Part shown: positions 1-64,000 of the stretch, piece by piece
Layout: every line of letters starts with the position of its first letter
How positions within the stretch are numbered: the first letter of the stretch is position 1
Assembly (NCBI RefSeq): GCF_000378145.1
Contig: NZ_KB899277.1
Location: forward strand, 186,001-250,000
Reading direction: 5' to 3'
DNA: 64,000 nucleotides
Source: Saccharibacillus kuerlensis DSM 22868
GTDB lineage: Bacteria; Bacillota; Bacilli; Paenibacillales; Paenibacillaceae
Position numbers and translations under genes: made by a program
The notes under the pieces: generated by a model
What the model saw: the letters and a program-made list of their open reading frames with translations, nothing else
What the model was told of the DNA's origin: nothing
Database searches by the model: none

Positions 1-26
1 GAGATAGCATTGCGAAATGCTTATTT

Positions 27-992
27 TTAAGACGTTGAGAATGCTGCGTGACGGGCCAAAAACTCCATCGCCAAACGATTTTGTCCATCTGATACCCAAT
101 GTCCATCGAACGGGTACACCTTCATTTCTTTTTCCGAAGCAATCCGGTTGTATGCCGCATATACCGTCTCCGGCATACAGCACGGATCTTTGAGTCCGCA
201 TGATATCATAATCGGAATCTTGATCCGCGGCGCGAGATTCAAGTTATCAAAATAACTCAGCGTATGCAGGACCGAATTCAAATGTTCCGGATGCTTGCTG
301 ACGAATTCCGCCGCTTCGGACAGCGAGCTGTTGGAATTCAGAATCCCGAAATCCATATGACACATGTTTGGAATATGTGCGACTGCGGCTTTCGGTACAG
401 AGCTTAGTGCGGAGACGATCAGCGCAAGACCCCCTCCCTGACTTCCGCCAATGAGAAAAATACGGTTCGGATCGCTTTCTGGCTGCGCTGACGCCCATTC
501 CGCCGCACGGATCGCATCCAATGTAATCGCTCGATAATAAGCGGTCTCACGGTCCAAAATCCCTGGTGTCAGCCAGCCTTTGACTGCGCCATAAGGTTGC
601 TCCAACCGAGTTCCCGTATCTCCACTCTGACCGCGTATATCAATGGACAGCACAGCAAATCCCATCAGGATGTAATGGGCAAAATGCTCCGGCATCCCTT
701 TGCTGCCTCCGTATCCGTGGTAGTGGACCACACAGGGAAATTGTTCTTCATTTGATGACTTGGGAGTCAAATACCAGGCATGCAGCGGCGTATCATCCGC
801 TCCCTCGTAAGTCGTCCGATACACATTCATTCCGCTCATCGGAGTATGAACAAGCTCTCTCGTTCCATTCAACGGCTTATTCGAGTAATCGGCCAATGTC
901 TTTTCCCAAAATTCATCAAGATCCGCCGGTGCGGTCAGACAGGGATTATACCGCTCCAACTCTTGAATTCGCGCTTCAATCGCATGAGTCAT
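27..992 (-). CDS. cah: Cephalosporin-C deacetylase / acetylxylan esterase (CE7-type)
   Basis: Predicted cytoplasmic carbohydrate esterase of the AXE1/CE7 family, which removes acetyl groups from short xylo-oligosaccharides and cephalosporin C. The 321-residue alpha/beta hydrolase has the nucleophile elbow GGSQGG (Ser184), an Asp in SCGLKDP near 275 and a His in DGHWVSDG near 303, in the expected triad order, and an RGQSGD oxyanion segment. Length matches the family (about 320). The start is the ATG at 992, with GGAAGG six bases upstream; an in-frame ATG at 1013 would overlap the ribosome site. It follows the macro-domain gene by 36 bp on the same strand, so the two are probably cotranscribed. 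The natural substrate is inferred; the other glycan genes of the window are 9 kb away. Confidence 0.9.
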   Translation of the reverse strand: MTHAIEARIQELERYNPCLTAPADLDEFWEKTLADYSNKPLNGTRELVHTPMSGMNVYRTTYEGADDTPLHAWYLTPKSSNEEQFPCVVHYHGYGGSKGMPEHFAHYILMGFAVLSIDIRGQSGDTGTRLEQPYGAVKGWLTPGILDRETAYYRAITLDAIRAAEWASAQPESDPNRIFLIGGSQGGGLALIVSALSSVPKAAVAHIPNMCHMDFGILNSNSSLSEAAEFVSKHPEHLNSVLHTLSYFDNLNLAPRIKIPIMISCGLKDPCCMPETVYAAYNRIASEKEMKVYPFDGHWVSDGQNRLAMEFLARHAAFSTS

Positions 993-1028
993 TGCCATCC
1001 TTCCTCTCTGCATCTCCTTTATCGGTCC

Positions 1029-1589
1029 TCAACTTTCTTGCTCCAGGAGCTGCCGGTATATTCGTTCATTTTCTTCATCATAACAAACAAAAGCGACTTC
1101 TTGCGGACACACTTCATCATTTCCATTAGTCGACGTTCGCAGCAGGTCAAGTACAGCTGACAAAGCCGCTTTCGCCGCCGCTTCCTTCGGATAGCCGTAA
1201 ATACCCGTAGAAATATTCGGGAAAGCGATTCGCTGCGCCCCTGCTGCACAAGCCTCTTCAATCGAACGAAGGTAGCAGCTTTTCAACAGTTCTTCTTCCC
1301 GATCCTGGCCGCCCCGGTATACAGGTCCAACTGTGTGTACAACAATTTTCGCCGGAAGCCGTCCAGCTGTCGTGACCACCGCATCCCCCGTATCGCAGCC
1401 GCCCTGTCGATCTCGGATCTTGTGGCATTCTGCCAGAATGGCGGGACCGCCAGCTCGATGAATCGCACCGTCTACACCGCCGCCGCCAAGCAGCGACGAA
1501 TTGGCCGCATTGACGATAGCGTCCGTTTCATAACGAGTGATATCTCCGCGAACGATTTTGACCGCTGTCCCGTTTATCATGCTCTCCAT
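1029..1589 (-). CDS. Macro domain protein, probable O-acetyl-ADP-ribose deacetylase
   Basis: A stand-alone macro domain of 186 residues, the size of E. coli YmdB. These proteins bind ADP-ribose and hydrolyse O-acetyl-ADP-ribose or remove ADP-ribose from proteins. Visible hallmarks are the GDIT strand (15-18), [19 protein letters not shown] (26-44) with the catalytic Asn/Asp-type residues of MacroD-like enzymes, and STGIYGYP, the phosphate-binding loop. The reading frame is open to 1673, but the ATG at 1589 is chosen because GGGAGG lies 9 bases upstream and the conserved domain begins right after it. It precedes the acetyl esterase gene by 36 bp. No sirtuin or ADP-ribosyltransferase gene is adjacent. 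Confidence 0.9.
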
Positions 1590-1675
1590 AGATGATAACC
1601 TCCCAAATCGGATTCTAACGTAAACCTTACCCGAATGTGGTCCTGCTGCAGCGGCAGTCTCATCTATGGACAAGA

Positions 1676-2146
1676 TTAGGACACCAGATTGCGATCAAAC
1701 TGTTCGAATCGGGTCCCTTTGAATGTCAGCATTCCCCGATCATCTTCGCCTATAATTCCGTACTGTTCGCCGGATACTTCGAATTCTTTCCGCTCTCCGG
1801 TTTCCAGTTCAAAAGCCACATGATAAACTGTTCTGACCCGAAACTCTCCGCCGCCCTGCATTTCGGTACGCTTGCCGAATACACGCGCCGGCAGCGTCGA
1901 AACGCCTGCCGCGTTGTTGTTTCTTTTTTCTCTCATTGATTTGATGATGGTAGAGCCAATACCCAACACAAAGACAGATACAACCAGCAGCATGATAACG
2001 AGAAAAGGAATGACAAACCACAGCGGCGCACCGTCAAAAAAACCAGAAATCTCGCTCATAATCCCGGCTTCCTCGGGAACGACATGCACGATATCTCCAT
2101 TAACATCTTCGATAAACTCGCCCTCATTAAAAGGATCTTGTTCCAT
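1676..2146 (-). CDS. DUF2500-family membrane protein
   Basis: A 156-residue protein with an acidic N-terminal stretch of about 40 residues, one clear membrane segment (about 43-65, rich in V, L, I and F) followed by a basic KSMREKR stop-transfer, then a soluble beta-rich domain. The tail pattern ([10 protein letters not shown]..., [40 protein letters not shown]) is that of DUF2500 proteins such as E. coli YhhM. No function is established for the family. The start ATG has AAGGAGG eight bases upstream. It ends 87 bp before the macro-domain start and could be the first gene of that operon; no terminator is seen between them. Confidence 0.85.
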
Positions 2147-2237
2147 ATCTCTTCCTCCTTGCCCTTATATACTCACTTCATAAGATGCTTGCTTAATTAA
2201 GGAACGCAGTCAGGAACGATCAAGTTTCTTTTTCCGC

Positions 2238-2292
2238 AAAAAAACTACCGGCCAGCGAACCGAAGGAGTTCGGTAAGCTGGCTGGTAGTTTT
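2238..2292 (-). terminator. Intrinsic terminator of the DsbA-like gene
   Basis: A 13-bp stem (ACTACCGGCCAGC at 2244-2256 against GCTGGCTGGTAGT at 2277-2289), followed on the minus strand by a T run (A run at 2238-2243). It lies directly after the stop of the thioredoxin-fold gene. Confidence 0.85.
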
Positions 2293-2315
2293 GCTCAAAA
2301 GTTTCGAATATTCAA

Positions 2316-3137
2316 TTATTTCGCTTTAGCTGCTTCGACCGCCGCTTCTACGTTTGCAAGCGTCGGATTATCGACTTTCTCGCCGTTAACAAAGATTGTC
2401 GGCGTACCCGTGATTTTGCTGTCGTTTCCAGCTTTGACGTCGGCGTCGACGTCAGCCTGGTACGTTTTGTTTTTCAGATCTTTCGTGAACTTCTCAATAT
2501 CGGCATCCGGCACGCTTTCCTTCACCAGATCAACAATGTAATCTTCCGTGATCCAGTTTTCCTTCACCTTAGTCGTATCCTGGTTCGCGTATACGGCTTT
2601 GTAGTAAGGCCAGAAATAGTCCGGATTTTGTTCGTACAGCGATTGTCCGCCCAGAGCCAGAAGTGTGGAATCGGCGGCCAAGAATGGATAGTCCGCAAAC
2701 TGGAACGAAGCCTCATTTGTATCGAGGTATTTGGTCTGCAGTTCAGGCAGTACCGTTTCCGACCAGATCTTGCAGTCCGGGCATTTATAATCGCCAAACT
2801 CCACAATCTTGACATTCGAATCCGGATTGCCCAGTGTCGGCTGATTGGATGCATCGTAATTGGTCAATACAACCGATTCCGTCGTCTGTGCCGAATCGGT
2901 CGGCTGGGTTTCCCCTGCTTTGGTCAGTACATAAATCAGCACCATCAGCACCACAACAAGGCCGACAAAGCCCAAAGCGATGACGCCCAGATTGCTCTTC
3001 TTGCGCTTCGATCCCGACGTCCATTGGGAAGCCGATGCATTTTGGTTCTGCGGCTTCGGTCTCGGAGCTCCCCCCGTGTTTTTCGCAGCATTTTGCGGCT
3101 TACCCTTTTTCGGTGCCGGCTTTTTGTTTTTGCTCAT
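2316..3137 (-). CDS. Membrane-anchored DsbA-like thioredoxin-fold protein
   Basis: A 273-residue protein with a long basic, Pro/Asn-rich cytoplasmic N-terminus (1-48), a single membrane anchor (about 50-71) and an extracellular DsbA-type thioredoxin domain. The active site is [12 protein letters not shown] with Cys119-Pro-Asp-Cys122, and the cis-Pro loop is [10 protein letters not shown] near the C-terminus. The family (Thioredoxin_4, BdbD-like) forms or rearranges disulfides in exported proteins. The start at 3137 has AAGGGG upstream; an in-frame codon at 3176 adds 13 residues without a ribosome site. No DsbB/BdbC-type quinone reductase gene lies next to it, so an oxidase or reductase role cannot be decided. 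Confidence 0.88.
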
Positions 3138-3374
3138 CCCTTTTCCCCTTATCTTCAAAGTTTGCCTGCTTGCCATTCGGCCCTGAAAACCGACATCCGC
3201 AGGCTCGACTGCCTTACATTATATCGAGTTTTGACGGTTAGGTTCAAGCTTACAAGCATCATGCGTAAAAATAATGCGTCAAAATTGCTTAAAATGGGGA
3301 AAAAATTGGGTAGGGGAATTTCGATGCCTTTCGGCATCCTAAAGAATTCCCAATTTACACGAGGAGGAATTGAC

Positions 3375-4055
3375 GTGAAATTTTTCTTGGACACCGGTAA
3401 TCTGGAAGAAATCAAGCGGATTGTCCGCTTGGGTTTGGTGGATGGCGTAACGACGAACCCTTCGCTTATCGCAAAAGAAGGCCGCCAGTTCAAGGACGTC
3501 ATCAAGGAAATCACGGCAATCGTTCCCGGTCCCGTTAGTGCGGAGGTCGTATCGCTCAAAGGCGATGAAATGCTCGAAGAAGCTATGGAGATCTCGCAGT
3601 GGGCCCCGAACGTAGTCATCAAGCTGCCGATGACGGAAGAGGGTCTATACGCCTGCCATCAGCTGACGCAAAAAGGTATTAAGACCAACGTAACGCTGAT
3701 CTTCTCGGCCGCGCAAGGTCTTATGGCTGCCAAGGCGGGTGCCACATTTATCAGCCCGTTCATTGGACGCCTTGACGACATCGGTCTGGAAGGTATGCAG
3801 CTGATCAGCGATCTACGCAGCATGCTCGATATTCACGGCCTCAAATCCGAGATTATCGCAGCCAGCATCCGCAATATCGGCCATGTTCAGCAGGCAGCGC
3901 TCGCAGGTGCGCATATCGCGACCATCCCGGGTTCCATTCTGCCGAAGCTGTGGGGACACCCACTGACCGACAAAGGTATCGAGCAGTTCCTGAAAGACTG
4001 GGAAAGCGTTCCACAGGCCGCGGAAGCAGTCAAAGAAGAAGCTAACACCAAGTAA
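3375..4055 (+). CDS. tal: Transaldolase (small TalC/Fsa-type subfamily)
   Basis: A 226-residue single-domain TIM-barrel enzyme of the TalC/Fsa group, expected to act in the pentose phosphate pathway by moving dihydroxyacetone units between sugar phosphates. The Schiff-base lysine is Lys83 in NVVIKLPMT. The N-terminal motif LDTGNLEEI and the GVTTNPS loop are conserved. Glu57 (SAEVVS) sits where fructose-6-phosphate aldolase has Gln59, which favours true transaldolase over Fsa. The start is a GTG at 3375 with GAGGAGGAA just upstream. The open frame extends back to 2628, but that part lies across the divergent gene and is not coding. It ends at a strong terminator. Confidence 0.92.
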
Positions 4056-4092
4056 GAAGCTGCTGATTTAAACCAAATAGCTGTCCGACGTA

Positions 4093-4127
4093 AAGAAGCC
4101 CGCTCCTCAAGGAGCGGGCTTCTTTAT
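4093..4127. terminator. Bidirectional intrinsic terminator
   Basis: A 14-bp GC-rich stem (AAGAAGCCCGCTCC at 4093-4106 against GGAGCGGGCTTCTT at 4111-4124) with a four-base loop, between the converging transaldolase and DUF418 genes. Confidence 0.85.
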
Positions 4128-4161
4128 GTTCACCGAATCAAAAGCGTCTTTCTTCTAATAC

Positions 4162-5400
4162 TTACGAAGCTTGACCTCTCTCCTCCGGCAGCGTCAAATC
4201 TTTCCTCGGCTTTCTCGGCTGGCCTTTCCAAGACAGGTAAGTCCAGATACGCAGCACTTTCTCAACCGGCCCTGTTTTGAACCTTTTTAAATACAGCGGG
4301 CTGAGCCACAGCTGAACCGCATAAACGGCCAATACAATAACGGCTCCGACAAACACACCAGCCCGACCAAACAGCCCTAACCCGTACCCATAAAAGATTG
4401 TTGTACAGATCACCGTTTGCAATAGGTAATTGGTCAGCGACAGTTTGCCTACCGCCTCGAAGTTTTGCAGCAGAGAGAACCGCCGAACAGTTGTGTAAAG
4501 CAGTGCAAAAGCGTAAATATAACCAAGCGCAAGCAGCGTCCCTCCGAGAAGATCGCCTAGACCGAGGCCCGGCAGCGTCCCTGTGAAAAAGCGAGGTGCC
4601 AGTACGCTGAAAGCTTTCAGAATCAAGCCGAGTGCAATAAAGATTGCAGCTCGCTGCGCATAGGTTCTGTGCATCGTCTGCGGATTATCGAATGTGCCTC
4701 TTTTTGCGGCTCTCATTCCCAGAAGAAACATCGGCGCAATCAAAATGGGCGCAAATAGAATTCCAACAAGCATTACGCTGCTTTCTTCTTCACTGAACAT
4801 CGCTGCATGATTGCGGAAGTTCATGATTTCCAAGTAAGTTCCGCTGCCATAGACATCCCGGCTCTGCATAATGTAGCTGCGTGTATGGGATGAAGACTCC
4901 GCAGTAGACTCCTCCAGATTGACCGGCACCATACCGATTGCTCCCATGACGGTCAACAGCAGCACAGACCAGACCAGCAGCGTCTTCGGCTTGCGGTTCA
5001 GAAACAGCAGTAGGAAAAAGCCGGTTGCTCCATAAAACGTCAAAATATCGCCTTCCCACAGAAACGTCGCGTGCAGCATTCCGATGCCGATCAACAGCAG
5101 AAAACGCCGGGCCAGATGACATTTGGGCCGCAAGTCACGCGCCTGCAGGCTGTCCGACAGTTTGACTATGCCGAAGCCGAACATGTAAGCGAAGATCGGC
5201 ATAAAACTGCCCACTACCGCAATAAATAGAAAAGAATGAAACGCCAAGTCTGCTCCTTCGATACCAAACAGCTTCGGCTCGCTTTCCCCAAGTATCCCGT
5301 ACTGAAAGATCAACATGTTGGCTAGAATGATACCTGCTAGGCTGAACCCTCTCAATCCATCGATCAATTGAACCCGTTTTGTCGATTTGTTCACTTTCAT
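4162..5400 (-). CDS. DUF418-domain polytopic membrane protein
   Basis: A 412-residue integral membrane protein with about nine to ten hydrophobic segments. The start QLIDGLRGFSLAGIILANM is the heparan-alpha-glucosaminide acetyltransferase-like/YeiB N-terminus, and the second half carries the DUF418 pattern (GKLSLTNYLLQT, YGYGLGL, VQLWLSPLYLKRFKTGPVEKVLRIWTY). Acyl transfer across the membrane is suspected for the family, but no substrate is known. The ATG at 5400 is chosen over two upstream Met codons because AGGTAGAGGTG precedes it. It is divergent from the two-component system at 5564, and the shared 163-bp region contains tandem repeats that may be that regulator's operator. Confidence 0.85.
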   Translation of the reverse strand: MKVNKSTKRVQLIDGLRGFSLAGIILANMLIFQYGILGESEPKLFGIEGADLAFHSFLFIAVVGSFMPIFAYMFGFGIVKLSDSLQARDLRPKCHLARRFLLLIGIGMLHATFLWEGDILTFYGATGFFLLLFLNRKPKTLLVWSVLLLTVMGAIGMVPVNLEESTAESSSHTRSYIMQSRDVYGSGTYLEIMNFRNHAAMFSEEESSVMLVGILFAPILIAPMFLLGMRAAKRGTFDNPQTMHRTYAQRAAIFIALGLILKAFSVLAPRFFTGTLPGLGLGDLLGGTLLALGYIYAFALLYTTVRRFSLLQNFEAVGKLSLTNYLLQTVICTTIFYGYGLGLFGRAGVFVGAVIVLAVYAVQLWLSPLYLKRFKTGPVEKVLRIWTYLSWKGQPRKPRKDLTLPEERGQAS

Positions 5401-5451
5401 CACCTCTACCTTCAGCATAACCACACTCTCTAAAGAGACGTTAAAGCCTCT

Positions 5452-5509
5452 CTTAACGTTTGCTTAACAATGGGAAAAAGGGATCTGTGACTGTTTAACT
5501 TCCGTTAAG
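5452..5509. promoter_or_regulatory. Tandem direct repeats, candidate OmpR-type regulator operator
   Basis: CTTAAC occurs at 5452 and again at 5463, one helical turn (11 bp) apart. A second pair, TTTAAC at 5494 and GTTAAG at 5504, follows. Direct hexamers spaced 10-11 bp are the usual DNA target of OmpR/PhoB-type dimers. The site lies between the DUF418 gene and the response regulator, so autoregulation and co-regulation are plausible inferences. Confidence 0.5.
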
Positions 5510-5563
5510 GTTTCTCTGATACACTATTGAAAGCAACAAATGTACATAAGGAGGAATACAGCA

Positions 5564-6295
5564 ATGAATCAAGCCAGAATTCTGATCGTGGACGACGAAA
5601 AAGCGATCGTACAGATGATCGAGATCGTGCTGCGGAAGGAAGGCTTCAAACATATCGATACGGCGGGTTCCGCTGCGGAAGGTATGGCTCTGCTGCGGGA
5701 ACACGGTGCGGACGTCATCCTGCTGGATGTGATGCTGCCTGATCGAACCGGCTTTGAACTGGGTCCTCAGATTCGTGCTCTGACAGATGCGCATCTGATT
5801 TACCTGACGGCGCGGACAACCGATCTGGATCGGCTGACCGGCTTTGCGGTCGGCGGTGACGATTACGTCACCAAGCCGTTCAATCCGCTTGAGATTGCGG
5901 CCCGGATCAATGCGCGGCTGCGACGCTCATTGCCCGAGCAGCATATATCTAGCCCCCCAATGGCAGTCGAAGAAAGTTCGAGACAGCGTTATGATTTTGG
6001 CGGTTTTATTCTCGATGAAGGAGCGGGCGAGTTGCTGGTAAATGGACATCCCGTCCCTTGTCCCGCACAGGCTTATCAACTGCTGCTGTTTTTATGCCGC
6101 CATCCGAATATCGTTTTTTCGAAGTCGCAGCTGTACGAATCAGTCTGGGGGTTCAACGGATTCGGCGATGATAATACAGTGACGGTCCATATTCGAAAAA
6201 TCCGCGAGCGTATCGAATGTGATCCGGGTTCTCCGCGCTATTTGCTGACAGTCCGGGGACTTGGCTATAAGCTGGTAGAAGGCGACCGGACATGA
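5564..6295 (+). CDS. OmpR/PhoB-family response regulator
   Basis: A 243-residue two-domain response regulator. The receiver domain has acidic residues Asp10-Asp11, phospho-acceptor Asp55 (ILLDVMLPD) and Lys104 (VTKPF). The C-terminal half (about 140-243) is a winged helix with LCRHPNIVFSKSQLYESVWG, VTVHIRKIRERIE and YLLTVRGLGYKL, typical of OmpR/PhoB transcription factors. The ATG at 5564 has AAGGAGG nine bases upstream, and an earlier Met at 5540 has none. Its stop overlaps the kinase start by 4 bp (ATGA), so the two are translationally coupled. The target genes are unknown; the divergent DUF418 gene is the obvious candidate. Confidence 0.93.
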   Translation: MNQARILIVDDEKAIVQMIEIVLRKEGFKHIDTAGSAAEGMALLREHGADVILLDVMLPDRTGFELGPQIRALTDAHLIYLTARTTDLDRLTGFAVGGDDYVTKPFNPLEIAARINARLRRSLPEQHISSPPMAVEESSRQRYDFGGFILDEGAGELLVNGHPVPCPAQAYQLLLFLCRHPNIVFSKSQLYESVWGFNGFGDDNTVTVHIRKIRERIECDPGSPRYLLTVRGLGYKLVEGDRT

Positions 6296-8115
6296 AGAAA
6301 CAGGCCAAGATTAAGAGGGTTCGAATTGCGCGAAGGCTCGGCCTTCATTTTACAATCCAATTTCTTATGACGTGGCTGTCCGTAATTTTGACCATTTTCG
6401 TCTGTTTGTTCGCCATCCTCCATTACCTTGGCAACGAACAGCTGCGCAGCAGCTCTCCGGCCGGCATTCTAGAGTCGCTTTCTACAGAAGCAATCGTGAA
6501 TGACAACAGCGTCGAAATTCCGTCTTTTTGGCCGGAACAGCTCGTCGAACTGGAATATTGGCTGCAGATTGTCAACGATCAAGGAGAAGTCATCTACGCC
6601 TCTAACGTCCCGGAAGAGATTCCCGGCCGCTATACATCCTCCCAGCTGCTGCTCATCAATGACACCGGACGCTTGAACAAACATCGGCTCGCAACCTTTT
6701 ATGAAGACCTAGCCGGCATTCGAATCTTCTATCTTCTCGGGCGGGAAGACGTCAATGGAGAAATGCTCCGCGAATGGTTCAACGAATATGCGGAAGGCGG
6801 ACAAATTCCCGTTTCCGTTCAGACTTTGCTCGGGAATCAAGCCTCTAATCTGGGTGCCTCGCTTCGGGTGCTCGATAATAAGGGGCGTACCATACAGAGT
6901 ATCGGGAGCGATACGAATCTTGAAGCATACGGCGCATTGGATCTGATCAAGCTTCGCAACGCCCCGGGCAAATCAGATACGGAACTCGCTTACTATTACG
7001 ATCCCTTTTCCGAGTATACTTGGCTGCTGGAATGGCCTAAACCGAATACCCAAACAGCGAATCAGCCGATGTTCCGAACGCTTATTATCGTTTCGAGCAT
7101 TGTCGGCGGTTCCATTCTGCTGCTGACCTTCGGTGTATCCGCTTGGCATGGTTACCGGTACGGAGGTCCTTTACTCCTGTTCATGCGCGGCTTCGAACGT
7201 ATGGGCCGTGGCGAATACGAGCAGGTCTTCACGGAGAAGGAGCGCCGAAAAATTTTTCGCAAAAACGGACGTTTCCGCGCTCGTTACAAGCTGTATCGCG
7301 AGGTAATTGCCGGATTCTCCGATATGGCGGACGAACTCGCCCGTGCGCGTAACGAACGTCTGCGTCTGGAGCAGTCCCGTGAAGAATGGATGGCCGGCAT
7401 CTCACATGATCTGCGCACACCACTGGCAGCGGTACAGGGTTACGGTCATCTGCTGGAGAGCGGGCAGTTTCAATGGAGCAACGAAGAGCTGCGGAATATG
7501 GGCGGCGTCATCCGGGAAAAAAGTGGTTACATGCTGGAGCTGCTGCAGGATTTCTCGCTTACATTTGAGCTCAAGAACCATACGCCGGGCGAAAATCTGG
7601 AACCGCTCGAACTAAATGAATTCGTTCGGCGGACGGTGCTGCGTTACGTCAACGATGCCTCGCTGCACAATGCTGTCTTTGATTTTGAAGAAAATCAGAC
7701 GCCTGTCATTATTCTCGCAAACTCCAAATGGTTCCAAAGACTGCTCGACAACCTGATCTCAAACGCTGTCAAACATAACGATTCCGGTACGGAAATCGTA
7801 TTGTGTGTGAGGAAATGCGGGAATGAAGCGGTCATTGAAGTTCGAGACAACGGCAGCGGCATGGACGAGGAAACGAAGTCGCGCCTGTTCGACCGCTATT
7901 ATCGGGGAACCAACACCGACGAAGGAGTCGACGGTGCCGGTCTTGGCATGAGCATCGCCTACGCCGTCGTAACCGCACACAAGGGAACGATTACCGTAGA
8001 CTCCAAACCGGGTAAAGGCACTCTGATTATCTTAACATTCCCCTTAGCCCCTCTTCTGCCCGAAACCATTTCCGCAGACCAGCATAGGTTGGAGAAATCG
8101 AACCGAACGACTTAA
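6292..8115 (+). CDS. Membrane sensor histidine kinase
   Basis: A 607-residue kinase with two membrane segments (about 24-45 and 262-284) enclosing an extracellular sensor of about 215 residues, then a HAMP-like linker, a HisKA domain with His372 in GISHDLRTPLAAVQGYG, and a HATPase domain with the N box (LLDNLISNAVKHN), G1 (VRDNGSGMD) and G2 (GAGLGMSIAYAVV). It begins inside the stop of the response regulator gene and is its cognate kinase. The extracellular part contains no family motif that I recognise, so the signal is unknown. Transcription ends at the hairpin at 8121. Confidence 0.92.
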   Translation: MKKQAKIKRVRIARRLGLHFTIQFLMTWLSVILTIFVCLFAILHYLGNEQLRSSSPAGILESLSTEAIVNDNSVEIPSFWPEQLVELEYWLQIVNDQGEVIYASNVPEEIPGRYTSSQLLLINDTGRLNKHRLATFYEDLAGIRIFYLLGREDVNGEMLREWFNEYAEGGQIPVSVQTLLGNQASNLGASLRVLDNKGRTIQSIGSDTNLEAYGALDLIKLRNAPGKSDTELAYYYDPFSEYTWLLEWPKPNTQTANQPMFRTLIIVSSIVGGSILLLTFGVSAWHGYRYGGPLLLFMRGFERMGRGEYEQVFTEKERRKIFRKNGRFRARYKLYREVIAGFSDMADELARARNERLRLEQSREEWMAGISHDLRTPLAAVQGYGHLLESGQFQWSNEELRNMGGVIREKSGYMLELLQDFSLTFELKNHTPGENLEPLELNEFVRRTVLRYVNDASLHNAVFDFEENQTPVIILANSKWFQRLLDNLISNAVKHNDSGTEIVLCVRKCGNEAVIEVRDNGSGMDEETKSRLFDRYYRGTNTDEGVDGAGLGMSIAYAVVTAHKGTITVDSKPGKGTLIILTFPLAPLLPETISADQHRLEKSNRTT

Positions 8116-8120
8116 AATTC

Positions 8121-8175
8121 ACATTGAAAAAGTGCGCGTTCTTCTTTCGAATAAGAAGAGAATGCGCACTTTTTC
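8121..8175 (+). terminator. Intrinsic terminator after the two-component system
   Basis: A long stem pairs AAAAAGTGCGCGTTCTTCT with AGAAGAGAATGCGCACTTTTT across a short TTCGAATA loop, ending in a T run. It follows the histidine kinase stop by a few bases. Confidence 0.85.
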
Positions 8176-8203
8176 GAAATCCAATTTTTCGTCCATTAGA
8201 CAT

Positions 8204-8232
8204 TTGACACCGCTTTCTGAACTTCGTATACT
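8204..8232 (+). promoter_or_regulatory. Sigma-A promoter of the marR gene
   Basis: TTGACA at 8204-8209, a 17-bp spacer and TATACT at 8227-8232. Transcription would begin near 8239. This excludes the TTG at 8232 as a translation start and supports the downstream TTG at 8313. Confidence 0.8.
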
Positions 8233-8312
8233 TGCCTGAGCAAGCAGCAAAGTCAGAACAAGCAGGCCGGCCTTCTAAGGCAGAAAACGGCCGCTTTAGA
8301 GGAGGGCTCCCC

Positions 8313-8801
8313 TTGTCTCAACCGCAAGATTCGATCGGGTTTCAATTGGGTGTGATCTACCGCAAAGTCAGCAACCGTCTTGCCGCTCGGCTCAAAGATT
8401 ATGATTTGACCCCTGAGCAGTGGTCCGTCATGTGCTGTATTTGCTTCAAAGAAGGCATGAACCAAAAAGAGATTGCCGAACGTACGGTAAAGGATCAGCC
8501 GACCGTTACCCGTATCCTTAATGTGCTGCACCGCAAGGGGCTGATTATGCGCAGCAGCGACCATGCGGATCGCCGTGCCTATCTGATTTTCCCGACCGAC
8601 AAAGGCCGTCAAATTACGGAGGAGACGTCGGTCATTGAACGTCATCATAACGAAGCCATGATTGAAGATTTTACACCCGAACAGCTTGAGCTGCTGCTTG
8701 AAGCATTCCGTAAAATCGAACGCAACGCGGAGCGCTACGAAGACGGAAGTTCTGGAGATGGAAGTTCTGTAGAAGAGCCGAATGTCACTGAACCGTTTTG
8801 A
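8313..8801 (+). CDS. MarR-family transcriptional regulator
   Basis: A 162-residue winged-helix regulator of the MarR family. The helix-turn-helix region is MNQKEIAERTVKDQPTVTRILNVLHRKGLIMR, followed by the wing SSDHADRRAYLIFPTDKG. MarR proteins are dimeric, usually repress adjacent genes and are released by small ligands. The start is a TTG at 8313, preceded by GAGGAGGG and lying downstream of the predicted transcription start. It is monocistronic: a terminator follows and the next gene converges on it, so its targets are not evident from position. The C-terminal SSGDGSSVEEPN tail is low complexity. Confidence 0.9.
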   Translation: MSQPQDSIGFQLGVIYRKVSNRLAARLKDYDLTPEQWSVMCCICFKEGMNQKEIAERTVKDQPTVTRILNVLHRKGLIMRSSDHADRRAYLIFPTDKGRQITEETSVIERHHNEAMIEDFTPEQLELLLEAFRKIERNAERYEDGSSGDGSSVEEPNVTEPF

Positions 8802-8885
8802 TCTTCTCAAAAAGTTCAAACAGAGAACCTATTCGCTATTCGCAGTTTGCATACAAGACGCAATCAGCCGGGTTCACTGTGCAAA

Positions 8886-8920
8886 TGAAAAAGCGTTCAG
8901 CTCAGTGCCGACGCTTTTTC
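8886..8920 (+). terminator. Intrinsic terminator of marR, overlapping the end of the convergent gene
   Basis: GAAAAAGCGT (8887-8896) pairs with ACGCTTTTTC (8910-8919). The right arm lies inside the last codons of the convergent metallo-hydrolase gene, whose stop is at 8902. Confidence 0.7.
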
Positions 8921-9630
8921 GAATCTTTGCGGGCCTGCAGTCTTGCTTCTGCTTCACGAGCCTGTTTCAATCCTTCTTCCAGATCGTCCAGCTGTCCTGC
9001 AGGTCGGAACACTGTGCCGCCGTGGCAAACTTCCATCCGCTCGGGATCCAGCCGACGAAGGATATCTGAACCGCTGCGCATTGCCATTTCAGGATCTGGA
9101 GTAAATCTGGCAGGAATAATCCGGCCGCTTTTGGCATTCAGCATATCGCCGGCCAGCAGCACCCGTTCTTTATCGTGGTAGTAGACGGTATGTCCCGGCG
9201 AATGTCCTGGCGTAAAATAGGGGATCAATGCGCCGATTGCAGCCAATTCTCCGTTTTTCCCTGCAGTTACAGGCAGCGGCTGCAATAATCCTTTTTCCAC
9301 ATGTGCGTAAGCTCGCTCTTTGCCGGGATAAGCCAGATCTCCTTCCGCATAGGGGATCTCTTTGGCATGCATATAGACGGGAACATCATGGGTGCGCAGC
9401 AACTTTTTGAGACCACCTACATGATCGGAATGACCGTGCGTCAGCAGTATCCGTTTCAGTGGGCCGGCGTTCATTCGATCAATCTCTTTCAGGATGGAAC
9501 TGGTCATAAAGGATAGGCCGGTATCAACTAACGTCACTCCGTCTTCCTCCGCCACAATCCATACGTGAATCGAGATTCCCATCCAGACACTTATACTTTT
9601 GATAGAATCCGTAATGACTTTTACTGCCAT
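8902..9630 (-). CDS. MBL-fold metallo-hydrolase
   Basis: A 242-residue metallo-beta-lactamase-fold hydrolase. The metal motif is THGHSDHVGG, with His65, His67, Asp69 and His70. Later ligands are in FTPGHSPGHTVYY and LLAGDML, and the final His is in VCHGG. This glyoxalase-II-like group covers thioesterases, lactonases and phosphodiesterases; the sequence alone does not give the substrate. The last 15 residues are highly basic (QARKDSKKRRH) and overlap the terminator of the convergent marR gene. GGAG precedes the ATG at 9630. It stands alone. Confidence 0.87.
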   Translation of the reverse strand: MAVKVITDSIKSISVWMGISIHVWIVAEEDGVTLVDTGLSFMTSSILKEIDRMNAGPLKRILLTHGHSDHVGGLKKLLRTHDVPVYMHAKEIPYAEGDLAYPGKERAYAHVEKGLLQPLPVTAGKNGELAAIGALIPYFTPGHSPGHTVYYHDKERVLLAGDMLNAKSGRIIPARFTPDPEMAMRSGSDILRRLDPERMEVCHGGTVFRPAGQLDDLEEGLKQAREAEARLQARKDSKKRRH

Positions 9631-9711
9631 GCTTAATCGCTCCGTTCCACAGGTTAGGTTCGTTTCCTTGCTTCCTGTACGATAAATTACTGACGTCTTA
9701 AATTCAGCACC

Positions 9712-9750
9712 TCAAGAAGCCGCCTCTTGACCATAAGAGGCGGTTTCTTG
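9712..9750 (-). terminator. Intrinsic terminator of the GH3 gene
   Basis: A stem of CAAGAAGCCGCCTCTT (9713-9728) against AAGAGGCGGTTTCTTG (9735-9750), between the GH3 stop and the metallo-hydrolase start on the minus strand. Confidence 0.7.
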
Positions 9751-9793
9751 ACTGTCAAGCGTTTCTGTGGCTGATGATTCTGTCATACAAATC

Positions 9794-12700
9794 CTACTCT
9801 TCCTCCGGAACTAGGACCAAGCTTCCCAGAATAATCGAACCGAACAGCAGGATACGCAGTTCGATTGGCTCCGAAGAAAGCGCAGCGCTGGCCAAACGCT
9901 CAATATGAAGCGTACTCCAATCTCCTGCCTTTGCCCCCGGAATATCTCCGGTGCCGAGCACGATCCCATCCGCATTTCCGCCCAGACGCAGTTCAATCCG
10001 GCCGGCGGTTCCTGTATTACATACCCTCAGCTTGAAGCCTCCAATTCCCTCAGCAAGATGGACATCATGAAAGATCATTTCTCCCGGCCGCGTAAGGTCG
10101 TCGGGCCTTGCTGACGTCTGTCCATGCTCGCCTTCGTCGATCCGAATATTCTCATAATCGTCAAAATTTTCGGCACGTGTCATCTTGTAAAGATTGCGCG
10201 GAGGAACCTCTTCCCCCTGTACCGTTATCAACGTTTGTGCACGGATATCGCCAGACGACGAGCCGATCAGCAGCGTATAGGAGCCAGATTCCACGCAGAA
10301 TTTATCCCTCGTCACGTCCCAAAAGGCTAATTCGCATACCGGAAGCTTGAATGTCACCGTTTGGGTCTTGCCGGCCGGAATGAAGATGCGTTCGAATCCC
10401 TTGAGATGTTTCAGAGGACGCTTAACTCTCGAATGTTCTGCCCTTGCATACAGCTGCGGCACTTCATCTGCATCCATTTTGCCTATATTCGCAATATCGA
10501 TCTTCACTTCGACGATATCTTCCGGACCGAATGATTTTCCGTTCAACTTTGGATTGCCGTATCGAAACTCCGTGTAGCCTAGTCCGTGTCCGAATGGATA
10601 CAGTGTCTCGCCTTCGAAGTATTGATAGGTTTGTCCGCTTTTGATGATATCGTAATTCAATATGGAAGCCAGGTCTTCTTCCGAACGATACCAAGTCATA
10701 CTGAGCCGTCCCGCAGGCGAGGTTTCGCCGAACAGCACGTCGGCAATCGCAGCGCCCATCTCTTGGCCGCCATGGGCGGTGTACACAATTGCCGGAACCT
10801 TCTCGGCAATCTCTCCCAGTGCAAACGGATAACTTCCTACAATCACGACTACCGTATTCGGATTGGCCGCGTGAACAGCCCGGATCAACTTCTCCTGCTG
10901 CGGCGGCAGCGCAAGCGAAGGCCGGTCGATCTCTTCTTTCCCGTTGATATAAGGATTGCTGCCGACGCAGACGATCGCGACGTCGCTGAGACGCGCAGCC
11001 TCGGCGGCTTCCGCAATTCCGTCCTTCACGGTCTCCAGACGCAGCTTCGCCGCAGTGTCTTCGTTACCGGCAATTAGAGCGCGCAGTGTACGCGGACCTT
11101 GCTCATGCGAGCTTTCCGAATTTACTCCCCGTGAGGTTTCGCTCCAACCGATCGCTGCGTCGTTCCACTGACTCAACGTTATTTCTCCGTTACGTCCTTC
11201 TTTGAGATCCAACAGTTCTTTCACAAACCAACCGCCGACTTGTGAAGCGGAAGCAGCGAGAGGTTGAGCATCCTGAGCGCTGACGAATCTGCCGTTGGCA
11301 TGGGCGCGCAGGGTATGCTGTCCCCACCCCCAACGGGTCAGCTCCAAGAGCGAAGTTCCGTTGGCGTCCGTATTCCATACATCGTTCTTTTCGGCTGCCT
11401 CCATGCTGTCTTCGCCGTGTTCCGAAGATTCCTTTGTCTCCTCCGTGTCTTTCAGTTCCAATAGACCGCCTGCATTCGCCTGTACGAACAGTACACCTCC
11501 GTCCTCAGCGTCGTGCAGCCGGATTGTATCGCTGCCTTCCGCATAATGCACAGCGGTTCCGCTGCTTTCTCCTTCCGCTGCAACCATCCGCCTTGCCCTT
11601 GCTGTCATCCAGCGTACCGCTTCGTCCGTATCCGCCGCCGCTTCATTCGCTTCCCTCACGGTAGTCGCTGCGGCAGCACGCCGTGCCAAGTCATTGTCCG
11701 TACCGGGCTCGGCGCGGAACCCGGCATCCAGCCTCACACGGACGCCATCCAGAATCGATATGCGGTACGGCAGTGTGCCGCTGTACCAATCTGTCCAGAC
11801 TGCGTCAGCCGTCGGTCCGACAACGGCTGCGCTCGATAAGTCCGCGCTGCGCAGCGGAAGCAATCCGTCGTTTTTGAGCAGCACAACGGATTCGACAGCC
11901 GCTCTTTTCGCCAGCACGGCATGCTCCGGAGCGCAGAGGACCGATTCCGGGATTGCGGCATACGGATTGATTTCTTCCGGATCGAACTGACCAAGCCGGA
12001 AGCGGATGCGGAAAATATTGACCAGTGCACGATCAATTTCTTCCTCACCAATCAAGCGGCGTTCCAATGCTTCTCGAGCTGCCTGAATGACAAGTTCGGG
12101 TTCGTCCGTTAGACTGTCCACCCCGGCAAGCAGCGCTCCCGCCACCGACTCGGCATGCGACTCGTGATACTTGTGAAAATTGACCGTCTGCGACAAGTCG
12201 CCTCCGTCACAGACGATAAAGCCGTCCATTTTCCATTCGTCCTTCACAAAGCGCTGGACGTAAGGACTTTCGATTGCCGGCGTACCATTGATCGAATTAT
12301 AAGCGGTCATCATCGACAGTGCCCCGCCTTCTTCAAACGGAATACGGAATGCTTCAAGATAATATTCCCTCATATTTCGCGGTGTTACACTCGATGAGCC
12401 GTCCAACCGCCCGACTTCATTATTATTGGCGAAAAAGTGTTTGAGCGTTGCGACCATCTTCAAATAAAAATGATGTTCGCCCTGCATGCCGCGCACAAGA
12501 TTTGCTGCCAGCTTGCCCGCCAAATGCGGATCTTCCCCGTAAGCCTCTTCCGTACGTCCCCAGAGCGGATTGCGCTCCATATCGACCGTTGGCGCCCACA
12601 GTGTCAATCCATGCATCTCAGGTTCGCTCTTATAATAGCTGCGCGCTTCGTCTCCAATCACAGAACCGATCTCGCGCAGCAGCTCTTTGTTCCAGGTGGA

Positions 12701-12919
12701 AGACAAGCCGATCGGCTGTGGAAACACGGTTGCGACACCTTTCCAGGCCACACCATGCGCTGCCTCTCCGCCGATGCGGTACATGGGTACACCGAGACGA
12801 TCCACTGCCGCCGGCCGGGTGGGCAGCAGCGACAGCTTTTCTTCCAGCGTAAAGCGCGATACCAAGTCGCGAATCCTTTCTTCCAGCGCTCGAGTATGAT
12901 CCAAATATAATTCCGTCAT
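9794..12919 (-). CDS. Glycoside hydrolase family 3 enzyme with internal insert and C-terminal CBM6-like domain
   Basis: A 1041-residue beta-glycosidase of family GH3 (beta-glucosidase/beta-xylosidase type). The TIM-barrel domain (about 25-310) has the NPLWGRTEEAYGEDP and KHF motifs and the nucleophile Asp238 in GFIVCDGGD. The second GH3 domain runs from about 340 to 735 and is interrupted at about 463-610 by a trefoil- or fascin-like insert (repeated LLEL and HANGRFVSA patterns). A fibronectin-III-like domain follows (about 780-900, LYPFGHGLGYTEF before it), then a CBM6-like module (about 915-1041). There is no signal peptide, so it is probably intracellular. The start at 12919 is fixed by AAGGAGGG at 12928. 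It lies downstream of the GH31 gene, after a hairpin. Confidence 0.9.
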   Translation of the reverse strand: MTELYLDHTRALEERIRDLVSRFTLEEKLSLLPTRPAAVDRLGVPMYRIGGEAAHGVAWKGVATVFPQPIGLSSTWNKELLREIGSVIGDEARSYYKSEPEMHGLTLWAPTVDMERNPLWGRTEEAYGEDPHLAGKLAANLVRGMQGEHHFYLKMVATLKHFFANNNEVGRLDGSSSVTPRNMREYYLEAFRIPFEEGGALSMMTAYNSINGTPAIESPYVQRFVKDEWKMDGFIVCDGGDLSQTVNFHKYHESHAESVAGALLAGVDSLTDEPELVIQAAREALERRLIGEEEIDRALVNIFRIRFRLGQFDPEEINPYAAIPESVLCAPEHAVLAKRAAVESVVLLKNDGLLPLRSADLSSAAVVGPTADAVWTDWYSGTLPYRISILDGVRVRLDAGFRAEPGTDNDLARRAAAATTVREANEAAADTDEAVRWMTARARRMVAAEGESSGTAVHYAEGSDTIRLHDAEDGGVLFVQANAGGLLELKDTEETKESSEHGEDSMEAAEKNDVWNTDANGTSLLELTRWGWGQHTLRAHANGRFVSAQDAQPLAASASQVGGWFVKELLDLKEGRNGEITLSQWNDAAIGWSETSRGVNSESSHEQGPRTLRALIAGNEDTAAKLRLETVKDGIAEAAEAARLSDVAIVCVGSNPYINGKEEIDRPSLALPPQQEKLIRAVHAANPNTVVVIVGSYPFALGEIAEKVPAIVYTAHGGQEMGAAIADVLFGETSPAGRLSMTWYRSEEDLASILNYDIIKSGQTYQYFEGETLYPFGHGLGYTEFRYGNPKLNGKSFGPEDIVEVKIDIANIGKMDADEVPQLYARAEHSRVKRPLKHLKGFERIFIPAGKTQTVTFKLPVCELAFWDVTRDKFCVESGSYTLLIGSSSGDIRAQTLITVQGEEVPPRNLYKMTRAENFDDYENIRIDEGEHGQTSARPDDLTRPGEMIFHDVHLAEGIGGFKLRVCNTGTAGRIELRLGGNADGIVLGTGDIPGAKAGDWSTLHIERLASAALSSEPIELRILLFGSIILGSLVLVPEEE

Positions 12920-12937
12920 TTCTTTTCCCTCCTTCAA

Positions 12938-12951
12938 TTAAAGCGTTATCA
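12938..12951. promoter_or_regulatory. Weak cre-like site before GH3
   Basis: Minus-strand TGATAACGCTTTAA matches the CcpA consensus TGWAANCGNTNWCA at all but two specified positions. It lies between the upstream hairpin and the GH3 ribosome site. Carbon-catabolite control would suit a glycosidase, but the match is only moderate. Confidence 0.35.
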
Positions 12952-12975
12952 TTTTTGCGATGCAGATATGAAAGT

Positions 12976-13013
12976 AGGGTAAGACCGCTTCCCGTTGGAA
13001 AGCGGTCTTACCC
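12976..13013 (-). terminator. Hairpin between GH31 and GH3 genes
   Basis: GGGTAAGACCGCTT (12977-12990) pairs with AAGCGGTCTTACCC (13000-13013). The minus-strand T run after it is poor, so it may only reduce read-through into GH3 or act as an RNA-processing or stability hairpin. Confidence 0.6.
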
Positions 13014-13029
13014 TTGGCATTCGTTCTAT

Positions 13030-15345
13030 TTACAGAGTAACCGTCACACTGCCCCCGGCAGGCGTCAGTACAAGACCCTGTTCGCCCGCTTCCTGCGAAG
13101 CGCCTTCCACACCCGCGGCTTCACTGATGCCGCGCAGTACGATTTTGACATTTTCGGTGCTTCCGGAAACACTGATCTTGATTTCGTTTCCGCTCCGTAC
13201 GGCCGAAGCTTCCAACTGCTGCTGCGCATCGATGCCCACGATGTTCGCGGAAGCCGTCTTGCCGTCTTCCAAATGGAACAGGTGCAGCGTGACGCCGTCC
13301 GCGTAATCGTAGTCCGGCTTGCTGTCGTCGGAACCGACGGCCAGCAGCGTGCCTTCTCTGACAAAGACCGGCAGGCTCATGAAGTCGTAATTCTCGCTGT
13401 ACCAGCGTCCGCCTTCTTTCACTTGGCCGTCCAGCAGACCACTCCATCTGCCTGCAGGCAGATAGTAAGTTACATCGCCCTGCTCATTGAAGATCGGTGC
13501 TACGAGAATCGAATCGCCGAACATGTACTGCAGATCAAGCGGTCCGCAGGTCGGATCTTCCGGGAACTCCAGGAACATCGGACGCATCATCGGAATGCCA
13601 CGGGCAGCCGATTCCGCCGCCTGGTTGAACAGATACGGCATGAGTGAGTTTTTGAGCTTCGTAAACTTGCGCAGCACGTCCACCGCTTCTTCGTCGAACA
13701 ACCAAGGTACCCGGTACGATTCGTTGCCGTGCAGACGGCTATGCGAAGACAGCAGGCCGAATTGTACCCAACGCTTGTACACGTCGGCCGGAGCCGTCAT
13801 TTCAAAGCCCGAGATATCGTGGGACCAGAAGCTGAAACCGGATACGCCGAGCGACAGTCCGCCGCGCAGACTTTCCGCCATCGACTCGTAGTTCGACGAG
13901 CAATCGCCGCCCCAGTGAACCGGGAACTGCTGACCGCCGACCGTTGCGGAACGGGCGAACAGCGCCGCTTCGTTTTTGCCGAGCTTTTCTTCCAGCACTT
14001 CAAATACCGCTTTGTTGTATAGGAATGTATAATAGTTGTGCATTTTGACCGGGTCGGAACCGTCATAATAGACAACATCCGTCGGAATTCTTTCGCCGAA
14101 GTCCGTTTTGAAACTGTCTACGCCCTGATCGACGAGTTCGGACAGTTTGCCTTTGTACCATTCGACGGCTGCCGGATTCGTGAAATCGACGAGACCCATG
14201 CCCGCCTGCCACATGTCCCACTGCCAGACGCTTCCGTCCGCGCGCTTCAGCAGATAACCGTTTTCCATTCCTTCGTCAAACAGGACGGATTTTTCCGCGA
14301 TATACGGGTTGATCCATACGCAGATTTTCAGTCCTTTTTCCTTCAGTCGCTTCAGCAGACCCGCTGGGTCCGGGAAGACGTCTTTGTCCCACTCGAAGTC
14401 CGTCCACTGGTATTCTTTCATCCAGAAGCAGTCAAAGTGGAATACGGACAGCGGCAGATCGCGTTCGCTCATACCGTCGACAAAATGGTTAACCGTCGCT
14501 TCGTCGTAATCCGTCGTGAACGAAGTCGTCAGCCACAGACCGAACGTCCAGGCCGGCGGCAGTGCCGGTTTTCCGGTCAGTTTGGTGTAATTATCGAGTA
14601 CATCTTTTGGCGTTTCGCCGCCAATGATGAAGTATTCCAACGTTTCGCCTTCTACGCTAAACTGCACTTTCGATACATTCTCAGACGCGATCTCAAACGA
14701 GACTTTCTCCGGATGATTGACGAAGACGCCGTAACCTTTGTTCGACAGGTAGAACGGGATGTTCTTGTAAGCCTGCTCGCTGCTTGTACCGCCGTCTTCG
14801 TTCCAGATATCGACGACTTGGCCGTTTTTCACGAACGGAGTGAAGCGCTCGCCCAGACCATAGACGTACTCGCCCATGCCCAGATCGAGCTGTTCACGGA
14901 AATACGTTTTGCCTTCGGCTTTGGCTTCGATATGAGCGGCGCGTTTGAACGCACTGCCCGTAATGCGGCGATCGCCGTAATGGAACTCGGTTGCGTAACC
15001 GGTATTTTTCTTGATGCTGACACGCAGCTCACCGCTTTGAAGTGCGATCTCTTCGTCATTATTAGTCATCTGTACGTTCGTCTCGAACTCGTACAGTTCG
15101 AATTCAGGAGATTTCTTTACGCCTCCGGCGTGACGGTTCAGGCGGACGCGGATCACATTCGGCATCGGGGAGCTGAATGTTGACTTAAGCAGCGTCGCGT
15201 TGAGCGTATCGCCTTTCTTTTCAACTCTTTTCGTTGCCGCATATACAGTCAACGAATCGCCTTTTTGAACGACGTCGCGGATGTCCACCGGGTTTTGCAT
15301 ATGATATCCTTCTCGCGTCATCCAATATCCATCGGTAAATTTCAT
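13030..15345 (-). CDS. yicI: Alpha-xylosidase, glycoside hydrolase family 31 (YicI-type)
   Basis: A 771-residue GH31 enzyme that closely follows the YicI group, which removes alpha-1,6-xylose from xyloglucan oligosaccharides such as isoprimeverose. The N-terminal beta-sandwich (1-260) is followed by a TIM barrel with nucleophile Asp415 in SFKTDFGERIP and acid/base Asp481 in HWGGDCSSNY, within one residue of their positions in E. coli YicI (416 and 482). FHFDCFWMKEYQWTDFEWD is the YicI substrate loop. There is no signal peptide. AAGGAGG precedes the ATG. It is divergent from an AraC regulator with a good cre site between them, and the GH3 gene follows on the same strand. Confidence 0.95.
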   Translation of the reverse strand: MKFTDGYWMTREGYHMQNPVDIRDVVQKGDSLTVYAATKRVEKKGDTLNATLLKSTFSSPMPNVIRVRLNRHAGGVKKSPEFELYEFETNVQMTNNDEEIALQSGELRVSIKKNTGYATEFHYGDRRITGSAFKRAAHIEAKAEGKTYFREQLDLGMGEYVYGLGERFTPFVKNGQVVDIWNEDGGTSSEQAYKNIPFYLSNKGYGVFVNHPEKVSFEIASENVSKVQFSVEGETLEYFIIGGETPKDVLDNYTKLTGKPALPPAWTFGLWLTTSFTTDYDEATVNHFVDGMSERDLPLSVFHFDCFWMKEYQWTDFEWDKDVFPDPAGLLKRLKEKGLKICVWINPYIAEKSVLFDEGMENGYLLKRADGSVWQWDMWQAGMGLVDFTNPAAVEWYKGKLSELVDQGVDSFKTDFGERIPTDVVYYDGSDPVKMHNYYTFLYNKAVFEVLEEKLGKNEAALFARSATVGGQQFPVHWGGDCSSNYESMAESLRGGLSLGVSGFSFWSHDISGFEMTAPADVYKRWVQFGLLSSHSRLHGNESYRVPWLFDEEAVDVLRKFTKLKNSLMPYLFNQAAESAARGIPMMRPMFLEFPEDPTCGPLDLQYMFGDSILVAPIFNEQGDVTYYLPAGRWSGLLDGQVKEGGRWYSENYDFMSLPVFVREGTLLAVGSDDSKPDYDYADGVTLHLFHLEDGKTASANIVGIDAQQQLEASAVRSGNEIKISVSGSTENVKIVLRGISEAAGVEGASQEAGEQGLVLTPAGGSVTVTL

Positions 15346-15490
15346 TAATAATAGCCTCCTTGGAAGTTATGGAAGCGCCGCAGAATTTGAAACGAACCTC
15401 TGCAGCCTTAACCTGATAAGCGCTTCACATTTAGCGCTTTCTTCATTTATAATGATATTGATCTTTTAACTGAATTTCTTCCGTTATTTT

Positions 15491-15503
15491 GATACAAAGT
15501 ATC
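15491..15503. promoter_or_regulatory. Inverted repeat in the GH31/AraC intergenic region
   Basis: GATAC-AAA-GTATC forms a perfect 13-bp inverted repeat about 145 bp upstream of the GH31 start and 104 bp upstream of the AraC start. It could be a regulator target. AraC proteins usually use direct repeats, so assignment to the neighbouring regulator is uncertain. Confidence 0.3.
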
Positions 15504-15551
15504 AGTATTTTGATGTTTATTTCCTCCTGTCCTTGTTTATGCCCCACTATT

Positions 15552-15565
15552 TGGAAACGATTTCA
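15552..15565. promoter_or_regulatory. cre site (CcpA target)
   Basis: TGGAAACGATTTCA matches the catabolite-responsive element consensus TGWAANCGNTNWCA at every position except W at position 3. It lies 41 bp before the AraC-family start codon and in the shared region with GH31, implying glucose repression of the regulator and perhaps of the glycosidases. Confidence 0.7.
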
Positions 15566-15606
15566 TACAAATTGGCGCTTCGTCGCTTTTGACAAAGGAG
15601 CTTACT

Positions 15607-16509
15607 ATGGACCGAGCACTATTAAAAGAACAACGTATTCACGGCAATCCGATGTATCCGGTTAGTTCCTACGTTATGGAAGACCTCGACTATACCACCA
15701 TCATGGACTGCCATTGGCATGAAGAATGGGAGTTCACTCTTGTTACACGAGGGAAAATCAAATTCCAGATTGGCACAGAATATTATGAGGTGTCCGCAGG
15801 CGAAGCGATGTTCGTGCATGGCGGAGAACTTCACGCGGGCTATCGGGTCGGAGACGAGCCCTGCGCATTCTCCGCGATCGTATTCGGAGCGGAATTTCTG
15901 CTGAGCCGCAGCTATGATGCGCTTCAGGAGAAGTTTATCGAGCCTCTGCTACAAAAAAAGACGCTCCCTCCGTCGCATCTCACCGGACATGAAGAGTGGG
16001 AACGCGAAATTCTAAAGCTGATCGAAGCGGTTATTTCTGATAACGAGCAGTCAGTTCCGGCATTCGAACTGATGACAAAAGCACGGCTGCTTCAAATTTT
16101 CGCACTGCTGCAGGGACATATGCGTGAAAATGCGCCTGCCGTCCCGAGTGCCGACCGCGAAAAGGTCGAACGGCTCAAGACGGTATTGGGTTATATTCAC
16201 GAGCATTACGCCTCCCTCATCAAGCTTGGCGATCTTGCGAGACTGCTCGGCATGAGCGAGGGACATTTCTGCCGATTTTTCAAAAGTATGGCGCATAAAA
16301 GCCCTGTCGACTATATTAACCGCTACCGTACCCAGCAGGCCTGCCGTTTGCTGGAAACCAGCGGTCACAAGATTGTCGAAATTGCCATGGAAGTCGGATT
16401 CGACAGCTTAAGTTATTTCATCTCGGTGTTCAAACAGCATCAAGGATGCACACCTTCGCAGTACCGCAAGCGGCTGATTGAAGGAGCATCCATGCCAGCC
16501 GAATCCTAA
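15607..16509 (+). CDS. AraC-family transcriptional regulator with cupin sensor domain
   Basis: A 300-residue AraC/XylS regulator. The N-terminal cupin (about 25-110) includes MDCHWHEEWEFTLVTRGKIKFQIG and the GEAMFVHGGELHAGY strand, the sugar-binding fold of AraC-like proteins. The C-terminal domain has two helix-turn-helices, with LARLLGMSEGHFCRFFKSM and the signature IVEIAMEVGFDSLSYFISVFKQHQGCTPSQYR. The ATG at 15607 has AAAGGAG at 15594. It is divergent from the GH31 alpha-xylosidase gene and is most likely its activator in response to a xylose-containing oligosaccharide. The cre site just upstream suggests CcpA repression. Confidence 0.9.
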   Translation: MDRALLKEQRIHGNPMYPVSSYVMEDLDYTTIMDCHWHEEWEFTLVTRGKIKFQIGTEYYEVSAGEAMFVHGGELHAGYRVGDEPCAFSAIVFGAEFLLSRSYDALQEKFIEPLLQKKTLPPSHLTGHEEWEREILKLIEAVISDNEQSVPAFELMTKARLLQIFALLQGHMRENAPAVPSADREKVERLKTVLGYIHEHYASLIKLGDLARLLGMSEGHFCRFFKSMAHKSPVDYINRYRTQQACRLLETSGHKIVEIAMEVGFDSLSYFISVFKQHQGCTPSQYRKRLIEGASMPAES

Positions 16510-16534
16510 CACCATAAAAAAATAAGCTTTCCCC

Positions 16535-16562
16535 TAAACTAATTGTCGAAACTTGTCGATAT
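16535..16562 (+). promoter_or_regulatory. Sigma-D (flagellar/chemotaxis) promoter of the chemoreceptor gene
   Basis: TAAA at 16535-16538, a 16-bp spacer and GTCGATAT at 16555-16562, against the SigD consensus TAAA-N15-GCCGATAT (one mismatch in the -10 part). Two 0A-box-like heptamers, TGTCGAA and TGTCGAT, lie inside it 10 bp apart. SigD control suits a chemoreceptor. Confidence 0.65.
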
Positions 16563-16600
16563 GAAAGCAAAGACCATTTATTTGGGAAAGGAGCTGTATA

Positions 16601-18649
16601 GTGAGATTAAAAAGTATTAGAGCCAAATTACTGCTTCTTATTATGCCAGTTTTGTTGGTGATCGTTATAGGTGTAACTGCTGCCGTTATTTTAAGATCGC
16701 ATGATTTGCTGCTCGAACAGACGGAGAACAGCATGAATCAGCAGCTCGGAAATACCTATCAAAATATTCAGAACCGGATTGTTTCTCACGGCAGAGTGCC
16801 GGAAACGTTAGCTGCATCCGTTCAGGGTCATTACAGCAAATTGAGTCTGGACGATTATGATGCGCTGCTCCAAGATTCGCTGAATATCAACAAAGATACA
16901 TTTGGTGTAGGTGTTTATTTCGAGCCGAATATGTACAGAAGCGATACGCAGTTCTTTTCTTCATATGCATTCCGCAATCAAAATCAAGTCACCGTGACCC
17001 ATGATTACAGCGATCCCGCTTACAATTATCCGGCTCAAGCTTGGTATCAGATCGCAGCAGGTCAAAAAGAGATTCGGTACACCGCTCCTTTTTATGATGA
17101 AACGACCCAATCCACGATGGTTACCGCATCCGTCCCCATGTATGACGATCAGGAGAAATTTGTTGGTGTAGCAACCGGAGACATCAATTTGAATACCGTG
17201 CAGAACATTGTCTCGGAAACCCAGGTAGGAAACAGCGGCTGGGCATTTATGCTGGATCAGGACGGCACTTATTTGGCAGGTCCCGACACCGACAAGATTA
17301 TGAAAGTTAAACTCCAGGAGGCGCAGGACCCGGAGTTGGCCGCATTGACAAACACAATTCTACAAGATGGAACAGGCAGCGCCGCTTATTCTTCTTCCGA
17401 TGGGCCTGTCCATGTGTACTTCTCGAAACTGGAACAAACGGGCTGGATTATCGCTCTGGCTTTACCAGATCAGGAACTCAAAGAAAAAGTAAACGCTATG
17501 CTGCTGCAGGCGCTGCTGTTTCTTGTCATTGGCATAGCTTTGATCGTGACTGTCATCCTGCTGTACGCTCGCAACTTGACTGCTCATACGAAGCGTGTCA
17601 ATTCGATGGCTGAACATCTGTCGCAGGGGGATTTCACATACTCCATTCCAGTAAGAACGCAGGACGAATTCGGCAGGATGGCGGAAAATTTAAATCATAC
17701 AAGCGATCTGTTGAATAAAATGATAGGTACAATTACCGAACATTCCCTGCACGTCGCTTCAACTGCGGAACAATTGACAGCAAGTGCAGAACAGACCAAT
17801 GCAGCAGCTGAAGATATTGCCGAAACTATTCAAAACGTAGCGACCGGTGCCAGCAAACAGCTTCTGGGCACTCAAGAAAGTGCAGCCTCACTTGAGGAAC
17901 TGGCGATCGGCATTCAGCGAATTTCGGAATCCTCATCCCTTTTACACGATGCATCGCAGCAGACCTCGCAGCAGGCGGAGCAAGGGAATAAAACTATTCA
18001 GCAGGCTGTTCGTGAAATGAATGAAGCCAATCGTTCTGTATCGGTTACTTCTACGCATATGGAGCAGCTTAGAAATCGTTCGAGCGATATCGGCAATATT
18101 ATCAATGTAATCAGCGGAATCAGTACGCAAACCAATCTGCTGTCTCTAAACGCGGGAATCGAAGCAGCACGCGCTGGAGAACATGGCAAAGGATTTGCGG
18201 TAGTTGCCGCCGAAATCGGTAAACTCGCTGAGAAATCTAATAATTCCGCTCAAAAAGTCCGGGAAATTATCGAAGAAATGCAGGGAGAAACGGAAGCTGC
18301 GGTACTATCGGTCGAAAACGGAACGAAAGCCGTCCATTCTGGAACGCTTCTTGTAGAAAACGCAGGACAAGCTTTCACCGAAATCGTCAAGGAAATCCGG
18401 CAAATTGTGAACCAAATTCTTGAAGTTACCACAGTTTCCGAACAAATGGCTGCCAGTTCTCAACAAATAAGCGCCACAATGGAAGATCTCGCCCGTATTT
18501 CGGGACAAGCTTCAGACGCCACTCATAATGTCGCCGCAGCCGGCGAACAGCAGCAGGCTTCAATGGAAGAAGTCTCTTCTTCCGCCCAATCCTTAAGCTC
18601 TATGGTGCAGGAGCTTCAGCATCTGATTGAGCAGTTTAAGATCAAGTAA
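16601..18649 (+). CDS. Methyl-accepting chemotaxis protein (dCache chemoreceptor)
   Basis: A 682-residue transmembrane chemoreceptor. TM1 is at about 10-29. The extracellular domain (about 35-290) contains [31 protein letters not shown] and VATGDINL, typical of double-Cache sensors that bind amino acids or carboxylates. TM2 (about 297-322) is followed by a HAMP domain and a long signalling hairpin whose tip is [36 protein letters not shown]. The start is a GTG with AAAGGAG upstream, behind a sigma-D-type promoter. The final codons (IEQFKIK) are the first unit of a 25-bp tandem repeat that continues past the stop. The ligand is unknown. Confidence 0.93.
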
Positions 18650-18700
18650 AATCGAGCAGTTCAAGATCAAGTAGAATCGAGCAGTTCAAGATCAAATAGA
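18626..18700 (+). repeat. Three tandem copies of a 25-bp unit at the 3' end of the chemoreceptor gene
   Basis: Units start at 18626, 18651 and 18676, each of the form AT(T/C)GAGCAGTT(T/C)AAGATCAA(G/A)TA. The first encodes the last seven residues and stop of the chemoreceptor. The second and third differ from each other at only one base, and both are downstream of the stop. This looks like recent duplication of the gene's 3' end. Confidence 0.9.
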
Positions 18701-18730
18701 GGTCACTTAATTAATAGTTCCCTTAGTTTT

Positions 18731-18797
18731 AAGAAAGCTCCTACAAAGTAGACAGGCGAACTCACAAACGCCTGCTTCCCTGTAGGAGCTTTTTTAG
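18731..18797 (+). terminator. Intrinsic terminator after the chemoreceptor gene
   Basis: AAAGCTCCTACA (18735-18746) pairs with TGTAGGAGCTTTTTT (18782-18796). The loop contains a small secondary hairpin (CAGGCG/CGCCTG). A T run follows. Confidence 0.85.
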
Positions 18798-18880
18798 TGC
18801 TGCACTTTTTTGGAATACATTTGGAATACATTATGAAGCATTGAACGATACAGAACGATACAGTTCGCAGACTCCGTCGA

Positions 18881-21241
18881 TTATCTTACGTCATACAATT
18901 CCTGCTTCACATCGCCAATGAACCGGCTCTCTTCTCCCAGTGTATACAAATGCAGTACGTGCATGGCACGTGTACATGCTGTATAGAACAGCTTCCGCTC
19001 CGATTCGCGCGAATACCGCTCGGCCGAAGCATTGTACAATAGTGCCGCGTCAAACTCGACGCCTTTGGCCAGGTAGGCGGGCACGATTACTGTCCCTTTC
19101 TCGAACGCCGGTGTGTTTTTGGTAATCAACCTTGTATCCAGTCGGTTCTTCAAGCGCTTGTGCAGCTCATTGCATTCGCTCTGCGTCTTACAAATGATCG
19201 CCGTATAATCCAATCCCTGATCGCGCAGCTTCTCAATATCTGAAGCAACTGCCTCCTCCATCTCCGCCTGGGCTTCTTTGGCAAATCGGCGCAGCACCGG
19301 CTTCTCCCCGGTTCGGGTGAACGGAACAATCATCTCGCCTTCCAGCAGCATCGCTTTTGTGAATTCCGTGATCTCCCGTGTCGAACGATAGCTGCGAGTC
19401 AGCCGCAGTACCATGCTTTCTTCGCGACCGTACAGATTCAGCAGCGGATCGTAATCATCCAATGCCGAATCATGACCATAGATCGCTTGGTTAAGATCGC
19501 CAAGCGCTGTCATGCGAGCACGCGGAAAGAGGCGTTTGAGAAATTCAAGTTGGAATGGCGTATAGTCCTGCACTTCATCGACGATCATGTGCCGAATTGC
19601 CGTGTTGGTGATAAACCCTTGCAGCAGTTCGCGCAGCAGCAGCAGTGGTGTGGCATCTTCGAACATCAGCTCCGACTTGGCCATACGGTCGATCGTAAGA
19701 CGTGCAAATTCATGCCACATCGCCGGAAGAGGACGGCCGCCGGACAGCTGTCTAAACAACGTCTCGTCCTTATACAATCGGCGGTACATGCCTTTGACAT
19801 CGACAAAGCGCTGACGCTTGATCCATTTGCGCACCGGCTTCAGCCAATCATTCACAATCATACGAGCTGCTGCTTCACGCTGCTGGTCGAAGTCGTCGAA
19901 AGTATCCGCCGCACCTTTTTGATTGCGGCGCATCTGATTGTACGCTTTGTGCAGCGCGCTGGAATCAAGCAGTTGAATCTGATCATCCACCCATTCCTCA
20001 TCGCGCTGGCTTTTGCCGTATTCGCTGACTTCCTTTAGCAGCCATTTGCCCATCTGCTCGATCCGGCTTGGAATCTTAATGGAAGGGTCGAACTCGTAGA
20101 ATTTGCGCTGCATGTCTGCGGCCGAGACGATCTCATGTCCCTGGAATCGAATCGGTCGGAACATCATATCCCGCTCCGACAGATGCTCCCGATATGCGCG
20201 AATGACTTCCAGATAATCCAGCGAAGACTTATAACGAATACCGGCCAGCCGCGCTTCGTAATCGCCATCTTCCGACACATCCCCTTGGAGCAGATATTCC
20301 AATTGATCAAAGGCGTCTTCCAATTCAAATTCACGGCCAATTCGGCGTTCCAGATAAGCCTGGAATGTCGTCTGCAGCATATTTTCTTCGCCCAACTCCG
20401 GCAGTACCGTGGAGACATAGCTGTTAAACAACGAATTCGGCGAGAACAGTACGAGCTGATCTGCACTCAGTGTATCGCGATATCGATACAGCAGATACGC
20501 GACACGCTGCAGCGCGGCCGAGGTCTTTCCGCTGCCGGCCGCACCCTGTACGACAAGCAGACGACTCTGCTCATTGCGGATGATCGCATTCTGCTCGCGC
20601 TGAATCGTCGAGACAATGCTCTTCATCTTGTCGTCAGCGCTCTGGCTGAGCACTTCCTGCAGCAGCTCGTCGCCGATCGTCATGCCAGTGTCGAACATCA
20701 CCCGGATCTTTGCATCGCGAATAACATACTGTCGCTTCAATTCCATTTCGCCTTCCACGCTGCCTCCAGGCGTACGGTATGAGACACTTCCCGGCGAACC
20801 GTCGTAATACAGACTTGAAATTGGAGCACGCCAGTCATAAATCAGGAAATCCTGATCGTTGTCGTCTTGCAGCGAAGCGATGCCGAGATAGATGGGATCG
20901 GCCGAAGCCTCTCCCTCCTCGCGAAAGTCAATCCGGCCGAAATACGGCGAGTTCTTCAGCCTGCGCAGCTTGCCCAGCTGGGAAAATGCTCTTTTATGGC
21001 CAAATTCGCGCTCTGCCAGTACCTGCGACTGCTGACGCATACTGGTCGATGTTTCGCCCAGATCGTCCGGCTCGGCGAAGTTCATCGTGACCTCGTCCCA
21101 AAACTCTTTGCGGAGCCCTACGACATCTCCGCGCATCTCGCCGACCTGGGCTTCCAGTCCGCTGATACGACGGTTGATCTTCTTTGTGACGTCGTCAACA
21201 CGCTCCTGCTCCCGTTTCCATTCGAGATCCGTAATTTCCAT
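18881..21241 (-). CDS. helD: HelD, RNA polymerase-recycling helicase-like ATPase
   Basis: A 786-residue superfamily 1 (UvrD/Rep-like) ATPase. The N-terminal coiled-coil arm (1-60) and the segment with FGRIDF..YLGIASL..DFLIYDWRAPISSLYYD are diagnostic of HelD rather than of DNA helicases. Walker A is GAAGSGKT (233-240), followed by RVAYLLYRYRD. Helicase motifs II (HMIVDEVQDYTPFQLEFLKRLF), III (TALGDLNQAIYG) and IV (LTRSYRSTREI) are present. HelD binds RNA polymerase and releases it from stalled complexes using ATP; some actinobacterial relatives protect against rifampicin. The start at 21241 has AAGGGG eight bases upstream; the Met at 21277 has none. Length fits B. subtilis HelD (774). Confidence 0.93.
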   Translation of the reverse strand: MEITDLEWKREQERVDDVTKKINRRISGLEAQVGEMRGDVVGLRKEFWDEVTMNFAEPDDLGETSTSMRQQSQVLAEREFGHKRAFSQLGKLRRLKNSPYFGRIDFREEGEASADPIYLGIASLQDDNDQDFLIYDWRAPISSLYYDGSPGSVSYRTPGGSVEGEMELKRQYVIRDAKIRVMFDTGMTIGDELLQEVLSQSADDKMKSIVSTIQREQNAIIRNEQSRLLVVQGAAGSGKTSAALQRVAYLLYRYRDTLSADQLVLFSPNSLFNSYVSTVLPELGEENMLQTTFQAYLERRIGREFELEDAFDQLEYLLQGDVSEDGDYEARLAGIRYKSSLDYLEVIRAYREHLSERDMMFRPIRFQGHEIVSAADMQRKFYEFDPSIKIPSRIEQMGKWLLKEVSEYGKSQRDEEWVDDQIQLLDSSALHKAYNQMRRNQKGAADTFDDFDQQREAAARMIVNDWLKPVRKWIKRQRFVDVKGMYRRLYKDETLFRQLSGGRPLPAMWHEFARLTIDRMAKSELMFEDATPLLLLRELLQGFITNTAIRHMIVDEVQDYTPFQLEFLKRLFPRARMTALGDLNQAIYGHDSALDDYDPLLNLYGREESMVLRLTRSYRSTREITEFTKAMLLEGEMIVPFTRTGEKPVLRRFAKEAQAEMEEAVASDIEKLRDQGLDYTAIICKTQSECNELHKRLKNRLDTRLITKNTPAFEKGTVIVPAYLAKGVEFDAALLYNASAERYSRESERKLFYTACTRAMHVLHLYTLGEESRFIGDVKQELYDVR

Positions 21242-21433
21242 AGTTCCATCCCCTTCTCCGCTGTTCACATTGTTCATTTTATAATCTTATATTTTATTAG
21301 TTAAATGTAAATTATAACCTTTTTCGAAATGATGACAGAATTAGATTGTACGCCTGCAAGTTCACGAAATCAATCTTTCGCGGTAAGGTCTTTTTGAGTT
21401 ATTTTACTATACCCCTGGCGATTCCGACCATAG

Positions 21434-21477
21434 AGAAAGGGAAGGAGATCCGGACATCCGGTCCTCCTTCCCTTTCT
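21434..21477 (-). terminator. Intrinsic terminator of the Csp gene
   Basis: GAAAGGGAAGGAGA (21435-21448) pairs with TCCTCCTTCCCTTTC (21462-21476), 20 bp after the stop of the copper-storage gene on the minus strand. The T run is modest. Confidence 0.7.
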
Positions 21478-21495
21478 TCACGTTCGGATATCGAT

Positions 21496-21825
21496 TTACG
21501 CGGCCATTTTACGGCATACTTCGGCACAGCGCTTGCACTGCTCTGCGCAGCGCTGACAGTGCTCCATATCATGCTTGGCGCATTCATTGCCGCAGTCTTC
21601 GCAGATTTGCGCGCACAGTGCGCAAATTTGTGCTGCATACGGGCTGTTTTGCGTCATGGCTCTGGCCGCAAATTCGCACATGTCTGCGCACATCCGGTCA
21701 AGACGGATACAATCGCGCATCATCGCTACGTCTTCTTCCTGCAGACAGGCATCGTAGCAGTTGTTGCACACTTCCATGCATTTCAAGCATTCATCGATAC
21801 ATTCGCGCATTTGCTCTTTCGTCAT
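21496..21825 (-). CDS. Four-helix-bundle cysteine-rich copper-storage protein (Csp/DUF326)
   Basis: A 109-residue protein with repeated Cys pairs spaced as in amphipathic helices: CIDECLKCMEVCNNCYDAC, CIRLDRMCADMCEF, CALCAQICEDCGNEC and CQRCAEQCKRCAEVC. This is the Csp family, cytosolic tetramers that store many Cu(I) ions inside a four-helix bundle lined with Cys. There is no export signal, so it is the cytosolic (Csp3-like) type. The ATG at 21825 has AAGGAGGAG eight bases upstream, and the Met at 21864 has no ribosome site. No copper ATPase, CopZ or CsoR gene lies next to it. Confidence 0.93.
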   Translation of the reverse strand: MTKEQMRECIDECLKCMEVCNNCYDACLQEEDVAMMRDCIRLDRMCADMCEFAARAMTQNSPYAAQICALCAQICEDCGNECAKHDMEHCQRCAEQCKRCAEVCRKMAA

Positions 21826-21940
21826 TGCAAACTCCTCCTTTTTGTTAAACAGGGATAAATTCATCTTTTATTATTACCCTTGGCTTTTTGACATAAACGA
21901 AGTTGCGGAAGGTTCCTGAAATTTTCGATTGCCCAGCCCT

Positions 21941-23011
21941 TTATCTGCCGTGCCAATTTTTAGGATTCAGCCAGTAGCTCCACGGCTTTTTACCATCGCG
22001 CTCGCTGTCATAATGTTCCACCAGGCGATTAAGTCGTTCAAGCTGATAGCTATACGCGTGAATCTCGGCCGTAACGATCGAGAGCCGCATCGTACTGCCT
22101 TCCTGCTGCTGCATATATTCCTGCATCGTGCGGGCAAACTTTTCATTTTCTTCATCAAGATTTTGCCATGGAAGATCGTCGGGTTTCAGCTTACCTTCGA
22201 ATTTCAGCAGCACATGTTCATGATACTTGACCATGTACTCCAACTGCTGGTCGAATAGTTGATCCAGCATCAGGGTTCGAGAAGCCGGGAAATAATGCTC
22301 CTCTACAGCTTCTACCACTTCGCTTCCTTTGCGCAGCGTATGCAGCATCTGCTTGTAGACAACGAGATGCCGGCTTTCCGTATACGAAGGTCGCTGACGC
22401 TTATGTTGATCCTCTTCAAGCAGACTGTATTTTTCCGTCAGCGATTGAATCGAGCCGTCCAATTCCTTCTGCTGATCCCGAAATACGCTCTCTTTGATCT
22501 CGTCGGACACCGCAGTTCGCATCAGCAGTGACAGCTGGCTGAACGTTGACTGAATCTGGCCGAGAAACTGTCCACGCGGATTGGGAGGCAGTACCGCTAC
22601 ATTAACGATAAAGGCGGCAAAAATGCCGACGACGTTAAGCAGGAAGCGGTTGAGCGCAAAATCCCACTGCCCGGATGCTTCCATGACCGAGATAACCGTA
22701 ACAAGCGTCAGGCCGATGGTATCCGCGCGTTTTATTTTGAGACAAATCATAATGACAACGATACAGGTTAAGCCGACCGCAATCGGTTCGTTGGACAGCA
22801 GACGGCCCGAGCTTACCGCAATCACTGCACCAAGCGTATTGGTCAGCATCTGATCTAAGAAATACGTCCACGATTTGTAGATGGTAGGCTGCATGGCAAA
22901 AATGGCCGCAATGGCGGCAATGACGGGCGGCGTCAGGTTGAGCAGCATAGTCAGATATAGAGCCAGGGTTACCGCGATCCCCGTTTTCAGCATACGTGCG
23001 CCGAAATTCAC
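21941..23011 (-). CDS. Aromatic acid exporter family (FUSC/ArAE) membrane protein
   Basis: A 356-residue protein with about five to six N-terminal membrane segments (10-155) and a long helical cytoplasmic region (165-356). The pattern GARMLKTGIAVTLALYLTMLL, PVIAAIAAIFAMQPTIYKSWTYFLDQMLTNTLGAVIA is that of ArAE_1/YgaE-like proteins of Bacillus, relatives of the aromatic acid exporter half-domain. Substrates are unknown in Bacillota. The start is a GTG at 23011 with AAGGAGG nine bases upstream; the frame continues to 23050 without a better start. The upstream region carries an orphan minus-strand terminator at 23231. Confidence 0.82.
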   Translation of the reverse strand: MNFGARMLKTGIAVTLALYLTMLLNLTPPVIAAIAAIFAMQPTIYKSWTYFLDQMLTNTLGAVIAVSSGRLLSNEPIAVGLTCIVVIMICLKIKRADTIGLTLVTVISVMEASGQWDFALNRFLLNVVGIFAAFIVNVAVLPPNPRGQFLGQIQSTFSQLSLLMRTAVSDEIKESVFRDQQKELDGSIQSLTEKYSLLEEDQHKRQRPSYTESRHLVVYKQMLHTLRKGSEVVEAVEEHYFPASRTLMLDQLFDQQLEYMVKYHEHVLLKFEGKLKPDDLPWQNLDEENEKFARTMQEYMQQQEGSTMRLSIVTAEIHAYSYQLERLNRLVEHYDSERDGKKPWSYWLNPKNWHGR

Positions 23012-23443
23012 GCCGATTCCTCCTTTGTTCAGACAGTCGGATATCCGCACTCCGGGGGTTCCCTTCTGTCCTGCCTTTCTCCGATATTAACCGTTTCGGG
23101 AATGACACTAAGCAATGCGCATTGGTAGGCCGGCAGCTTGAAAGCAGAAAAGACCTACGTGCAAAGCTTTATTTTAAACACTCGATGTTTAAGTATACCC
23201 GCTGCAGCGGTCTGAGCAAAGTCTGTACAACAAAAAAGAGACCGCCGCGCTTTTCGCGCCTGCGGTCCATTCATATATGTTTCAAAGGGGGTTGTATAAA
23301 TAGATTAAACGTTAAAGCTTAAGACAAGCTGAAAAACAGATTTCAGTTGTGTTACAATGAGTTGCCGCAGCTTTCACAGCGTGTAAGAATGAAGCTTTTT
23401 ACGAGCTGACTGACTAATGAACAAATGAAGGAGAACGAGCGTT
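23012..23443. other. Intergenic region (432 bp) between divergent FUSC and threonine-exporter genes
   Basis: No credible coding frame. It contains ribosome sites at either edge and a minus-strand terminator-like hairpin at 23231-23268 that is not preceded by any gene on that strand. An AT-rich stretch with TTGTCT and TTTAAT (minus strand, about 23300-23330) could be a promoter for a short leader or small RNA ending at the hairpin. Confidence 0.6.
23231..23268 (-). terminator. Orphan intrinsic terminator upstream of the FUSC gene
   Basis: On the minus strand GACCGCAGGCGCG pairs with CGCGGCGGTC around a short AAAAG loop, with one or two bulges, and is followed by TCTTTTTTG. It lies 230 bp upstream of the FUSC start with no gene feeding into it. 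It may end a leader transcript or a small RNA. Confidence 0.6.
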
Positions 23444-24199
23444 TTGGAGCAGAAAACTTCCATTTATGAAACGATCGAGGTGTGCTTGTTGGCCGGGAAA
23501 ATCATGCTGCAAAGCGGCGCCGAGACTTATCGGGTCGAGGATACAATGGGACGGATCGCTGCCGCCTTCGGTCTGACGGAGAGCCACAGCTATGTCACGC
23601 CGACCGCCCTGATCTTCTCGACCAGCGGTGAGCAGCCGGCCAAGCTGATCCGGATTGAAGAACGTACAACCGATTTAGACAAGATTGCCGTTGTCAATGC
23701 GATTTCCCGACGGATTGTGAGCGGCGAGCTGTCAGCACACGAAGCTAAAGCGCTGCTGATCGAAGCCGAAACGACTGCGTTTCATTATAAATTGCCTACT
23801 CAGGTTCTGGCAGCGGCTCTGACAAGTGCCTGCTTCCTTATTATGTTCGGCGGCATTTGGAGCGACTTTCCGGCCGCTTTTGCAGCCGGAGGCGCCGGCT
23901 TCGCTGCCTCGGTCTACCTGCACCGGATTGTACAGGTCAAATTCTTCGCCGAATTCTCGGCTGCGCTGCTGGTCGGCCTGCTTGGCCTTCTGTTTATTTG
24001 GGCCGGCTTGGGACGGGAGTTCGACCGGATCGCGGTCGGTTCGGTTATGCCTCTCGTACCCGGGCTGCTCATTACGAACGCGATCCGCGATCTGATGGCC
24101 GGCCATCTTGTGTCCGGCATTTCCAAAGGCGCCGATGCCTGCCTGACCGCTTTTGCGATCGGAGCGGGCATCGCCGTTGCACTGCTCTTTTTCCCTTAA
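23444..24199 (+). CDS. Threonine/serine exporter, large (ThrE_1/YjjP-type) subunit
   Basis: A 251-residue membrane protein. A soluble N-terminal part with LLAGKIMLQSGAETYRVEDTM and SYVTPTALIFS is followed by about five membrane helices ending in GSVMPLVPGLLITNAIRDLMAGHLVSGISKGADA. This is the ThrE_1 (DUF1212) family. In split systems it pairs with a small ThrE_2/YjjB subunit, encoded here 41 bp downstream, to export threonine, serine or other small acids. The start is a TTG at 23444 with AAGGAG ten bases upstream. The specific substrate is not visible from sequence. Confidence 0.88.
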   Translation: MEQKTSIYETIEVCLLAGKIMLQSGAETYRVEDTMGRIAAAFGLTESHSYVTPTALIFSTSGEQPAKLIRIEERTTDLDKIAVVNAISRRIVSGELSAHEAKALLIEAETTAFHYKLPTQVLAAALTSACFLIMFGGIWSDFPAAFAAGGAGFAASVYLHRIVQVKFFAEFSAALLVGLLGLLFIWAGLGREFDRIAVGSVMPLVPGLLITNAIRDLMAGHLVSGISKGADACLTAFAIGAGIAVALLFFP

Positions 24200-24240
24200 T
24201 TTCATTTGCTCAATAACCTACACCGAGGAGGACAACGTCT

Positions 24241-24669
24241 ATGTGGGCTCACTTTCTAACCAGCTTCTTCGCTGCAGCTGCATTTGTCATCCTCTTCAAC
24301 GCGCCGAAAAAGTCGCTGCTGCAATGCGGTCTCGTCGGTATGCTGGGCTGGGTGCTGTATGTCTCTATTCGCGAGGAGATCGGCGAAGCGCCAGCGACTC
24401 TGGCCGCTTCGCTGCTTGTCGGCATCTTGTGTCAGCTGTGCGCGAAGTTTTACCGGACTCCGGTCATCATCTTCAGCGTAGCGGGCGTTATTCCGCTCGT
24501 TCCCGGCGGAATGGCTTACAACGCGATGCGGCTGTTTGTCGAAAACCGCTATGACGAAGCGCTGCATACCGGCGCGCAAACGTTGATGATCGCGGGCGCT
24601 ATTGCCGCCGGCCTTGTACTGTCTGAAGTATTGAACCAGATGATGCGGCGTCCGACTGCAGCGGTCTGA
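24241..24669 (+). CDS. Threonine/serine exporter, small (ThrE_2/YjjB-type) subunit
   Basis: A 142-residue protein with four membrane helices. The motif FYRTPVIIFSVAGVIPLVPGGMAYNAMRLFVENRY is characteristic of the ThrE_2 (DUF3815) family and repeats the PLVPG element of the partner. The ATG at 24241 follows GAGGAGGAC. It is cotranscribed with the large subunit and ends at a strong bidirectional terminator. In one-piece ThrE proteins the two families are fused, so the two products probably form one transporter. Confidence 0.88.
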   Translation: MWAHFLTSFFAAAAFVILFNAPKKSLLQCGLVGMLGWVLYVSIREEIGEAPATLAASLLVGILCQLCAKFYRTPVIIFSVAGVIPLVPGGMAYNAMRLFVENRYDEALHTGAQTLMIAGAIAAGLVLSEVLNQMMRRPTAAV

Positions 24670-24712
24670 ATAATCTCACCAAAATCATTTCTTCAATCGC
24701 TCAGAAACGCAC

Positions 24713-24760
24713 AAAGCGCCGCTGTCCTGCAGAATAACTGCATGACAGCGGCGCTTTATT
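24713..24760. terminator. Bidirectional intrinsic terminator
   Basis: AAAGCGCCGCTGTC...TGCAG (24713-24731) pairs with CTGCATGACAGCGGCGCTTT (24739-24757). It lies between the convergent exporter operon and nasC and has T runs on both strands. Confidence 0.8.
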
Positions 24761-24782
24761 TGGCCTGCCCATTTCGCTCGGC

Positions 24783-26966
24783 CTACACAGGAAATACCGA
24801 ACCGGCCTCTAAGCGCGGAAGAGCTTCTTTTTTTGGCGTCCCCCTGTAAGAACTCACGCGGACCGGAGTCGTTTTGAAGCCAGGCATTTTGCAAATCGGA
24901 TCCAACCCGGGCAGCGTCGCCTGATTAACGTTCTGTTGGCCGCCCCAGTGCATGGGAGCGAATACTGTATCCTCCCTAATTTTTTCCGTAATCCGGCAGC
25001 GTGCATAAAAAGAACCGGCTTCCGAGTCGATCTGCACCCATTCTCCGTCTCTCGCTCGTATACGCTTTGCGGCAGACGGATGGATCTCGAGAAAGGTTGC
25101 GACCTCTCGGGCTTCGAGCGTAGGACTCCGATGCGTCTGTACACCCGTCAAGTAATGGGCAAGTACCCGTCCATTTGTCAGAATTAGCGGGTAAGCTGCA
25201 GAAATCGCTTTGTCGCTTGTTTCAACCAGCGGAGGAGCAGAGAATACCGCCAGTCCATCCGCATGGGCGAAAGACTGTTCGAACATCAGGCCGCTTCCGC
25301 CGTCTCTGTCTTCGCCGCAGGGCCAATAGACCCCTTCTTCCCTGCGCAGCCGTTCGTACGTAATGCCGTAATAGTCGGCACGGCCTCCCCTGCTGGCCAA
25401 TCGAAGCTCATCGAAGATCTCTTCAACGGACTGGAAAGGAAACTCTGATCCGCGTCCCAACCTTTCTGCCACTTCGCATAAAATTGCCCAGTCATGACGG
25501 GATTCGCCTACCGACGGACGCGCCGCTTCCCGCAGCAGTACTCTGCCTTCCAGATTTGTCAGTGTCCCTGCGTTTTCCATATATGAAGTTACCGGCAGTA
25601 CGATATCGGCCATTTCCGCTGTCTCGGACAAGAACATATCTGCAACAATCAATCCGTCGAGCTTCCTCAGCCCTTCTTCGACCATAGAGACATTCGGATT
25701 GGATACGACCGGATTCGATCCCATAACAAACAACGTCCGAATCTCTCTACGATGAATAAGTTCCATCATTTCGTAAGCCGAGACTCCTGCTCCCGGTATC
25801 CTCTCCGGTTCCACTCCCCAGACAGAAGCGACATAAGCACGGTCGGCTTGATCCGTAATGGAACGGTAGCCCGGCAGTTGGTCGGCTTTCTGACCATGTT
25901 CACGACCTCCTTGTCCGTTGCCCTGCCCGGTAATCGCCCCGTACCCGCATCCTTCGCGTCCGATCTTGCCGGTGGCCAGAACCAAATTCAGGAATTCTCG
26001 TACCGCAAGATGTCCGTCCGTCTGCTGTTCGACCCCTCTTGCCGTCATAATCATTCCGGTATGAGCACGGCCGTACATGATAGCCGCACGCCGAATCAGA
26101 TCTTCGCGAACTCCGCAAAATTCGGCGGTCTGTGACAGCGGCATTTGTCCGAGAGCGCGTTCCCTGATCTCTTCGAACCCTCGCGTTCTTTCATTGATGA
26201 ATTTTTCGTCGATCAGCCCTTCTTCAATTAACACTTTCAGCATACCTGCAGCGAGCGCTGCATCCGTTCCCGGACGGATCGGAAGATGGAGATCGGAAGC
26301 AGCAGCCGTTGCCGTAGCCCGGGGATCGATCACAATAATCGATGCACCGTTTTCCCTGGCACGGTTGAAGTAAGGCATAAGGGTTGGCTGACAGTCTGCT
26401 AAGTTCGTGCCTGCCAATATAATGCACTCTGCCTGCGGAATATCCGACAGCCGGAAAGTCAAACCGCGGTCGACACCGAATGTCTTACTTCCGGCAGAGG
26501 CCGCAGCGGACATACAGAAACGGCCGTTATAATCGATATATCGGGTTCCCAGAGCCAAGCGAGCGAACTTACCGAGCAAATAAGCCGACTCATTAGATAA
26601 CGATCCTCCTCCGTACACCCCTGCTGCATCGGGACCATAACGCTGTGCAGTCGACTTAAAAAGATCAGTCACTGCCTGCATCGCTTCCTCCCAACTTGCC
26701 CGAATAAGCTGTCCGTCTCGGCGAATCAGCGGATGCAGCAGTCTTTCTCTGCTTAACGCATGCTGGTGCGCGTTCTGTCCTTTCACGCAGAGGCGGCCTT
26801 CAGAAGCCGCATTGTCGTCCCCCTGCGCGCGAATTGTTACCTTTTCTCCCGGCACTCCTTCCTCGCTCAATCGAATCTTGCACTGTACGCTGCAAAAAGG
26901 ACACTGCGTCCGCCCTCCGAAAGGTTCACTAATTCCGGACGGTCTGCCAAGTAAGCTGCTGGACAT
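24783..26966 (-). CDS. nasC: Assimilatory nitrate reductase catalytic subunit (molybdopterin, 4Fe-4S)
   Basis: A 727-residue molybdopterin oxidoreductase that reduces nitrate to nitrite in the cytoplasm. The N-terminal 4Fe-4S site is Cys22-x2-Cys25-x3-Cys29 and Cys60 (RLCVKG). Next come the Mo-bis-MGD domains with GRFCMSAAASAGSKTFGVDRG, where the Cys is the expected Mo-ligand region, IILAGTNLADCQPTL, FVMGSNPVVSNPN, DIVLPVTSYMENAGTLTNLEGRV, and a C-terminal molybdopterin-dinucleotide-binding domain (LILTNGRVLAHYLTGVQTHRSP). Length equals B. subtilis NasC (about 710). AAGGAGG precedes the ATG. It lies 24 bp after nasB in the same operon. Nitrite reductase genes are not in the window. Confidence 0.94.
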   Translation of the reverse strand: MSSSLLGRPSGISEPFGGRTQCPFCSVQCKIRLSEEGVPGEKVTIRAQGDDNAASEGRLCVKGQNAHQHALSRERLLHPLIRRDGQLIRASWEEAMQAVTDLFKSTAQRYGPDAAGVYGGGSLSNESAYLLGKFARLALGTRYIDYNGRFCMSAAASAGSKTFGVDRGLTFRLSDIPQAECIILAGTNLADCQPTLMPYFNRARENGASIIVIDPRATATAAASDLHLPIRPGTDAALAAGMLKVLIEEGLIDEKFINERTRGFEEIRERALGQMPLSQTAEFCGVREDLIRRAAIMYGRAHTGMIMTARGVEQQTDGHLAVREFLNLVLATGKIGREGCGYGAITGQGNGQGGREHGQKADQLPGYRSITDQADRAYVASVWGVEPERIPGAGVSAYEMMELIHRREIRTLFVMGSNPVVSNPNVSMVEEGLRKLDGLIVADMFLSETAEMADIVLPVTSYMENAGTLTNLEGRVLLREAARPSVGESRHDWAILCEVAERLGRGSEFPFQSVEEIFDELRLASRGGRADYYGITYERLRREEGVYWPCGEDRDGGSGLMFEQSFAHADGLAVFSAPPLVETSDKAISAAYPLILTNGRVLAHYLTGVQTHRSPTLEAREVATFLEIHPSAAKRIRARDGEWVQIDSEAGSFYARCRITEKIREDTVFAPMHWGGQQNVNQATLPGLDPICKMPGFKTTPVRVSSYRGTPKKEALPRLEAGSVFPV

Positions 26967-26990
26967 ATTTGTTCCTCCTTCGTCGATTGA

Positions 26991-29234
26991 TTAATTCGCA
27001 GTGGACTCAAAGTCTCTTTCCTCTTCCTGCTCCGTTATACCAAGAACTTCGAAACGATCTGCCATTCCGCTTTCCGTTCCGGCATATCGTTCCCGATTGA
27101 AGCGTCCGGAAAGTTCATCTCTACGCACCGGATCAAGCAGAACTTCACGAATGTTGCGCAGACCTGCGCGTCCGAACCACTCCCAGAGCGCCTCTTCGTA
27201 AAAGGCCTCTTCACGGTACATTTGCAGTAAGGCTTCGCCGAGCACAGCTGCTTCTTCCGGACTACCGGCCACGCCGATCAGTTCTCCCTGACGAACCGGA
27301 TATTCAGCATGTCCGCCGGCATACAGTTCCCAGCCTACCGGACATCGCCGCAGCCCGATATCCCGAACCAGCACACCCGAAGGATAGGCGGAGCCGGCAG
27401 ACAATGCTGCTTCAACGGGACCCGGGAGCTCGATCGCCCGCCAGCGTTCGGACCATTTCTCCCCAATGCTGTACGTCTCACTTTCCGGTACGGTTGAAGG
27501 CTTAGCTGCTGAAGACAAGTGAACGGTCACTCCATAAATTGGCGCTGCTTTGTCTTCACATCCGCCATCCATTCTCTCTCCCCGCTGACCGTACAGATAA
27601 TAGAGGACCGCCGGACGGCAGATCTCGCATCCTCCTTCCCAATTCACTTCAGGCGTCAACGAAATAGACGGCAAAGATTTGCTTGTTTCTTTCGCAAATG
27701 AAGATGTCTGCGGAACGAACGCGGCAGCTGCCTTAACTGCGGCTTTGAATTCGGCTCTTCCGACAGGCACGCATCCGCATACCGCTTCCTCGGCAGGCTC
27801 TTCCGCAGGCGCTTTTGACAAGGCTCTTCCGGATTTTGCATATTCGACAAGAGCCGTAACCATTGGTCGGCAGCCGCCGCAGGAACCTGAAGCACCGGTA
27901 GCGCGCTTTACTTCATCGACTGCCGTGAGGCCGTCTGCCGTTACAGCCCGCATAATCGCCGCTTTGCTCACACTATTGCAAGCACAAACCGTTTCCGCTT
28001 CAGGGAGCGCAGCAGCAGCCTCTTCCGCACTGTTCCGTCCGCTCGACTCCGAAGACAGCGCCGCCACAAAAGCTCTCTGCCGGATCAGCTTCAAAAGCGC
28101 TCCGGATTCGGCAGTATCTCCGTATAAGATCGCGCCAACAATTCTTCCTTCCTTCATCGTCACTTTGCGGTAAACGCCACGGATACCGTCTTCCATCCGC
28201 TGCGCAACATCAGCTTCGCCTTCGCGAATTTCGCCTGCCGAGAACACATCAATGCCCGATACCTTTAACTGCGAATATACAGTAGATCCTCTATACGGTT
28301 CAGTGGGCACTTCGCACAACCGGTGTGCCAATACTTTGGCTTGTTCATACAGCGGAGCCACGAGACCATAGGCGATCCCCCGATGTTCGGCGCATTCGCC
28401 GATTGCGTAAACGCCGGGCATACTCGTTTGAAGGTGATCGTCGACCAAAATCCCGCGGTTAATATGGATACCGCTGGCTGCGGCAAGTGCTGCGTTCGGC
28501 TGAATCCCTACTGCAAGAACAACCAGATCTGCTTTGATTCGGTTTCCATCCGAAAAAAGAAGACCTTTTGCACGGCCTATGCCGGTAATACTTTCAGTGA
28601 TCGTGTTTAATCGAAAATTCATCCCCTGCCTCTCCAACTCCCGCTGAAGCTGTTTCGCCGCCGTTTCATCAAGCTGACGATTCATTAAATAGGATGCGTT
28701 ATGAATAACTTCCGTTTCCAAACCAAGATTCAACAGTCCCCGAGCGGCTTCCAGTCCGAGAAGTCCGCCTCCGATTACGACAGCCCGACTGCATGTTTCA
28801 GAAGCTTGAATCATCGCCGAACAATCTTCTAGATTTCGAAAGGAAATGACGCCCTTTTTGTCTGTTCCCGGAATCGGAGGAACAAAGGCAGATGAGCCTG
28901 TCGCGATAATTAGATAATCCCAGCTTATATGCAATCCCGAAGCTGTCTCGATTTCTTGCCGTTCGCCGGTTTGAATACGAATTGCCCGTTCTCCGGTATA
29001 CAAAGTAATGCCGTGCTCCCGGTACCATTCATAAGGATTAAGCACGATCTCATCAAAGGAAGCATTGCCCTGCAGCACTTTCGAGAGCAGGATGCGATTG
29101 TAGTTGGGATGCCGTTCGTCCCCGATCACTGTAATCTCGAAACGATCGGGACTTAACTTCAAAATTTCTTCAATACAGCGAATCCCGGCCATTCCGTTTC
29201 CGATTACAACCAGTCTGGCTTTAGGCGCGACCAT
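26991..29234 (-). CDS. nasB: Assimilatory nitrate reductase electron-transfer subunit (FAD, BFD-type 2Fe-2S)
   Basis: A 747-residue NAD(P)H-dependent flavoprotein that feeds electrons to NasC. Residues 1-390 form a pyridine-nucleotide oxidoreductase with FAD motif VVIGNGMAGIRC, NAD motif AVVIGGGLLGLEAARGL and the second FAD motif GVYAIGECAEHRG. A BFD-like 2Fe-2S domain follows (CACNSVSKAAIMRAV... GSCGGCRP, about 423-475), then a degenerate second one (CGCVPVGRAEFKAAV..CEICRP). The C-terminus (about 580-725) resembles a siroheme-reductase half-domain (RDIGLRRCPVGWELYAGGHAE). It is similar in size and layout to B. subtilis NasB. AGGAGAGGGG precedes the ATG. Expression is controlled by the leader at 29286-29402. 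Confidence 0.92.
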   Translation of the reverse strand: MVAPKARLVVIGNGMAGIRCIEEILKLSPDRFEITVIGDERHPNYNRILLSKVLQGNASFDEIVLNPYEWYREHGITLYTGERAIRIQTGERQEIETASGLHISWDYLIIATGSSAFVPPIPGTDKKGVISFRNLEDCSAMIQASETCSRAVVIGGGLLGLEAARGLLNLGLETEVIHNASYLMNRQLDETAAKQLQRELERQGMNFRLNTITESITGIGRAKGLLFSDGNRIKADLVVLAVGIQPNAALAAASGIHINRGILVDDHLQTSMPGVYAIGECAEHRGIAYGLVAPLYEQAKVLAHRLCEVPTEPYRGSTVYSQLKVSGIDVFSAGEIREGEADVAQRMEDGIRGVYRKVTMKEGRIVGAILYGDTAESGALLKLIRQRAFVAALSSESSGRNSAEEAAAALPEAETVCACNSVSKAAIMRAVTADGLTAVDEVKRATGASGSCGGCRPMVTALVEYAKSGRALSKAPAEEPAEEAVCGCVPVGRAEFKAAVKAAAAFVPQTSSFAKETSKSLPSISLTPEVNWEGGCEICRPAVLYYLYGQRGERMDGGCEDKAAPIYGVTVHLSSAAKPSTVPESETYSIGEKWSERWRAIELPGPVEAALSAGSAYPSGVLVRDIGLRRCPVGWELYAGGHAEYPVRQGELIGVAGSPEEAAVLGEALLQMYREEAFYEEALWEWFGRAGLRNIREVLLDPVRRDELSGRFNRERYAGTESGMADRFEVLGITEQEEERDFESTAN

Positions 29235-29285
29235 ACTTCATCCCCTCTCCTTGGTAAAAGTTCGTATTCAGGGAAATTCGGACAT

Positions 29286-29326
29286 AAAAAGCCTACCCTC
29301 TTTCCATAAGAAAGAAGTGTAGGCTT
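29286..29326 (-). terminator. Attenuator terminator in the nasB leader
   Basis: Minus-strand AAGCCTAC (plus 29319-29326) pairs with GTAGGCTT (plus 29289-29296), followed by TTTTTA. The loop holds a smaller TCTTTC/GGAAAGA stem. It sits about 55 bases upstream of the nasB start codon inside the leader, so it must be read through for nas expression. Confidence 0.85.
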
Positions 29327-29361
29327 CATTGCCGATGCAAAGCGGTACTCCATTGTACCGC
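29319..29361 (-). promoter_or_regulatory. ANTAR-type double-hairpin antitermination element of nasBC
   Basis: On the minus strand the first hairpin is GCGGTAC-AATGGA-GTACCGC (29361-29342) and the second is GGC-AATGAA-GCC (29333-29322), 8 bases apart. Both loops are six bases with A at position 1 and G at position 4, the published signature of ANTAR-protein RNA targets. The second hairpin shares bases with the terminator arm at 29319-29326, so protein binding would prevent termination. The second stem is short (3 bp plus mismatch). Confidence 0.72.
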
Positions 29362-29373
29362 GTGACTAATCAC

Positions 29374-29402
29374 AGATTAGGGGATTATCGTTTCAAAGTC
29401 AA
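29374..29402 (-). promoter_or_regulatory. Predicted nasB promoter
   Basis: Minus-strand TTGACT (plus 29397-29402), 17-bp spacer and TAATCT (plus 29374-29379). Transcription would start near 29367, six bases before the first leader hairpin. The -10 box is poor, as expected for an activated promoter, and the GlnR/TnrA box at 29409 is centred about 50 bp upstream. Confidence 0.5.
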
Positions 29403-29408
29403 CAATTA

Positions 29409-29425
29409 CGTCAGATTATATAACA
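29409..29425. promoter_or_regulatory. GlnR/TnrA box (activator position for nasB)
   Basis: CGTCA-GATTATA-TAACA matches TGTNA-N7-TNACA with one mismatch, at the first base. Its centre is near -50 relative to the predicted nasB start. TnrA-activated promoters of B. subtilis (nrgAB, nasB) have their site at about -49. Confidence 0.7.
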
Positions 29426-29481
29426 TAAATTTCATTGAAATGCTGATGAACAGCTTTATTTTTCAGAAATAAAAATTTTTA

Positions 29482-29498
29482 AGTCAATTATATTGACA
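29482..29498. promoter_or_regulatory. GlnR/TnrA box overlapping the nasA -35
   Basis: AGTCA-ATTATAT-TGACA matches TGTNA-N7-TNACA with one mismatch, at the first base. Its right half is the TTGACA -35 element of the nasA promoter, so occupancy would block RNA polymerase. It lies 73 bp (seven helical turns) from the other box. Confidence 0.7.
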
Positions 29499-29521
29499 TA
29501 GGGCACTTAAATTTTTATACT
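29493..29521 (+). promoter_or_regulatory. Sigma-A promoter of nasA
   Basis: TTGACA at 29493-29498, a 17-bp spacer and TATACT at 29516-29521. The predicted start near 29528 gives a 130-base leader that contains the ANTAR-type element and an attenuator. Confidence 0.8.
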
Positions 29522-29538
29522 TTGCTTAATCAAAGGCC

Positions 29539-29576
29539 GCACAATGATGTGCAGTCCCAATCCGGCAACGAGGCCG
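29539..29576 (+). promoter_or_regulatory. ANTAR-type double-hairpin antitermination element of nasA
   Basis: First hairpin GCAC-AATGAT-GTGC (29539-29552), ten-base linker, second hairpin CGGC-AACGAG-GCCG (29563-29576). Both six-base loops have A at position 1 and G at position 4. The 3' arm of the second hairpin is part of the 5' arm of the terminator at 29572, so the two structures are mutually exclusive. Confidence 0.78.
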
Positions 29577-29616
29577 CGGTTCGTTCTTATTTCTAAGGAC
29601 GAACTGCGGCCTTTTC
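29572..29616 (+). terminator. Attenuator terminator in the nasA leader
   Basis: A 17-base arm, GGCCGCGGTTCGTTCTT (29572-29588), pairs with AAGGACGAACTGCGGCC (29595-29611) with one G-T pair, followed by TTTT. It lies 42 bases upstream of the nasA start codon, between promoter and gene. Confidence 0.88.
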
Positions 29617-29657
29617 GGATTTTTGACAACCTTAGACCATTTGTGAGGAGATGAGAG

Positions 29658-30911
29658 ATGATGGAGACAGAGAGAAAAAGTTTTTGGAAAAGCGGGCATA
29701 CCCCAACGTTGTTCAGTTCTTTTTTGTACTTTGACATGAGCTTCATGGTATGGGTAATGATCGGACCGCTGGCCGTTATCATCGCAGCCGATTATCCGAT
29801 GGATCCGCTGCAAAAAGCTCAGCTTGTCGCTCTGCCCATACTGGGGGGTTCAATTCTCCGCTTGGTACTTGGCGCGCTTACCGACTACATAGGTCCCAAG
29901 CTGACCGGTCAGATCGGAATGTTGGCCACTTTGGTTCCGTTGGTTATCGGATGGAAGTTCGTCCATTCTCTTGATCAGCTCTACGTTGTCGCTCTTCTTC
30001 TTGGTGTAGCCGGCGCTTCTTTTGCTGCTGCACTGCCGCTAGCTGGCCAATGGTATCCGAAAGAACATCAAGGATTGGCTATGGGCATCGCTGGAGCGGG
30101 CAACAGCGGCACCGTATTGTCCACACTGTTCGCTAACCGGATCGCGCAGCACTTCGGCAGTTGGGAAGTTGTGTTCGGATTGGCTATCATCCCGATTGCC
30201 ATCGTCTTCATTATCTTTACGATCTTTGCCCGCAACAGTCCGCACCGCCCTGCACCCAAAAAGCTGTCTCATTATGCATCGGTACTGCGTCAGGGCGATG
30301 CCTGGGTATTCTGCATGTTCTACGCCGTAACCTTTGGCGGATTTGTCGGCCTTTCCAATTATTTGACTATTTTCTTCAATGCGCAGTACGGTCTATCCGC
30401 GGTAAGGGCAGCCGACTTCACGACCCTCTGCGTTATTGCGGGCAGCTTCTTCCGTCCCCTCGGCGGTTATCTGTCCGATCGATTCGGCGGAATCCGAATG
30501 CTGACAATTCTCTTCTGCGGCGCGGGAGTTATGCTTGCCCTTGTCGCTTCCATGCCACCCCTTGTGGCTGTCGTCTCGATCCTATTTGCCGGCATGATGT
30601 GCTTGGGCGCCGGTAACGGAGCTGTATTCCAACTTGTTCCACAACGCTTCGCCAGCGAACTGGGATTAATGACCGGCATTGTTGGAGCTGCCGGCGGCTT
30701 GGGCGGATTCGCGCTCCCTATGCTGCTTGGCAAACTGTATCAAACTACAGGCAGTTATACGCCAGGATTTATCTGCCTCAGTGGAATTGTCCTGCTCGCA
30801 CTCGGCCTGTTGGTCTTCATGCATCTTAGATGGCGTACAACATGGGCTGCTGCGGGAGGCGTAGCTGCTGCCGCTCCGGTGACTGCAATGTCGAGCCGAA
30901 TGGAGTCCTAA
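29658..30911 (+). CDS. nasA: Nitrate transporter, NarK/NasA family (MFS)
   Basis: A 417-residue major facilitator protein with twelve predicted helices. The two nitrate signatures are present: GAGNSGTVLSTLFANRIA in helix 5 and GAGNGAVFQLVPQRF in helix 11, along with conserved Arg residues in helices 2 (ILRLVLGAL) and 8 (SFFRPLGGYLSDR). It imports nitrate for the divergent NasBC reductase. GAGGAG precedes two adjacent ATG codons (29658 and 29661); the first is used here. Its leader carries an ANTAR-type attenuator and its promoter a GlnR/TnrA box. B. subtilis NasA is 421 residues. Confidence 0.93.
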   Translation: MMETERKSFWKSGHTPTLFSSFLYFDMSFMVWVMIGPLAVIIAADYPMDPLQKAQLVALPILGGSILRLVLGALTDYIGPKLTGQIGMLATLVPLVIGWKFVHSLDQLYVVALLLGVAGASFAAALPLAGQWYPKEHQGLAMGIAGAGNSGTVLSTLFANRIAQHFGSWEVVFGLAIIPIAIVFIIFTIFARNSPHRPAPKKLSHYASVLRQGDAWVFCMFYAVTFGGFVGLSNYLTIFFNAQYGLSAVRAADFTTLCVIAGSFFRPLGGYLSDRFGGIRMLTILFCGAGVMLALVASMPPLVAVVSILFAGMMCLGAGNGAVFQLVPQRFASELGLMTGIVGAAGGLGGFALPMLLGKLYQTTGSYTPGFICLSGIVLLALGLLVFMHLRWRTTWAAAGGVAAAAPVTAMSSRMES

Positions 30912-30921
30912 TATCTGATTA

Positions 30922-30970
30922 ACAAAAAAACGGCTTTCCCTGAAGAACATTTCGGGAAAGCCGTTTTTGT
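30922..30970 (+). terminator. Intrinsic terminator of nasA
   Basis: AAAAACGGCTTTCCC pairs with GGGAAAGCCGTTTTT around a 13-base loop, directly after the nasA stop. The A and T flanks allow use in both directions. Confidence 0.85.
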
Positions 30971-30982
30971 ATAATTTCTATT

Positions 30983-31016
30983 AAAACCGTATTCTGAACA
31001 CCCAGAATACGGTTTT
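30983..31016 (-). terminator. Intrinsic terminator of the epimerase-like gene
   Basis: AAAACCGTATTCTG (30983-30996) pairs with CAGAATACGGTTTT (31003-31016). It overlaps the TAA stop of the minus-strand gene. Confidence 0.8.
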
Positions 31017-31893
31017 AGCCGCGCGCCAAATGTTCGATCAATTCCGGCATCCAGTCGTCTAAACGGCGGAAAACAAAACCAGCTTTGGCAGCACGTGTTG
31101 TATCCATTGCCCAATCGTCCTCGATGCCAAACGGCGAAGCTTCGCCCTCCGGTCCTTCCGGTAGGACGATTGTAGAACCGCCCGTTTCCCGATCAATCAT
31201 GGCAAACAGTTCGCGCAGCTTCGGCTTGCCGTCCGAAGCGGCATTGAACGCCCCACTCTGTCCCGTTTCGCCAAGCCACTTCAAAAAATCCGCCGCTTCT
31301 TCTTCATGGATAAAACAGATTCTGGCTTCCGTATTGGGCATGACGAATGAAACGCCATTTTTGATACGCTCCACATGGAAATGCAGCCGTTTCGTATAAT
31401 CGTTGGGACCGAGTACAATCGGAAAACGTGCCGCTGCCGCCGGGAAAGGCGCTTCGCGGAAAAATACAGCTTCCGCCTGGATTTTTCCTTCTCCATAGGA
31501 AACTTGACCGACCGGACTTGGCGCTATTTCGAGTGCGGTCGTATCCACTTCTTCTTCCTTCCTATCGGCAGAACCCACGCCGTACACAGCCAGAGTGGAT
31601 GTAAGCACATAATGACCCACTTTACCGGTGAATACACGGATTGCCGCACGTGCTTCATCAGCGGTATAGCAGATGTTATCGTAGACAACATCCCAATTTT
31701 TTCCTTGGACAGCCACAGACAATGCAGTCTCGTCCGTGCGGTCTACCTTGATACGATTTACCTGTTCGCCAAACGGGTCCTCTGTATTTCCGCGTGTGGC
31801 GATCGTCACCGAATGACCGGCTTCAAGCAATTTTTCTACCAAATGTCTGCCGAAAAAGCGTGTGCCTCCCAGCACCAGTACATTCTGTGTCAT
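31015..31893 (-). CDS. NAD-dependent epimerase/dehydratase-family protein (extended SDR)
   Basis: A 292-residue Rossmann-fold protein. The nucleotide motif is VLVLGGTRFFGRHLVEKLL (5-23), followed by TRGN, which suggests NADP-type recognition, and the DNICYTADEARAAI segment of the atypical SDR group near plant CSP41 and isoflavone-reductase-like proteins. The classical Tyr-x3-Lys motif is replaced by SYGEGKIQAE, where Tyr and Lys remain in the right spacing. The substrate is unknown. The ATG at 31893 has GAGGAGGG upstream. It is separated from the neighbouring kinase gene by 141 bp. Confidence 0.85.
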   Translation of the reverse strand: MTQNVLVLGGTRFFGRHLVEKLLEAGHSVTIATRGNTEDPFGEQVNRIKVDRTDETALSVAVQGKNWDVVYDNICYTADEARAAIRVFTGKVGHYVLTSTLAVYGVGSADRKEEEVDTTALEIAPSPVGQVSYGEGKIQAEAVFFREAPFPAAAARFPIVLGPNDYTKRLHFHVERIKNGVSFVMPNTEARICFIHEEEAADFLKWLGETGQSGAFNAASDGKPKLRELFAMIDRETGGSTIVLPEGPEGEASPFGIEDDWAMDTTRAAKAGFVFRRLDDWMPELIEHLARG

Positions 31894-32034
31894 TATGTAA
31901 GCCCTCCTCTTCGTCCGACCAAATTCGTGTACCGCGTGCAAATGTCCAAACTATTTACACCGGTACGCTTTATCAGCATAAACGAATCGCATTCTGAATA
32001 AAACCCCTCTGACCTGAGAAACTCCTGGCCCTAT

Positions 32035-33027
32035 TTAGCGGGTTATATGCTTCTCACCGTCAAGCACACCGCGCACTTCGGCCAATGTCGGCAGCCCTTC
32101 CCAGTCACCCTTAAACTGAGTAGCCATTGAACCGAGCAGGTTGGCCCGATGCAGCGCTTCGTGCAGCACTTCTTCGCCAAGACCTTCCGTCAACTGTTCC
32201 CGATGCTCGAGCAGTACAGAGAGCAGCCCCGAAGCGAATGCATCTCCTGCTCCAACCGTATCAATCAATCGATCCACCTTAAAAGGTTCTGCACGTACAG
32301 AAGCCTTTTCCGTAAATCCGATCGAGCCTTCCGCCCCAAGCTTCATTGCCACAATTTTTGGCCCCATCTTCAGAAATGCTTGGCCATACGCTTCAATATC
32401 CCGATGACCGAGCAAGAATTCCGCTTCTTCATCGCCCGGCATAAAAATGTCGCAGAGCGGAATAAGCGAGAGCAGCGTTTCCCGTGCCGTCTCTTCGCTC
32501 CACAACTTGCGGCGCAAATTGGGATCGAACGAAACTGTCAATCCTTTTTCCCGGGCCAACTCCATCAACTTCCGCACAGCGGGCGCCGTATGCTCGCCAA
32601 GAGCCGGTGTAATGCCTGTTACGTGCAGGTGACCGGCGTCCTCTAACCAGGATTCATCGATCATATCCGGAGATAACCGACTTGCGGCAGAGCCCTTCCG
32701 ATAATAGTAGACTGCCGGGTCGCCGTAACGCTTGAAGTCCTTAAAATAAACAGCCGTCGGCGCTTCCGGATCACGAACCGCGTGAGACACGTCGACCCCT
32801 TGCCCTGCCAGTGTCGTCAGCACCAGATCGCCGAACGGATCGCTGCCGAGCCGTCCTACCCAACGCACCTTTTTGCCCAGTCTCGATAATCCGATCGCTA
32901 CATTTGATTCCGCGCCTGCCAGCGATTTGGTGAATAAAGGCTCGTACTGCAGCGCCCCTTGGTTATACGATTGAAACAAAATCATGCTTTCTCCGAGTGT
33001 CACGACGTCTACTCGATTTTCCTGCAT
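32035..33027 (-). CDS. kdgK: 2-keto-3-deoxygluconate kinase (PfkB family)
   Basis: A 330-residue ribokinase-fold sugar kinase. The N-terminal GESMILFQ and the GLAGAESNVAIGLSRLG-like segment (SLAGAESNVAIGLSRLGKK) and GHLHVTGITPAL are shared with B. subtilis KdgK. The PfkB signature and catalytic base are in DTVGAGDAFASG near the C-terminus. KdgK phosphorylates 2-keto-3-deoxygluconate from pectin or uronate breakdown to the Entner-Doudoroff intermediate KDPG. The ATG at 33027 has AAGGGGA upstream; the frame is open to 33111. No KDPG aldolase gene lies next to it, so the pathway link is from family similarity. Confidence 0.83.
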   Translation of the reverse strand: MQENRVDVVTLGESMILFQSYNQGALQYEPLFTKSLAGAESNVAIGLSRLGKKVRWVGRLGSDPFGDLVLTTLAGQGVDVSHAVRDPEAPTAVYFKDFKRYGDPAVYYYRKGSAASRLSPDMIDESWLEDAGHLHVTGITPALGEHTAPAVRKLMELAREKGLTVSFDPNLRRKLWSEETARETLLSLIPLCDIFMPGDEEAEFLLGHRDIEAYGQAFLKMGPKIVAMKLGAEGSIGFTEKASVRAEPFKVDRLIDTVGAGDAFASGLLSVLLEHREQLTEGLGEEVLHEALHRANLLGSMATQFKGDWEGLPTLAEVRGVLDGEKHITR

Positions 33028-33250
33028 CTCTTTTTGTCCCCTTCCCGGCTCTAGTGCCGCTCCATGTTTGCCGCTGCAGTCAGCGACCCCATCTATTGAA
33101 TGCGCTATCATTAATCTTCTTCCAGTTTACGCGTTAAACCCCTTACGGACAACCCTATTAACCTGCTCGGCTCCGACTGTTTATCAGGTGGCCCATGGGC
33201 AGCCGACACTGTTATAATTAGAGAACGTTTTGAAGAAAAGAGGGGATTCT

Positions 33251-33562
33251 ATGGCATTCGGCATCGACAGACAGGAGCTTATGTGCTGGAAAGCTTCCGT
33301 AAATCGCGGCGAAATCGCTTATCTGACTCATTTTTGGCTGGATCCCCGCTTTCCGGGCATCACATCGGTAACGAAGGTTGGCTGTTCCGACCTCAATCGT
33401 TTGTCACGCTGGTGTCTTGATCATGGGCTCGACCCTGCTTATATTCATCACCGCGAACGTTATCCTCATTTTGATCTGATCGGTTCCAGGCAGGCCGATA
33501 TTTTGCGAAGCGAAGGCTTATACGATCAGCTCGAACGTTTTGTCGAACGAAAACATTCGTAA
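33251..33562 (+). CDS. Conserved hypothetical protein, YneQ-like
   Basis: A 103-residue soluble protein with a strongly patterned sequence: MAFGIDRQEL, GEIAYLTHFWLDPRFPGI, SVTKVGCSDL, WCLDHGLDPAYIHHRERYPHFDLIG. It recalls Bacillus YneQ and related small proteins conserved in Bacillota. Their function is unknown; the conserved His, Cys and Asp residues could bind metal or nucleotide. The ATG at 33251 has AGAGGGG upstream and an extended -10 (TGTTATAAT) at 33211. A terminator follows. Confidence 0.82.
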   Translation: MAFGIDRQELMCWKASVNRGEIAYLTHFWLDPRFPGITSVTKVGCSDLNRLSRWCLDHGLDPAYIHHRERYPHFDLIGSRQADILRSEGLYDQLERFVERKHS

Positions 33563-33598
33563 GCAGTGTTCTAAAAACAAAATCGTTCAATTCAAATA

Positions 33599-33632
33599 AG
33601 CCCGCCCTCATTCAATGTAGGGACGGGCTGTT
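33599..33632. terminator. Hairpin between converging genes
   Basis: AGCCCGCCCT (33599-33608) pairs with AGGGACGGGCT (33619-33629) with one bulge. It separates the YneQ-like gene from the LOV kinase gene. T runs are modest on both sides. Confidence 0.65.
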
Positions 33633-33681
33633 TGCCTGTTTGCCAATCTATTTGCTGAAACAAAAAGCCGCAGACCAATAT

Positions 33682-34839
33682 TTAAACCGGCAGGCCCCGC
33701 TCATCTGTCTGCGAAAACGGAATATCGGCGCAAAACATACTGCCTTCGCCTTCGCGGCTTTCCACAGATATTTCCCCACCCATTAGCGTGACAAGTTCTT
33801 TGCAAATCTTGAGTCCCAACCCGGAGCCTCCATACAATCGTGTATGCGAAACGTCCGTCTGGCTGAATGCTTCGAACAAACCGTCGATATGTTCCGCCGG
33901 AATACCTATTCCGGTATCCTCTACCGAGAAGCGGATCAGCCGCTCCCCACGTTCGACTTCTCTCCTCAGCTCTTCAACAGTCAGCGTCACACTTCCATCA
34001 TTTGTGAATTTCAACGCATTCCCGAGCAAGTTGTCGAGCACCTGTCGAAGACGATGAGGATCGCCGAAAATTCGCTGCGGCAAGTTCCCTTCAATTTCCA
34101 GATAAAACTTCAGATTCTTCTTATCGGCGCGCAGACGATGTGTATGCAAAATCGAATCCAACATTTGTCTCAAGTTGAATCCGATCCGCTCCAGCTTTAT
34201 ATGACCATCAACGGCACGAGCCAGATCCAGCGTATCATTGGCGATGGTAAGCATCGTGTCCCCATTGCCTTTCGCAAGTTCCAAATGTTCCCGCACATCT
34301 TCCGGCAGGCTTTCGTCCATCAATACAATATCCATCAGACCCAGCATTCCGTTTAGATTGTTCCTTAACTCGTGGTTGAGTTTTCCTACAAATTCGATCA
34401 GCCCACGGTTTTGCTGATCGGCAGCTTGGGCCGTGCGGGCCGCCTCCTCTTCCAGCAGCTTGCGGTCGGTCACATCGTACTGTAAGCCGACGAACAAAAT
34501 GCAGCGACCTTCAGCGTCAAAGACCGGATCAATATTCAACTCATTCCAGAATGGACTTCCGTCACGTCGGTAATTCAAAATTTCTGTCCTTACCGGGAGA
34601 CACTGTGACAGACGTTTGCGGATCTCACGAGTTGTCTCGTTTCGCGTATCTGGACCTTGCAGAAAACGGCAGTTGTGTCCAAGTACCTCCTCGCGAGAAT
34701 AACCGGTCAATTCCAGAAAATAGTTGTTAACGAAGATCAGCGGCTGTTCCGGATGCAGAGCATCCGTAATGGTGACCGAAGAACGAAGCTCGCTAATAAT
34801 TTGTGCCCAATCCGGCGCCTGGGCCGGCAAGTCGTTCAT
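33682..34839 (-). CDS. LOV-domain (blue-light) sensor histidine kinase
   Basis: A 385-residue soluble kinase. Residues 12-125 are a PAS domain of the LOV type: the motif GHNCRFLQ contains the flavin-adduct Cys57, and NYRRDGSPFWNELNIDPV supplies the conserved Asn residues that hold FMN. A coiled linker leads to a HisKA-type region with the phospho-acceptor His156 in KLNHELRNNLNGMLGLMDIV, then a HATPase domain with N box (LDNLLGNALKFTNDG), G1 (VEDTGIGIP) and G2 (GGSGLGLKICKEL). No receiver domain and no neighbouring response regulator, so its partner is elsewhere. AGAGGAGAACGGAAGAG precedes the start. Confidence 0.9.
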   Translation of the reverse strand: MNDLPAQAPDWAQIISELRSSVTITDALHPEQPLIFVNNYFLELTGYSREEVLGHNCRFLQGPDTRNETTREIRKRLSQCLPVRTEILNYRRDGSPFWNELNIDPVFDAEGRCILFVGLQYDVTDRKLLEEEAARTAQAADQQNRGLIEFVGKLNHELRNNLNGMLGLMDIVLMDESLPEDVREHLELAKGNGDTMLTIANDTLDLARAVDGHIKLERIGFNLRQMLDSILHTHRLRADKKNLKFYLEIEGNLPQRIFGDPHRLRQVLDNLLGNALKFTNDGSVTLTVEELRREVERGERLIRFSVEDTGIGIPAEHIDGLFEAFSQTDVSHTRLYGGSGLGLKICKELVTLMGGEISVESREGEGSMFCADIPFSQTDERGLPV

Positions 34840-34950
34840 CTCTTCCGTTCTCCTCTCCTATTCGCCCCACAGCGAAACGCTTAAAACTCAAATCTTATCC
34901 AGCGTATCATAATACTTATCTTTTTTGCCAACTTGTTCTCCGGTTCTCGT

Positions 34951-34988
34951 AAAAAAAGCGGTTCTTCCACTAAATCGGAAGAACCGCT
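34951..34988 (-). terminator. Intrinsic terminator of the lactonase gene
   Basis: AGCGGTTCTTCC (34957-34968) pairs with GGAAGAACCGCT (34977-34988), with a seven-base A run on its left that becomes the minus-strand T tail. Confidence 0.85.
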
Positions 34989-35038
34989 CGACTTAAGCAT
35001 ATACGGACGACGGTTAGTTATATTCGGAATACAAGTCT

Positions 35039-36100
35039 TTACATGTAATAAGGTCGTACACATACCGGTTTCGACACACTGACCGTATTACCGGTAAATG
35101 TCAAACGTCCGGTGTCTTTATCGACAGTGAATACCGCAATGTTATCCGAGTCACGATTGGCCGCGAGCAGGTGGCTGCCGCTTGGCGTAAGGGCAAAGTG
35201 ACGAGGATGACCGCCCTCGGACGAAATATGCTGTACGAGGGTTAATTGACCGGTCGCTTCGTCAAAGGCATAGACGACGATGCTGTCGTGGCCGCGATTG
35301 GCGCCGTACACGAAACGTCCGTCTGCCGACAATGCGATCTCGGAACAGCCGTTTTCGCCCGTATAATCGGCCGGAAGCGTCGGTACAACTTCGATCTCGC
35401 TTAGCGATCCGTCTTCGGCATTATAGCGATACGAAGCGATCGTCGAATTCAGCTCGTTGATGACAAAAGCGAATTGGCCGCCGGGATGGAAAGCAAGGTG
35501 ACGAGGCCCAGCACCTTTCGCCGTATGGGTATCGCCGTGAGCGATCAACTTACCGGCTGCATGGTCAATCGAATACGTGCGAATCAGATCGAGACCAAGA
35601 TCTTGAACGAGCAGGAATTTCTCGTCCGGGCTGAAGAATGCAGAATGCACATGAGACGAAGCTCCGTCCGTACCCTGATGGGTCTGCACATCAAGCAGCT
35701 CGCCGATATGACCGTTTTCCTTAAGCGACACGAGTCCGACCATGCCGCCATGATAGCTTGATACAACGAGGAAGCGGTTATCCGAATCGCGCTGTACGTG
35801 GCAGGTTGTCTTCGGCGTTGTGTTTGTTCGGTTAAATCGGGTCAACGTACCGTTTTCGTCAAAATAAATCATCATGACTTCACCGCTTTTATCGCCATCG
35901 GCCGGTTCTGTTTCACCGATTGCGTAAATACGCCGATTGTCCGTATCCACATTCAAGAATGTCGGATTTTTCAATCCTGAAGTCTGATCCAGCAGGCTGA
36001 GCGTTTCTTCTTTTTCATTGAACTCGTAAGTGTATACGCCGCTTGACGTCGATTCTGCATACGAACCAACGAAAACGAACATTTTCTGATCTTGCGTCAT
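35039..36100 (-). CDS. pgl: 6-phosphogluconolactonase (cytosolic seven-bladed propeller, lactonase family)
   Basis: A 353-residue seven-bladed beta-propeller of the YbhE/YkgB lactonase family, expected to hydrolyse 6-phosphogluconolactone in the oxidative pentose phosphate pathway. Typical blade strings are GSYAESTSSGVYTYEFN, KNPTFLNVD, GPRHLAFHPGGQFAFVINELNSTIASY and GCSEIALSADGRFVYGANRGHDSIVVY, with the conserved His, Glu and Arg residues of the pocket (SSHVHSAFFSPD, GPRHL). AGGAGG precedes the ATG. A promoter TTGGGA-N17-TATACT lies at 36269-36297 on the minus strand. It is a single-gene unit. Confidence 0.9.
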   Translation of the reverse strand: MTQDQKMFVFVGSYAESTSSGVYTYEFNEKEETLSLLDQTSGLKNPTFLNVDTDNRRIYAIGETEPADGDKSGEVMMIYFDENGTLTRFNRTNTTPKTTCHVQRDSDNRFLVVSSYHGGMVGLVSLKENGHIGELLDVQTHQGTDGASSHVHSAFFSPDEKFLLVQDLGLDLIRTYSIDHAAGKLIAHGDTHTAKGAGPRHLAFHPGGQFAFVINELNSTIASYRYNAEDGSLSEIEVVPTLPADYTGENGCSEIALSADGRFVYGANRGHDSIVVYAFDEATGQLTLVQHISSEGGHPRHFALTPSGSHLLAANRDSDNIAVFTVDKDTGRLTFTGNTVSVSKPVCVRPYYM

Positions 36101-36447
36101 GTATATTCCTCCTGATCGTCATTTGCCGTGATCCCAAACGGTTAACGCACTCTGGCGCATCTTCCCTACATACCCATTCCGAAGACGTGCTCCAAGCCGC
36201 GCCTTCCGCGGATGCGGCTTATTTCCCGGCGATCGCCGGTGGCTCGGTTGACTGAGCGATATAAATTAAGTATACCGTAGTCGGTGTTAAATCCCAAACG
36301 AAAGCAGCCCACCGGCAATTTCTGCCGGCCCTGCCGCTGTACATCATGCAGCTATATAGTTGCACCATAGAAGCACGTCGTTATTCCGTAATCTTTATAC
36401 CTTCAAGCCGTCTGTTCAATGATCCGCCTGACGAATTTAGAGTTAAT
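36101..36447. other. Intergenic region (347 bp) between pgl and the APH-like gene
   Basis: No convincing gene on either strand. It contains the pgl ribosome site, a predicted minus-strand promoter for pgl (TATACT at 36269-36274, TTGGGA at 36292-36297) and a small hairpin CCGGCA/TGCCGG at 36312-36328 that could end the upstream APH-like transcript. Confidence 0.6.
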
Positions 36448-37422
36448 TCAGAGAGCTGCGAACCACGAAGGCTGATCCCGGCTGAAACCGTCATGATCGG
36501 CAGCAAGACGTTCAACAAGGGAGATGGCCTGAGGCAGACGCTCAGGGAAACGATCCAGTGTCTCGACCAGCAGAGAAACGGCACCTGAAGCGGCATAGAA
36601 GGCATACAGTTCCCAGAAATAAGGCTCCGGTTCCTGGCCTCCATGATAGCCCAAAATCTGTCCGGTACAAAATAATGTACTGATTTCGCGTCCGCCGAGC
36701 CCTAAGCCGGAAAATTCGTATATGGGGTCTCCCCAACCAAAACGCTCAAAGCCGACAACTCCTGCGAGTCTGCCGTTTTGTACAATTAGGTTCGCCGGCT
36801 GAAAATTGCCGTGTTGAAAAACGGTCGGCCGGTTTTCCAGCAAAATTTCTCTCGAACAAATTCTTGATGCGATCGCTTCGAATCCTTCGAACGATATGCT
36901 TTCGGTTTCGAGTCGAGCCAACTTTCCGGCAATCTTCCTGCCATAGTCATCCGACCATTTCTCCGCCTCTTCGGGAGCCTCATAGCTTGCAATTCTTCTT
37001 AACGCTTCGCCGGCCTGCATCCCGATTCTCAACTGCTGAGGCTTGGAGGAAGACAGAAGTGCCTGCCCGGCATCTTCACCTTCGATATAAGAAACCAGCA
37101 GAAAGTGAATGCCTTCCGGCTCCCACAGTCCAATAGCGATCGGCCGCGAACAATTTACAGGTATGGCCTGAATTCGGTGCAGTGCTTCAAACTCCGTCCG
37201 CTTGCGCGCGACAGAGGCTTCACTGAACAAACGCAGCAGATAAGCGCCATCGTAACCATAGAAATGAACTTTGTATTTCCGGTCGCAGGATGTCCCGCCA
37301 TGCAGCGGCCAGGCTTCGATGATTTCCCCCAGTGGGGCAATTTTTCTCCCCAACAGTTCTGCAGCGCCAACTTCCGATTTTTCACCGCCGTTCGTACCGT
37401 TCATGTCGCCTATACCATTCAC
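36448..37422 (-). CDS. Aminoglycoside-phosphotransferase-fold protein lacking the catalytic aspartates
   Basis: A 324-residue protein of the APH/choline kinase fold. N-lobe strands (KYKVHFYGYDGAYLLRLF), a hinge (HFLLVSYIEGEDAGQAL) and the catalytic-loop region are clear. However, the catalytic loop reads FQHGNFQPANLIV (Asn206 where the family has Asp), and the metal-binding segment reads GVVGFERFGWGDP (Gly224 where the family has Asp in IDFER). Both residues needed for phosphotransfer in active relatives are changed. It may bind rather than phosphorylate its ligand, or use altered chemistry. The start is a GTG with GGGAG upstream. There is no sign of mobility; do not read it as a resistance gene. 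Confidence 0.8.
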   Translation of the reverse strand: MNGIGDMNGTNGGEKSEVGAAELLGRKIAPLGEIIEAWPLHGGTSCDRKYKVHFYGYDGAYLLRLFSEASVARKRTEFEALHRIQAIPVNCSRPIAIGLWEPEGIHFLLVSYIEGEDAGQALLSSSKPQQLRIGMQAGEALRRIASYEAPEEAEKWSDDYGRKIAGKLARLETESISFEGFEAIASRICSREILLENRPTVFQHGNFQPANLIVQNGRLAGVVGFERFGWGDPIYEFSGLGLGGREISTLFCTGQILGYHGGQEPEPYFWELYAFYAASGAVSLLVETLDRFPERLPQAISLVERLAADHDGFSRDQPSWFAAL

Positions 37423-37585
37423 CTATTTCACTCCCTTCCGCTTTGAAATGTTCCGTACTCGGCCCAAATTTGTGCATGACCTTAGATTCATAGATTGTGC
37501 TTGATTATACGCGCAAATGATTTGTTTTTGAAGGAAATTAGAGGGAATCATCCTTGCATTTATGTGTAAAACAAGCCTTTTTAAC

Positions 37586-37609
37586 AAAAAAATGTCCTCC
37601 TGGAGGAGG
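37586..37609 (-). terminator. Intrinsic terminator of the heme monooxygenase gene
   Basis: GTCCTCC-TG-GAGGAGGAC (37594-37611 region) with a seven-base A run to its left, giving a minus-strand T tail. Confidence 0.75.
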
Positions 37610-37660
37610 ACGGTCGTCCATGAATTTGTATCATCGGGTTACGTACATAGGATTCAGTTT

Positions 37661-37996
37661 TTAGACACGATTTTCCGCATTGCGCGGCAGTTTAAGCGTT
37701 TTGAGCTCGTAGGCTGCATGCGAAGTGGATAATACGTGATCCGGCGGCTGTTGTCCGCGGCTGTTGCGATGACCTTGGATGTGCGCGTCGCTCTTCTCCC
37801 AGTTTTTCCATGCTTCTTTGGATTCCCAGCGAATCTGCACAACGACTTCCTCTTCACCGCGCCGTACTTCTTTCACAAGCACTTGAATATCGACAAACCC
37901 AGGCTGCTCTTCTACAATTCCCGGTTGGGAAAATCGTTCGACCACAAGTCCTGAAGTTCCTTCTTTTACCGTAATCGTTCTCATCACGACAAACAT
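37661..37996 (-). CDS. hmoA: Heme-degrading monooxygenase (HmoA/IsdG-like)
   Basis: A 111-residue ABM-fold protein. Its sequence resembles B. subtilis HmoA: MFVVMRTITVKEG, VVERFSQPGIVEEQPGFVDIQVLVKEVRRGEEEVVVQIRWESKEAWKNWEKSDAHIQGHR. The Trp (KNWEKS) and His (DAHIQGH) match the heme-contacting pair of IsdG-type enzymes. These enzymes open the heme ring to release iron. A 17/19 Fur box covers the predicted promoter, which fits an iron-starvation gene. The ATG has a GGAGGCGGC-type ribosome site (minus strand AAGGAGGCGGC). Confidence 0.87.
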   Translation of the reverse strand: MFVVMRTITVKEGTSGLVVERFSQPGIVEEQPGFVDIQVLVKEVRRGEEEVVVQIRWESKEAWKNWEKSDAHIQGHRNSRGQQPPDHVLSTSHAAYELKTLKLPRNAENRV

Positions 37997-38074
37997 ATTT
38001 GCCGCCTCCTTCGTTCACGTTCGATTTTTGCCCTTCTGCTGCAAGTCGGAAAAGCTGCGCTCCATCATTTCTAT

Positions 38075-38104
38075 ATCCTAATTGATAAAGATTATCATTG
38101 TCAA
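38075..38104 (-). promoter_or_regulatory. Promoter of hmoA
   Basis: Minus-strand TTGACA (plus 38099-38104), 18-bp spacer and TAGGAT (plus 38075-38080). The Fur box at 38084-38102 fills the spacer and part of the -35. Confidence 0.6.
38084..38102. promoter_or_regulatory. Fur box upstream of hmoA
   Basis: GATAAAGATTATCATTGTC matches the 19-bp Fur consensus GATAATGATTATCATTATC at 17 positions. Its place over the promoter predicts iron-dependent repression of the heme monooxygenase. Confidence 0.8.
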
Positions 38105-38176
38105 GTCAAATAATGGAATATGTACTGCCTTATTTCGACGAAAAAGACTTATCTTCGCCTATCGAAAATTGCTTAA

Positions 38177-38220
38177 CAAAAGAAAACGGGAGACAAGCCG
38201 TTGTCGGCTCGTCTCCCGTT
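38177..38220 (-). terminator. Intrinsic terminator of the 38272 gene
   Basis: AACGGGAGACAAGCCG (38185-38200) pairs with CGGCTCGTCTCCCGTT (38205-38220), with an A-rich left flank giving T residues on the minus strand. Confidence 0.85.
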
Positions 38221-38271
38221 GCAACTTATAATATCCACTTTAAAGCGTACCGTCAACCTTTATCCACAATT

Positions 38272-38796
38272 TTATGCTTTTCCGGTAACGCCAACACGGC
38301 GATACAATTCGTCAAGATGCGACAGCGCCCATTCGTCCTCCGGAGCATCTTCCAGTCGAAAATTTAGCTCGTCGTGGAAATCTTGAATCATAAAATCTTC
38401 CGGTGCACTGCCCAACACTTCATCGAAATCGTAAGCAGGCAGTTCGACCGACCCTTCTGTCGCTCCCAAAAGCCAGGCCATCCAGTCCTCCAACCGCAGT
38501 ACGCCCCGTGCCCACAGATCAAACTGTAAGCTCAGCACATCCTGCATACGGTCATAGTCTGCCGGTTCGGCATACCGCCGACACAGCAGCACTGCAGTTC
38601 CGAACAGTTCGTCCAACGCTTCCTGCTCACCGGCGGACGGCTGGCTTTCCAGCCCTTTCATATAGTCTTCGACCGCAATCGTCTTCCCGTCATCGTACAG
38701 CAGCGGGGTGTTCGACAGTGCCCATAGCGCCTGCTGAACCTCTTCCTCCCCAATATCAGCGCGCAGCGCGGCATTCACCCATTCTTGCAGGTTCAT
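38272..38796 (-). CDS. Hypothetical acidic protein
   Basis: A 174-residue soluble protein, strongly acidic and rich in Leu, Glu, Asp and Trp, predicted all-helical (LQEWVNAALRADIGEEEVQQALWAL, YDRMQDVLSLQFDLWARGVLRLEDWMAWLLG, EWALSHLDELYRRV). I do not recognise a family. The ATG at 38796 has GGAGGG upstream, while the frame is open to 38820. It ends at a strong terminator and follows a small membrane-protein gene by 37 bp. Confidence 0.72.
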   Translation of the reverse strand: MNLQEWVNAALRADIGEEEVQQALWALSNTPLLYDDGKTIAVEDYMKGLESQPSAGEQEALDELFGTAVLLCRRYAEPADYDRMQDVLSLQFDLWARGVLRLEDWMAWLLGATEGSVELPAYDFDEVLGSAPEDFMIQDFHDELNFRLEDAPEDEWALSHLDELYRRVGVTGKA

Positions 38797-38833
38797 TGTA
38801 TTCCCTCCATCAAAGTTCATTTAAGCCAAACTC

Positions 38834-39019
38834 TTATCTTAACAGCAGATAGATGCCTCCCGCCATCATTAACAGCGACACAACCGCCTGCAGTAAACGT
38901 ATCGGCACCTTAATTCCGAGAATACTTCCCGTAATTGGCGATCTGCCCCGACTAACCATATCGTAAGCAAAATCAAAACCTATGACCAGCATAATAATTC
39001 CGGATACAAAATCGAACAT
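38834..39019 (-). CDS. Small hypothetical membrane protein
   Basis: A 61-residue protein with two hydrophobic segments (about 4-20 and 41-59) separated by a charged loop DMVSRGRSPITGSILGIK. The ATG has AGGAG eight bases upstream (GAGGAGTGACGG), which is the main reason to call it real. It lies 37 bp before the acidic hypothetical gene and may share its transcript. No family recognised. Confidence 0.65.
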   Translation of the reverse strand: MFDFVSGIIMLVIGFDFAYDMVSRGRSPITGSILGIKVPIRLLQAVVSLLMMAGGIYLLLR

Positions 39020-39156
39020 TCCGTCACTCCTCTTCGCATAATCAGCTTAACAAGTATTCTGCGGATTAGACTTGCGGAAACGGCAAAAGGTTTTGACGAC
39101 TTTTACAATATTAGCACCCGGTCAAGAGTTTGGATTCGGACGTTCGGGCTGTTCGA

Positions 39157-39756
39157 TTATTCGTACACCTTCAGTCTGTCTTCGACCTCCTGTATCCACT
39201 TTCCTTCAGGATCGGCCAAAAGCGTATCCCAACCCATCATTCGGGCGGTCTCCAAATTATCTTCCTTATCGTCGACGAAACAGATTTCCGATCCCATCAG
39301 ATGCAGCGACGCGACCCTAAACAATCGAATGTCCGGCTTATGGAACCCGGCTTCGCTGGATACGGTTATACTGCTGATACGGTCTTCCTGCCCTTCCAAC
39401 AGCGGCATGATCCATGATGCCACATGATTACTCAAAATATGAATGTCCGCGCGCTCACTCCAACCTTCCAACCTGCCAAGCGCCGGCAGCGGAATTAGTG
39501 TCTGCTTCAACAGTTCTTTTGCTCTGACGCTCGGTACATTCGGGCAGACTTCTCTCAGCCAGTTCCAAAACTCGTCTTCCACAATCGTTCCCTGCCACAA
39601 TCCGGAACCGATCTCTTTTTTGTATTGAGCTCGCAAAAAGGTTCTATCGATCGCCTCTTCCTGCGCCAATCCGCTCCAAAAATGATCCAGATTATCCGCC
39701 AATACGCCGCCAACATCGAATACGAGTTGGAGCCTAGTCCGTGCCTCAGCGTTCAT
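39157..39756 (-). CDS. HAD-superfamily hydrolase (YihX-like)
   Basis: A 199-residue HAD hydrolase with motif I LVFDVGGVL (nucleophile Asp14), a helical cap (about 20-90), motif II HILSNH, motif III Lys in GFHKPDIRLF and motif IV CFVDDKEDNLETA. The second Asp of the usual DxD is Gly, as in the YihX and epoxide-hydrolase-N-terminal-like branch, which still act as phosphatases on sugar phosphates. It overlaps the end of the DUF1361 gene by 11 bp and is the last gene of the operon starting at 41430. Confidence 0.87.
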   Translation of the reverse strand: MNAEARTRLQLVFDVGGVLADNLDHFWSGLAQEEAIDRTFLRAQYKKEIGSGLWQGTIVEDEFWNWLREVCPNVPSVRAKELLKQTLIPLPALGRLEGWSERADIHILSNHVASWIMPLLEGQEDRISSITVSSEAGFHKPDIRLFRVASLHLMGSEICFVDDKEDNLETARMMGWDTLLADPEGKWIQEVEDRLKVYE

Positions 39757-40477
39757 GATGATTTTCTCCCGAATTTAATTTTGTAAACAGATAGAGTACG
39801 GCATATATGCCTCCCTGCAGTACAAACATCCCTCCACCGAACAGGATCAAATGCCTCATCCAAGCTGGATCGCTCATTAGTGCTGCCATGTCCTGAATGA
39901 GCATCAGCGGATCGGATACAACGTCCCAACTGTTCCAGCGGATAAAGCGCCCCATGTAAACACCAAAGCTTGAGAGCAGCAGTACAATTACGGCAAATGC
40001 CGTACCGACGACTTGTCCGTAAGCACGGGAAACCAATCGGTGCACTGAATAAAGCGCTGCAGAAGCGATCAGCAGACCGATTAATGCCGCCAACAGCATC
40101 GGAAGCAGATGATGCCAGAATCCGATATCACCCCAAAAGCGCTGCCGCGGATCGAACGCATAGTTCCGGAATACATGGAGCAGGTCCGTCAGCAGATAGG
40201 ATGCGTTCGGATAAAAGAACAGCCACAGCAGTCCTATTCCGGCAAGCAGTATTCGGCGAATCGCTCCCTGCCGACCGATGAAGACCACGTCAAGCCCTAT
40301 GGCCGCCGCTGCAGGTATCCAAGCGAGAAAATAATTCCAAAGCATAAAGCGGTACTGACGAACGCCTGCACCGCTGCGGATATCCAGCAGTACAGCGAGG
40401 TCCAGCAGGGTAAGCAGCAGAAGCGTCAGCCAAATGTACAGTTTCCAAGGATATTGAAGCGATCTGAGTTTATTCAT
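39746..40477 (-). CDS. DUF1361-domain membrane protein
   Basis: A 243-residue polytopic protein with about six to seven helices. The DUF1361 hallmarks are FFYPNASYLLTDLLH and SSFGVYMGRFIRWNSWDVV. No function is known for the family. Its start lies 2 bp after the stop of the alpha/beta hydrolase gene, and it overlaps the HAD gene by 11 bp, so the three form one tight operon. The ATG is preceded by GGAGG inside the upstream coding end. Confidence 0.88.
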   Translation of the reverse strand: MNKLRSLQYPWKLYIWLTLLLLTLLDLAVLLDIRSGAGVRQYRFMLWNYFLAWIPAAAAIGLDVVFIGRQGAIRRILLAGIGLLWLFFYPNASYLLTDLLHVFRNYAFDPRQRFWGDIGFWHHLLPMLLAALIGLLIASAALYSVHRLVSRAYGQVVGTAFAVIVLLLSSFGVYMGRFIRWNSWDVVSDPLMLIQDMAALMSDPAWMRHLILFGGGMFVLQGGIYAVLYLFTKLNSGENHHER

Positions 40478-40479
40478 TG

Positions 40480-41430
40480 TTAACCTCCGTTCGTACAGGA
40501 GGATGAGTTATTTTCTGCACGTGTCAGTTCAAGCAGCCGCTTCACGATGCCGATTACCGTGCCTGGCTTATCTACCTGAACATGATGGCCGCTGCCTTCA
40601 ACTTCGATTAATCGGCTTTTTTCCGACAGCTGCTGCATCTTGAGTGCCGTGCTGTACAGCGTCCGTTCAACCTCCTGCCGGATCGTCGGTTTGGGCGATC
40701 CGGCAGGTCGGTAAATGCCCGCCTTGATAACGGCCAGCGGAAGCCGTGCAAAGCGCGACCTTGGTACGCTGCCCGTCTCGCCGACAAAGCAGTTATACTC
40801 GCTCTCGGCCGCTTCCAGGCTGTTGGCCCTGAACACACTCGTCCATATGGCATTCTCGGCTTGTTCCGGCAGCTTGGCTGCAAATTTGCCGAAGCCGGGA
40901 ATCCAGCGGCGCTCCGCCAGCCAGGGCAGCAATCCTGTACGGGCCACATGCTTGGCAAGACCGTATAGACGAACGCTAAGTCTCTGACGCTTAAGATACG
41001 GAATCGGAAAAAGACCTCGGATTTCGTCCTCATGCGAAGCATCGATCAGCACCAGTGCTGCCACATCTTCCGGATACCGCTCCGCATACAGACGAGCATA
41101 AAAACCGCCGAGCGAATGGCCGACCAGAATAAAAGGGCGAACGATACCCAAATGTTCGACGAGACGTCGCAGATCTTCTACACAGCGGTCGCTCGTTCTC
41201 GGCAGAGGGCCCGGATCGCTAAAACCGTACCCTGCCCGGTCGTAGACGAGCGTCTGTGTCAGTTTTGCGATCTCCGGATAGACCAGCGTCCATACTTCGG
41301 AGGATACCCCGCAGCCGTGCTCGAACACGACAGGCGGATACCTGCTGGAAGTTCCGGCAAGCACAGCGTGCAAACCGTCGACTTTTTGTCCAGCGGGGAG
41401 GACCGAGCCCCTGTGTATTTGCTTATTCAT
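40480..41430 (-). CDS. Alpha/beta hydrolase
   Basis: A 316-residue alpha/beta hydrolase. The oxyanion region is FEHGCGVSSEVW, the nucleophile elbow is LVGHSLGG with the catalytic Ser, the acid lies in the VLIDASH or later segment, and the catalytic His is in EGSGHHVQVDKPG. It resembles haloperoxidase/esterase-type hydrolases; the substrate is unknown. The ATG at 41430 has AAGGGG eight bases upstream, preferred over a GTG at 41439 that sits inside the ribosome site. First gene of the hydrolase-DUF1361-HAD operon. Confidence 0.88.
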   Translation of the reverse strand: MNKQIHRGSVLPAGQKVDGLHAVLAGTSSRYPPVVFEHGCGVSSEVWTLVYPEIAKLTQTLVYDRAGYGFSDPGPLPRTSDRCVEDLRRLVEHLGIVRPFILVGHSLGGFYARLYAERYPEDVAALVLIDASHEDEIRGLFPIPYLKRQRLSVRLYGLAKHVARTGLLPWLAERRWIPGFGKFAAKLPEQAENAIWTSVFRANSLEAAESEYNCFVGETGSVPRSRFARLPLAVIKAGIYRPAGSPKPTIRQEVERTLYSTALKMQQLSEKSRLIEVEGSGHHVQVDKPGTVIGIVKRLLELTRAENNSSSCTNGG

Positions 41431-41704
41431 CGGCTCCACCCCTTATCGGCAAAGGAAACATTTACGCCGCCTTCGCTCGTTTTTTTTTATTATACTATAG
41501 CTCTCATGCAAACTACGAATAGCCCAGGCCGGACATTTTTCAGTCTTCTCCGATTTTGGGTAAACTTTTTCCACTTCTAAAGCGTCTAAAAGAATGGAAT
41601 TGGTATAATGAAAAGAGGGAGTATTTCCATTATTCCTTGCTTCGGCCGGCTTCCCGCAGAGACTGCGGCATGCAGCCGAATTTTGTCCAAATCAGGAGGT
41701 CATT

Positions 41705-44041
41705 ATGAAATATACATCTATAGAGAAGCCGCGCACTGCGGCACTTAAACATAAACGCGAACTGCGTCGTTCAAAACGGGAGCGTTATGCTGTAGTCCGG
41801 ATCGGTGCTGCTCTCTGTCTGCCATTGATTCTGCTGCCTGCCGCGGCGACACCCGCTTATTCGGCAGCGCTTATTCCGCAGCAGGAGAGTCCCGCTTTGA
41901 CAGATTTAAAGACGACGATGTCTCAGCTGCCCGTTCCTTATTTCAAAAAAATACCTGTGGAGAACAACAGCGCCTCACTCGGTGTCAGTTATTACGAAAA
42001 AGCCGGCGTCCCGCTTAATGTAACAGGCCGTACGGGAGAACTGCTTGAAGTACGAACACCTTTCGGCGAGAAGGCTTACGTACCCGGTTGGTATACCGAA
42101 GCCCAAGCGGCCGAGACTAAGAAATCAAATCCGGTTATTGTTCAGCTGCGTCCCGATGCCAGACTGCATCTGTTCCCGGATAGCGAGCTGTCCTGGCCGG
42201 CTGCTTATGCCCCGGTCGGTGCCCTCTCCGCCATCCGTTACGGCGACTGGTACGGCATATCCCTGCAGACGGAACCAGGTTATGAAAATGGGTCCGTCGT
42301 TCGTCCGGCCCTGTTGTGGGTCCAAGCTGCAAAGGTGCAGAGCACCCAACAGCAGCCGTCCGGTCTGCTCTCGGCCGATTCTACTGTTCCGACGGATATG
42401 GTCCGCAGTCTGACCGAAACGACACTGCATACTGGAACGGCGGAGGAGCGGGTGCTCCAGCTGCTTGGCGAGCCTTATTCGCGCACGCCTCTCCCTCATT
42501 TCGAGACTTCTTCGGCAGAAGGCGAAGAGAAGGAACGCGGCGAACTGTGGCGATATGAGCGAAGCGACGCTCAACTGACGATTTCGTTCGATGCAGCAGG
42601 CAGGCTGAGTGGATGGAACTGGATTTTGCCGACGGCGGAAGCGGCGCAGGTGGGTGTCAATTCGAGTCAACCCCCCTACACGTTCCAATACGATTTCCGT
42701 ACTCTTCCCCCTGCTCTCTCCGTCTCGCCCAAGCCGCTTTGGCAATCTCAGTCGTCTCTCGATGCCCAGTATTTACTGGCGGCAGCAGACGATGTGCTGC
42801 TTGTGCAGGAAGACAACGCTTATATCGGCAGTAATCAACCGAAGAGCAGCATCTATGCGCTGGACCGTTCGAACGGAGAGCGGCTTTGGAGCTTGGATAC
42901 CGGTTATGGAGCACTGGGCGTATTGATCGGAATTAACAAAAATTCGGCACTCGTACTTACCGGAACCGCTTCGCAGGAAGGCCATCCTCCTATGCTGCGA
43001 AGCGTGCGCTTAAGCGACGGTGCACTGCGTTGGAGCCGCAAAGCCGGCGAAGCCGAGCAGGCTCTCTCTCTACGCATGGCAGCGGCCGGAACGTCTCTCC
43101 TGCTCAGCACTCAGCCGAGTGAGAACGAAAAAGGAATACTGACCGCGATGTCCCAGCGCTCGGGCATCGTTCGCTGGAGCAAAGAATTTACCGACCCGTA
43201 TACGGTACTGAACCAGGGTTCGGATGATCCGTACGTTCTGATCCAGCAGGGACGCTGGATTCAGGCGCTTGATCATCGTACCGGTCAAGCCGCCTGGAGC
43301 TTGAAAGCGGACGAATATACACAGCCAAGTCCCTATTTGACTTCCGATTACCTTGCAAGCGAACGAGCAGACCTGTTCGTCAAGAACGACGGAACACGCT
43401 GGGTCACGCTCGGCGGCGATTGGGTGCGGCTGAACACGTCCAGCGGAGAAATTTTGGGCCGTTATCCAAAACGTTTCAACGAACAGATCGATGCGCTGGG
43501 CGGCGATTACCTGCTGATCCGACGCGCAGTCAACGCTTCAAATTACGAGTCTGGTTCGTTGTTTGAGACCATTCTTTACAATGCAAAAGAAGACCGGGAA
43601 CTGTGGACGATACCCGGACGTGCCGAACGTACGCTGCTCGGCGAAGATCGGCTGTATGTATTGATGAACGGCATTCCCGCGGCATTGTCACTGGAGAATG
43701 GACAGCCGATCTGGACAACGGAGACTTCGGAATTCGCTCTGAGCGAGCTTCGGGGACCCGTTCAGGCGGGAAGCTTTATGCAAATCGGCGATTATCTGCT
43801 TCTGCCGTACGGTCCAGACCTGCTCTCTTTCGACAAAGGGACAGGTGAACTGCTGCGCCGAATCGACGGATTTTCCGTCACATACAACGAGAACAACGGC
43901 CGCTTGATCCGAAACGGGATACTCAACAACGACGGGCAAACGATATACGTCGGTTCAGCAAATGGACAGTTCACAGCTTATAACGCCAAAGAGATAGAAA
44001 AAGCGCTTGACGACATCATGCAGATTCCGGCTTCCGAGTAA
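41705..44041 (+). CDS. Exported PQQ-like beta-propeller repeat protein
   Basis: A 778-residue protein with a long signal sequence: basic n-region to about residue 31, hydrophobic core (RIGAALCLPLILLPAAATPAYSA) and a likely cut near SAA at about 53-55. Next come SH3-like segments (TGRTGELLEVRTPFGEKAYVPGWY), an SmpA/OmlA-like motif (EERVLQLLGEPYSR), then a PQQ-type propeller (about 340-770) with repeated SIYALDRSNGERLWSLDTG and IQALDHRTGQAAWSLK blades. It probably acts outside the membrane as a binding or assembly scaffold; no enzyme site is visible. GGAGGT precedes the ATG, and an extended -10 (TGGTATAAT) lies at 41601. Confidence 0.82.
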   Translation: MKYTSIEKPRTAALKHKRELRRSKRERYAVVRIGAALCLPLILLPAAATPAYSAALIPQQESPALTDLKTTMSQLPVPYFKKIPVENNSASLGVSYYEKAGVPLNVTGRTGELLEVRTPFGEKAYVPGWYTEAQAAETKKSNPVIVQLRPDARLHLFPDSELSWPAAYAPVGALSAIRYGDWYGISLQTEPGYENGSVVRPALLWVQAAKVQSTQQQPSGLLSADSTVPTDMVRSLTETTLHTGTAEERVLQLLGEPYSRTPLPHFETSSAEGEEKERGELWRYERSDAQLTISFDAAGRLSGWNWILPTAEAAQVGVNSSQPPYTFQYDFRTLPPALSVSPKPLWQSQSSLDAQYLLAAADDVLLVQEDNAYIGSNQPKSSIYALDRSNGERLWSLDTGYGALGVLIGINKNSALVLTGTASQEGHPPMLRSVRLSDGALRWSRKAGEAEQALSLRMAAAGTSLLLSTQPSENEKGILTAMSQRSGIVRWSKEFTDPYTVLNQGSDDPYVLIQQGRWIQALDHRTGQAAWSLKADEYTQPSPYLTSDYLASERADLFVKNDGTRWVTLGGDWVRLNTSSGEILGRYPKRFNEQIDALGGDYLLIRRAVNASNYESGSLFETILYNAKEDRELWTIPGRAERTLLGEDRLYVLMNGIPAALSLENGQPIWTTETSEFALSELRGPVQAGSFMQIGDYLLLPYGPDLLSFDKGTGELLRRIDGFSVTYNENNGRLIRNGILNNDGQTIYVGSANGQFTAYNAKEIEKALDDIMQIPASE

Positions 44042-44163
44042 AACAAAAAAAGAAGTCAGACAGCGAATAAATTTAATCCAGGATTCATCTTTTTTTGCGT
44101 GGGAAGCGTATAATGATATCAAGACCTACCACACCTCACCCCAAATTTCGAGGAGGGACCGTT

Positions 44164-44355
44164 ATGACAGGCAGACCGAATTATGCTTTGTGGATGACCG
44201 AGTTTTTACTCAGTTCCGATCCCGTCAAAGAGCAGCGCATCCGAGAAGTCGAACGGGAGGACAATCCGGAGTTGATGAACAGCATTCGCTTCCATCTTTC
44301 CATGCGCGATCAGGTTTATCTGCTTCGCAGAAGAAGCCGTCGCAGAATCGGCTGA
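44164..44355 (+). CDS. Small hypothetical basic protein
   Basis: A 63-residue protein: MTGRPNYALWMTEFLLSS, then charged helices ending in LLRRRSRRRIG. GAGGAGGGA eight bases before the ATG is a strong ribosome site and is why I call it. The frame is open to 44095, but only the start at 44164 is supported. It is followed by a terminator. The arginine-rich tail could contact nucleic acid, but I recognise no family. Confidence 0.68.
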   Translation: MTGRPNYALWMTEFLLSSDPVKEQRIREVEREDNPELMNSIRFHLSMRDQVYLLRRRSRRRIG

Positions 44356-44406
44356 CACGTTGTTATCGCTATCCGCAGAAGCGCTCAGTTGGCGTTTTTC
44401 ATTTAT

Positions 44407-44445
44407 GAGTCTGCCCAAGGCTAAGGGACAGGCTCTTTTTCCTTT
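44407..44445 (+). terminator. Intrinsic terminator after the small basic protein gene
   Basis: GAGTCTGCCC (44407-44416) pairs with GGGACAGGCTC (44425-44435) with a bulge, followed by a long T-rich run. Confidence 0.75.
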
Positions 44446-44513
44446 TTTTGCGGCAGGAAGCCCAATTGGCGTATACTGAATAACGGAGTGAATTTTCGAG
44501 GAGGAACCCCCAA

Positions 44514-44954
44514 ATGAATACCCGTCAAAAAAAAGCGATCGGCATTGCCGCAGGTGTTGTCGCAGTAATCGCCATAGTCGCGCTCATTATTTTTCTTGTT
44601 ATCGCAAGAGCGAACCCGCAGGAAAATCCGTTTGGACTGGAGATGGGACAGACATTGAATGCGGACAGCACAGGCGTTACGGATAACGGAAAATCATTCA
44701 GCCGGACCAAACCGATCTATGCCTTTGCCCACTACCCGGATACGGACATAACCAAGAATCAGACGGCGATTATGTCCGTTATTTCCGAGAGTACGGGCAA
44801 AGTCATTCAACAGCAGCAGATTGAAGAAAACGACAGTACCGAGGTCATCCGCATGGATTTGGAAAACGTGGATTGGGAACCGGGCATTTACGAGCTGACT
44901 TTTGCCCGCAGCGGTACGATGATCGGTACGATCAATTTTTCGCTGCATCAATAA
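44514..44954 (+). CDS. Hypothetical membrane-anchored protein
   Basis: A 146-residue protein with a single N-terminal membrane anchor (about 9-32, IGIAAGVVAVIAIVALIIFLVIA) and an extracellular beta-sandwich-like domain (KPIYAFAHYPDTDITKNQTAIMSVISESTGKVI... PGIYELTFARSGTMIGTINFSL). The domain pattern resembles bacterial Ig-like folds, but no family is certain. GAGGAGGAA precedes the ATG. It is followed by a compact terminator. Confidence 0.8.
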   Translation: MNTRQKKAIGIAAGVVAVIAIVALIIFLVIARANPQENPFGLEMGQTLNADSTGVTDNGKSFSRTKPIYAFAHYPDTDITKNQTAIMSVISESTGKVIQQQQIEENDSTEVIRMDLENVDWEPGIYELTFARSGTMIGTINFSLHQ

Positions 44955-45000
44955 GCGGCTGTTTGCTTCTTTACGAAGCGATACGCTGACACGCACATGA

Positions 45001-45028
45001 CGCATACCTTTCCGGTATGCGTTTTTTT
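45001..45028 (+). terminator. Intrinsic terminator of the 44514 gene
   Basis: CGCATACC (45001-45008) pairs with GGTATGCG (45014-45021), followed by seven T residues. Confidence 0.85.
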
Positions 45029-45080
45029 GTAGTACAATAAGCCCCGAGACGATTGTACAAGGAGGCTTCTTTTTAATTCG

Positions 45081-46442
45081 ATGAACAACTACCAGACTTA
45101 TTTTGAACAGAACCGTGACAAGCATATCAGCGAACTGAAAGAGTGGCTGTCCATTCCAAGTATCTCAGCGCTGTCCGAGCATAAGGGCGATGTTCGCCGA
45201 GCGGCAGAATGGCTGAAAGATGCACTGGTCCGTGCCGGACTTGAAAATGTAAAGCTGAACGAAACAGACGGACATCCGATCCTGACAGCCGACTACCTGC
45301 ATGCGGAAGGCGCACCGACCCTGCTGATCTACGGTCATTATGACGTACAGCCAGTCGACCCACTGAACTTGTGGGACACCCCGCCGTTCGAACCGACCGA
45401 GCGGGACGGCAAACTGTATGCACGCGGATCGACAGATGACAAAGGTCAAGTATTCCTGCACGTGAAAGCGATCGAAGCCGTTCTTCAACAGGAAGGCAGG
45501 CTTCCTGTGAACGTTAAACTTTGCATCGAAGGCGAGGAAGAAGTATCCAGCCCGAATCTAGTAGAATTTCTGAATGCCAATGCGGATGCACTCGCGGCCG
45601 ACGCCGTCCTGATCTCGGACACCTCGCTGCTCGAACGCGGCAAGCCGGCGATCAGCACCGGTCTGCGCGGATTGTGCTCGCTTGAAGTCACGCTGAATAC
45701 GGCTAATACCGATCTGCACTCCGGTTCATTTGGCGGCGGCGTGCCAAATGCTCTGCATGGCATGGTCAGCCTGCTGAATTCGCTGCATGACGAAAAAACC
45801 GGCCGTGTGCTTGTCGACGGATTCTATGACGACGTTCTTCCGCTGACCGAGGAACTACGCAGCGAGCTGGAGAAGATGCAGTACGACGAAGGCAAGCTGA
45901 GAAGCGACCTGGGCCTTGATGCCCTGTTTGGCGAAGAGGGGTTCTCATTCCTGGAACGCACCGGCGTACGCCCGACGCTCGAATTGAACGGCGTATACGG
46001 AGGATTTCAGGGCGAAGGCACCAAGACGGTGATCCCGAAAGAAGCGCACGCCAAAATCACCTGCCGCCTTGTGGCGAATCAAGACCCGCAGGATATTCTG
46101 AACAAGATCGAACGTCATCTGCACGCTCATACGCCGGTCGGTGCCAAGATCACGATTGTTCCCGGTGAAAAAGCGTTTGCGTTCAATATCGATCCGTCCC
46201 ATCCTTTCCTGCAAAAAGCGGCGGATGCCTACGAAGCGGTATACGGCGTTCGTGCCCTGTTTACCAAGGACGGCGGCTCTATTCCAATTATTGAAGCATT
46301 CTCTCGCGTACTGAGCGCTCCGGTTGTCCTGATGGGATTCGGCCTGCCCGACGAGAATCTGCACGCTCCGAACGAACACTTCAATCTGGAGAATTTCGAC
46401 AAGGGTCTGCTGACTCTCGTTCAATACTTAAAAACGCTATAA
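45081..46442 (+). CDS. M20-family dipeptidase / metallopeptidase
   Basis: A 453-residue zinc peptidase of the M20 family (PepV/carnosinase-like clade). Metal and catalytic motifs are IYGHYDVQP (His86, Asp88), ARGSTDDKGQ (Asp119), CIEGEEEVSS (Glu152-Glu153), DTSLL and the late His in LHAPNEHFNLENF. The lid domain (about 200-320) has LRGLCSLEVTLNTANTDLHSG. It cleaves dipeptides in the cytoplasm. The ribosome site GGAGG lies unusually far (about 15 bases) from the ATG at 45081; no better in-frame start is present. It ends at a bidirectional terminator. Confidence 0.92.
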   Translation: MNNYQTYFEQNRDKHISELKEWLSIPSISALSEHKGDVRRAAEWLKDALVRAGLENVKLNETDGHPILTADYLHAEGAPTLLIYGHYDVQPVDPLNLWDTPPFEPTERDGKLYARGSTDDKGQVFLHVKAIEAVLQQEGRLPVNVKLCIEGEEEVSSPNLVEFLNANADALAADAVLISDTSLLERGKPAISTGLRGLCSLEVTLNTANTDLHSGSFGGGVPNALHGMVSLLNSLHDEKTGRVLVDGFYDDVLPLTEELRSELEKMQYDEGKLRSDLGLDALFGEEGFSFLERTGVRPTLELNGVYGGFQGEGTKTVIPKEAHAKITCRLVANQDPQDILNKIERHLHAHTPVGAKITIVPGEKAFAFNIDPSHPFLQKAADAYEAVYGVRALFTKDGGSIPIIEAFSRVLSAPVVLMGFGLPDENLHAPNEHFNLENFDKGLLTLVQYLKTL

Positions 46443-46496
46443 CGCCGGTTCGGCTTGTGCAGTTATTTAAGTAGTTATTTGAGCAGTTATCTAAAA

Positions 46497-46534
46497 TGAA
46501 AAAAGCCGTTCCCTAAAAGGGAACGGCTTTTTTA
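46497..46534. terminator. Bidirectional intrinsic terminator
   Basis: AAAAAAGCCGTTCCC pairs with GGGAACGGCTTTTTT around a TAAAA loop, between the convergent peptidase and DegV genes. Confidence 0.85.
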
Positions 46535-46545
46535 TGATGAGCCAT

Positions 46546-47388
46546 CTATTCCGCATAGTACATAAAGCCGATGGCTCCAGGTCCCGTATGCGTGCTGATG
46601 ATCGGCGTCGTATACGCGATTTCAACTTGTGAATAACCGGTCATCTCATGAATCTTATCCTTAAGGTTTTCTGCCAGCTTAAAGCCTTCCGCGTGTACCA
46701 AGCCAACTCCCTTGATTGTGCGTCCCTTTACGTCATCGGCAAACTGCCGGGCAAGATGCTTGACGACTTGGGCATGACTGCGGGCATTCGTTACGATACC
46801 GAACTCGCCGTCTTTCAGCGTACCGATCGGTTTGATGTGGAGCAGAGAGCCGATCAATGCTTTGCCTTTGCCGATTCGTCCGCCTTTCACCAAATTCTCC
46901 AGTGTATCCACGACTACAAACAGCCTTGTCGCAGCACGAATCTCATCCAGCCGGGTTACAATCTCATCCATGCTTCGCCCTTCCTTTGCCATGGCTGCAG
47001 CTTCGAGCACTTGGAAAGAAAGTCCTTTGGAAATATATTTGGAATCGATTACAGTCACATTCGTATCTGTCATATCCGCTGCCATTGCTGCCGAACGGAC
47101 TGTACCACTCATGCCGCCGGTCATATGGATGGAAATAACATCGAAGCCTTCCGCGCCCAAGCGATCGTAAAGCTCGACAAAAGTGCCGGCCGCGGGCTGC
47201 GAACTTTTGGGCAGTTCAGCCGATTGAATCATTTTCTGAATAAAGGATTCGGGCGTGATATCAACCCCATCCATATACGTCTGTCCCTCAATTGTAAAAG
47301 AGAGCGGAACGACTTCAATCTCATGTTCCTTCAATACCGCTTCGCTCAAATCGACAGTCGAATCCGTAACCACTTTAATTTTGCGCAT
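46546..47388 (-). CDS. DegV-family fatty-acid-binding protein
   Basis: A 280-residue DegV protein. Typical elements are VVTDSTVDLSEAVLKEHEIEVVPLSFTI at the N-terminus, PKSSQPAAGTFVELYDRLG, SIHMTGGMSGTVRSAAMAA and the C-terminal THTGPGAIGF. DegV/FakB proteins bind one fatty acid and present it to FakA for phosphorylation. No fakA is nearby, and genomes of this group carry several DegV copies, so a role as FakB is inferred. AGGAGAG precedes the ATG. Confidence 0.92.
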   Translation of the reverse strand: MRKIKVVTDSTVDLSEAVLKEHEIEVVPLSFTIEGQTYMDGVDITPESFIQKMIQSAELPKSSQPAAGTFVELYDRLGAEGFDVISIHMTGGMSGTVRSAAMAADMTDTNVTVIDSKYISKGLSFQVLEAAAMAKEGRSMDEIVTRLDEIRAATRLFVVVDTLENLVKGGRIGKGKALIGSLLHIKPIGTLKDGEFGIVTNARSHAQVVKHLARQFADDVKGRTIKGVGLVHAEGFKLAENLKDKIHEMTGYSQVEIAYTTPIISTHTGPGAIGFMYYAE

Positions 47389-47601
47389 TCGTCACTCTCC
47401 TGTACCCAATCAGCCGACATCTTCTGCCGCCAACTGCATGGGAAGATGTTCGTCATAGCTGTCTATTCAGTATACAAAGCTTGCAGGCGTTACACAAACC
47501 CAGAACAAATATGCAAAATTTCACTTATAAGAATTTCATGTATTTATATAAATAAAAATTTCACATCTTCATATAAACAAAATACCCTGTTTGATTTTCG
47601 T

Positions 47602-48585
47602 TTAATCGGAAGTGGGCGCTGATTGTCTTCCCGCATAATGCGGCTGTCCCGGATCGACATCAAGCACAATGCGGTGAGGAGCGGCCAGCGCATACTGATG
47701 CTCGCAGCGCCATCGAACGTTCTCCGTCGGCCCGAATGTCTCTCCATCCTTGATGACATCTCCGCAGTCGAACAAATAATATCCCAGATTCGTCAGCTGA
47801 CCGGCAACCTCATTCGGCTCCAGGTCGTAGAAATGACACTGCACATCGGGAACGCCCAGAGCGGCCAAGCCAACTGTATCCATCAGCATTTCGCTGCGTT
47901 TACTGCCCATATCTGTATCTGTATTCTGCACGTTGAAAAAGCGTACATTCATCGCCCCATACAAAATTCCGCCGGCTTCGATCGCCGTCAGGTAATCGCC
48001 AGGTTCCAGCAGCTTGTCGCTTTCCCGGAAATACACAGCGTCGCACGGAGCGGTCTCCAGCATCGCTCGCAGCGCCCCGGTAATAAGCCGAAGCCTTTCC
48101 TGCGGCAGCAGCCCCGAAGCCATCATGTCAATCAGCCGCACGGAATATTGACATTCCTCAACGACCGCTCCTGCCTCCGGCCAATGCCAAGCCTGCTGGA
48201 TCGCCGTCTCGTATTCGGAAGCCGGACGGTTCTTTGTCGGAATCAAGGAGGTCTGGGCAGGCATTTCGCCATCCGCAAATTTGACGGGATAGTTCAGATG
48301 AAAAAAGTGCAGCATATCTGTCTCCGTCTCGGACGACGGTTCCCATACAGCCAAGTTGTCCTTCAGCTTCTGTTCCTCCGGCCGATCAACCGTTCCCGTA
48401 TACAGCTGCATCTTCTCATACAATCTTTCTCTCGAAAAATTAGGCTTTTTCTTGTACTTCAGTTCCACCGTATATACCCGAGCAAAACCGAAATCTCGTT
48501 CTGACGCCAGCATATCTTCAGCAGTTAACTCTGGCTCTTGTTCGCTCCGTTCTTCCGTCTCGAAGTGTTCTTGTTCGTTTGTCAT
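47602..48585 (-). CDS. DUF4261-like protein
   Basis: A 327-residue cytoplasmic protein. An acidic N-terminus (1-30) precedes a middle region with YSVRLIDMMASGLLPQERLRLITGALRAMLE and a C-terminal domain with MLMDTVGLAALGVPDVQCHFYDLEPNEVAGQLTNLGYYLFDCGDVIKDGETFG. That end matches my memory of DUF4261, found in proteins of unknown function and sometimes in immunity-like contexts. The assignment is from pattern memory and is tentative. No neighbouring gene suggests a partner; the gene stands alone. Confidence 0.7.
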   Translation of the reverse strand: MTNEQEHFETEERSEQEPELTAEDMLASERDFGFARVYTVELKYKKKPNFSRERLYEKMQLYTGTVDRPEEQKLKDNLAVWEPSSETETDMLHFFHLNYPVKFADGEMPAQTSLIPTKNRPASEYETAIQQAWHWPEAGAVVEECQYSVRLIDMMASGLLPQERLRLITGALRAMLETAPCDAVYFRESDKLLEPGDYLTAIEAGGILYGAMNVRFFNVQNTDTDMGSKRSEMLMDTVGLAALGVPDVQCHFYDLEPNEVAGQLTNLGYYLFDCGDVIKDGETFGPTENVRWRCEHQYALAAPHRIVLDVDPGQPHYAGRQSAPTSD

Positions 48586-48841
48586 CTCTTATGCCCCCTT
48601 AAGTGGTGTAGGAACCGTTAAGCCGACCTGTCAGCTCGAATAATAAGAACCGTATGTACGATCAAAACTGCCGTTCAATAGATCTTCTTAGTATAAACGA
48701 TACAGACAACAATTTCCCAATCCTCCCATTCGATAAAACACTTACTTGCTGCAAAGCTCTTTTGGATTGACGCATTTCCTTTCCGATGTTCGGACAAACT
48801 GGTAAAATGAAAAAGCTATGTGTAAAAAAGGGGGGCCGCAA

Positions 48842-50203
48842 TTGGAATCGCTCAGGCGCTTGATGGCCGGTATCGCCGGATGGCCGCGCAACGTTAAACT
48901 GTTTTTCGCCGCTAATCTGCTGTATCAGATCGGCGGCGGCATGTTCTCCGTTCTCTACAATCTCTACATTCAGGGCATTGGCTATACGGATGCCATGAAC
49001 GGCCGTGTTGTCAGTATTCAGTCGCTTGCGACAGCTTGTATCTTTATTCCGATTGGACTCTTCGGCGACCGTCTCAGCCGCAAGATGCTGCTGATCATTG
49101 GCGCTTTGTTCAGCGGGGTCGTCTTCGCTCTGCGCGCGATCGCCGAAACGGAACCTATGCTGCTTGTGCTCGCTGTCTGTTCCGGTATATTCGCCGCCTT
49201 CTTCCAGGTCCTTGCGATCCCGTTCTTGGCCGAAAACGTTAAGAAGTCCCAACGTCTGGCCCTGTTCAGTGCGTATTCTTCGTTAATGCTCGCTGCACAG
49301 GTATTGGGCAGCATGGGGGGCGGCGTACTTGCCGATTTTCTGCAGCATAATGGATTCGATCGTGTAACGAGTCTTCGCTTTACGCTGTTCGCAGGCGGCA
49401 TTGCCACTCTCGCGGCTTTTGCACCGATGCTGTTCATTCGTGAGGCTCGCAGACAATCCGAGCCGCCCAAGACTTCTCCGGCGGCCGTTGGTCGGAAGCC
49501 GGATGCAGCGAACCATCAGACTTCCGGCGAATTGAACACACATGTTTCCGAAAATCCGAGTGCAAAAACTGCCGAACCTGAAGCTGCCGCCAAAAAGCCG
49601 GAAAGCAGCTCGCGAATCATCTTCTGGTTCGTACTCGCCCAGCTTCCGATCGGACTTGGATCTGGACTTGTCGTCCCTTATCTAAACTTGTATTTCACGA
49701 ACCGCTTCGGTGTCTCGCTGACGACAATGAGCCTGCTCATCTCGCTGGGTCAGATCATGACGATCGTCTCTATGCTGATCGGTCCTTCCCTCTCCAGGAA
49801 AGTCGGACCAGTCAATGCCGTCGTCATTTTCCAGATGCTGTCGCTCCCTTTCCTGCTCACGACCGGATTTACAAACGTCGCTATCATTGCTTCGGTGACC
49901 TTCCTATTCCGCCAGGCTCTAATGAATGCGGCTAATCCGATTCAATCCGCAATTATGGTGGACCGAATTCCGGACAACAAAAGGGGCATTGCCAATTCAC
50001 TGACTCAGACAGCCTTTATGCTTGGATGGGCAAGTATGGGTCCTGTCCAATCTCATCTTGTGACAACTTACGGCAATTATTGGGGATACGCCATTACTTT
50101 CAGTATTACAGGTGTCCTCTATGTGACGGCCTCCCTGCTGTACTATTTCAAATTCCGGGAGCCTCGTTCAAAACGCCAAATGAAAGTTTCGCCGGCAGGT
50201 TGA
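48842..50203 (+). CDS. MFS transporter
   Basis: A 453-residue major facilitator protein with twelve helices and a long, low-complexity central loop (about 205-255, rich in Ala, Pro, Glu and Lys). The first half has NLYIQGIGYTDAMNGRVVSIQSLATACIFIPIGLFGDRLSRK, the second QSAIMVDRIPDNKRGIANSL. It resembles multidrug-type MFS exporters; the substrate is unknown. The TTG at 48842 is preferred because AAAGGGGGG lies just upstream; an in-frame ATG at 48818 has no ribosome site. A very long perfect hairpin follows. Confidence 0.85.
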   Translation: MESLRRLMAGIAGWPRNVKLFFAANLLYQIGGGMFSVLYNLYIQGIGYTDAMNGRVVSIQSLATACIFIPIGLFGDRLSRKMLLIIGALFSGVVFALRAIAETEPMLLVLAVCSGIFAAFFQVLAIPFLAENVKKSQRLALFSAYSSLMLAAQVLGSMGGGVLADFLQHNGFDRVTSLRFTLFAGGIATLAAFAPMLFIREARRQSEPPKTSPAAVGRKPDAANHQTSGELNTHVSENPSAKTAEPEAAAKKPESSSRIIFWFVLAQLPIGLGSGLVVPYLNLYFTNRFGVSLTTMSLLISLGQIMTIVSMLIGPSLSRKVGPVNAVVIFQMLSLPFLLTTGFTNVAIIASVTFLFRQALMNAANPIQSAIMVDRIPDNKRGIANSLTQTAFMLGWASMGPVQSHLVTTYGNYWGYAITFSITGVLYVTASLLYYFKFREPRSKRQMKVSPAG

Positions 50204-50220
50204 GCCTTCCTCATCTACGT

Positions 50221-50275
50221 CCGCACAAAAAACCGTACCGTGACGGGAAACGTCAGGTACGGTTTTTTTGTGCGG
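50221..50275. terminator. Intrinsic terminator, long near-perfect stem
   Basis: CCGCACAAAAAACCGTACC (50221-50239) pairs with GGTACGGTTTTTTTGTGCGG (50256-50275); the loop holds a TGACG/CGTCA stem. It closes the MFS gene. Confidence 0.85.
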
Positions 50276-50384
50276 AAGAACAGCCGCGTTAAGGCACCTC
50301 GTTCCTCTTCCGCTTAGCTTAATGCATATCTTATTCCGGAATTTATCGCTGTGGAATCGTTAAGTCGAAAAGCAAGAAATTCCA

Positions 50385-50422
50385 CAAAAAAACGACAGAA
50401 TCGAAAATTCGATTCTGTCGTT
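50385..50422 (-). terminator. Intrinsic terminator of oppD
   Basis: ACGACAGAATCGAA (50392-50405) pairs with TTCGATTCTGTCGT (50408-50421), with an A run on the left giving a minus-strand T tail. Confidence 0.85.
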
Positions 50423-50461
50423 CCATGAATGATTCTCGGTTTAATGTCGACCTGCGCTTGC

Positions 50462-51523
50462 TTAGGCTTCGACGAGAACCGGCTTTTCGTAGGCATTGCT
50501 CAGCTTGCGCTGACGGCGCAGTACCGCTTCAGGCGGCTGAACTGTAGGTGCTTCCGGATGCAGCAGCCAAGATTTCACGAAGTGAGTATCCGACACTTTG
50601 AACATCGGAGGCTCTTTCTCGAAATCGATCTTCATGGCATAGTTGCTGCGCAGAGCAAATGCATCGCCAACCGGCGGATGCAGTAGATCTGGAGGCGTTC
50701 CAGGAATCGCTGTCAGCTTCTGTTCGCCGTTGCTGTCGAGCGCAGGCATCGAGGACAGCAGTCCCCAAGTATACGGGTGACGCGGATCGTAGAAGATCTC
50801 TTCGGCCGTACCCATTTCAACAATCTGACCGGCATACATAACGGCAACGCGATCCGCCATCTTCGCTACGACACCAAGGTCGTGAGTGATAAAGATGATG
50901 GCTGTGCCAATCTTCGCCTGCAGCTCTTTCATCAGTTCGAGAATCTGCGCCTGAATCGTTACGTCAAGTGCCGTTGTCGGCTCATCCGCGATCAAAAGCT
51001 TCGGATTTGCGGCCAAAGCCATCGCGATCACGACACGCTGACGCATACCGCCAGAGAACTCGTGCGGGTATTGATTGAAACGTCTGTCCGCATTCGGGAT
51101 ACCGACCAGCTTCAGCAGCTCCAAGCCGCGTGCGCGTGCGTCCGCTGCAGAAATTTTCTCATGCGTGAAGAGCACTTCGGTGATCTGCTTGCCAACCTTC
51201 ATCGTCGGATTGAGCGAAGTCATCGGATCCTGGAAGATCATTCCAATTTCCTTGCCGCGCATTTTTTGCATTTGGTTTTGCGTTTTCCCAATCAGATCTT
51301 GGCCTTCGAACAGAATCTGGCCGCGCTTGTACTGTCCCTGCGGCTCCGGAACGAGCTTCATGATCGCTTGGGACGTTACGCTTTTGCCCGAGCCGGATTC
51401 GCCGACAATTGCCAACGTCTCGCCTTTATCCAGATGGAAGTTAACGCCGCGAATCGCCTGTACTTCGCCGGCCCGCGTTCTGAATGAAATCGCCAAATCT
51501 TTGACCTCAAGAAGTCTCTCCAT
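50462..51523 (-). CDS. oppD: Oligopeptide/dipeptide ABC transporter ATPase (OppD/DppD)
   Basis: A 353-residue ABC ATPase of the peptide-transport type. Walker A GESGSGKS (about 40-47), Q-loop FQDPMTSLNP, signature SGGMRQRV, Walker B LLIADEPTTALDV, H-loop THD, and the C-terminal oligopeptide-transporter segment with PYTWGLLSSMPAL and IPGTPPDLLHPPVG. No permease, OppF-type ATPase or binding protein lies beside it: the gene is flanked by a terminator downstream and by the divergent glutaminase gene upstream. The conserved Cys-rich 4Fe-4S element of some OppD proteins is absent (PVGDAFALRSNYAMKID in its place). The ATG at 51523 follows GGGAGTGGAG. Confidence 0.9.
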   Translation of the reverse strand: MERLLEVKDLAISFRTRAGEVQAIRGVNFHLDKGETLAIVGESGSGKSVTSQAIMKLVPEPQGQYKRGQILFEGQDLIGKTQNQMQKMRGKEIGMIFQDPMTSLNPTMKVGKQITEVLFTHEKISAADARARGLELLKLVGIPNADRRFNQYPHEFSGGMRQRVVIAMALAANPKLLIADEPTTALDVTIQAQILELMKELQAKIGTAIIFITHDLGVVAKMADRVAVMYAGQIVEMGTAEEIFYDPRHPYTWGLLSSMPALDSNGEQKLTAIPGTPPDLLHPPVGDAFALRSNYAMKIDFEKEPPMFKVSDTHFVKSWLLHPEAPTVQPPEAVLRRQRKLSNAYEKPVLVEA

Positions 51524-51921
51524 AGTCTCCACTCCCTAGTAAAGCCCGTTCACGTTGGAACGGGCCGTTTGTCGCTTTTCGCATATCGTTCTCGCGTTTT
51601 GTCCGCAGCCGCGCACATCGCATTTCCGAACGTTTTTGTATGATCATGAGAACATTGTTGTACGAAACCGTATATAATATTGTAACTGCTTGCCTATCTG
51701 GCAGTCAAGCGGACATTAGATGTTAGATGTCTCTCTCGGAGAGACCGGCAGGCCAGATTTTTAGAACAGCTGTCGTAGAAGAAAGCGATAATTGTTTGCC
51801 CCGCACGGATAGCAGACCAAGCATTGAAATTGGAAGACAAAACGGTATGATGGTTAAAGCGGCATACGGCATATACGCATCCGTAAAATTTATCCGCTGC
51901 TTGCGAAGGAGGCTGCATCTG
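51524..51921. other. Intergenic region (398 bp) between oppD and glsA
   Basis: No gene found. It contains a GC-rich hairpin (GCCCGTTC at 51544 against GAACGGGC) about 20 bp upstream of the oppD ribosome site, a TATAAT at about 51673 on the plus strand with a poor -35 that could drive glsA, and the glsA ribosome site AAGGAGG at 51906. An open frame from 51727 runs in phase into glsA but has no supported start. Confidence 0.6.
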
Positions 51922-52869
51922 ATGATCAACAAAGAAAGTCGGCTGGCGGAAGTCCGTCAATTTCTGCCGGAATGGCTGGAATACAGCCGCAAAGAAGCCG
52001 CTTCCGGAGAAGTGGCTTCCTATATTCCCGAACTGTCCAAAGCCCCACACGATGCGCTGGGCGTACATCTGCTCGATGTAGAGGGCGATTCGGCGTTGGC
52101 CGGAGACTGCGGTATGTCATTTACCCTGCAAAGCATCTCTAAAGTGTTTACCCTTATTCTGGCTCTGATGGATAATGGTGAGAGCGCCGTATTCGAGCGT
52201 GTCGGCATGGAACCGACCGGCGATAACTTCAACTCGATGCTGAAGCTGGAACTCGTCCGACCAGGCATTCCGTTCAACCCGCTGATCAATGCCGGTGCCA
52301 TTACAATTTCTTCGATGATCCGCGGCGCTACTCCCGAAGAAAAATCGGCGCGCATTCTCGATTTTTTCCGGCGCTTGTCTGGCGGCAGTTCGCTTGAAGT
52401 CAATGAGGCGGTCTACCAGTCCGAATTCGCTACGGGCAACCTTAATCGCTCCATTGCTTACTTCCTGGTGGAAAACGGCGTATTGGATGGGAATATTGAA
52501 GAAATTTTGTCCGTGTACTTCCGCCACTGCTCTATTGAAGCCACCTGCCGGGATCTGGCCCGTATGGCTCTGGTTCTAGCTGGAGATGGTACCGATCCGC
52601 TTACCGGAGAGTATCTGATTCCCCGCCGTTATGTGCAGATCGCCAAAACGTTCATGATCACATGCGGTATGTATAACGCTTCCGGCGAATTCGCTATTAA
52701 AGCAGGACTTCCTGCCAAAAGCGGCGTATCCGGCGGCATTCTGGCTTTTGTTCCGGGCGCACTCGGCATCGGGGTCGTCGGTCCTGCGCTGAATGCCAAA
52801 GGCAACAGCAGCGCTGGCGTGCATTTGATCGAACGATTGTCACAGCGGATGGACTGGAGTTTGTTCTGA
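51922..52869 (+). CDS. glsA: Glutaminase
   Basis: A 315-residue serine-dependent glutaminase that hydrolyses glutamine to glutamate and ammonia. It has the beta-lactamase-like SxxK catalytic pair Ser71/Lys74 in FTLQSISKVF, the NPLINAGAI motif and GLPAKSGVSGGILAFVPG near the C-terminus. Length matches the family (about 310). The ATG at 51922 has AAGGAGG nine bases upstream; the frame extends to 51727 without a better start. Located next to the lone peptide ATPase, with which it might share a role in nitrogen supply, but that is only proximity. Confidence 0.94.
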   Translation: MINKESRLAEVRQFLPEWLEYSRKEAASGEVASYIPELSKAPHDALGVHLLDVEGDSALAGDCGMSFTLQSISKVFTLILALMDNGESAVFERVGMEPTGDNFNSMLKLELVRPGIPFNPLINAGAITISSMIRGATPEEKSARILDFFRRLSGGSSLEVNEAVYQSEFATGNLNRSIAYFLVENGVLDGNIEEILSVYFRHCSIEATCRDLARMALVLAGDGTDPLTGEYLIPRRYVQIAKTFMITCGMYNASGEFAIKAGLPAKSGVSGGILAFVPGALGIGVVGPALNAKGNSSAGVHLIERLSQRMDWSLF

Positions 52870-52884
52870 ATCTCGAATACATCT

Positions 52885-53178
52885 TCAAGGATAGATGCGT
52901 GTGAAATGCTCGACTATAGGAAAAGGCTCGTAATAATCGTGGAGTAATCTTTTCCATTCCAAATATTGTGGAGATCCGCGGAATCCTTCGGTATGATCCT
53001 CCAGCGTCTCCCAACGGACAAGCAGCAGGTATTTATGTTCATCCTCCAAACATTTTTGCAGCTCGTGTCCAAGGTAGCCAGAGATCTGACATATATAGTC
53101 GGACGCCTCACGGAAATCGTGTTCGAATTTTCCTGTACGGTCCGGCTTGACCTGCAGCATTGCCGCTTCCAAAATCAT
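52885..53178 (-). CDS. Antibiotic biosynthesis monooxygenase (ABM) family protein
   Basis: A 97-residue ABM-fold protein: MILEAAMLQVKPDRTGKFEHDF, SDYICQISGYLGHELQKCLEDEHKYLLLVRWETLEDHTEGFRGSPQYLEWKRLLHDYYEPFPIVEHF. It resembles YhgC/YdhR-type small oxygenases or dimeric binding proteins of this fold; the chemistry is unknown. The ATG at 53178 has AAAGGAG upstream; the frame is open to 53235. It overlaps nothing and has its own ribosome site. Confidence 0.83.
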   Translation of the reverse strand: MILEAAMLQVKPDRTGKFEHDFREASDYICQISGYLGHELQKCLEDEHKYLLLVRWETLEDHTEGFRGSPQYLEWKRLLHDYYEPFPIVEHFTRIYP

Positions 53179-53268
53179 TGGCTCTTCACTCCTTTGCGTT
53201 TGAGCCAGTATAGTGGGGGACTGCTGCTTCGTCAACTTAAATATGCGGCCTTAATCATCTTAATCACT

Positions 53269-53901
53269 TCAATCAAATGTACTGGAATGCGGAACCTCTG
53301 TCGGAATTCGCTCGGCTCCGATAAACGTTTGTCCGGCAAACCGGGCACAGTACACGTCCGGCATAGATAACTTCTCCCAGAAATCAAAACCGTAACGTTC
53401 GTCCCATCCTCCAAGCATCAGTGTCAAAATGTCACCGTGTGTACCGATCGCGATACGTTCGCCCGGATAACGCCGCAGCAATCCGTGAATAACGGACAAA
53501 GCGCGCTTCCGGGCTTCTTCGCTGTTCTCCCCTCCCGGTGGCCGGTAACGAAGGTCCGCGTAGCAGAGCCGCTTCGCTTCCAGAAATCCTTCCGGTCCTA
53601 GATCGCTGACTCCTGTGACCAGCCGTTCCCGCAAATCGTCATAGATCATAATCTCGCGTCCGGCAGCTTCCGCCAACGGACGAACGGTATCGACGGCTCG
53701 ACGGTAAGGACTTGAGACGAAGACGCCGATGCCTTCTCCCTCCAGCCTGAGCCGGACGGTTTTGGCCGCCTGCATCCCTTCCGCAGACAATCCCCGTTCC
53801 AATTCTCTGCCGTGTACGTAATCCGAGTGGGCATGGCGAATAAAATACAGCCGGGTTTCGCAAGCCGATTGACTGCTTGTCTTTGCCGCGCCAACATTCA
53901 T
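53269..53901 (-). CDS. Histidine phosphatase family protein
   Basis: A 210-residue phosphoglycerate-mutase-like phosphatase. The RHG/RHA motif is LYFIRHAHSDY with the phospho-His, plus VFVSSPYRRAVDTVRPL, the Glu in DDLRERLVTG, and the second His in IAIGTHGDILTLML. Substrate unknown. Its ATG at 53901 overlaps the stop of the HD phosphohydrolase gene by 4 bp, with GGAAGGAGG inside the upstream gene, so the two are translationally coupled. The pairing of two phosphohydrolases suggests successive steps on one phosphorylated substrate, which is an inference. Confidence 0.9.
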   Translation of the reverse strand: MNVGAAKTSSQSACETRLYFIRHAHSDYVHGRELERGLSAEGMQAAKTVRLRLEGEGIGVFVSSPYRRAVDTVRPLAEAAGREIMIYDDLRERLVTGVSDLGPEGFLEAKRLCYADLRYRPPGGENSEEARKRALSVIHGLLRRYPGERIAIGTHGDILTLMLGGWDERYGFDFWEKLSMPDVYCARFAGQTFIGAERIPTEVPHSSTFD

Positions 53902-54941
53902 TTTTCTTCCTCCTTCCAAAATACAAAATACTCGCCTAGCAGGCCGGGCAATTCATCAAGCTGCGGATAAGAAGGCAGAGACGCAGAGGCAGTCCCATTT
54001 TGAACAAGCGGCAGCGCCAAATACAATTTGCGCAGGCAATGACGGTAAGCGTGTTCCGGTGCCGGTTCGCCGGCGCGTACGACGATAAGATCCTGCGGCC
54101 GGTACAGCAGCCGGTCGGTCTCTTCCGCGGTGACGGGATGCCGCCGCAGCAGCGTCAGCAGTTCGTCGTCGGCCAAGCTTCCGAGCTCCGAGGGGAGCAG
54201 GCCGCCGGCGTCGATCAAACGCTGCGTCAGCGCCCGGAGTACGGTCACGGGCGCGATGTTGTCCGGCGAAGCGTGGTAATGCGCTTCGTGGAGAATCAGC
54301 CGCAGCGTCAGCTCGGCAGTGTCCGCATCCGCTTCCAAATGCGGACCGGCAAGCCGGAAGCCGCGCAGCAGATCCGGCGCGGGCTTGGGCAGAATGCCGA
54401 AAGAAGCGGCACTGCGTACCCATGAATCAAGATGGTCGGCATGCAGAATCTTTTCGCTGTTGCGCAGCGGACTTGCGGTCGTTCCCTCAATCAGGTCCAG
54501 CACGCTTGCATGATGCAATCGTCCGCGTTTCAGAATAAGGCGGATCTCCTCTGCATGCAGTTCCTCTTCCGATCGCCGATGATGGTCGAAGCCTTCGATT
54601 CCTTCCAACGCATGGCTGAAAGGTCCGTGGCCGACGTCATGCAGCAGCGCAGCGGCCCGCAGTTCCGGCCAGTCGGGCGCCAGGTAGGCAATAAGCGCAA
54701 ATACGCCCAGCGTATGCTGCAGCCGCGTCGACGTATGCTGCGTATGCAGCGCCGCCGGTCCGGCATGGCGAACGTAATGCAGCCGTCGCATCGCCTTGGT
54801 GCGCAGCAGCTCCGTTTCGATATCGCTTGGCGAAATTATCGTATTCCACAGCGGATCCCGCAGCTTGCCCGGACCGGCCATTTGCCCGTATATCCCGTGC
54901 AGCATTTGTCCGCCATATGCGGATTCCGATTTCATAGGCAC
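53898..54941 (-). CDS. HD-domain phosphohydrolase
   Basis: A 347-residue HD-superfamily protein. Metal ligands are His76 (TRLQHTLGV), His101-Asp102 (AALLHDVGHGPFSH) and an Asp in ILHADHLDSW near 170. It resembles the SAMHD1/YwfO-like clade, whose members hydrolyse dNTPs; B. subtilis YwfO and relatives share the DPLWNTIIS, RLHYVRHAGPAAL and QHTSTRLQHTLG pattern. The substrate here is not proven. The start used is a GTG at 54941 with GGAGAG ten bases upstream; an ATG at 54935 is possible. The next gene overlaps it by 4 bp. Confidence 0.88.
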   Translation of the reverse strand: MPMKSESAYGGQMLHGIYGQMAGPGKLRDPLWNTIISPSDIETELLRTKAMRRLHYVRHAGPAALHTQHTSTRLQHTLGVFALIAYLAPDWPELRAAALLHDVGHGPFSHALEGIEGFDHHRRSEEELHAEEIRLILKRGRLHHASVLDLIEGTTASPLRNSEKILHADHLDSWVRSAASFGILPKPAPDLLRGFRLAGPHLEADADTAELTLRLILHEAHYHASPDNIAPVTVLRALTQRLIDAGGLLPSELGSLADDELLTLLRRHPVTAEETDRLLYRPQDLIVVRAGEPAPEHAYRHCLRKLYLALPLVQNGTASASLPSYPQLDELPGLLGEYFVFWKEEEK

Positions 54942-55401
54942 TTTGATCTCTCTCCTTTTCTTAATCTCTCTCCCTTTTCATACATCCATGCTTCCATTCT
55001 TTCCTCTTCTCTAAGCCGGTCTCATTCCGCCGCACCCACCTCTTCGCCTGTATGCAGTGCAGCAGGTTTAGCAGTTTTCGATCCGAGTCTTCAAGAACTG
55101 CGAACAAGCTTTCAAATCGTACATCCTCCACACTCAATAGTCTTCTCTACGCGGACAACTAAAACTGTATTTCAAAACCTTTCTCTGTCTCTTTTCCGTA
55201 CCTTTATCCGCTGTCAAATACCTATTCACCAAGTATACCCTTTATTCCACTTTCAGGTAAAATTCGATAGACTTACGTTCTGATGAAACGGCGGAAGTTG
55301 TATCCGATAAGCTCGACTTGCGTCATTGTCCTGTTATACAATCGGATGACGGGATGAAAACGAAATAACATTCTCCCGTTGAAAAGGAGCTGCGACACCG
55401 C
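54942..55401. other. Intergenic region (460 bp)
   Basis: No credible gene on either strand; the plus strand is pyrimidine-rich, reflecting the ribosome site of the HD gene. An extended -10 element (TGTTATACA at 55332-55340) could be the promoter of the TVP38 gene, with no clear -35. I see no hairpin strong enough to call a terminator. Confidence 0.55.
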
Positions 55402-56049
55402 ATGAAAAAATGGATCACGATTACGTTATACGCCGCCGCTCTGATCTTCATTTTAATCTATCGTCATGAATTGCAGGCACTGCTGGAGAATGTTTCTCTG
55501 CCTGTCTCTTATAGTTTTGGCCTTGCTTTTTTGTTCGGATTTTTCCCTGTTCTGCCCTATAAGTTGATCATCGGCTCGCTTGGGTTCCTCTATGGACCGG
55601 TAGTCGGTGCACTGATCGCTTGGCTGGCTGTAACGGCATCCGGGCTGCTGCAGTATATCCTTGTACGCCAATTTTTTCAGCAGCAGGGCCGTGCACTGTT
55701 GAATCGTTTTTCAAGCCTTGAGCGCACGGGGCGTCTGATGGAGCAGCATCCTTTTGCCGTCATTCTCGCTGCCAGGCTTATTCCGGTAGTTCCCCATGCG
55801 CTGGTCAATCTGTATCCCGCCTTCCTTAATATTCGGCCGATCGTGTATGTTACCGCTTCCGCACTCGGGAAAATTCCGGCAATGCTCGTCTTTGCCTTCG
55901 TAGGCCAGAATTTGTTTACCGATCTGCCGAAAACGCTGACTATACTCGGCCTGTATGGGGGATTCCTGATTGCTGCCTATGCCGTTTACCGTCTTCGCTT
56001 TCGTTCTACGAACGACAGCAAACCGGTATCGGAGCAAAACGCCGAATGA
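55402..56049 (+). CDS. TVP38/TMEM64 family membrane protein (VTT domain)
   Basis: A 215-residue membrane protein with about five to six helices. The VTT/SNARE-associated domain is recognisable in FFPVLPYKLIIGSLGFLYGPVVGALIAWLAVTASGLLQYILVRQFF and ILAARLIPVVPHALVNLYPAFLNIRPIVYVTASALGKIPAML. The fold is that of DedA-like proteins, linked in several bacteria to lipid-carrier flipping and membrane homeostasis, but this subfamily is uncharacterised. AAAGGAG lies before the ATG. Confidence 0.88.
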   Translation: MKKWITITLYAAALIFILIYRHELQALLENVSLPVSYSFGLAFLFGFFPVLPYKLIIGSLGFLYGPVVGALIAWLAVTASGLLQYILVRQFFQQQGRALLNRFSSLERTGRLMEQHPFAVILAARLIPVVPHALVNLYPAFLNIRPIVYVTASALGKIPAMLVFAFVGQNLFTDLPKTLTILGLYGGFLIAAYAVYRLRFRSTNDSKPVSEQNAE

Positions 56050-56264
56050 GGGTTATAAATATATTCTTCCAGAAGTGATTCGAACAGCAGCAAGTCGTCC
56101 GTTTCCGCTTAAAATACGTCGTCCGTACAATCCTCTTTGTGCTCCTGACTTCACGCAGTCGAAATAGAGTCGGCGGGCAAGCCCGTTTGCCGCATCGGTC
56201 CATGGGGTAAATGGACAGTATGCAGGCGATGCGCGAAGCACCGCCGAAAGAAAGGGTGGAGACC

Positions 56265-56609
56265 ATGGAAAAACAAATTCAAGCGCTGACCGAATGGTTG
56301 AACGGCAAAGCCGGGCAAACGCTGAAGATCGAAAAAAAGGAAAACGACGACACGGACATTGTCCATTTCGAACTTGAAGAGATCGGTGAACGTCCACAAG
56401 ACAATCCTGTAGACGATTATCTGGAACGTGCACTGCTGCTGCGCGGATCGGGCAGCATTCTCAATGCGGATGGCGAGAAAGTTCCCGTACCCGGCGACAC
56501 TTATGAGATTGTATTGAATGATCTTCAGGTCGACAGCCAAAACGAGGAGCGTCTGACTTTGAAGAACGACCGCGCCGAGTATACGCTGGATGTCGTCCAG
56601 CAGAACTGA
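56265..56609 (+). CDS. Hypothetical soluble protein
   Basis: A 114-residue acidic protein: a short N-terminal helix (MEKQIQALTEWLNGKAGQTLKIEKKE) then beta-strands with DIVHFELEEIGERPQD, ERALLLRGSGSILNADGEKVPVPGDTYEIVLNDL and AEYTLDVVQQN. The pattern is conserved-looking (VPVPGDTYEI) but I recognise no family. The start at 56265 has GGGTGGAG upstream; the frame is open to 56211. A strong terminator follows. Confidence 0.78.
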   Translation: MEKQIQALTEWLNGKAGQTLKIEKKENDDTDIVHFELEEIGERPQDNPVDDYLERALLLRGSGSILNADGEKVPVPGDTYEIVLNDLQVDSQNEERLTLKNDRAEYTLDVVQQN

Positions 56610-56651
56610 TCGCTGCTGCACCGACGTTTCGATAAAGAAAGCTGAATATGA

Positions 56652-56687
56652 TAAAAAGAGGCTCTCCAGGCGGAGAGCCTCTTTTTG
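56652..56687 (+). terminator. Intrinsic terminator after the 56265 gene
   Basis: AAAAAGAGGCTCTCC (56653-56667) pairs with GGAGAGCCTCTTTTT (56672-56686), usable in both directions. Confidence 0.85.
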
Positions 56688-56721
56688 TATCTCATTTTGT
56701 ACCTCATTTTGCACCTAATTT
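56686..56721. repeat. Three tandem 12-bp units
   Basis: TGTATCTCATTT, TGTACCTCATTT and TGCACCTAATTT lie head to tail directly after the terminator. They are noncoding and of unknown role, probably replication slippage. Confidence 0.75.
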
Positions 56722-56759
56722 TAACATTCATTTGATTTAAAAATTAAAGAATGCACTAT

Positions 56760-56803
56760 CAAAAAAGCCCGTCTTATTCCTTATACAGGAGTAAGACGAG
56801 CTC
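56760..56803 (-). terminator. Intrinsic terminator of abrB
   Basis: GCCCGTCTTATTCC (56767-56780) pairs with GGAGTAAGACGAGC (56788-56801) with one mismatch; the left A run gives the T tail on the minus strand. Confidence 0.85.
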
Positions 56804-56837
56804 TATGATAAACGCTCAGAGCGTAAATGAAATCAAA

Positions 56838-57101
56838 TTACTTAGCTTCGGAGCTTTGGTACAGTTCGATCAATTCTTCGATTGCAGCTTTGCTGACCAT
56901 TTTGCCTTTGAAATATACGAGGTCTTCAGCTTCACCAGTGAAGATACAAGTTGGAGCGTATTTTCTCAAGATGATGCGTTCGCCGTCTACGAAAATTTCC
57001 AGTCCGTCTTTGATGTCGATTCCCATTGTTCTGCGAAGTTCAATTGGGATAACAACCCGTCCGAGTTCATCTACGCGTCTTACGATACCTGTTGCTTTCA
57101 T
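56838..57101 (-). CDS. abrB: AbrB transition-state regulator
   Basis: An 87-residue AbrB-type DNA-binding protein. The N-terminal swapped-hairpin domain, MKATGIVRRVDELGRVVIPIELRRTMGI, is close to identical with Bacillus AbrB, and the C-terminal half (CIFTGEAEDLVYFKGKMVSKAAIEELIELY) is a dimerisation domain. AbrB holds stationary-phase, biofilm and secondary-metabolite genes off in growing cells. GGGGAATT precedes the ATG. The upstream region carries a good sigma-A promoter and two Spo0A boxes downstream of its start, as in B. subtilis. Confidence 0.95.
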   Translation of the reverse strand: MKATGIVRRVDELGRVVIPIELRRTMGIDIKDGLEIFVDGERIILRKYAPTCIFTGEAEDLVYFKGKMVSKAAIEELIELYQSSEAK

Positions 57102-57134
57102 TGCTATAATTCCCCATTTCGATTAAAATGTTAG

Positions 57135-57174
57135 TTGTCGACAAAAGATCGTCGTTATTCGATATTATTCGACA
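57135..57174. promoter_or_regulatory. Spo0A boxes in the abrB leader
   Basis: Minus-strand TGTCGAA (plus 57168-57174, exact core) and TATCGAA (plus 57158-57164) are 10 bp apart, about +11 to +27 from the predicted start. A third, palindromic TTGTCGACAA is at 57135-57144. Two 0A boxes 10 bp apart downstream of the start is also the B. subtilis abrB arrangement. Confidence 0.7.
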
Positions 57175-57190
57175 TATTGTGCTTGCTTAT

Positions 57191-57219
57191 ACTGTACTCT
57201 GCTTTATATATCTTGTCAA
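57191..57219 (-). promoter_or_regulatory. Sigma-A promoter of abrB
   Basis: Minus-strand TTGACA (plus 57214-57219), 17-bp spacer and TACAGT (plus 57191-57196). The predicted start is near 57184, 83 bases before the abrB ATG. Confidence 0.75.
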
Positions 57220-57261
57220 TATGGAAATTTATACTACGGTAAAATATTTTTATATTTTGTG

Positions 57262-57305
57262 AAAAAAAGAAAGCGAAACGTTCCAATTGGACGTTTCGCT
57301 TTCTT
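57262..57305 (-). terminator. Intrinsic terminator of the Btr-like gene
   Basis: GAAAGCGAAACGT (57269-57281) pairs with ACGTTTCGCTTTC (57291-57303), with a seven-base A run on the left giving the minus-strand T tail. Confidence 0.85.
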
Positions 57306-57377
57306 TTCCTTGTTCTTTTTTTCATTTCTTACTCAATTTTGCTATCCATTTTCTTCAATCATCTGGGAAAAAATTCG

Positions 57378-58988
57378 TCAATCAGCCGCCGATTGCTCCG
57401 ATAATCGTTCCAATAGCAGCCCTGTTATCCAATCCAGCTGTCGTTCGATCGAAACTCCGTCATTAAACCAGAATCGTTCAAGCGGAACCCGATAGATTCG
57501 GCCTTCCTGTACTGCCGGAAGTCGGCACCATTCCGGCGACTGAAACAGCCGTTCATTGCCGGCTTCACCGTCTTCGGTATAGACGGTAAAGAACATGTGG
57601 TCCGCCGCATACTCGGCGAACCGCTCAGGCGCAATTCGCTTGTAACGTCCCGGCACAATAACGTCCCGGTGCACGCGCTCGGGCGGACGCAGTCCAAGTG
57701 CTTCGTGCAGCACGTAAGCCCCGCGGACTCCCTGGTCGAGCACGTACAGATTGCCGTAAGCAATCTCATAGAAAGCCGCCGTTTCACCCGGAGGGAAAAC
57801 GGCCTGAACCCTGCTTCGCGCCTCGGCTGCGCGGCGCTGGAAGGCGGCGATCCAATCCGACGCCTCGGCAGAGCGGCCCAGCTTGGCCGCCAGATGTTCA
57901 AGCTGACGCACAGGGTCCGCTTCAAGCCATGGATGCACGATCGTCGGTGCGATTTCTCGCAGTTCCTCCAGCCGTTCGCGATTCAGATACGCCGGCGCCA
58001 GAATCAGATCCGGTTTCAGCCGTTCAATGGCTTCCGAATCGGTCTCATCGATCCGTACCGCATTCTCCAATTCTTCCGCAAGCTGCAGGGAGTAATCGGA
58101 TATTCGGCGCTCGACAACTGCCGGCTTCAGCCCCATCGCCAGCAGTGCACCAGCGAACTGCAGCGCTGCTATTCGCTTCGGCCGACGACGAAATTCTGTC
58201 GGATGAAGCCCTTCCGCCTGCTTGAACTTGCGGCTGAAATACAATCCGTCCGGGTAACCTACCCGGACAGCAATCTCACTCATACTCAGACGACTGAGCA
58301 TAAGCAGCTCCTTTGCCTTATTTATACGTACACGCAGTACATAATCGGAAAAGCTCATTCCGGCTTCCTGTCGGAACAATCTGGAGAAATAATGCGGATG
58401 GTAGCCGGAATCTTCCGCCAGCTCTTCTCGAGACAGCTTCTGTGCATATTCGGTATCGATTCGCCGGAGGATTCGGTGAATCGGCGGCTCCTTGACTTGT
58501 TCTCTGGCTGCGGGTACAGGCAGAAGCAGCATTTGAAAAAGCTCAAGCCAGTGCCTCTGCCGGGTCAACGATTTTTCCGACGTCTGTCCGTCTCGCCCTT
58601 CATCTGCTGCCAGCTCTCGCATCAAAGAAAAAGCCCGCCGCGGCAGTCCCGAATGGACGAGGCCCGCAGAGGGCAGTGCTTCATTGTCGGCTTGGTACAC
58701 AAGTTCGCCGCGCCCTTCAAGGGCAAGACGATAGCGATCAAAGCTGATCCGATACAGTCTCAAATGCTCGGGCGAAGCTCTGCGCAATTCAATTTTCATT
58801 CCGTATTCGGCAAGAATTGCTGCGCCGGCATAAAGGTTGATTAGAGTACCGTCAACACGAACGACACCGACTCCGCTTTCTACCACAATCCATGTTGGCG
58901 ATCCTGCAAAAAAAGTATCTTCATCCCTCTCGTCGTCCAGCAGAAGTGCGGCAATCTCACGAAGCAGCACGTGCTCATTGTCGATCAT
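57378..58988 (-). CDS. AraC-family regulator fused to a siderophore-binding-type domain (Btr-like)
   Basis: A 536-residue fusion. Residues 1-100 are cupin-like. Residues 168-270 are the AraC DNA-binding domain (SREELAEDSGYHPHYFSRLFRQEAGMSFSDYVLRVRINKAKELL... SMSEIAVRVGYPDGLYFSRKFKQAEGLHPTEFRRR). The C-terminus (about 272-530) is an FhuD/BtuF-type periplasmic-binding domain (RIAALQFAGALLAMGLKPAVVERR... RLKPDLILAPAYLN). This is the layout of B. subtilis Btr, which senses bacillibactin and activates its uptake operon. No siderophore transporter is next to it. The start lies 5 bp after the stop of the acetyltransferase gene, with AGGAG inside that gene, so they are cotranscribed. Confidence 0.9.
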   Translation of the reverse strand: MIDNEHVLLREIAALLLDDERDEDTFFAGSPTWIVVESGVGVVRVDGTLINLYAGAAILAEYGMKIELRRASPEHLRLYRISFDRYRLALEGRGELVYQADNEALPSAGLVHSGLPRRAFSLMRELAADEGRDGQTSEKSLTRQRHWLELFQMLLLPVPAAREQVKEPPIHRILRRIDTEYAQKLSREELAEDSGYHPHYFSRLFRQEAGMSFSDYVLRVRINKAKELLMLSRLSMSEIAVRVGYPDGLYFSRKFKQAEGLHPTEFRRRPKRIAALQFAGALLAMGLKPAVVERRISDYSLQLAEELENAVRIDETDSEAIERLKPDLILAPAYLNRERLEELREIAPTIVHPWLEADPVRQLEHLAAKLGRSAEASDWIAAFQRRAAEARSRVQAVFPPGETAAFYEIAYGNLYVLDQGVRGAYVLHEALGLRPPERVHRDVIVPGRYKRIAPERFAEYAADHMFFTVYTEDGEAGNERLFQSPEWCRLPAVQEGRIYRVPLERFWFNDGVSIERQLDWITGLLLERLSEQSAAD

Positions 58989-58993
58989 GACGA

Positions 58994-59455
58994 TTAGGAA
59001 GCTCCTGGATGCTGCTCAAGCTGCGGACGCAAAAGGTGTACAGTTGCGCCAGAACGACCGGAATGATTCTGTTCCGAACGACCCGTTTCGACAAAGCCGA
59101 AGCGATGATAGAAATCATAAACTGCAGGCGCCTGATCCCCGACTTCCACAGCAAGTTCTCCGCGCTGCGCAACATGATCGAGAAGCATTCCCGCGACACC
59201 TTGACCCTGATAATGAGGATGAACGACAAGCAGCTCGACTTTTGAGCCGTTCATGGCAATAAATCCGGTCAGCTCTCCTCCAAATCGGCTCTGAACCGCA
59301 TACAGCTCCAGCCGCTCGAGAATTTCTTCTCCGAACAGGCGAGCGTAGAACTGAATGTCGCCCGGGTCCAAATCAGACAACGTACGGCGTATCGACATCA
59401 TCCAGATTTCCGTCAACCGATCCTGGTGCTCTTCCGTACACGTAATGATTTGCAT
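58994..59455 (-). CDS. GNAT-family N-acetyltransferase
   Basis: A 153-residue GNAT protein: IITCTEEHQDRLTEIWMMSIRRT, the central strand GFIAMNGSKVELLVVHPHYQGQGVAGMLLDHVAQRG containing the acetyl-CoA pyrophosphate loop (QGQGVAG), and YDFYHRFGFVETGRSE. The substrate is unknown. AAGGAGG lies before the ATG. It runs into the Btr-like regulator gene with a 5-bp gap, which is its only contextual clue. Confidence 0.9.
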   Translation of the reverse strand: MQIITCTEEHQDRLTEIWMMSIRRTLSDLDPGDIQFYARLFGEEILERLELYAVQSRFGGELTGFIAMNGSKVELLVVHPHYQGQGVAGMLLDHVAQRGELAVEVGDQAPAVYDFYHRFGFVETGRSEQNHSGRSGATVHLLRPQLEQHPGAS

Positions 59456-59623
59456 GCGTACATCCTCCTTTTTACGTAGCGAGATTTTTCTTTAGACGAC
59501 ACAACCTTCCAGGGAATGATAAGGCTTCTTGTACCCGCTTTTTCGGGAGCTAATGAAAGAGCAAATACAAGGAAGATATTTGAATAAATATAACACAATA
59601 TCACATCTTCGTTCCATGATTTT

Positions 59624-59971
59624 TTAGCGTTTCCTCCTATGAACGCTGTCGCAATGTTCGTTATTCCGCTGTTCATCGCTTTCCGATTTTTCATACAGCT
59701 CAAATACTTGAACAAATTCTTGAATGATGCTGTCCACCGCTTTCAGCTCACCCGCAATTACAGGATGAATACTTGCAAGCGACTCTTCTTTCAACTGTGA
59801 GGTCAGTGTACTACGGCGCAGCTCCAACCGTTCCAGAAAATGCAGAGCGCGTCCGCGCCGGAATGTCTGGGCTCCCTCGCCGCGTCCACGTCGACCCTCT
59901 TTTGTTTTTCTTGACTCATTCTGATCCATCGTTTTTTCTTGTAAAAACCGTTTTTCTTTTTCTTCGGACAT
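59624..59971 (-). CDS. Hypothetical charged coiled-coil protein
   Basis: A 115-residue highly charged protein with a basic first third (KEKRFLQEKTMDQNESRKTKEGRRGRGEG, RRGRALHFLERLELRRSTL) and a helical second part (AGELKAVDSIIQEFVQVFELYEKSESDEQ). No family recognised. AAGGGGG precedes the ATG, and a good promoter (TTGACA-N17-TACATT) lies at 60044-60072. Confidence 0.72.
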   Translation of the reverse strand: MSEEKEKRFLQEKTMDQNESRKTKEGRRGRGEGAQTFRRGRALHFLERLELRRSTLTSQLKEESLASIHPVIAGELKAVDSIIQEFVQVFELYEKSESDEQRNNEHCDSVHRRKR

Positions 59972-60043
59972 TCCGAATCCCCCTTGGTTAAACCGGATGC
60001 TTTGAAACGCCGGCTTACAGGATCAACATCAGGTATGTATACA

Positions 60044-60072
60044 AATGTATTCACGCTTATCTGTTTTGTCAA
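60044..60072 (-). promoter_or_regulatory. Sigma-A promoter of the 59624 gene
   Basis: Minus-strand TTGACA (plus 60067-60072), 17-bp spacer and TACATT (plus 60044-60049). Transcription would start near 60037, 66 bases before the ATG. Confidence 0.7.
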
Positions 60073-60083
60073 TGTTGACATAC

Positions 60084-60113
60084 AAAAAGAGACAGCTTAA
60101 AAGCTGCCTCTTT
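60084..60113 (-). terminator. Intrinsic terminator of fur
   Basis: GAGACAGCTT (60089-60098) pairs with AAGCTGCCTC (60101-60110) with one mismatch; the left A run gives a T tail on the minus strand. Confidence 0.75.
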
Positions 60114-60156
60114 CCGGCTTGTCGATCTTTTATTCCCTTTTATCGATTCTTTCCTA

Positions 60157-60633
60157 TCAAGCCGTCTCGCCATGACGCTGACAATCGCCATGCTTGCAGG
60201 ATGTGAACGTCCCGATAAAATCAAGCCGATGATCCGATACGTTAAATCCGTACTCGCGCTTCACCCGCTGCTCCAATTCAATCAGCCAGTCATCTTGAAT
60301 TTCTTCGACTTCTCCGCAGATTGAGCAGATCATATGATGATGCATATGTTCGTGTCCTTCGCTGCGCAAGTCGAAACGGGCTACCCCATCGCCGAAATTC
60401 ATTTTTTCGACCAAATGCAGCTCCGTTAACAGTTCCAACGTACGGTACACCGTAGCTAATCCAATTTCCGGAAAACGTTCCTTAACCCGCATATACACAT
60501 CTTCCGCACTCATATGGTCGCGTTCATGTTCAAGCAGTACACGCATAGTCGCTTCGCGCTGAACGGTTGATTTGTATCCTTTGGCAATCATCTGCTGTTT
60601 CATGGATTTGAGCTGTTCTTCTACGATAACCAA
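60157..60633 (-). CDS. fur: Ferric uptake regulator Fur
   Basis: A 158-residue Fur-family repressor. It follows B. subtilis Fur closely: STVQREATMRVLLEHERDHMSAEDVYMRVKERFPEIGLATVYRTLELLTELHLVEKMNFGDGVARFDLR, then the metal-binding HEHMHHHMICSICG (CxxC zinc site) and DHRLDFIG. The C-terminal CKHGDCQRH supplies a second Cys pair. These residues separate it from PerR and Zur. The start is a TTG at 60633 with AAAGGAGG ten bases upstream. A Per box lies in its promoter region, as in B. subtilis fur. Confidence 0.92.
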   Translation of the reverse strand: MVIVEEQLKSMKQQMIAKGYKSTVQREATMRVLLEHERDHMSAEDVYMRVKERFPEIGLATVYRTLELLTELHLVEKMNFGDGVARFDLRSEGHEHMHHHMICSICGEVEEIQDDWLIELEQRVKREYGFNVSDHRLDFIGTFTSCKHGDCQRHGETA

Positions 60634-60706
60634 TATCTTCGAACCTCCTTTGAGCTCTACATGCTGCCTGTTCGCAGTTCGGCCGACCCGAAGTCGCTTT
60701 TTTAAA

Positions 60707-60721
60707 TTAGAATGATTATAA
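60707..60721. promoter_or_regulatory. Per box upstream of fur
   Basis: TTAGAATGATTATAA matches the PerR consensus TTATAATNATTATAA at 14 of 15 positions. It overlaps a minus-strand TATAAT that is the likely fur -10. In B. subtilis PerR represses fur. Confidence 0.75.
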
Positions 60722-60810
60722 TTTAATAATAACGTAAATCTTGAAAATTCGCAAAGATTTTTGTCGCTTTTCGAAATAAAGCCTCACTTTGGTTATGTAT
60801 ATTCGAACGC

Positions 60811-60846
60811 ATCAAAAGAGCGAACCGTTACGGTTCGCTCTTTTGA
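60811..60846 (-). terminator. Intrinsic terminator of the NAD(P)H-binding protein gene
   Basis: ATCAAAAGAGCGAACC pairs with GGTTCGCTCTTTTGAT around GTTAC. The A and T flanks suit either direction; on the minus strand it follows the stop at 60898. Confidence 0.8.
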
Positions 60847-60897
60847 TTGGACGTACATATGAATGATGTTGTACACCTATGGCAAATACCTGTCCGC

Positions 60898-62430
60898 TTA
60901 ACTTTGTGCTTCCACAGAAGCTGGAGTGCCGACCGATCCGCTTGCTTTCTCCGATGTACTCGATCTGCCGAGAGTTCTTGTGTGTTCCAGATGCTTGCGG
61001 AAAGCGTACATGACGATCAGATGCAGCTTGGCCTGTGTATATTTGTACAGGAACCAAGGCATAGCCGGCAGATAATCGTGGATCGCTACGACACAGTCGC
61101 TCGTTTCCGGAATCATCAGAAACTCCAGCCTGCCGGAATGAGCGTCTTTCGCATTCGCAAACATTCCGCCTGTAATCAGATATACCGCCCGATCTTCACC
61201 GCTTTTGACAGGATCATAGCTCAATTCAAGGATTGGCCTGCTCAAAAAGCGGATATATACCCGGCTGACGCCATCTTCTCCCGTATGAACCCGGATAAAC
61301 GGGCCCAGCGCTTTGCCCAACCATTCGAGATAATACTGACCTGCCCAATGCGCATCCTTGCCTTCCGGCAGCGTAACCCGTTGAACCGAACGGACACTGG
61401 ATTTTTTTACAGCTGTCGCAGTTAGCGTCGGCTTCGACTTTTCGGGCTTCGACGATTCCTGACTTTTGCGCTCGGCTTCGACTTTTTCTTGACGTTCTTT
61501 ATCCAGCGCTGCTTGAGCCGCCTCTTTGAACGAGGTTTGTCCGTTGCTGATCCCGTCCACCATTCGTTCGGGGTTCGCCACCATGGGATGAATTAGACTT
61601 TCGATCAGTGGGTACGCCATCTCGCGGGTCGATCCGGTAATGAGCGTGACCCATATTTTCGACAAATTCACAGTTAGAAACGGAACATCGATAAACCGAC
61701 GCTTCACTCCCAATACTTCCGACATTTGCCGCAGCATTTCTTTATAACTCATCACATCGGGGCCGCCTACATCAACCGCCCGTCCTTTTACTTCCTCATT
61801 GCCGATGCTGTTCTTAAGAGCATTCAAGACATCGTCCAGGGCAATGGCATGCGTCTCGGTCCGTGTCCAAGTTGGAAGCGTCATAATCGGCAGTCTCTGT
61901 ACCAGCTTATATAAAATAGGGAAAGATGAACCCTGCGGGCCTACGATCAGTCCGGCACGAATTGTCGTTACGGGAACTCCTGACGATTCGAGAATACGCT
62001 GCACTTCCAGGCGGCTTCTCAAGTGACGGGACAATTTTTCTTCCGGAAGATCTTCGGGTACGATTCCGCTCAGGTACACGATATGACCAATGCCATTCTT
62101 CCGTGCCGCACGAGCAAAATTATCGGCCAAGATCGCATCCATGTCTTCAAAATTCCCTTGAGTAAGCTTGGCTGTCGGCATCATGGAATGAATCAGGTAG
62201 AATGCATAGTCTGCTCCTTGAAGAGCTTCAAGCGCATCGCCCGTCGAATAAAAATCGCAGCTTCTCCATTCCACATGCTCTTCGTTTTCTTTCGAGTCTC
62301 CGTGGCGGGAAAGAGCAATAACATCATAATCTTCCTTTAGCTTTTTCAGCAGGTTTTGTCCGATATAACCGCTGGCTCCGGTTAAAATGACTTTTGGACG
62401 TTCCTTGTTCACGATTGGCGTAGTCTCCAT
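60898..62430 (-). CDS. NAD(P)H-binding protein with C-terminal DUF2867
   Basis: A 510-residue protein. Residues 10-290 are an atypical SDR/NmrA-like Rossmann domain with VILTGASGYIGQNLLKKLKEDYDVIALSRHGD, GADYAFYLIHSM and a GRAVDVGGPDVMSYKEML segment. A Lys/Glu/Ser-rich linker (about 300-355) leads to a C-terminal DUF2867 domain (GQYYLEWLGKALGPFIRVH... LEFLMIPETSDCVVAIHDYLPAMPWFLYKYTQAKLHLIVMYAF). YbjT-like proteins share this build; their reaction is not established. The ATG at 62430 has AAGGTG upstream. The long charged linker looks like a lineage-specific insertion. Confidence 0.83.
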   Translation of the reverse strand: METTPIVNKERPKVILTGASGYIGQNLLKKLKEDYDVIALSRHGDSKENEEHVEWRSCDFYSTGDALEALQGADYAFYLIHSMMPTAKLTQGNFEDMDAILADNFARAARKNGIGHIVYLSGIVPEDLPEEKLSRHLRSRLEVQRILESSGVPVTTIRAGLIVGPQGSSFPILYKLVQRLPIMTLPTWTRTETHAIALDDVLNALKNSIGNEEVKGRAVDVGGPDVMSYKEMLRQMSEVLGVKRRFIDVPFLTVNLSKIWVTLITGSTREMAYPLIESLIHPMVANPERMVDGISNGQTSFKEAAQAALDKERQEKVEAERKSQESSKPEKSKPTLTATAVKKSSVRSVQRVTLPEGKDAHWAGQYYLEWLGKALGPFIRVHTGEDGVSRVYIRFLSRPILELSYDPVKSGEDRAVYLITGGMFANAKDAHSGRLEFLMIPETSDCVVAIHDYLPAMPWFLYKYTQAKLHLIVMYAFRKHLEHTRTLGRSSTSEKASGSVGTPASVEAQS

Positions 62431-62519
62431 ATGCACACCTTCTTTGTTTGAGATTTCTCGGATGACCTTGAACGCAGCCCGGCCGCCGCTTTCTGTTCAT
62501 TACCCGCTCTCCCAGAAAA

Positions 62520-62561
62520 GAACCCGTTCTTCGGCTTGTCATCCGAGAGAACGGGTTTTTT
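62520..62561 (-). terminator. Intrinsic terminator of the metallophosphatase gene
   Basis: AACCCGTTCTTCGG (62521-62534) pairs with CCGAGAGAACGGGTT (62543-62557) with a small bulge. It lies 43 bp after the minus-strand stop at 62604. Confidence 0.7.
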
Positions 62562-62603
62562 GAAACTAACTATAAGAGAAATCAATTTTAAGCTTCCATG
62601 CTG

Positions 62604-63335
62604 TTAGTTCTTTAGACCGCGATAGCGTCCGGTCCGGAGTTCCTGTACGTAGGCATCCAGCTCAGGCATCTCCGCTTCAACTGCCTGACGAACAGCCAGA
62701 GCAATATCGTAAGGTACGCGTGCAAACGTCAGATCAAATTTCGTTTTGCGCCGTTCTCCGAGTTCACCTTCCAAAATGGCATAAGACGCTTGAGTCATAT
62801 CGAGCGGATTGCCTACGCTGCCGGCATTGAACAGCATGCGCCCTTCCATAATCTGCATATAAGCGTTGTGGATATCGCCATAGCCGGCCACGTCCGCTTT
62901 GATCGGTTCCAGACTGAGGTCGGAAGGTTCGAACAAGCTGAGCTTGCGCTCGTAATCGTCCCAAGGTTGAACCCGCTCGAAAGCGCTGCGCGGCGAAGCA
63001 TGGAACAGCCGGACGTACCGTCCGCTCATCATAAATTCGATCGAGAAAGGAAGCGAACGCAAATAATTAAGACGTTCTTCTCCTAGGAGACGCTGGTGCC
63101 AAGCAAGCGTTTGAAATTCTGTCGGCTGCGGCGTGAATTCATCCCAGTTTCCCCGTACTGTATATTTGCAGTGCTTGCGAATCAGATCGATCACTACATC
63201 CGAGCTTGGACCTTTGCCGACCAGGTCTCCCAGACAGTAAATGTCCGCAATTCCTCGGCTTTCGATATCTTCGAGCACCGCTTCCAGTGCGGGAAGATTG
63301 CCGTGAATATCGGATATAATCGCTATTTTAGTCAT
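62604..63335 (-). CDS. Metallophosphoesterase (YfcE/DUF-type phosphatase)
   Basis: A 243-residue calcineurin-like phosphoesterase. Metal motifs in order: IISDIHGN (Asp, His), YCLGDLVGKGP (GD), TVRGNWDE (GN[HW]D variant with Trp), LFHASPR and GYGDIHNAYM (the GH-type final motif appears as GDIH). It resembles small phosphodiesterases of the YfcE/MJ0936 group. The substrate is unknown. GGGGGA precedes the ATG. The replacement of His by Trp after GN is worth noting because that His normally aids catalysis. Confidence 0.86.
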   Translation of the reverse strand: MTKIAIISDIHGNLPALEAVLEDIESRGIADIYCLGDLVGKGPSSDVVIDLIRKHCKYTVRGNWDEFTPQPTEFQTLAWHQRLLGEERLNYLRSLPFSIEFMMSGRYVRLFHASPRSAFERVQPWDDYERKLSLFEPSDLSLEPIKADVAGYGDIHNAYMQIMEGRMLFNAGSVGNPLDMTQASYAILEGELGERRKTKFDLTFARVPYDIALAVRQAVEAEMPELDAYVQELRTGRYRGLKN

Positions 63336-63396
63336 CGGTAATCCCCCGTTTGATGTCGAATTGCCTCGGTGTCGAACTTTTTATAATTTTTCAACA

Positions 63397-63978
63397 CTAG
63401 AAGTCAAGGCCGCGAACTTTCGCAAATATCATTTCATTTACAAGTGTATCATCTTCTTCAAGCTTCCAATTTCGCAGAACACCCTCCAAAGTGAAGCCTG
63501 CGCGTTCGGCAACAGCCGCACTGCGCTTATTTCGGTCATCACAGCGAATTTCGACCCGGTTTGCTTCCAAATATCGGGCGGCAAAATCCGTCAGACCGTG
63601 TACCGCCTCCGTAACCAGTCCTTTTCCTGCGTAAGAGGTACGAATCCAGTAACCGATCTCGAACCGCCGTGCCCTCCAGTCGAACCGATGCAGCCCGCTT
63701 GCGCCCAGGATTAATCCCGTTTCCCGTTCGGTCATCAGCATCATCATGTCGGTCCGCTCCAGAAAATGCAGCCGTTTGAGGCGCACAAGCTGCTCCGTTT
63801 CTTCCGGCTCCGGCAGAATACGCGCAAACGGCAGGAACGGCGACAATTCCTGCTGGCTTTCACGAATCGCCGCATTCAACTCCGCCCCGTCACCGGGAAG
63901 GGTTGCACGGATCAACAGACGCTCCGTTTCGAACCGATCGGGAAAATCGAGCATAATGGGGTGTGTTTTGACACTCAT
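63397..63978 (-). CDS. RimJ/RimL-type GNAT acetyltransferase
   Basis: A 193-residue GNAT protein of the ribosomal-protein acetyltransferase (RimJ/RimL/SpeG-like) group: LDFPDRFETERLLIRATLPGDGAELNAAI, LGLHRFDWRARRFEIGYWIRTSYAGKGLVTEAVHGLTDFA with the acyl-CoA loop, and NRVEIRCDDRNKRSAAVAERAGFTLEGVLRN. The substrate is not predictable from sequence. AAGGAG precedes the ATG, so the gene is complete within the window. Confidence 0.9.
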   Translation of the reverse strand: MSVKTHPIMLDFPDRFETERLLIRATLPGDGAELNAAIRESQQELSPFLPFARILPEPEETEQLVRLKRLHFLERTDMMMLMTERETGLILGASGLHRFDWRARRFEIGYWIRTSYAGKGLVTEAVHGLTDFAARYLEANRVEIRCDDRNKRSAAVAERAGFTLEGVLRNWKLEEDDTLVNEMIFAKVRGLDF

Positions 63979-64000
63979 GGCTTTTCTCTCCTTCTCTTCT

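Follow-up and report, generated by a model that had tools for sequence, protein, structure and literature searches.

In Enterococcus faecalis, the EutV RNAs consist of two hairpins, P1 and P2, with hexaloops that carry A at position 1 and G at position 4; P2 lies over the terminator, the linker in the eut RNAs measures 5-12 nt, and the genes concerned are those for ethanolamine (PMC3369931, available text). The same source, Ramesh 2012, reports that across diverse bacteria ANTAR-type RNAs precede the genes for nitrate and nitrite transporters and for nitrite reductase. Nitrate assimilation is also the target of NasR in Klebsiella, an ANTAR antiterminator of a nitrate assimilation operon that is fused to a nitrate-sensing NIT domain (PMC3369931, PMC3795266, available text), and of the NasT-NasS systems of Paracoccus denitrificans and Azotobacter vinelandii, in which a receiver-like ANTAR protein has a partner gene in the same operon and the targets have a leader RNA (PMC3795266, available text). 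AmiR of Pseudomonas, another ANTAR protein of the receiver-like type, is encoded together with its partner AmiC, which binds a small molecule (PMC3795266, available text).

We compared these systems with the nas genes of Saccharibacillus kuerlensis, which lie in a 64-kb stretch of DNA (the window; Table 1). Between nasB (minus strand, start 29234) and nasA (plus strand, start 29658) there is a leader on each strand, and direct reading of both strands resolves each leader into a pair of small hairpins plus an intrinsic terminator. As in the EutV RNAs, all four loops have six bases with A at position 1 and G at position 4, and the 5' arm of the terminator includes the 3' arm of P2 in both leaders. 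The initial annotation had described both features; direct reading confirms the first, and reading together with folding energies confirms the second. For the nasB and nasA terminators alike, none of 200 shuffles folds to as low an energy. The P1-P2 linker is 8 and 10 nt long in the two leaders, to be set beside the 5-12 nt of the eut RNAs, and it is 6-10 nt long in 140 of 161 elements found by a hairpin-pair finder that allowed 3-20 nt. The genes behind these leaders, unlike those of the EutV system, are nitrate genes. Pfam finds no siroheme-type nitrite reductase domain in the nasB product, and its role as a nitrate reductase subunit is suggested by the adjoining nasC.

Table 1. Positions of leader elements, promoter candidates and genes; positions are those of the window, except for the nirB leader, which lies on contig C16.
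Feature	Position	Strand	Details
nasC, catalytic subunit of assimilatory nitrate reductase, 727 aa	24783..26966	minus	NF047855 1073.4 bits, cut-off 1100
nasB, NirB-like electron-transfer subunit, assimilatory nitrate reductase, 747 aa	26991..29234	minus	TIGR02374 (nirB domain model) 622.9 bits, cut-off 578.35
Intrinsic terminator with T run, nasB leader	about 29326-29289	minus	-22.0 kcal/mol, z -6.8
P2 hairpin, nasB leader, loop AATGAA	29333-29322	minus	GGC[AATGAA]GCC; 3' arm within terminator
P1 hairpin, nasB leader, loop AATGGA	29361-29342	minus	GCGGTAC[AATGGA]GTACCGC; model match 52.7 bits
Possible weak nasB promoter	29374..29402	minus	TTGACT, 17, TAATCT; by eye, missed by promoter scan
Second GlnR/TnrA-like box, CGTCAGATTATATAACA	29409..29425	.	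1 mismatch to TGTNAN7TNACA
GlnR/TnrA-like box, AGTCAATTATATTGACA	29482..29498	.	1 mismatch to TGTNAN7TNACA; overlaps nasA -35 box
nasA promoter, sigma-A-type	29493..29521	plus	TTGACA, 17, TATACT; promoter scan, 11/12 matches
P1 hairpin, nasA leader, loop AATGAT	29539-29552	plus	GCAC[AATGAT]GTGC; model match 41.4 bits
P2 hairpin, nasA leader, loop AACGAG	29563-29576	plus	CGGC[AACGAG]GCCG; 3' arm within terminator
Intrinsic terminator with T run, nasA leader	about 29570-29613	plus	-34.7 kcal/mol, z -8.0
nasA, NarK-family nitrate/nitrite transporter, 417 aa	29658..30911	plus	TIGR00886 288.9 bits, cut-off 311.7
Third leader, upstream of nirB	C16 5787-5688	minus	beside ANTAR gene; model match 46.0 bits

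When the whole leaders are folded unaided, the terminator forms and P2 does not, as would be the case for an antiterminator that depends on a bound protein for its stability. Folding also adds an A-U pair to the P1 hairpin of nasA, which closes its predicted loop to four bases. A scan of the window for hairpin pairs at a spacing of 4-20 nt returned four places, and a T run follows only those of nasB and nasA. A simple terminator scan of the window, limited to stems of at most 20 pairs and requiring 5 T in 8 bases, listed neither leader terminator, and Rfam at gathering level gave no match anywhere in the window. Permissive Rfam matches within 1.1 kb were to miRNA and sRNA families, mostly over the terminator hairpins, and were taken as chance.

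The element is conserved in relatives. We applied the hairpin-pair finder to the sequence ahead of nirB-, nasA- and nasB-type genes, at most 500 bases per region (220 regions, 202 of them non-identical, with regions under 250 bases excluded), and observed the element upstream of nirB in 109 of 124 regions, nasA in 33 of 43 and nasB in 19 of 35, where shuffled sequences lead one to expect 0.65, 0.05 and 0.15 regions, respectively; the best-scoring candidate was chosen in each region, which gives a slight bias to longer stems. Removal of regions alike in their 250 gene-proximal bases leaves these counts unchanged. The low nasB count is explained in part by a moeA-like molybdopterin gene that separates the leader from nasB in at least seven loci (L060, at 1278-2606 on the plus strand, L061, L064, L067, L078, L081 and L083; the identity is Pfam-checked in L060 alone). 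Such a gene behind the leader would place cofactor supply under the same switch.

Features that the finder did not demand are conserved as well. The outer P1 pairs 5, 6 and 7 are standard in 123, 122 and 92 of 139 distinct elements, compared with shuffled means of 77, 74 and 66, and A occupies loop position 2, also left free, in 129 and 132 of the 139 in the two hairpins; A1 and G4 were themselves required by the finder. In an alignment of 24 diverse elements, P1 covaries: 52 cells are changed on both sides, compared with 19.7 after shuffling, and none of 500 shuffles reaches the covariation score of 0.496 (0.170 when shuffled). The three core pairs of P2 never vary in this alignment, so that P2 is conserved and gains no support from covariation, and of the 139 elements, 32 have a standard fourth pair in P2, fewer than the shuffled mean of 37.

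A covariance model, R1, was built from 24 of 25 elements (the nasA element of L042, in the wrong register, was left out of the model and kept among the 139). Its training set includes the nasB, nirB and nasA leaders of S. kuerlensis and part of the related family genomes, and the counts that follow are not independent. Among 40 nas loci chosen from NasB matches, R1 at E <= 0.1 finds a divergent pair of elements in 26, a single element in 7 and none in 7. Where nasA lies opposite a nasB-type gene, the pair is present in 26 of 27 loci, one of its members being weak or partial in a few of them and some partner matches being as weak as E = 0.1. The divergent arrangement is common in Paenibacillaceae and not special to the S. 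kuerlensis genome. The covariance-model search and alignment that the initial annotation had proposed give a conserved element with a covarying P1 and an unvarying P2.

The 4.70-Mb genome (56 contigs) encodes a single ANTAR domain (PF03861, 70.4 bits, contig C16, 6407-6568), in a protein of 198 residues in which Pfam matches the ANTAR domain only. Its gene is on a different contig from the nas locus, consistent with its absence from the window, and is divergent from nirB-nirD-cobA. A third leader lies there, upstream of nirB; its terminator is long, with interruptions in the stem and a poor T run. A search of the genome with R1, in which 150 of 2330 first-look candidates were scored, returned three strong places, namely the nasB, nirB and nasA leaders, the next match having 24.6 bits. 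The earlier proposal of one divergent pair of attenuators is therefore right as to the pair; the pair does not, however, hold the only leaders.

Element and regulator occur together. Both are present in 124 of 197 family genomes, neither in 69 and one alone in 4, counting this ANTAR type at a best E <= 1e-30 (126 genomes) and the element at E <= 1e-3 (126 genomes); the genomes are related, and we state these figures as counts without a probability. Two genomes (G104, G160) have the regulator and no element at E <= 1e-3, and G005 has an element (5e-4) together with another ANTAR type in place of this one. In G070, both nas leaders are intact (L085) and the genome has no ANTAR match at E <= 1e-3, owing to either recent loss or an assembly gap. 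In two genomes of genus g7, we also observed a second, divergent ANTAR protein (L225 5125-5559, L226 5126-5629) with no nas or nir query genes beside it.

Conservation, P1 covariation, the single ANTAR protein and co-occurrence together support ANTAR antitermination well. The nasB, nasA and nirB leaders are very probably antiterminators of the ANTAR type that are recognised by the one ANTAR protein of the genome. The proposal that they are the RNA target of such a protein now agrees with the covariance model, with the covariation of P1, with the conservation of the element and with the presence of an ANTAR gene in the genome. In the absence of the signal, RNA polymerase would halt at each leader's terminator. 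The signal is most likely nitrate or nitrite (nitrate is suggested by the target genes); in its presence, the ANTAR protein, probably as a dimer, would hold the two A--G-- loops; P2 so held would occupy the 5' arm of the terminator and transcription would continue, giving read-through into the transporter, nitrate reductase and nitrite reductase together.

The initial annotation had called this control possibly undescribed. The RNA element itself is a new member of a kind already known (PMC3369931, available text). For the divergent pair and the three-leader regulon the suggestion may hold so far as the open-licence literature shows, in which no paper among the matches listed deals with ANTAR control of Paenibacillaceae nas/nir genes or with the ANTAR-TrpD2 pair described below. 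What appears to be new is a three-leader nitrate regulon with a conserved divergent pair, together with an ANTAR regulator that has no evident known input and travels with a TrpD2-like protein. If the proposed mechanism is true, a large bacterial family from soil and plant habitats would have an antitermination layer in its control of nitrate assimilation.

The ANTAR protein has the same two-domain fold as EutV (PMC3369931, available text), its predicted fold matches AmiR, and, as a likeness to NasR, its ANTAR domain matches 4akk. Cys82 of the protein is invariant, and a redox or nitrogen-oxide input through the receiver-like domain is conceivable. Its inputs appear to differ from those of all these systems. 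We searched the genome for PF13379, which we take to be the family of NasS, and obtained no match at E <= 1e-3, while 12 of 14 control genomes were positive; we therefore rejected a NasS of this family as the sensor; one of another family is conceivable. Unlike in NasR, no NIT domain is fused to the ANTAR domain. The only NIT match in the genome is in a chemoreceptor-like protein (L003 1213-3417, plus strand), a possible nitrate taxis receptor, and NIT was rejected as the sensor on this ground. The phosphoacceptor column, placed with the receiver-domain consensus and aligned by eye, holds alanine in this protein and aspartate in 4 of 36 alignment rows. Unlike EutV, the regulator thus lacks the conserved phosphoacceptor aspartate, and its gene has nirB and a TrpD-like gene as neighbours and no kinase. 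Among the three inputs checked (NIT, PF13379 and the phosphoacceptor), none is evident from the sequence. The system differs from NasT-NasS also in having a TrpD2-like neighbour and three separate leaders, two of them divergent.

A TrpD2-type protein may take part in sensing nitrate in place of these inputs. A TrpD2/YbiB-like gene directly follows the ANTAR gene in the best 80 of 248 named relatives, with a 4-base overlap in 23 of the 80 and a gap of 0-20 bases in 50, spacings that depend on the start codons we chose. Outside the family, the same gene order holds at 5 of the 7 loci read, and these five are nas or cobA loci from two families. Fold comparison gives the neighbour a TrpD fold, unlike the small-molecule-binding AmiC. 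By sequence it matches YbiB structures (4muo, 7.4e-18), and canonical TrpD enzymes score higher (9ucw, 1.5e-43); YbiB is not among the best 50 fold matches listed, which is no evidence against it. The GTGGD motif of TrpD enzymes binds PRPP, and the aligned stretch in the neighbour is altered, which suggests a protein without phosphoribosyltransferase activity. TrpD2/YbiB proteins likewise combine a TrpD fold with an altered GTGGD stretch; they are further marked by a lack of phosphoribosyltransferase activity and by binding nucleic acids without regard to sequence. E. coli ybiB lies in a LexA-regulated operon with dinG, and the word nitrate does not occur in the available text of that report (PMC10123104).

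We tentatively propose that in Paenibacillaceae and other Bacilli a TrpD2-fold partner may control the nitrate antiterminator in place of NasS, NIT or a kinase, a former phosphoribosyltransferase sensing nitrate, nitrite or a nitrogen metabolite and holding or delivering the ANTAR protein. If so, ANTAR proteins would gain a partner of a new kind, and a TrpD2-type protein would have a role in regulation. A comparably likely alternative is that the TrpD-like protein serves tryptophan metabolism as a usual enzyme, or is carried along as a passenger, with no part in nitrate control. The TrpD fold itself fits such a role. Of the 126 genomes that have this ANTAR type, moreover, 30 lack the gene at E <= 1e-20, and in one more, G097, the match is not beside the ANTAR gene, so that it is dispensable in some lineages. 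A place directly after the ANTAR gene in relatives and in two other families, and the changed GTGGD-equivalent stretch, argue against this explanation. We rejected tryptophan biosynthesis as its role, since a genuine trpD lies elsewhere (contig C5, 404 bits versus 87 for the TrpD-like gene). In a tree with long branches, which we use for this grouping alone, the nine TrpD-less family rows that it includes form a clade (100/99); the tree omits two further TrpD-less rows (L043 and L044), 13 near copies, L221, which is broken, and also L223, L227 and L228.

Promoter sequences bear on a second alternative. The possible weak nasB promoter ends approximately 12 bases ahead of P1, and both GlnR/TnrA-like boxes of the region sit between the two leaders. 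Boxes with one mismatch to the GlnR/TnrA consensus, which we take to be TGTNAN7TNACA, number 15 in the window. A perfect match, TGTTATAAAAAGTAACA, occurs in the interval that separates nirB from the ANTAR gene (L002 5896-5912). In Paenibacillus polymyxa WLY78, GlnR binds the nasA, nasD1 and nasD2EF promoters; nasA and nasD1 are divergent and 353 bp apart, the binding was measured, and a similar GlnR-like site is printed for nasA (PMC9948412, available text). That study of a like region treats GlnR promoter control only, and a word search of its main text finds none of antitermin-, ANTAR or terminator.

The leaders might terminate transcription constitutively or respond to something other than an ANTAR protein, with nitrogen control exerted by GlnR at promoters alone, as described for P. 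polymyxa. GlnR-like boxes in both intergenic regions and the measured binding at like promoters favor this. The exactness of the loop signature, the covariation of P1 and the tight association of the element with a single ANTAR protein type argue against it, and we consider it very unlikely. Antitermination is moreover compatible with GlnR control, and in the ANTAR mechanism the GlnR-like boxes would probably add general nitrogen control. It is barely credible that the hairpins are inverted repeats that arose by chance around two terminators: P2 stems are short (3-4 pairs) and an unrelated gene contains a weak match of like form (23896-23936), but shuffles yield fewer than one region per class where 109, 33 and 19 were observed, and the pair in 26 of 27 divergent loci and the P1 covariation counts speak against it as well. 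That weak match (minus strand, 24.6 bits) runs antisense in an exporter-like gene; it is probably due to chance and was set aside.
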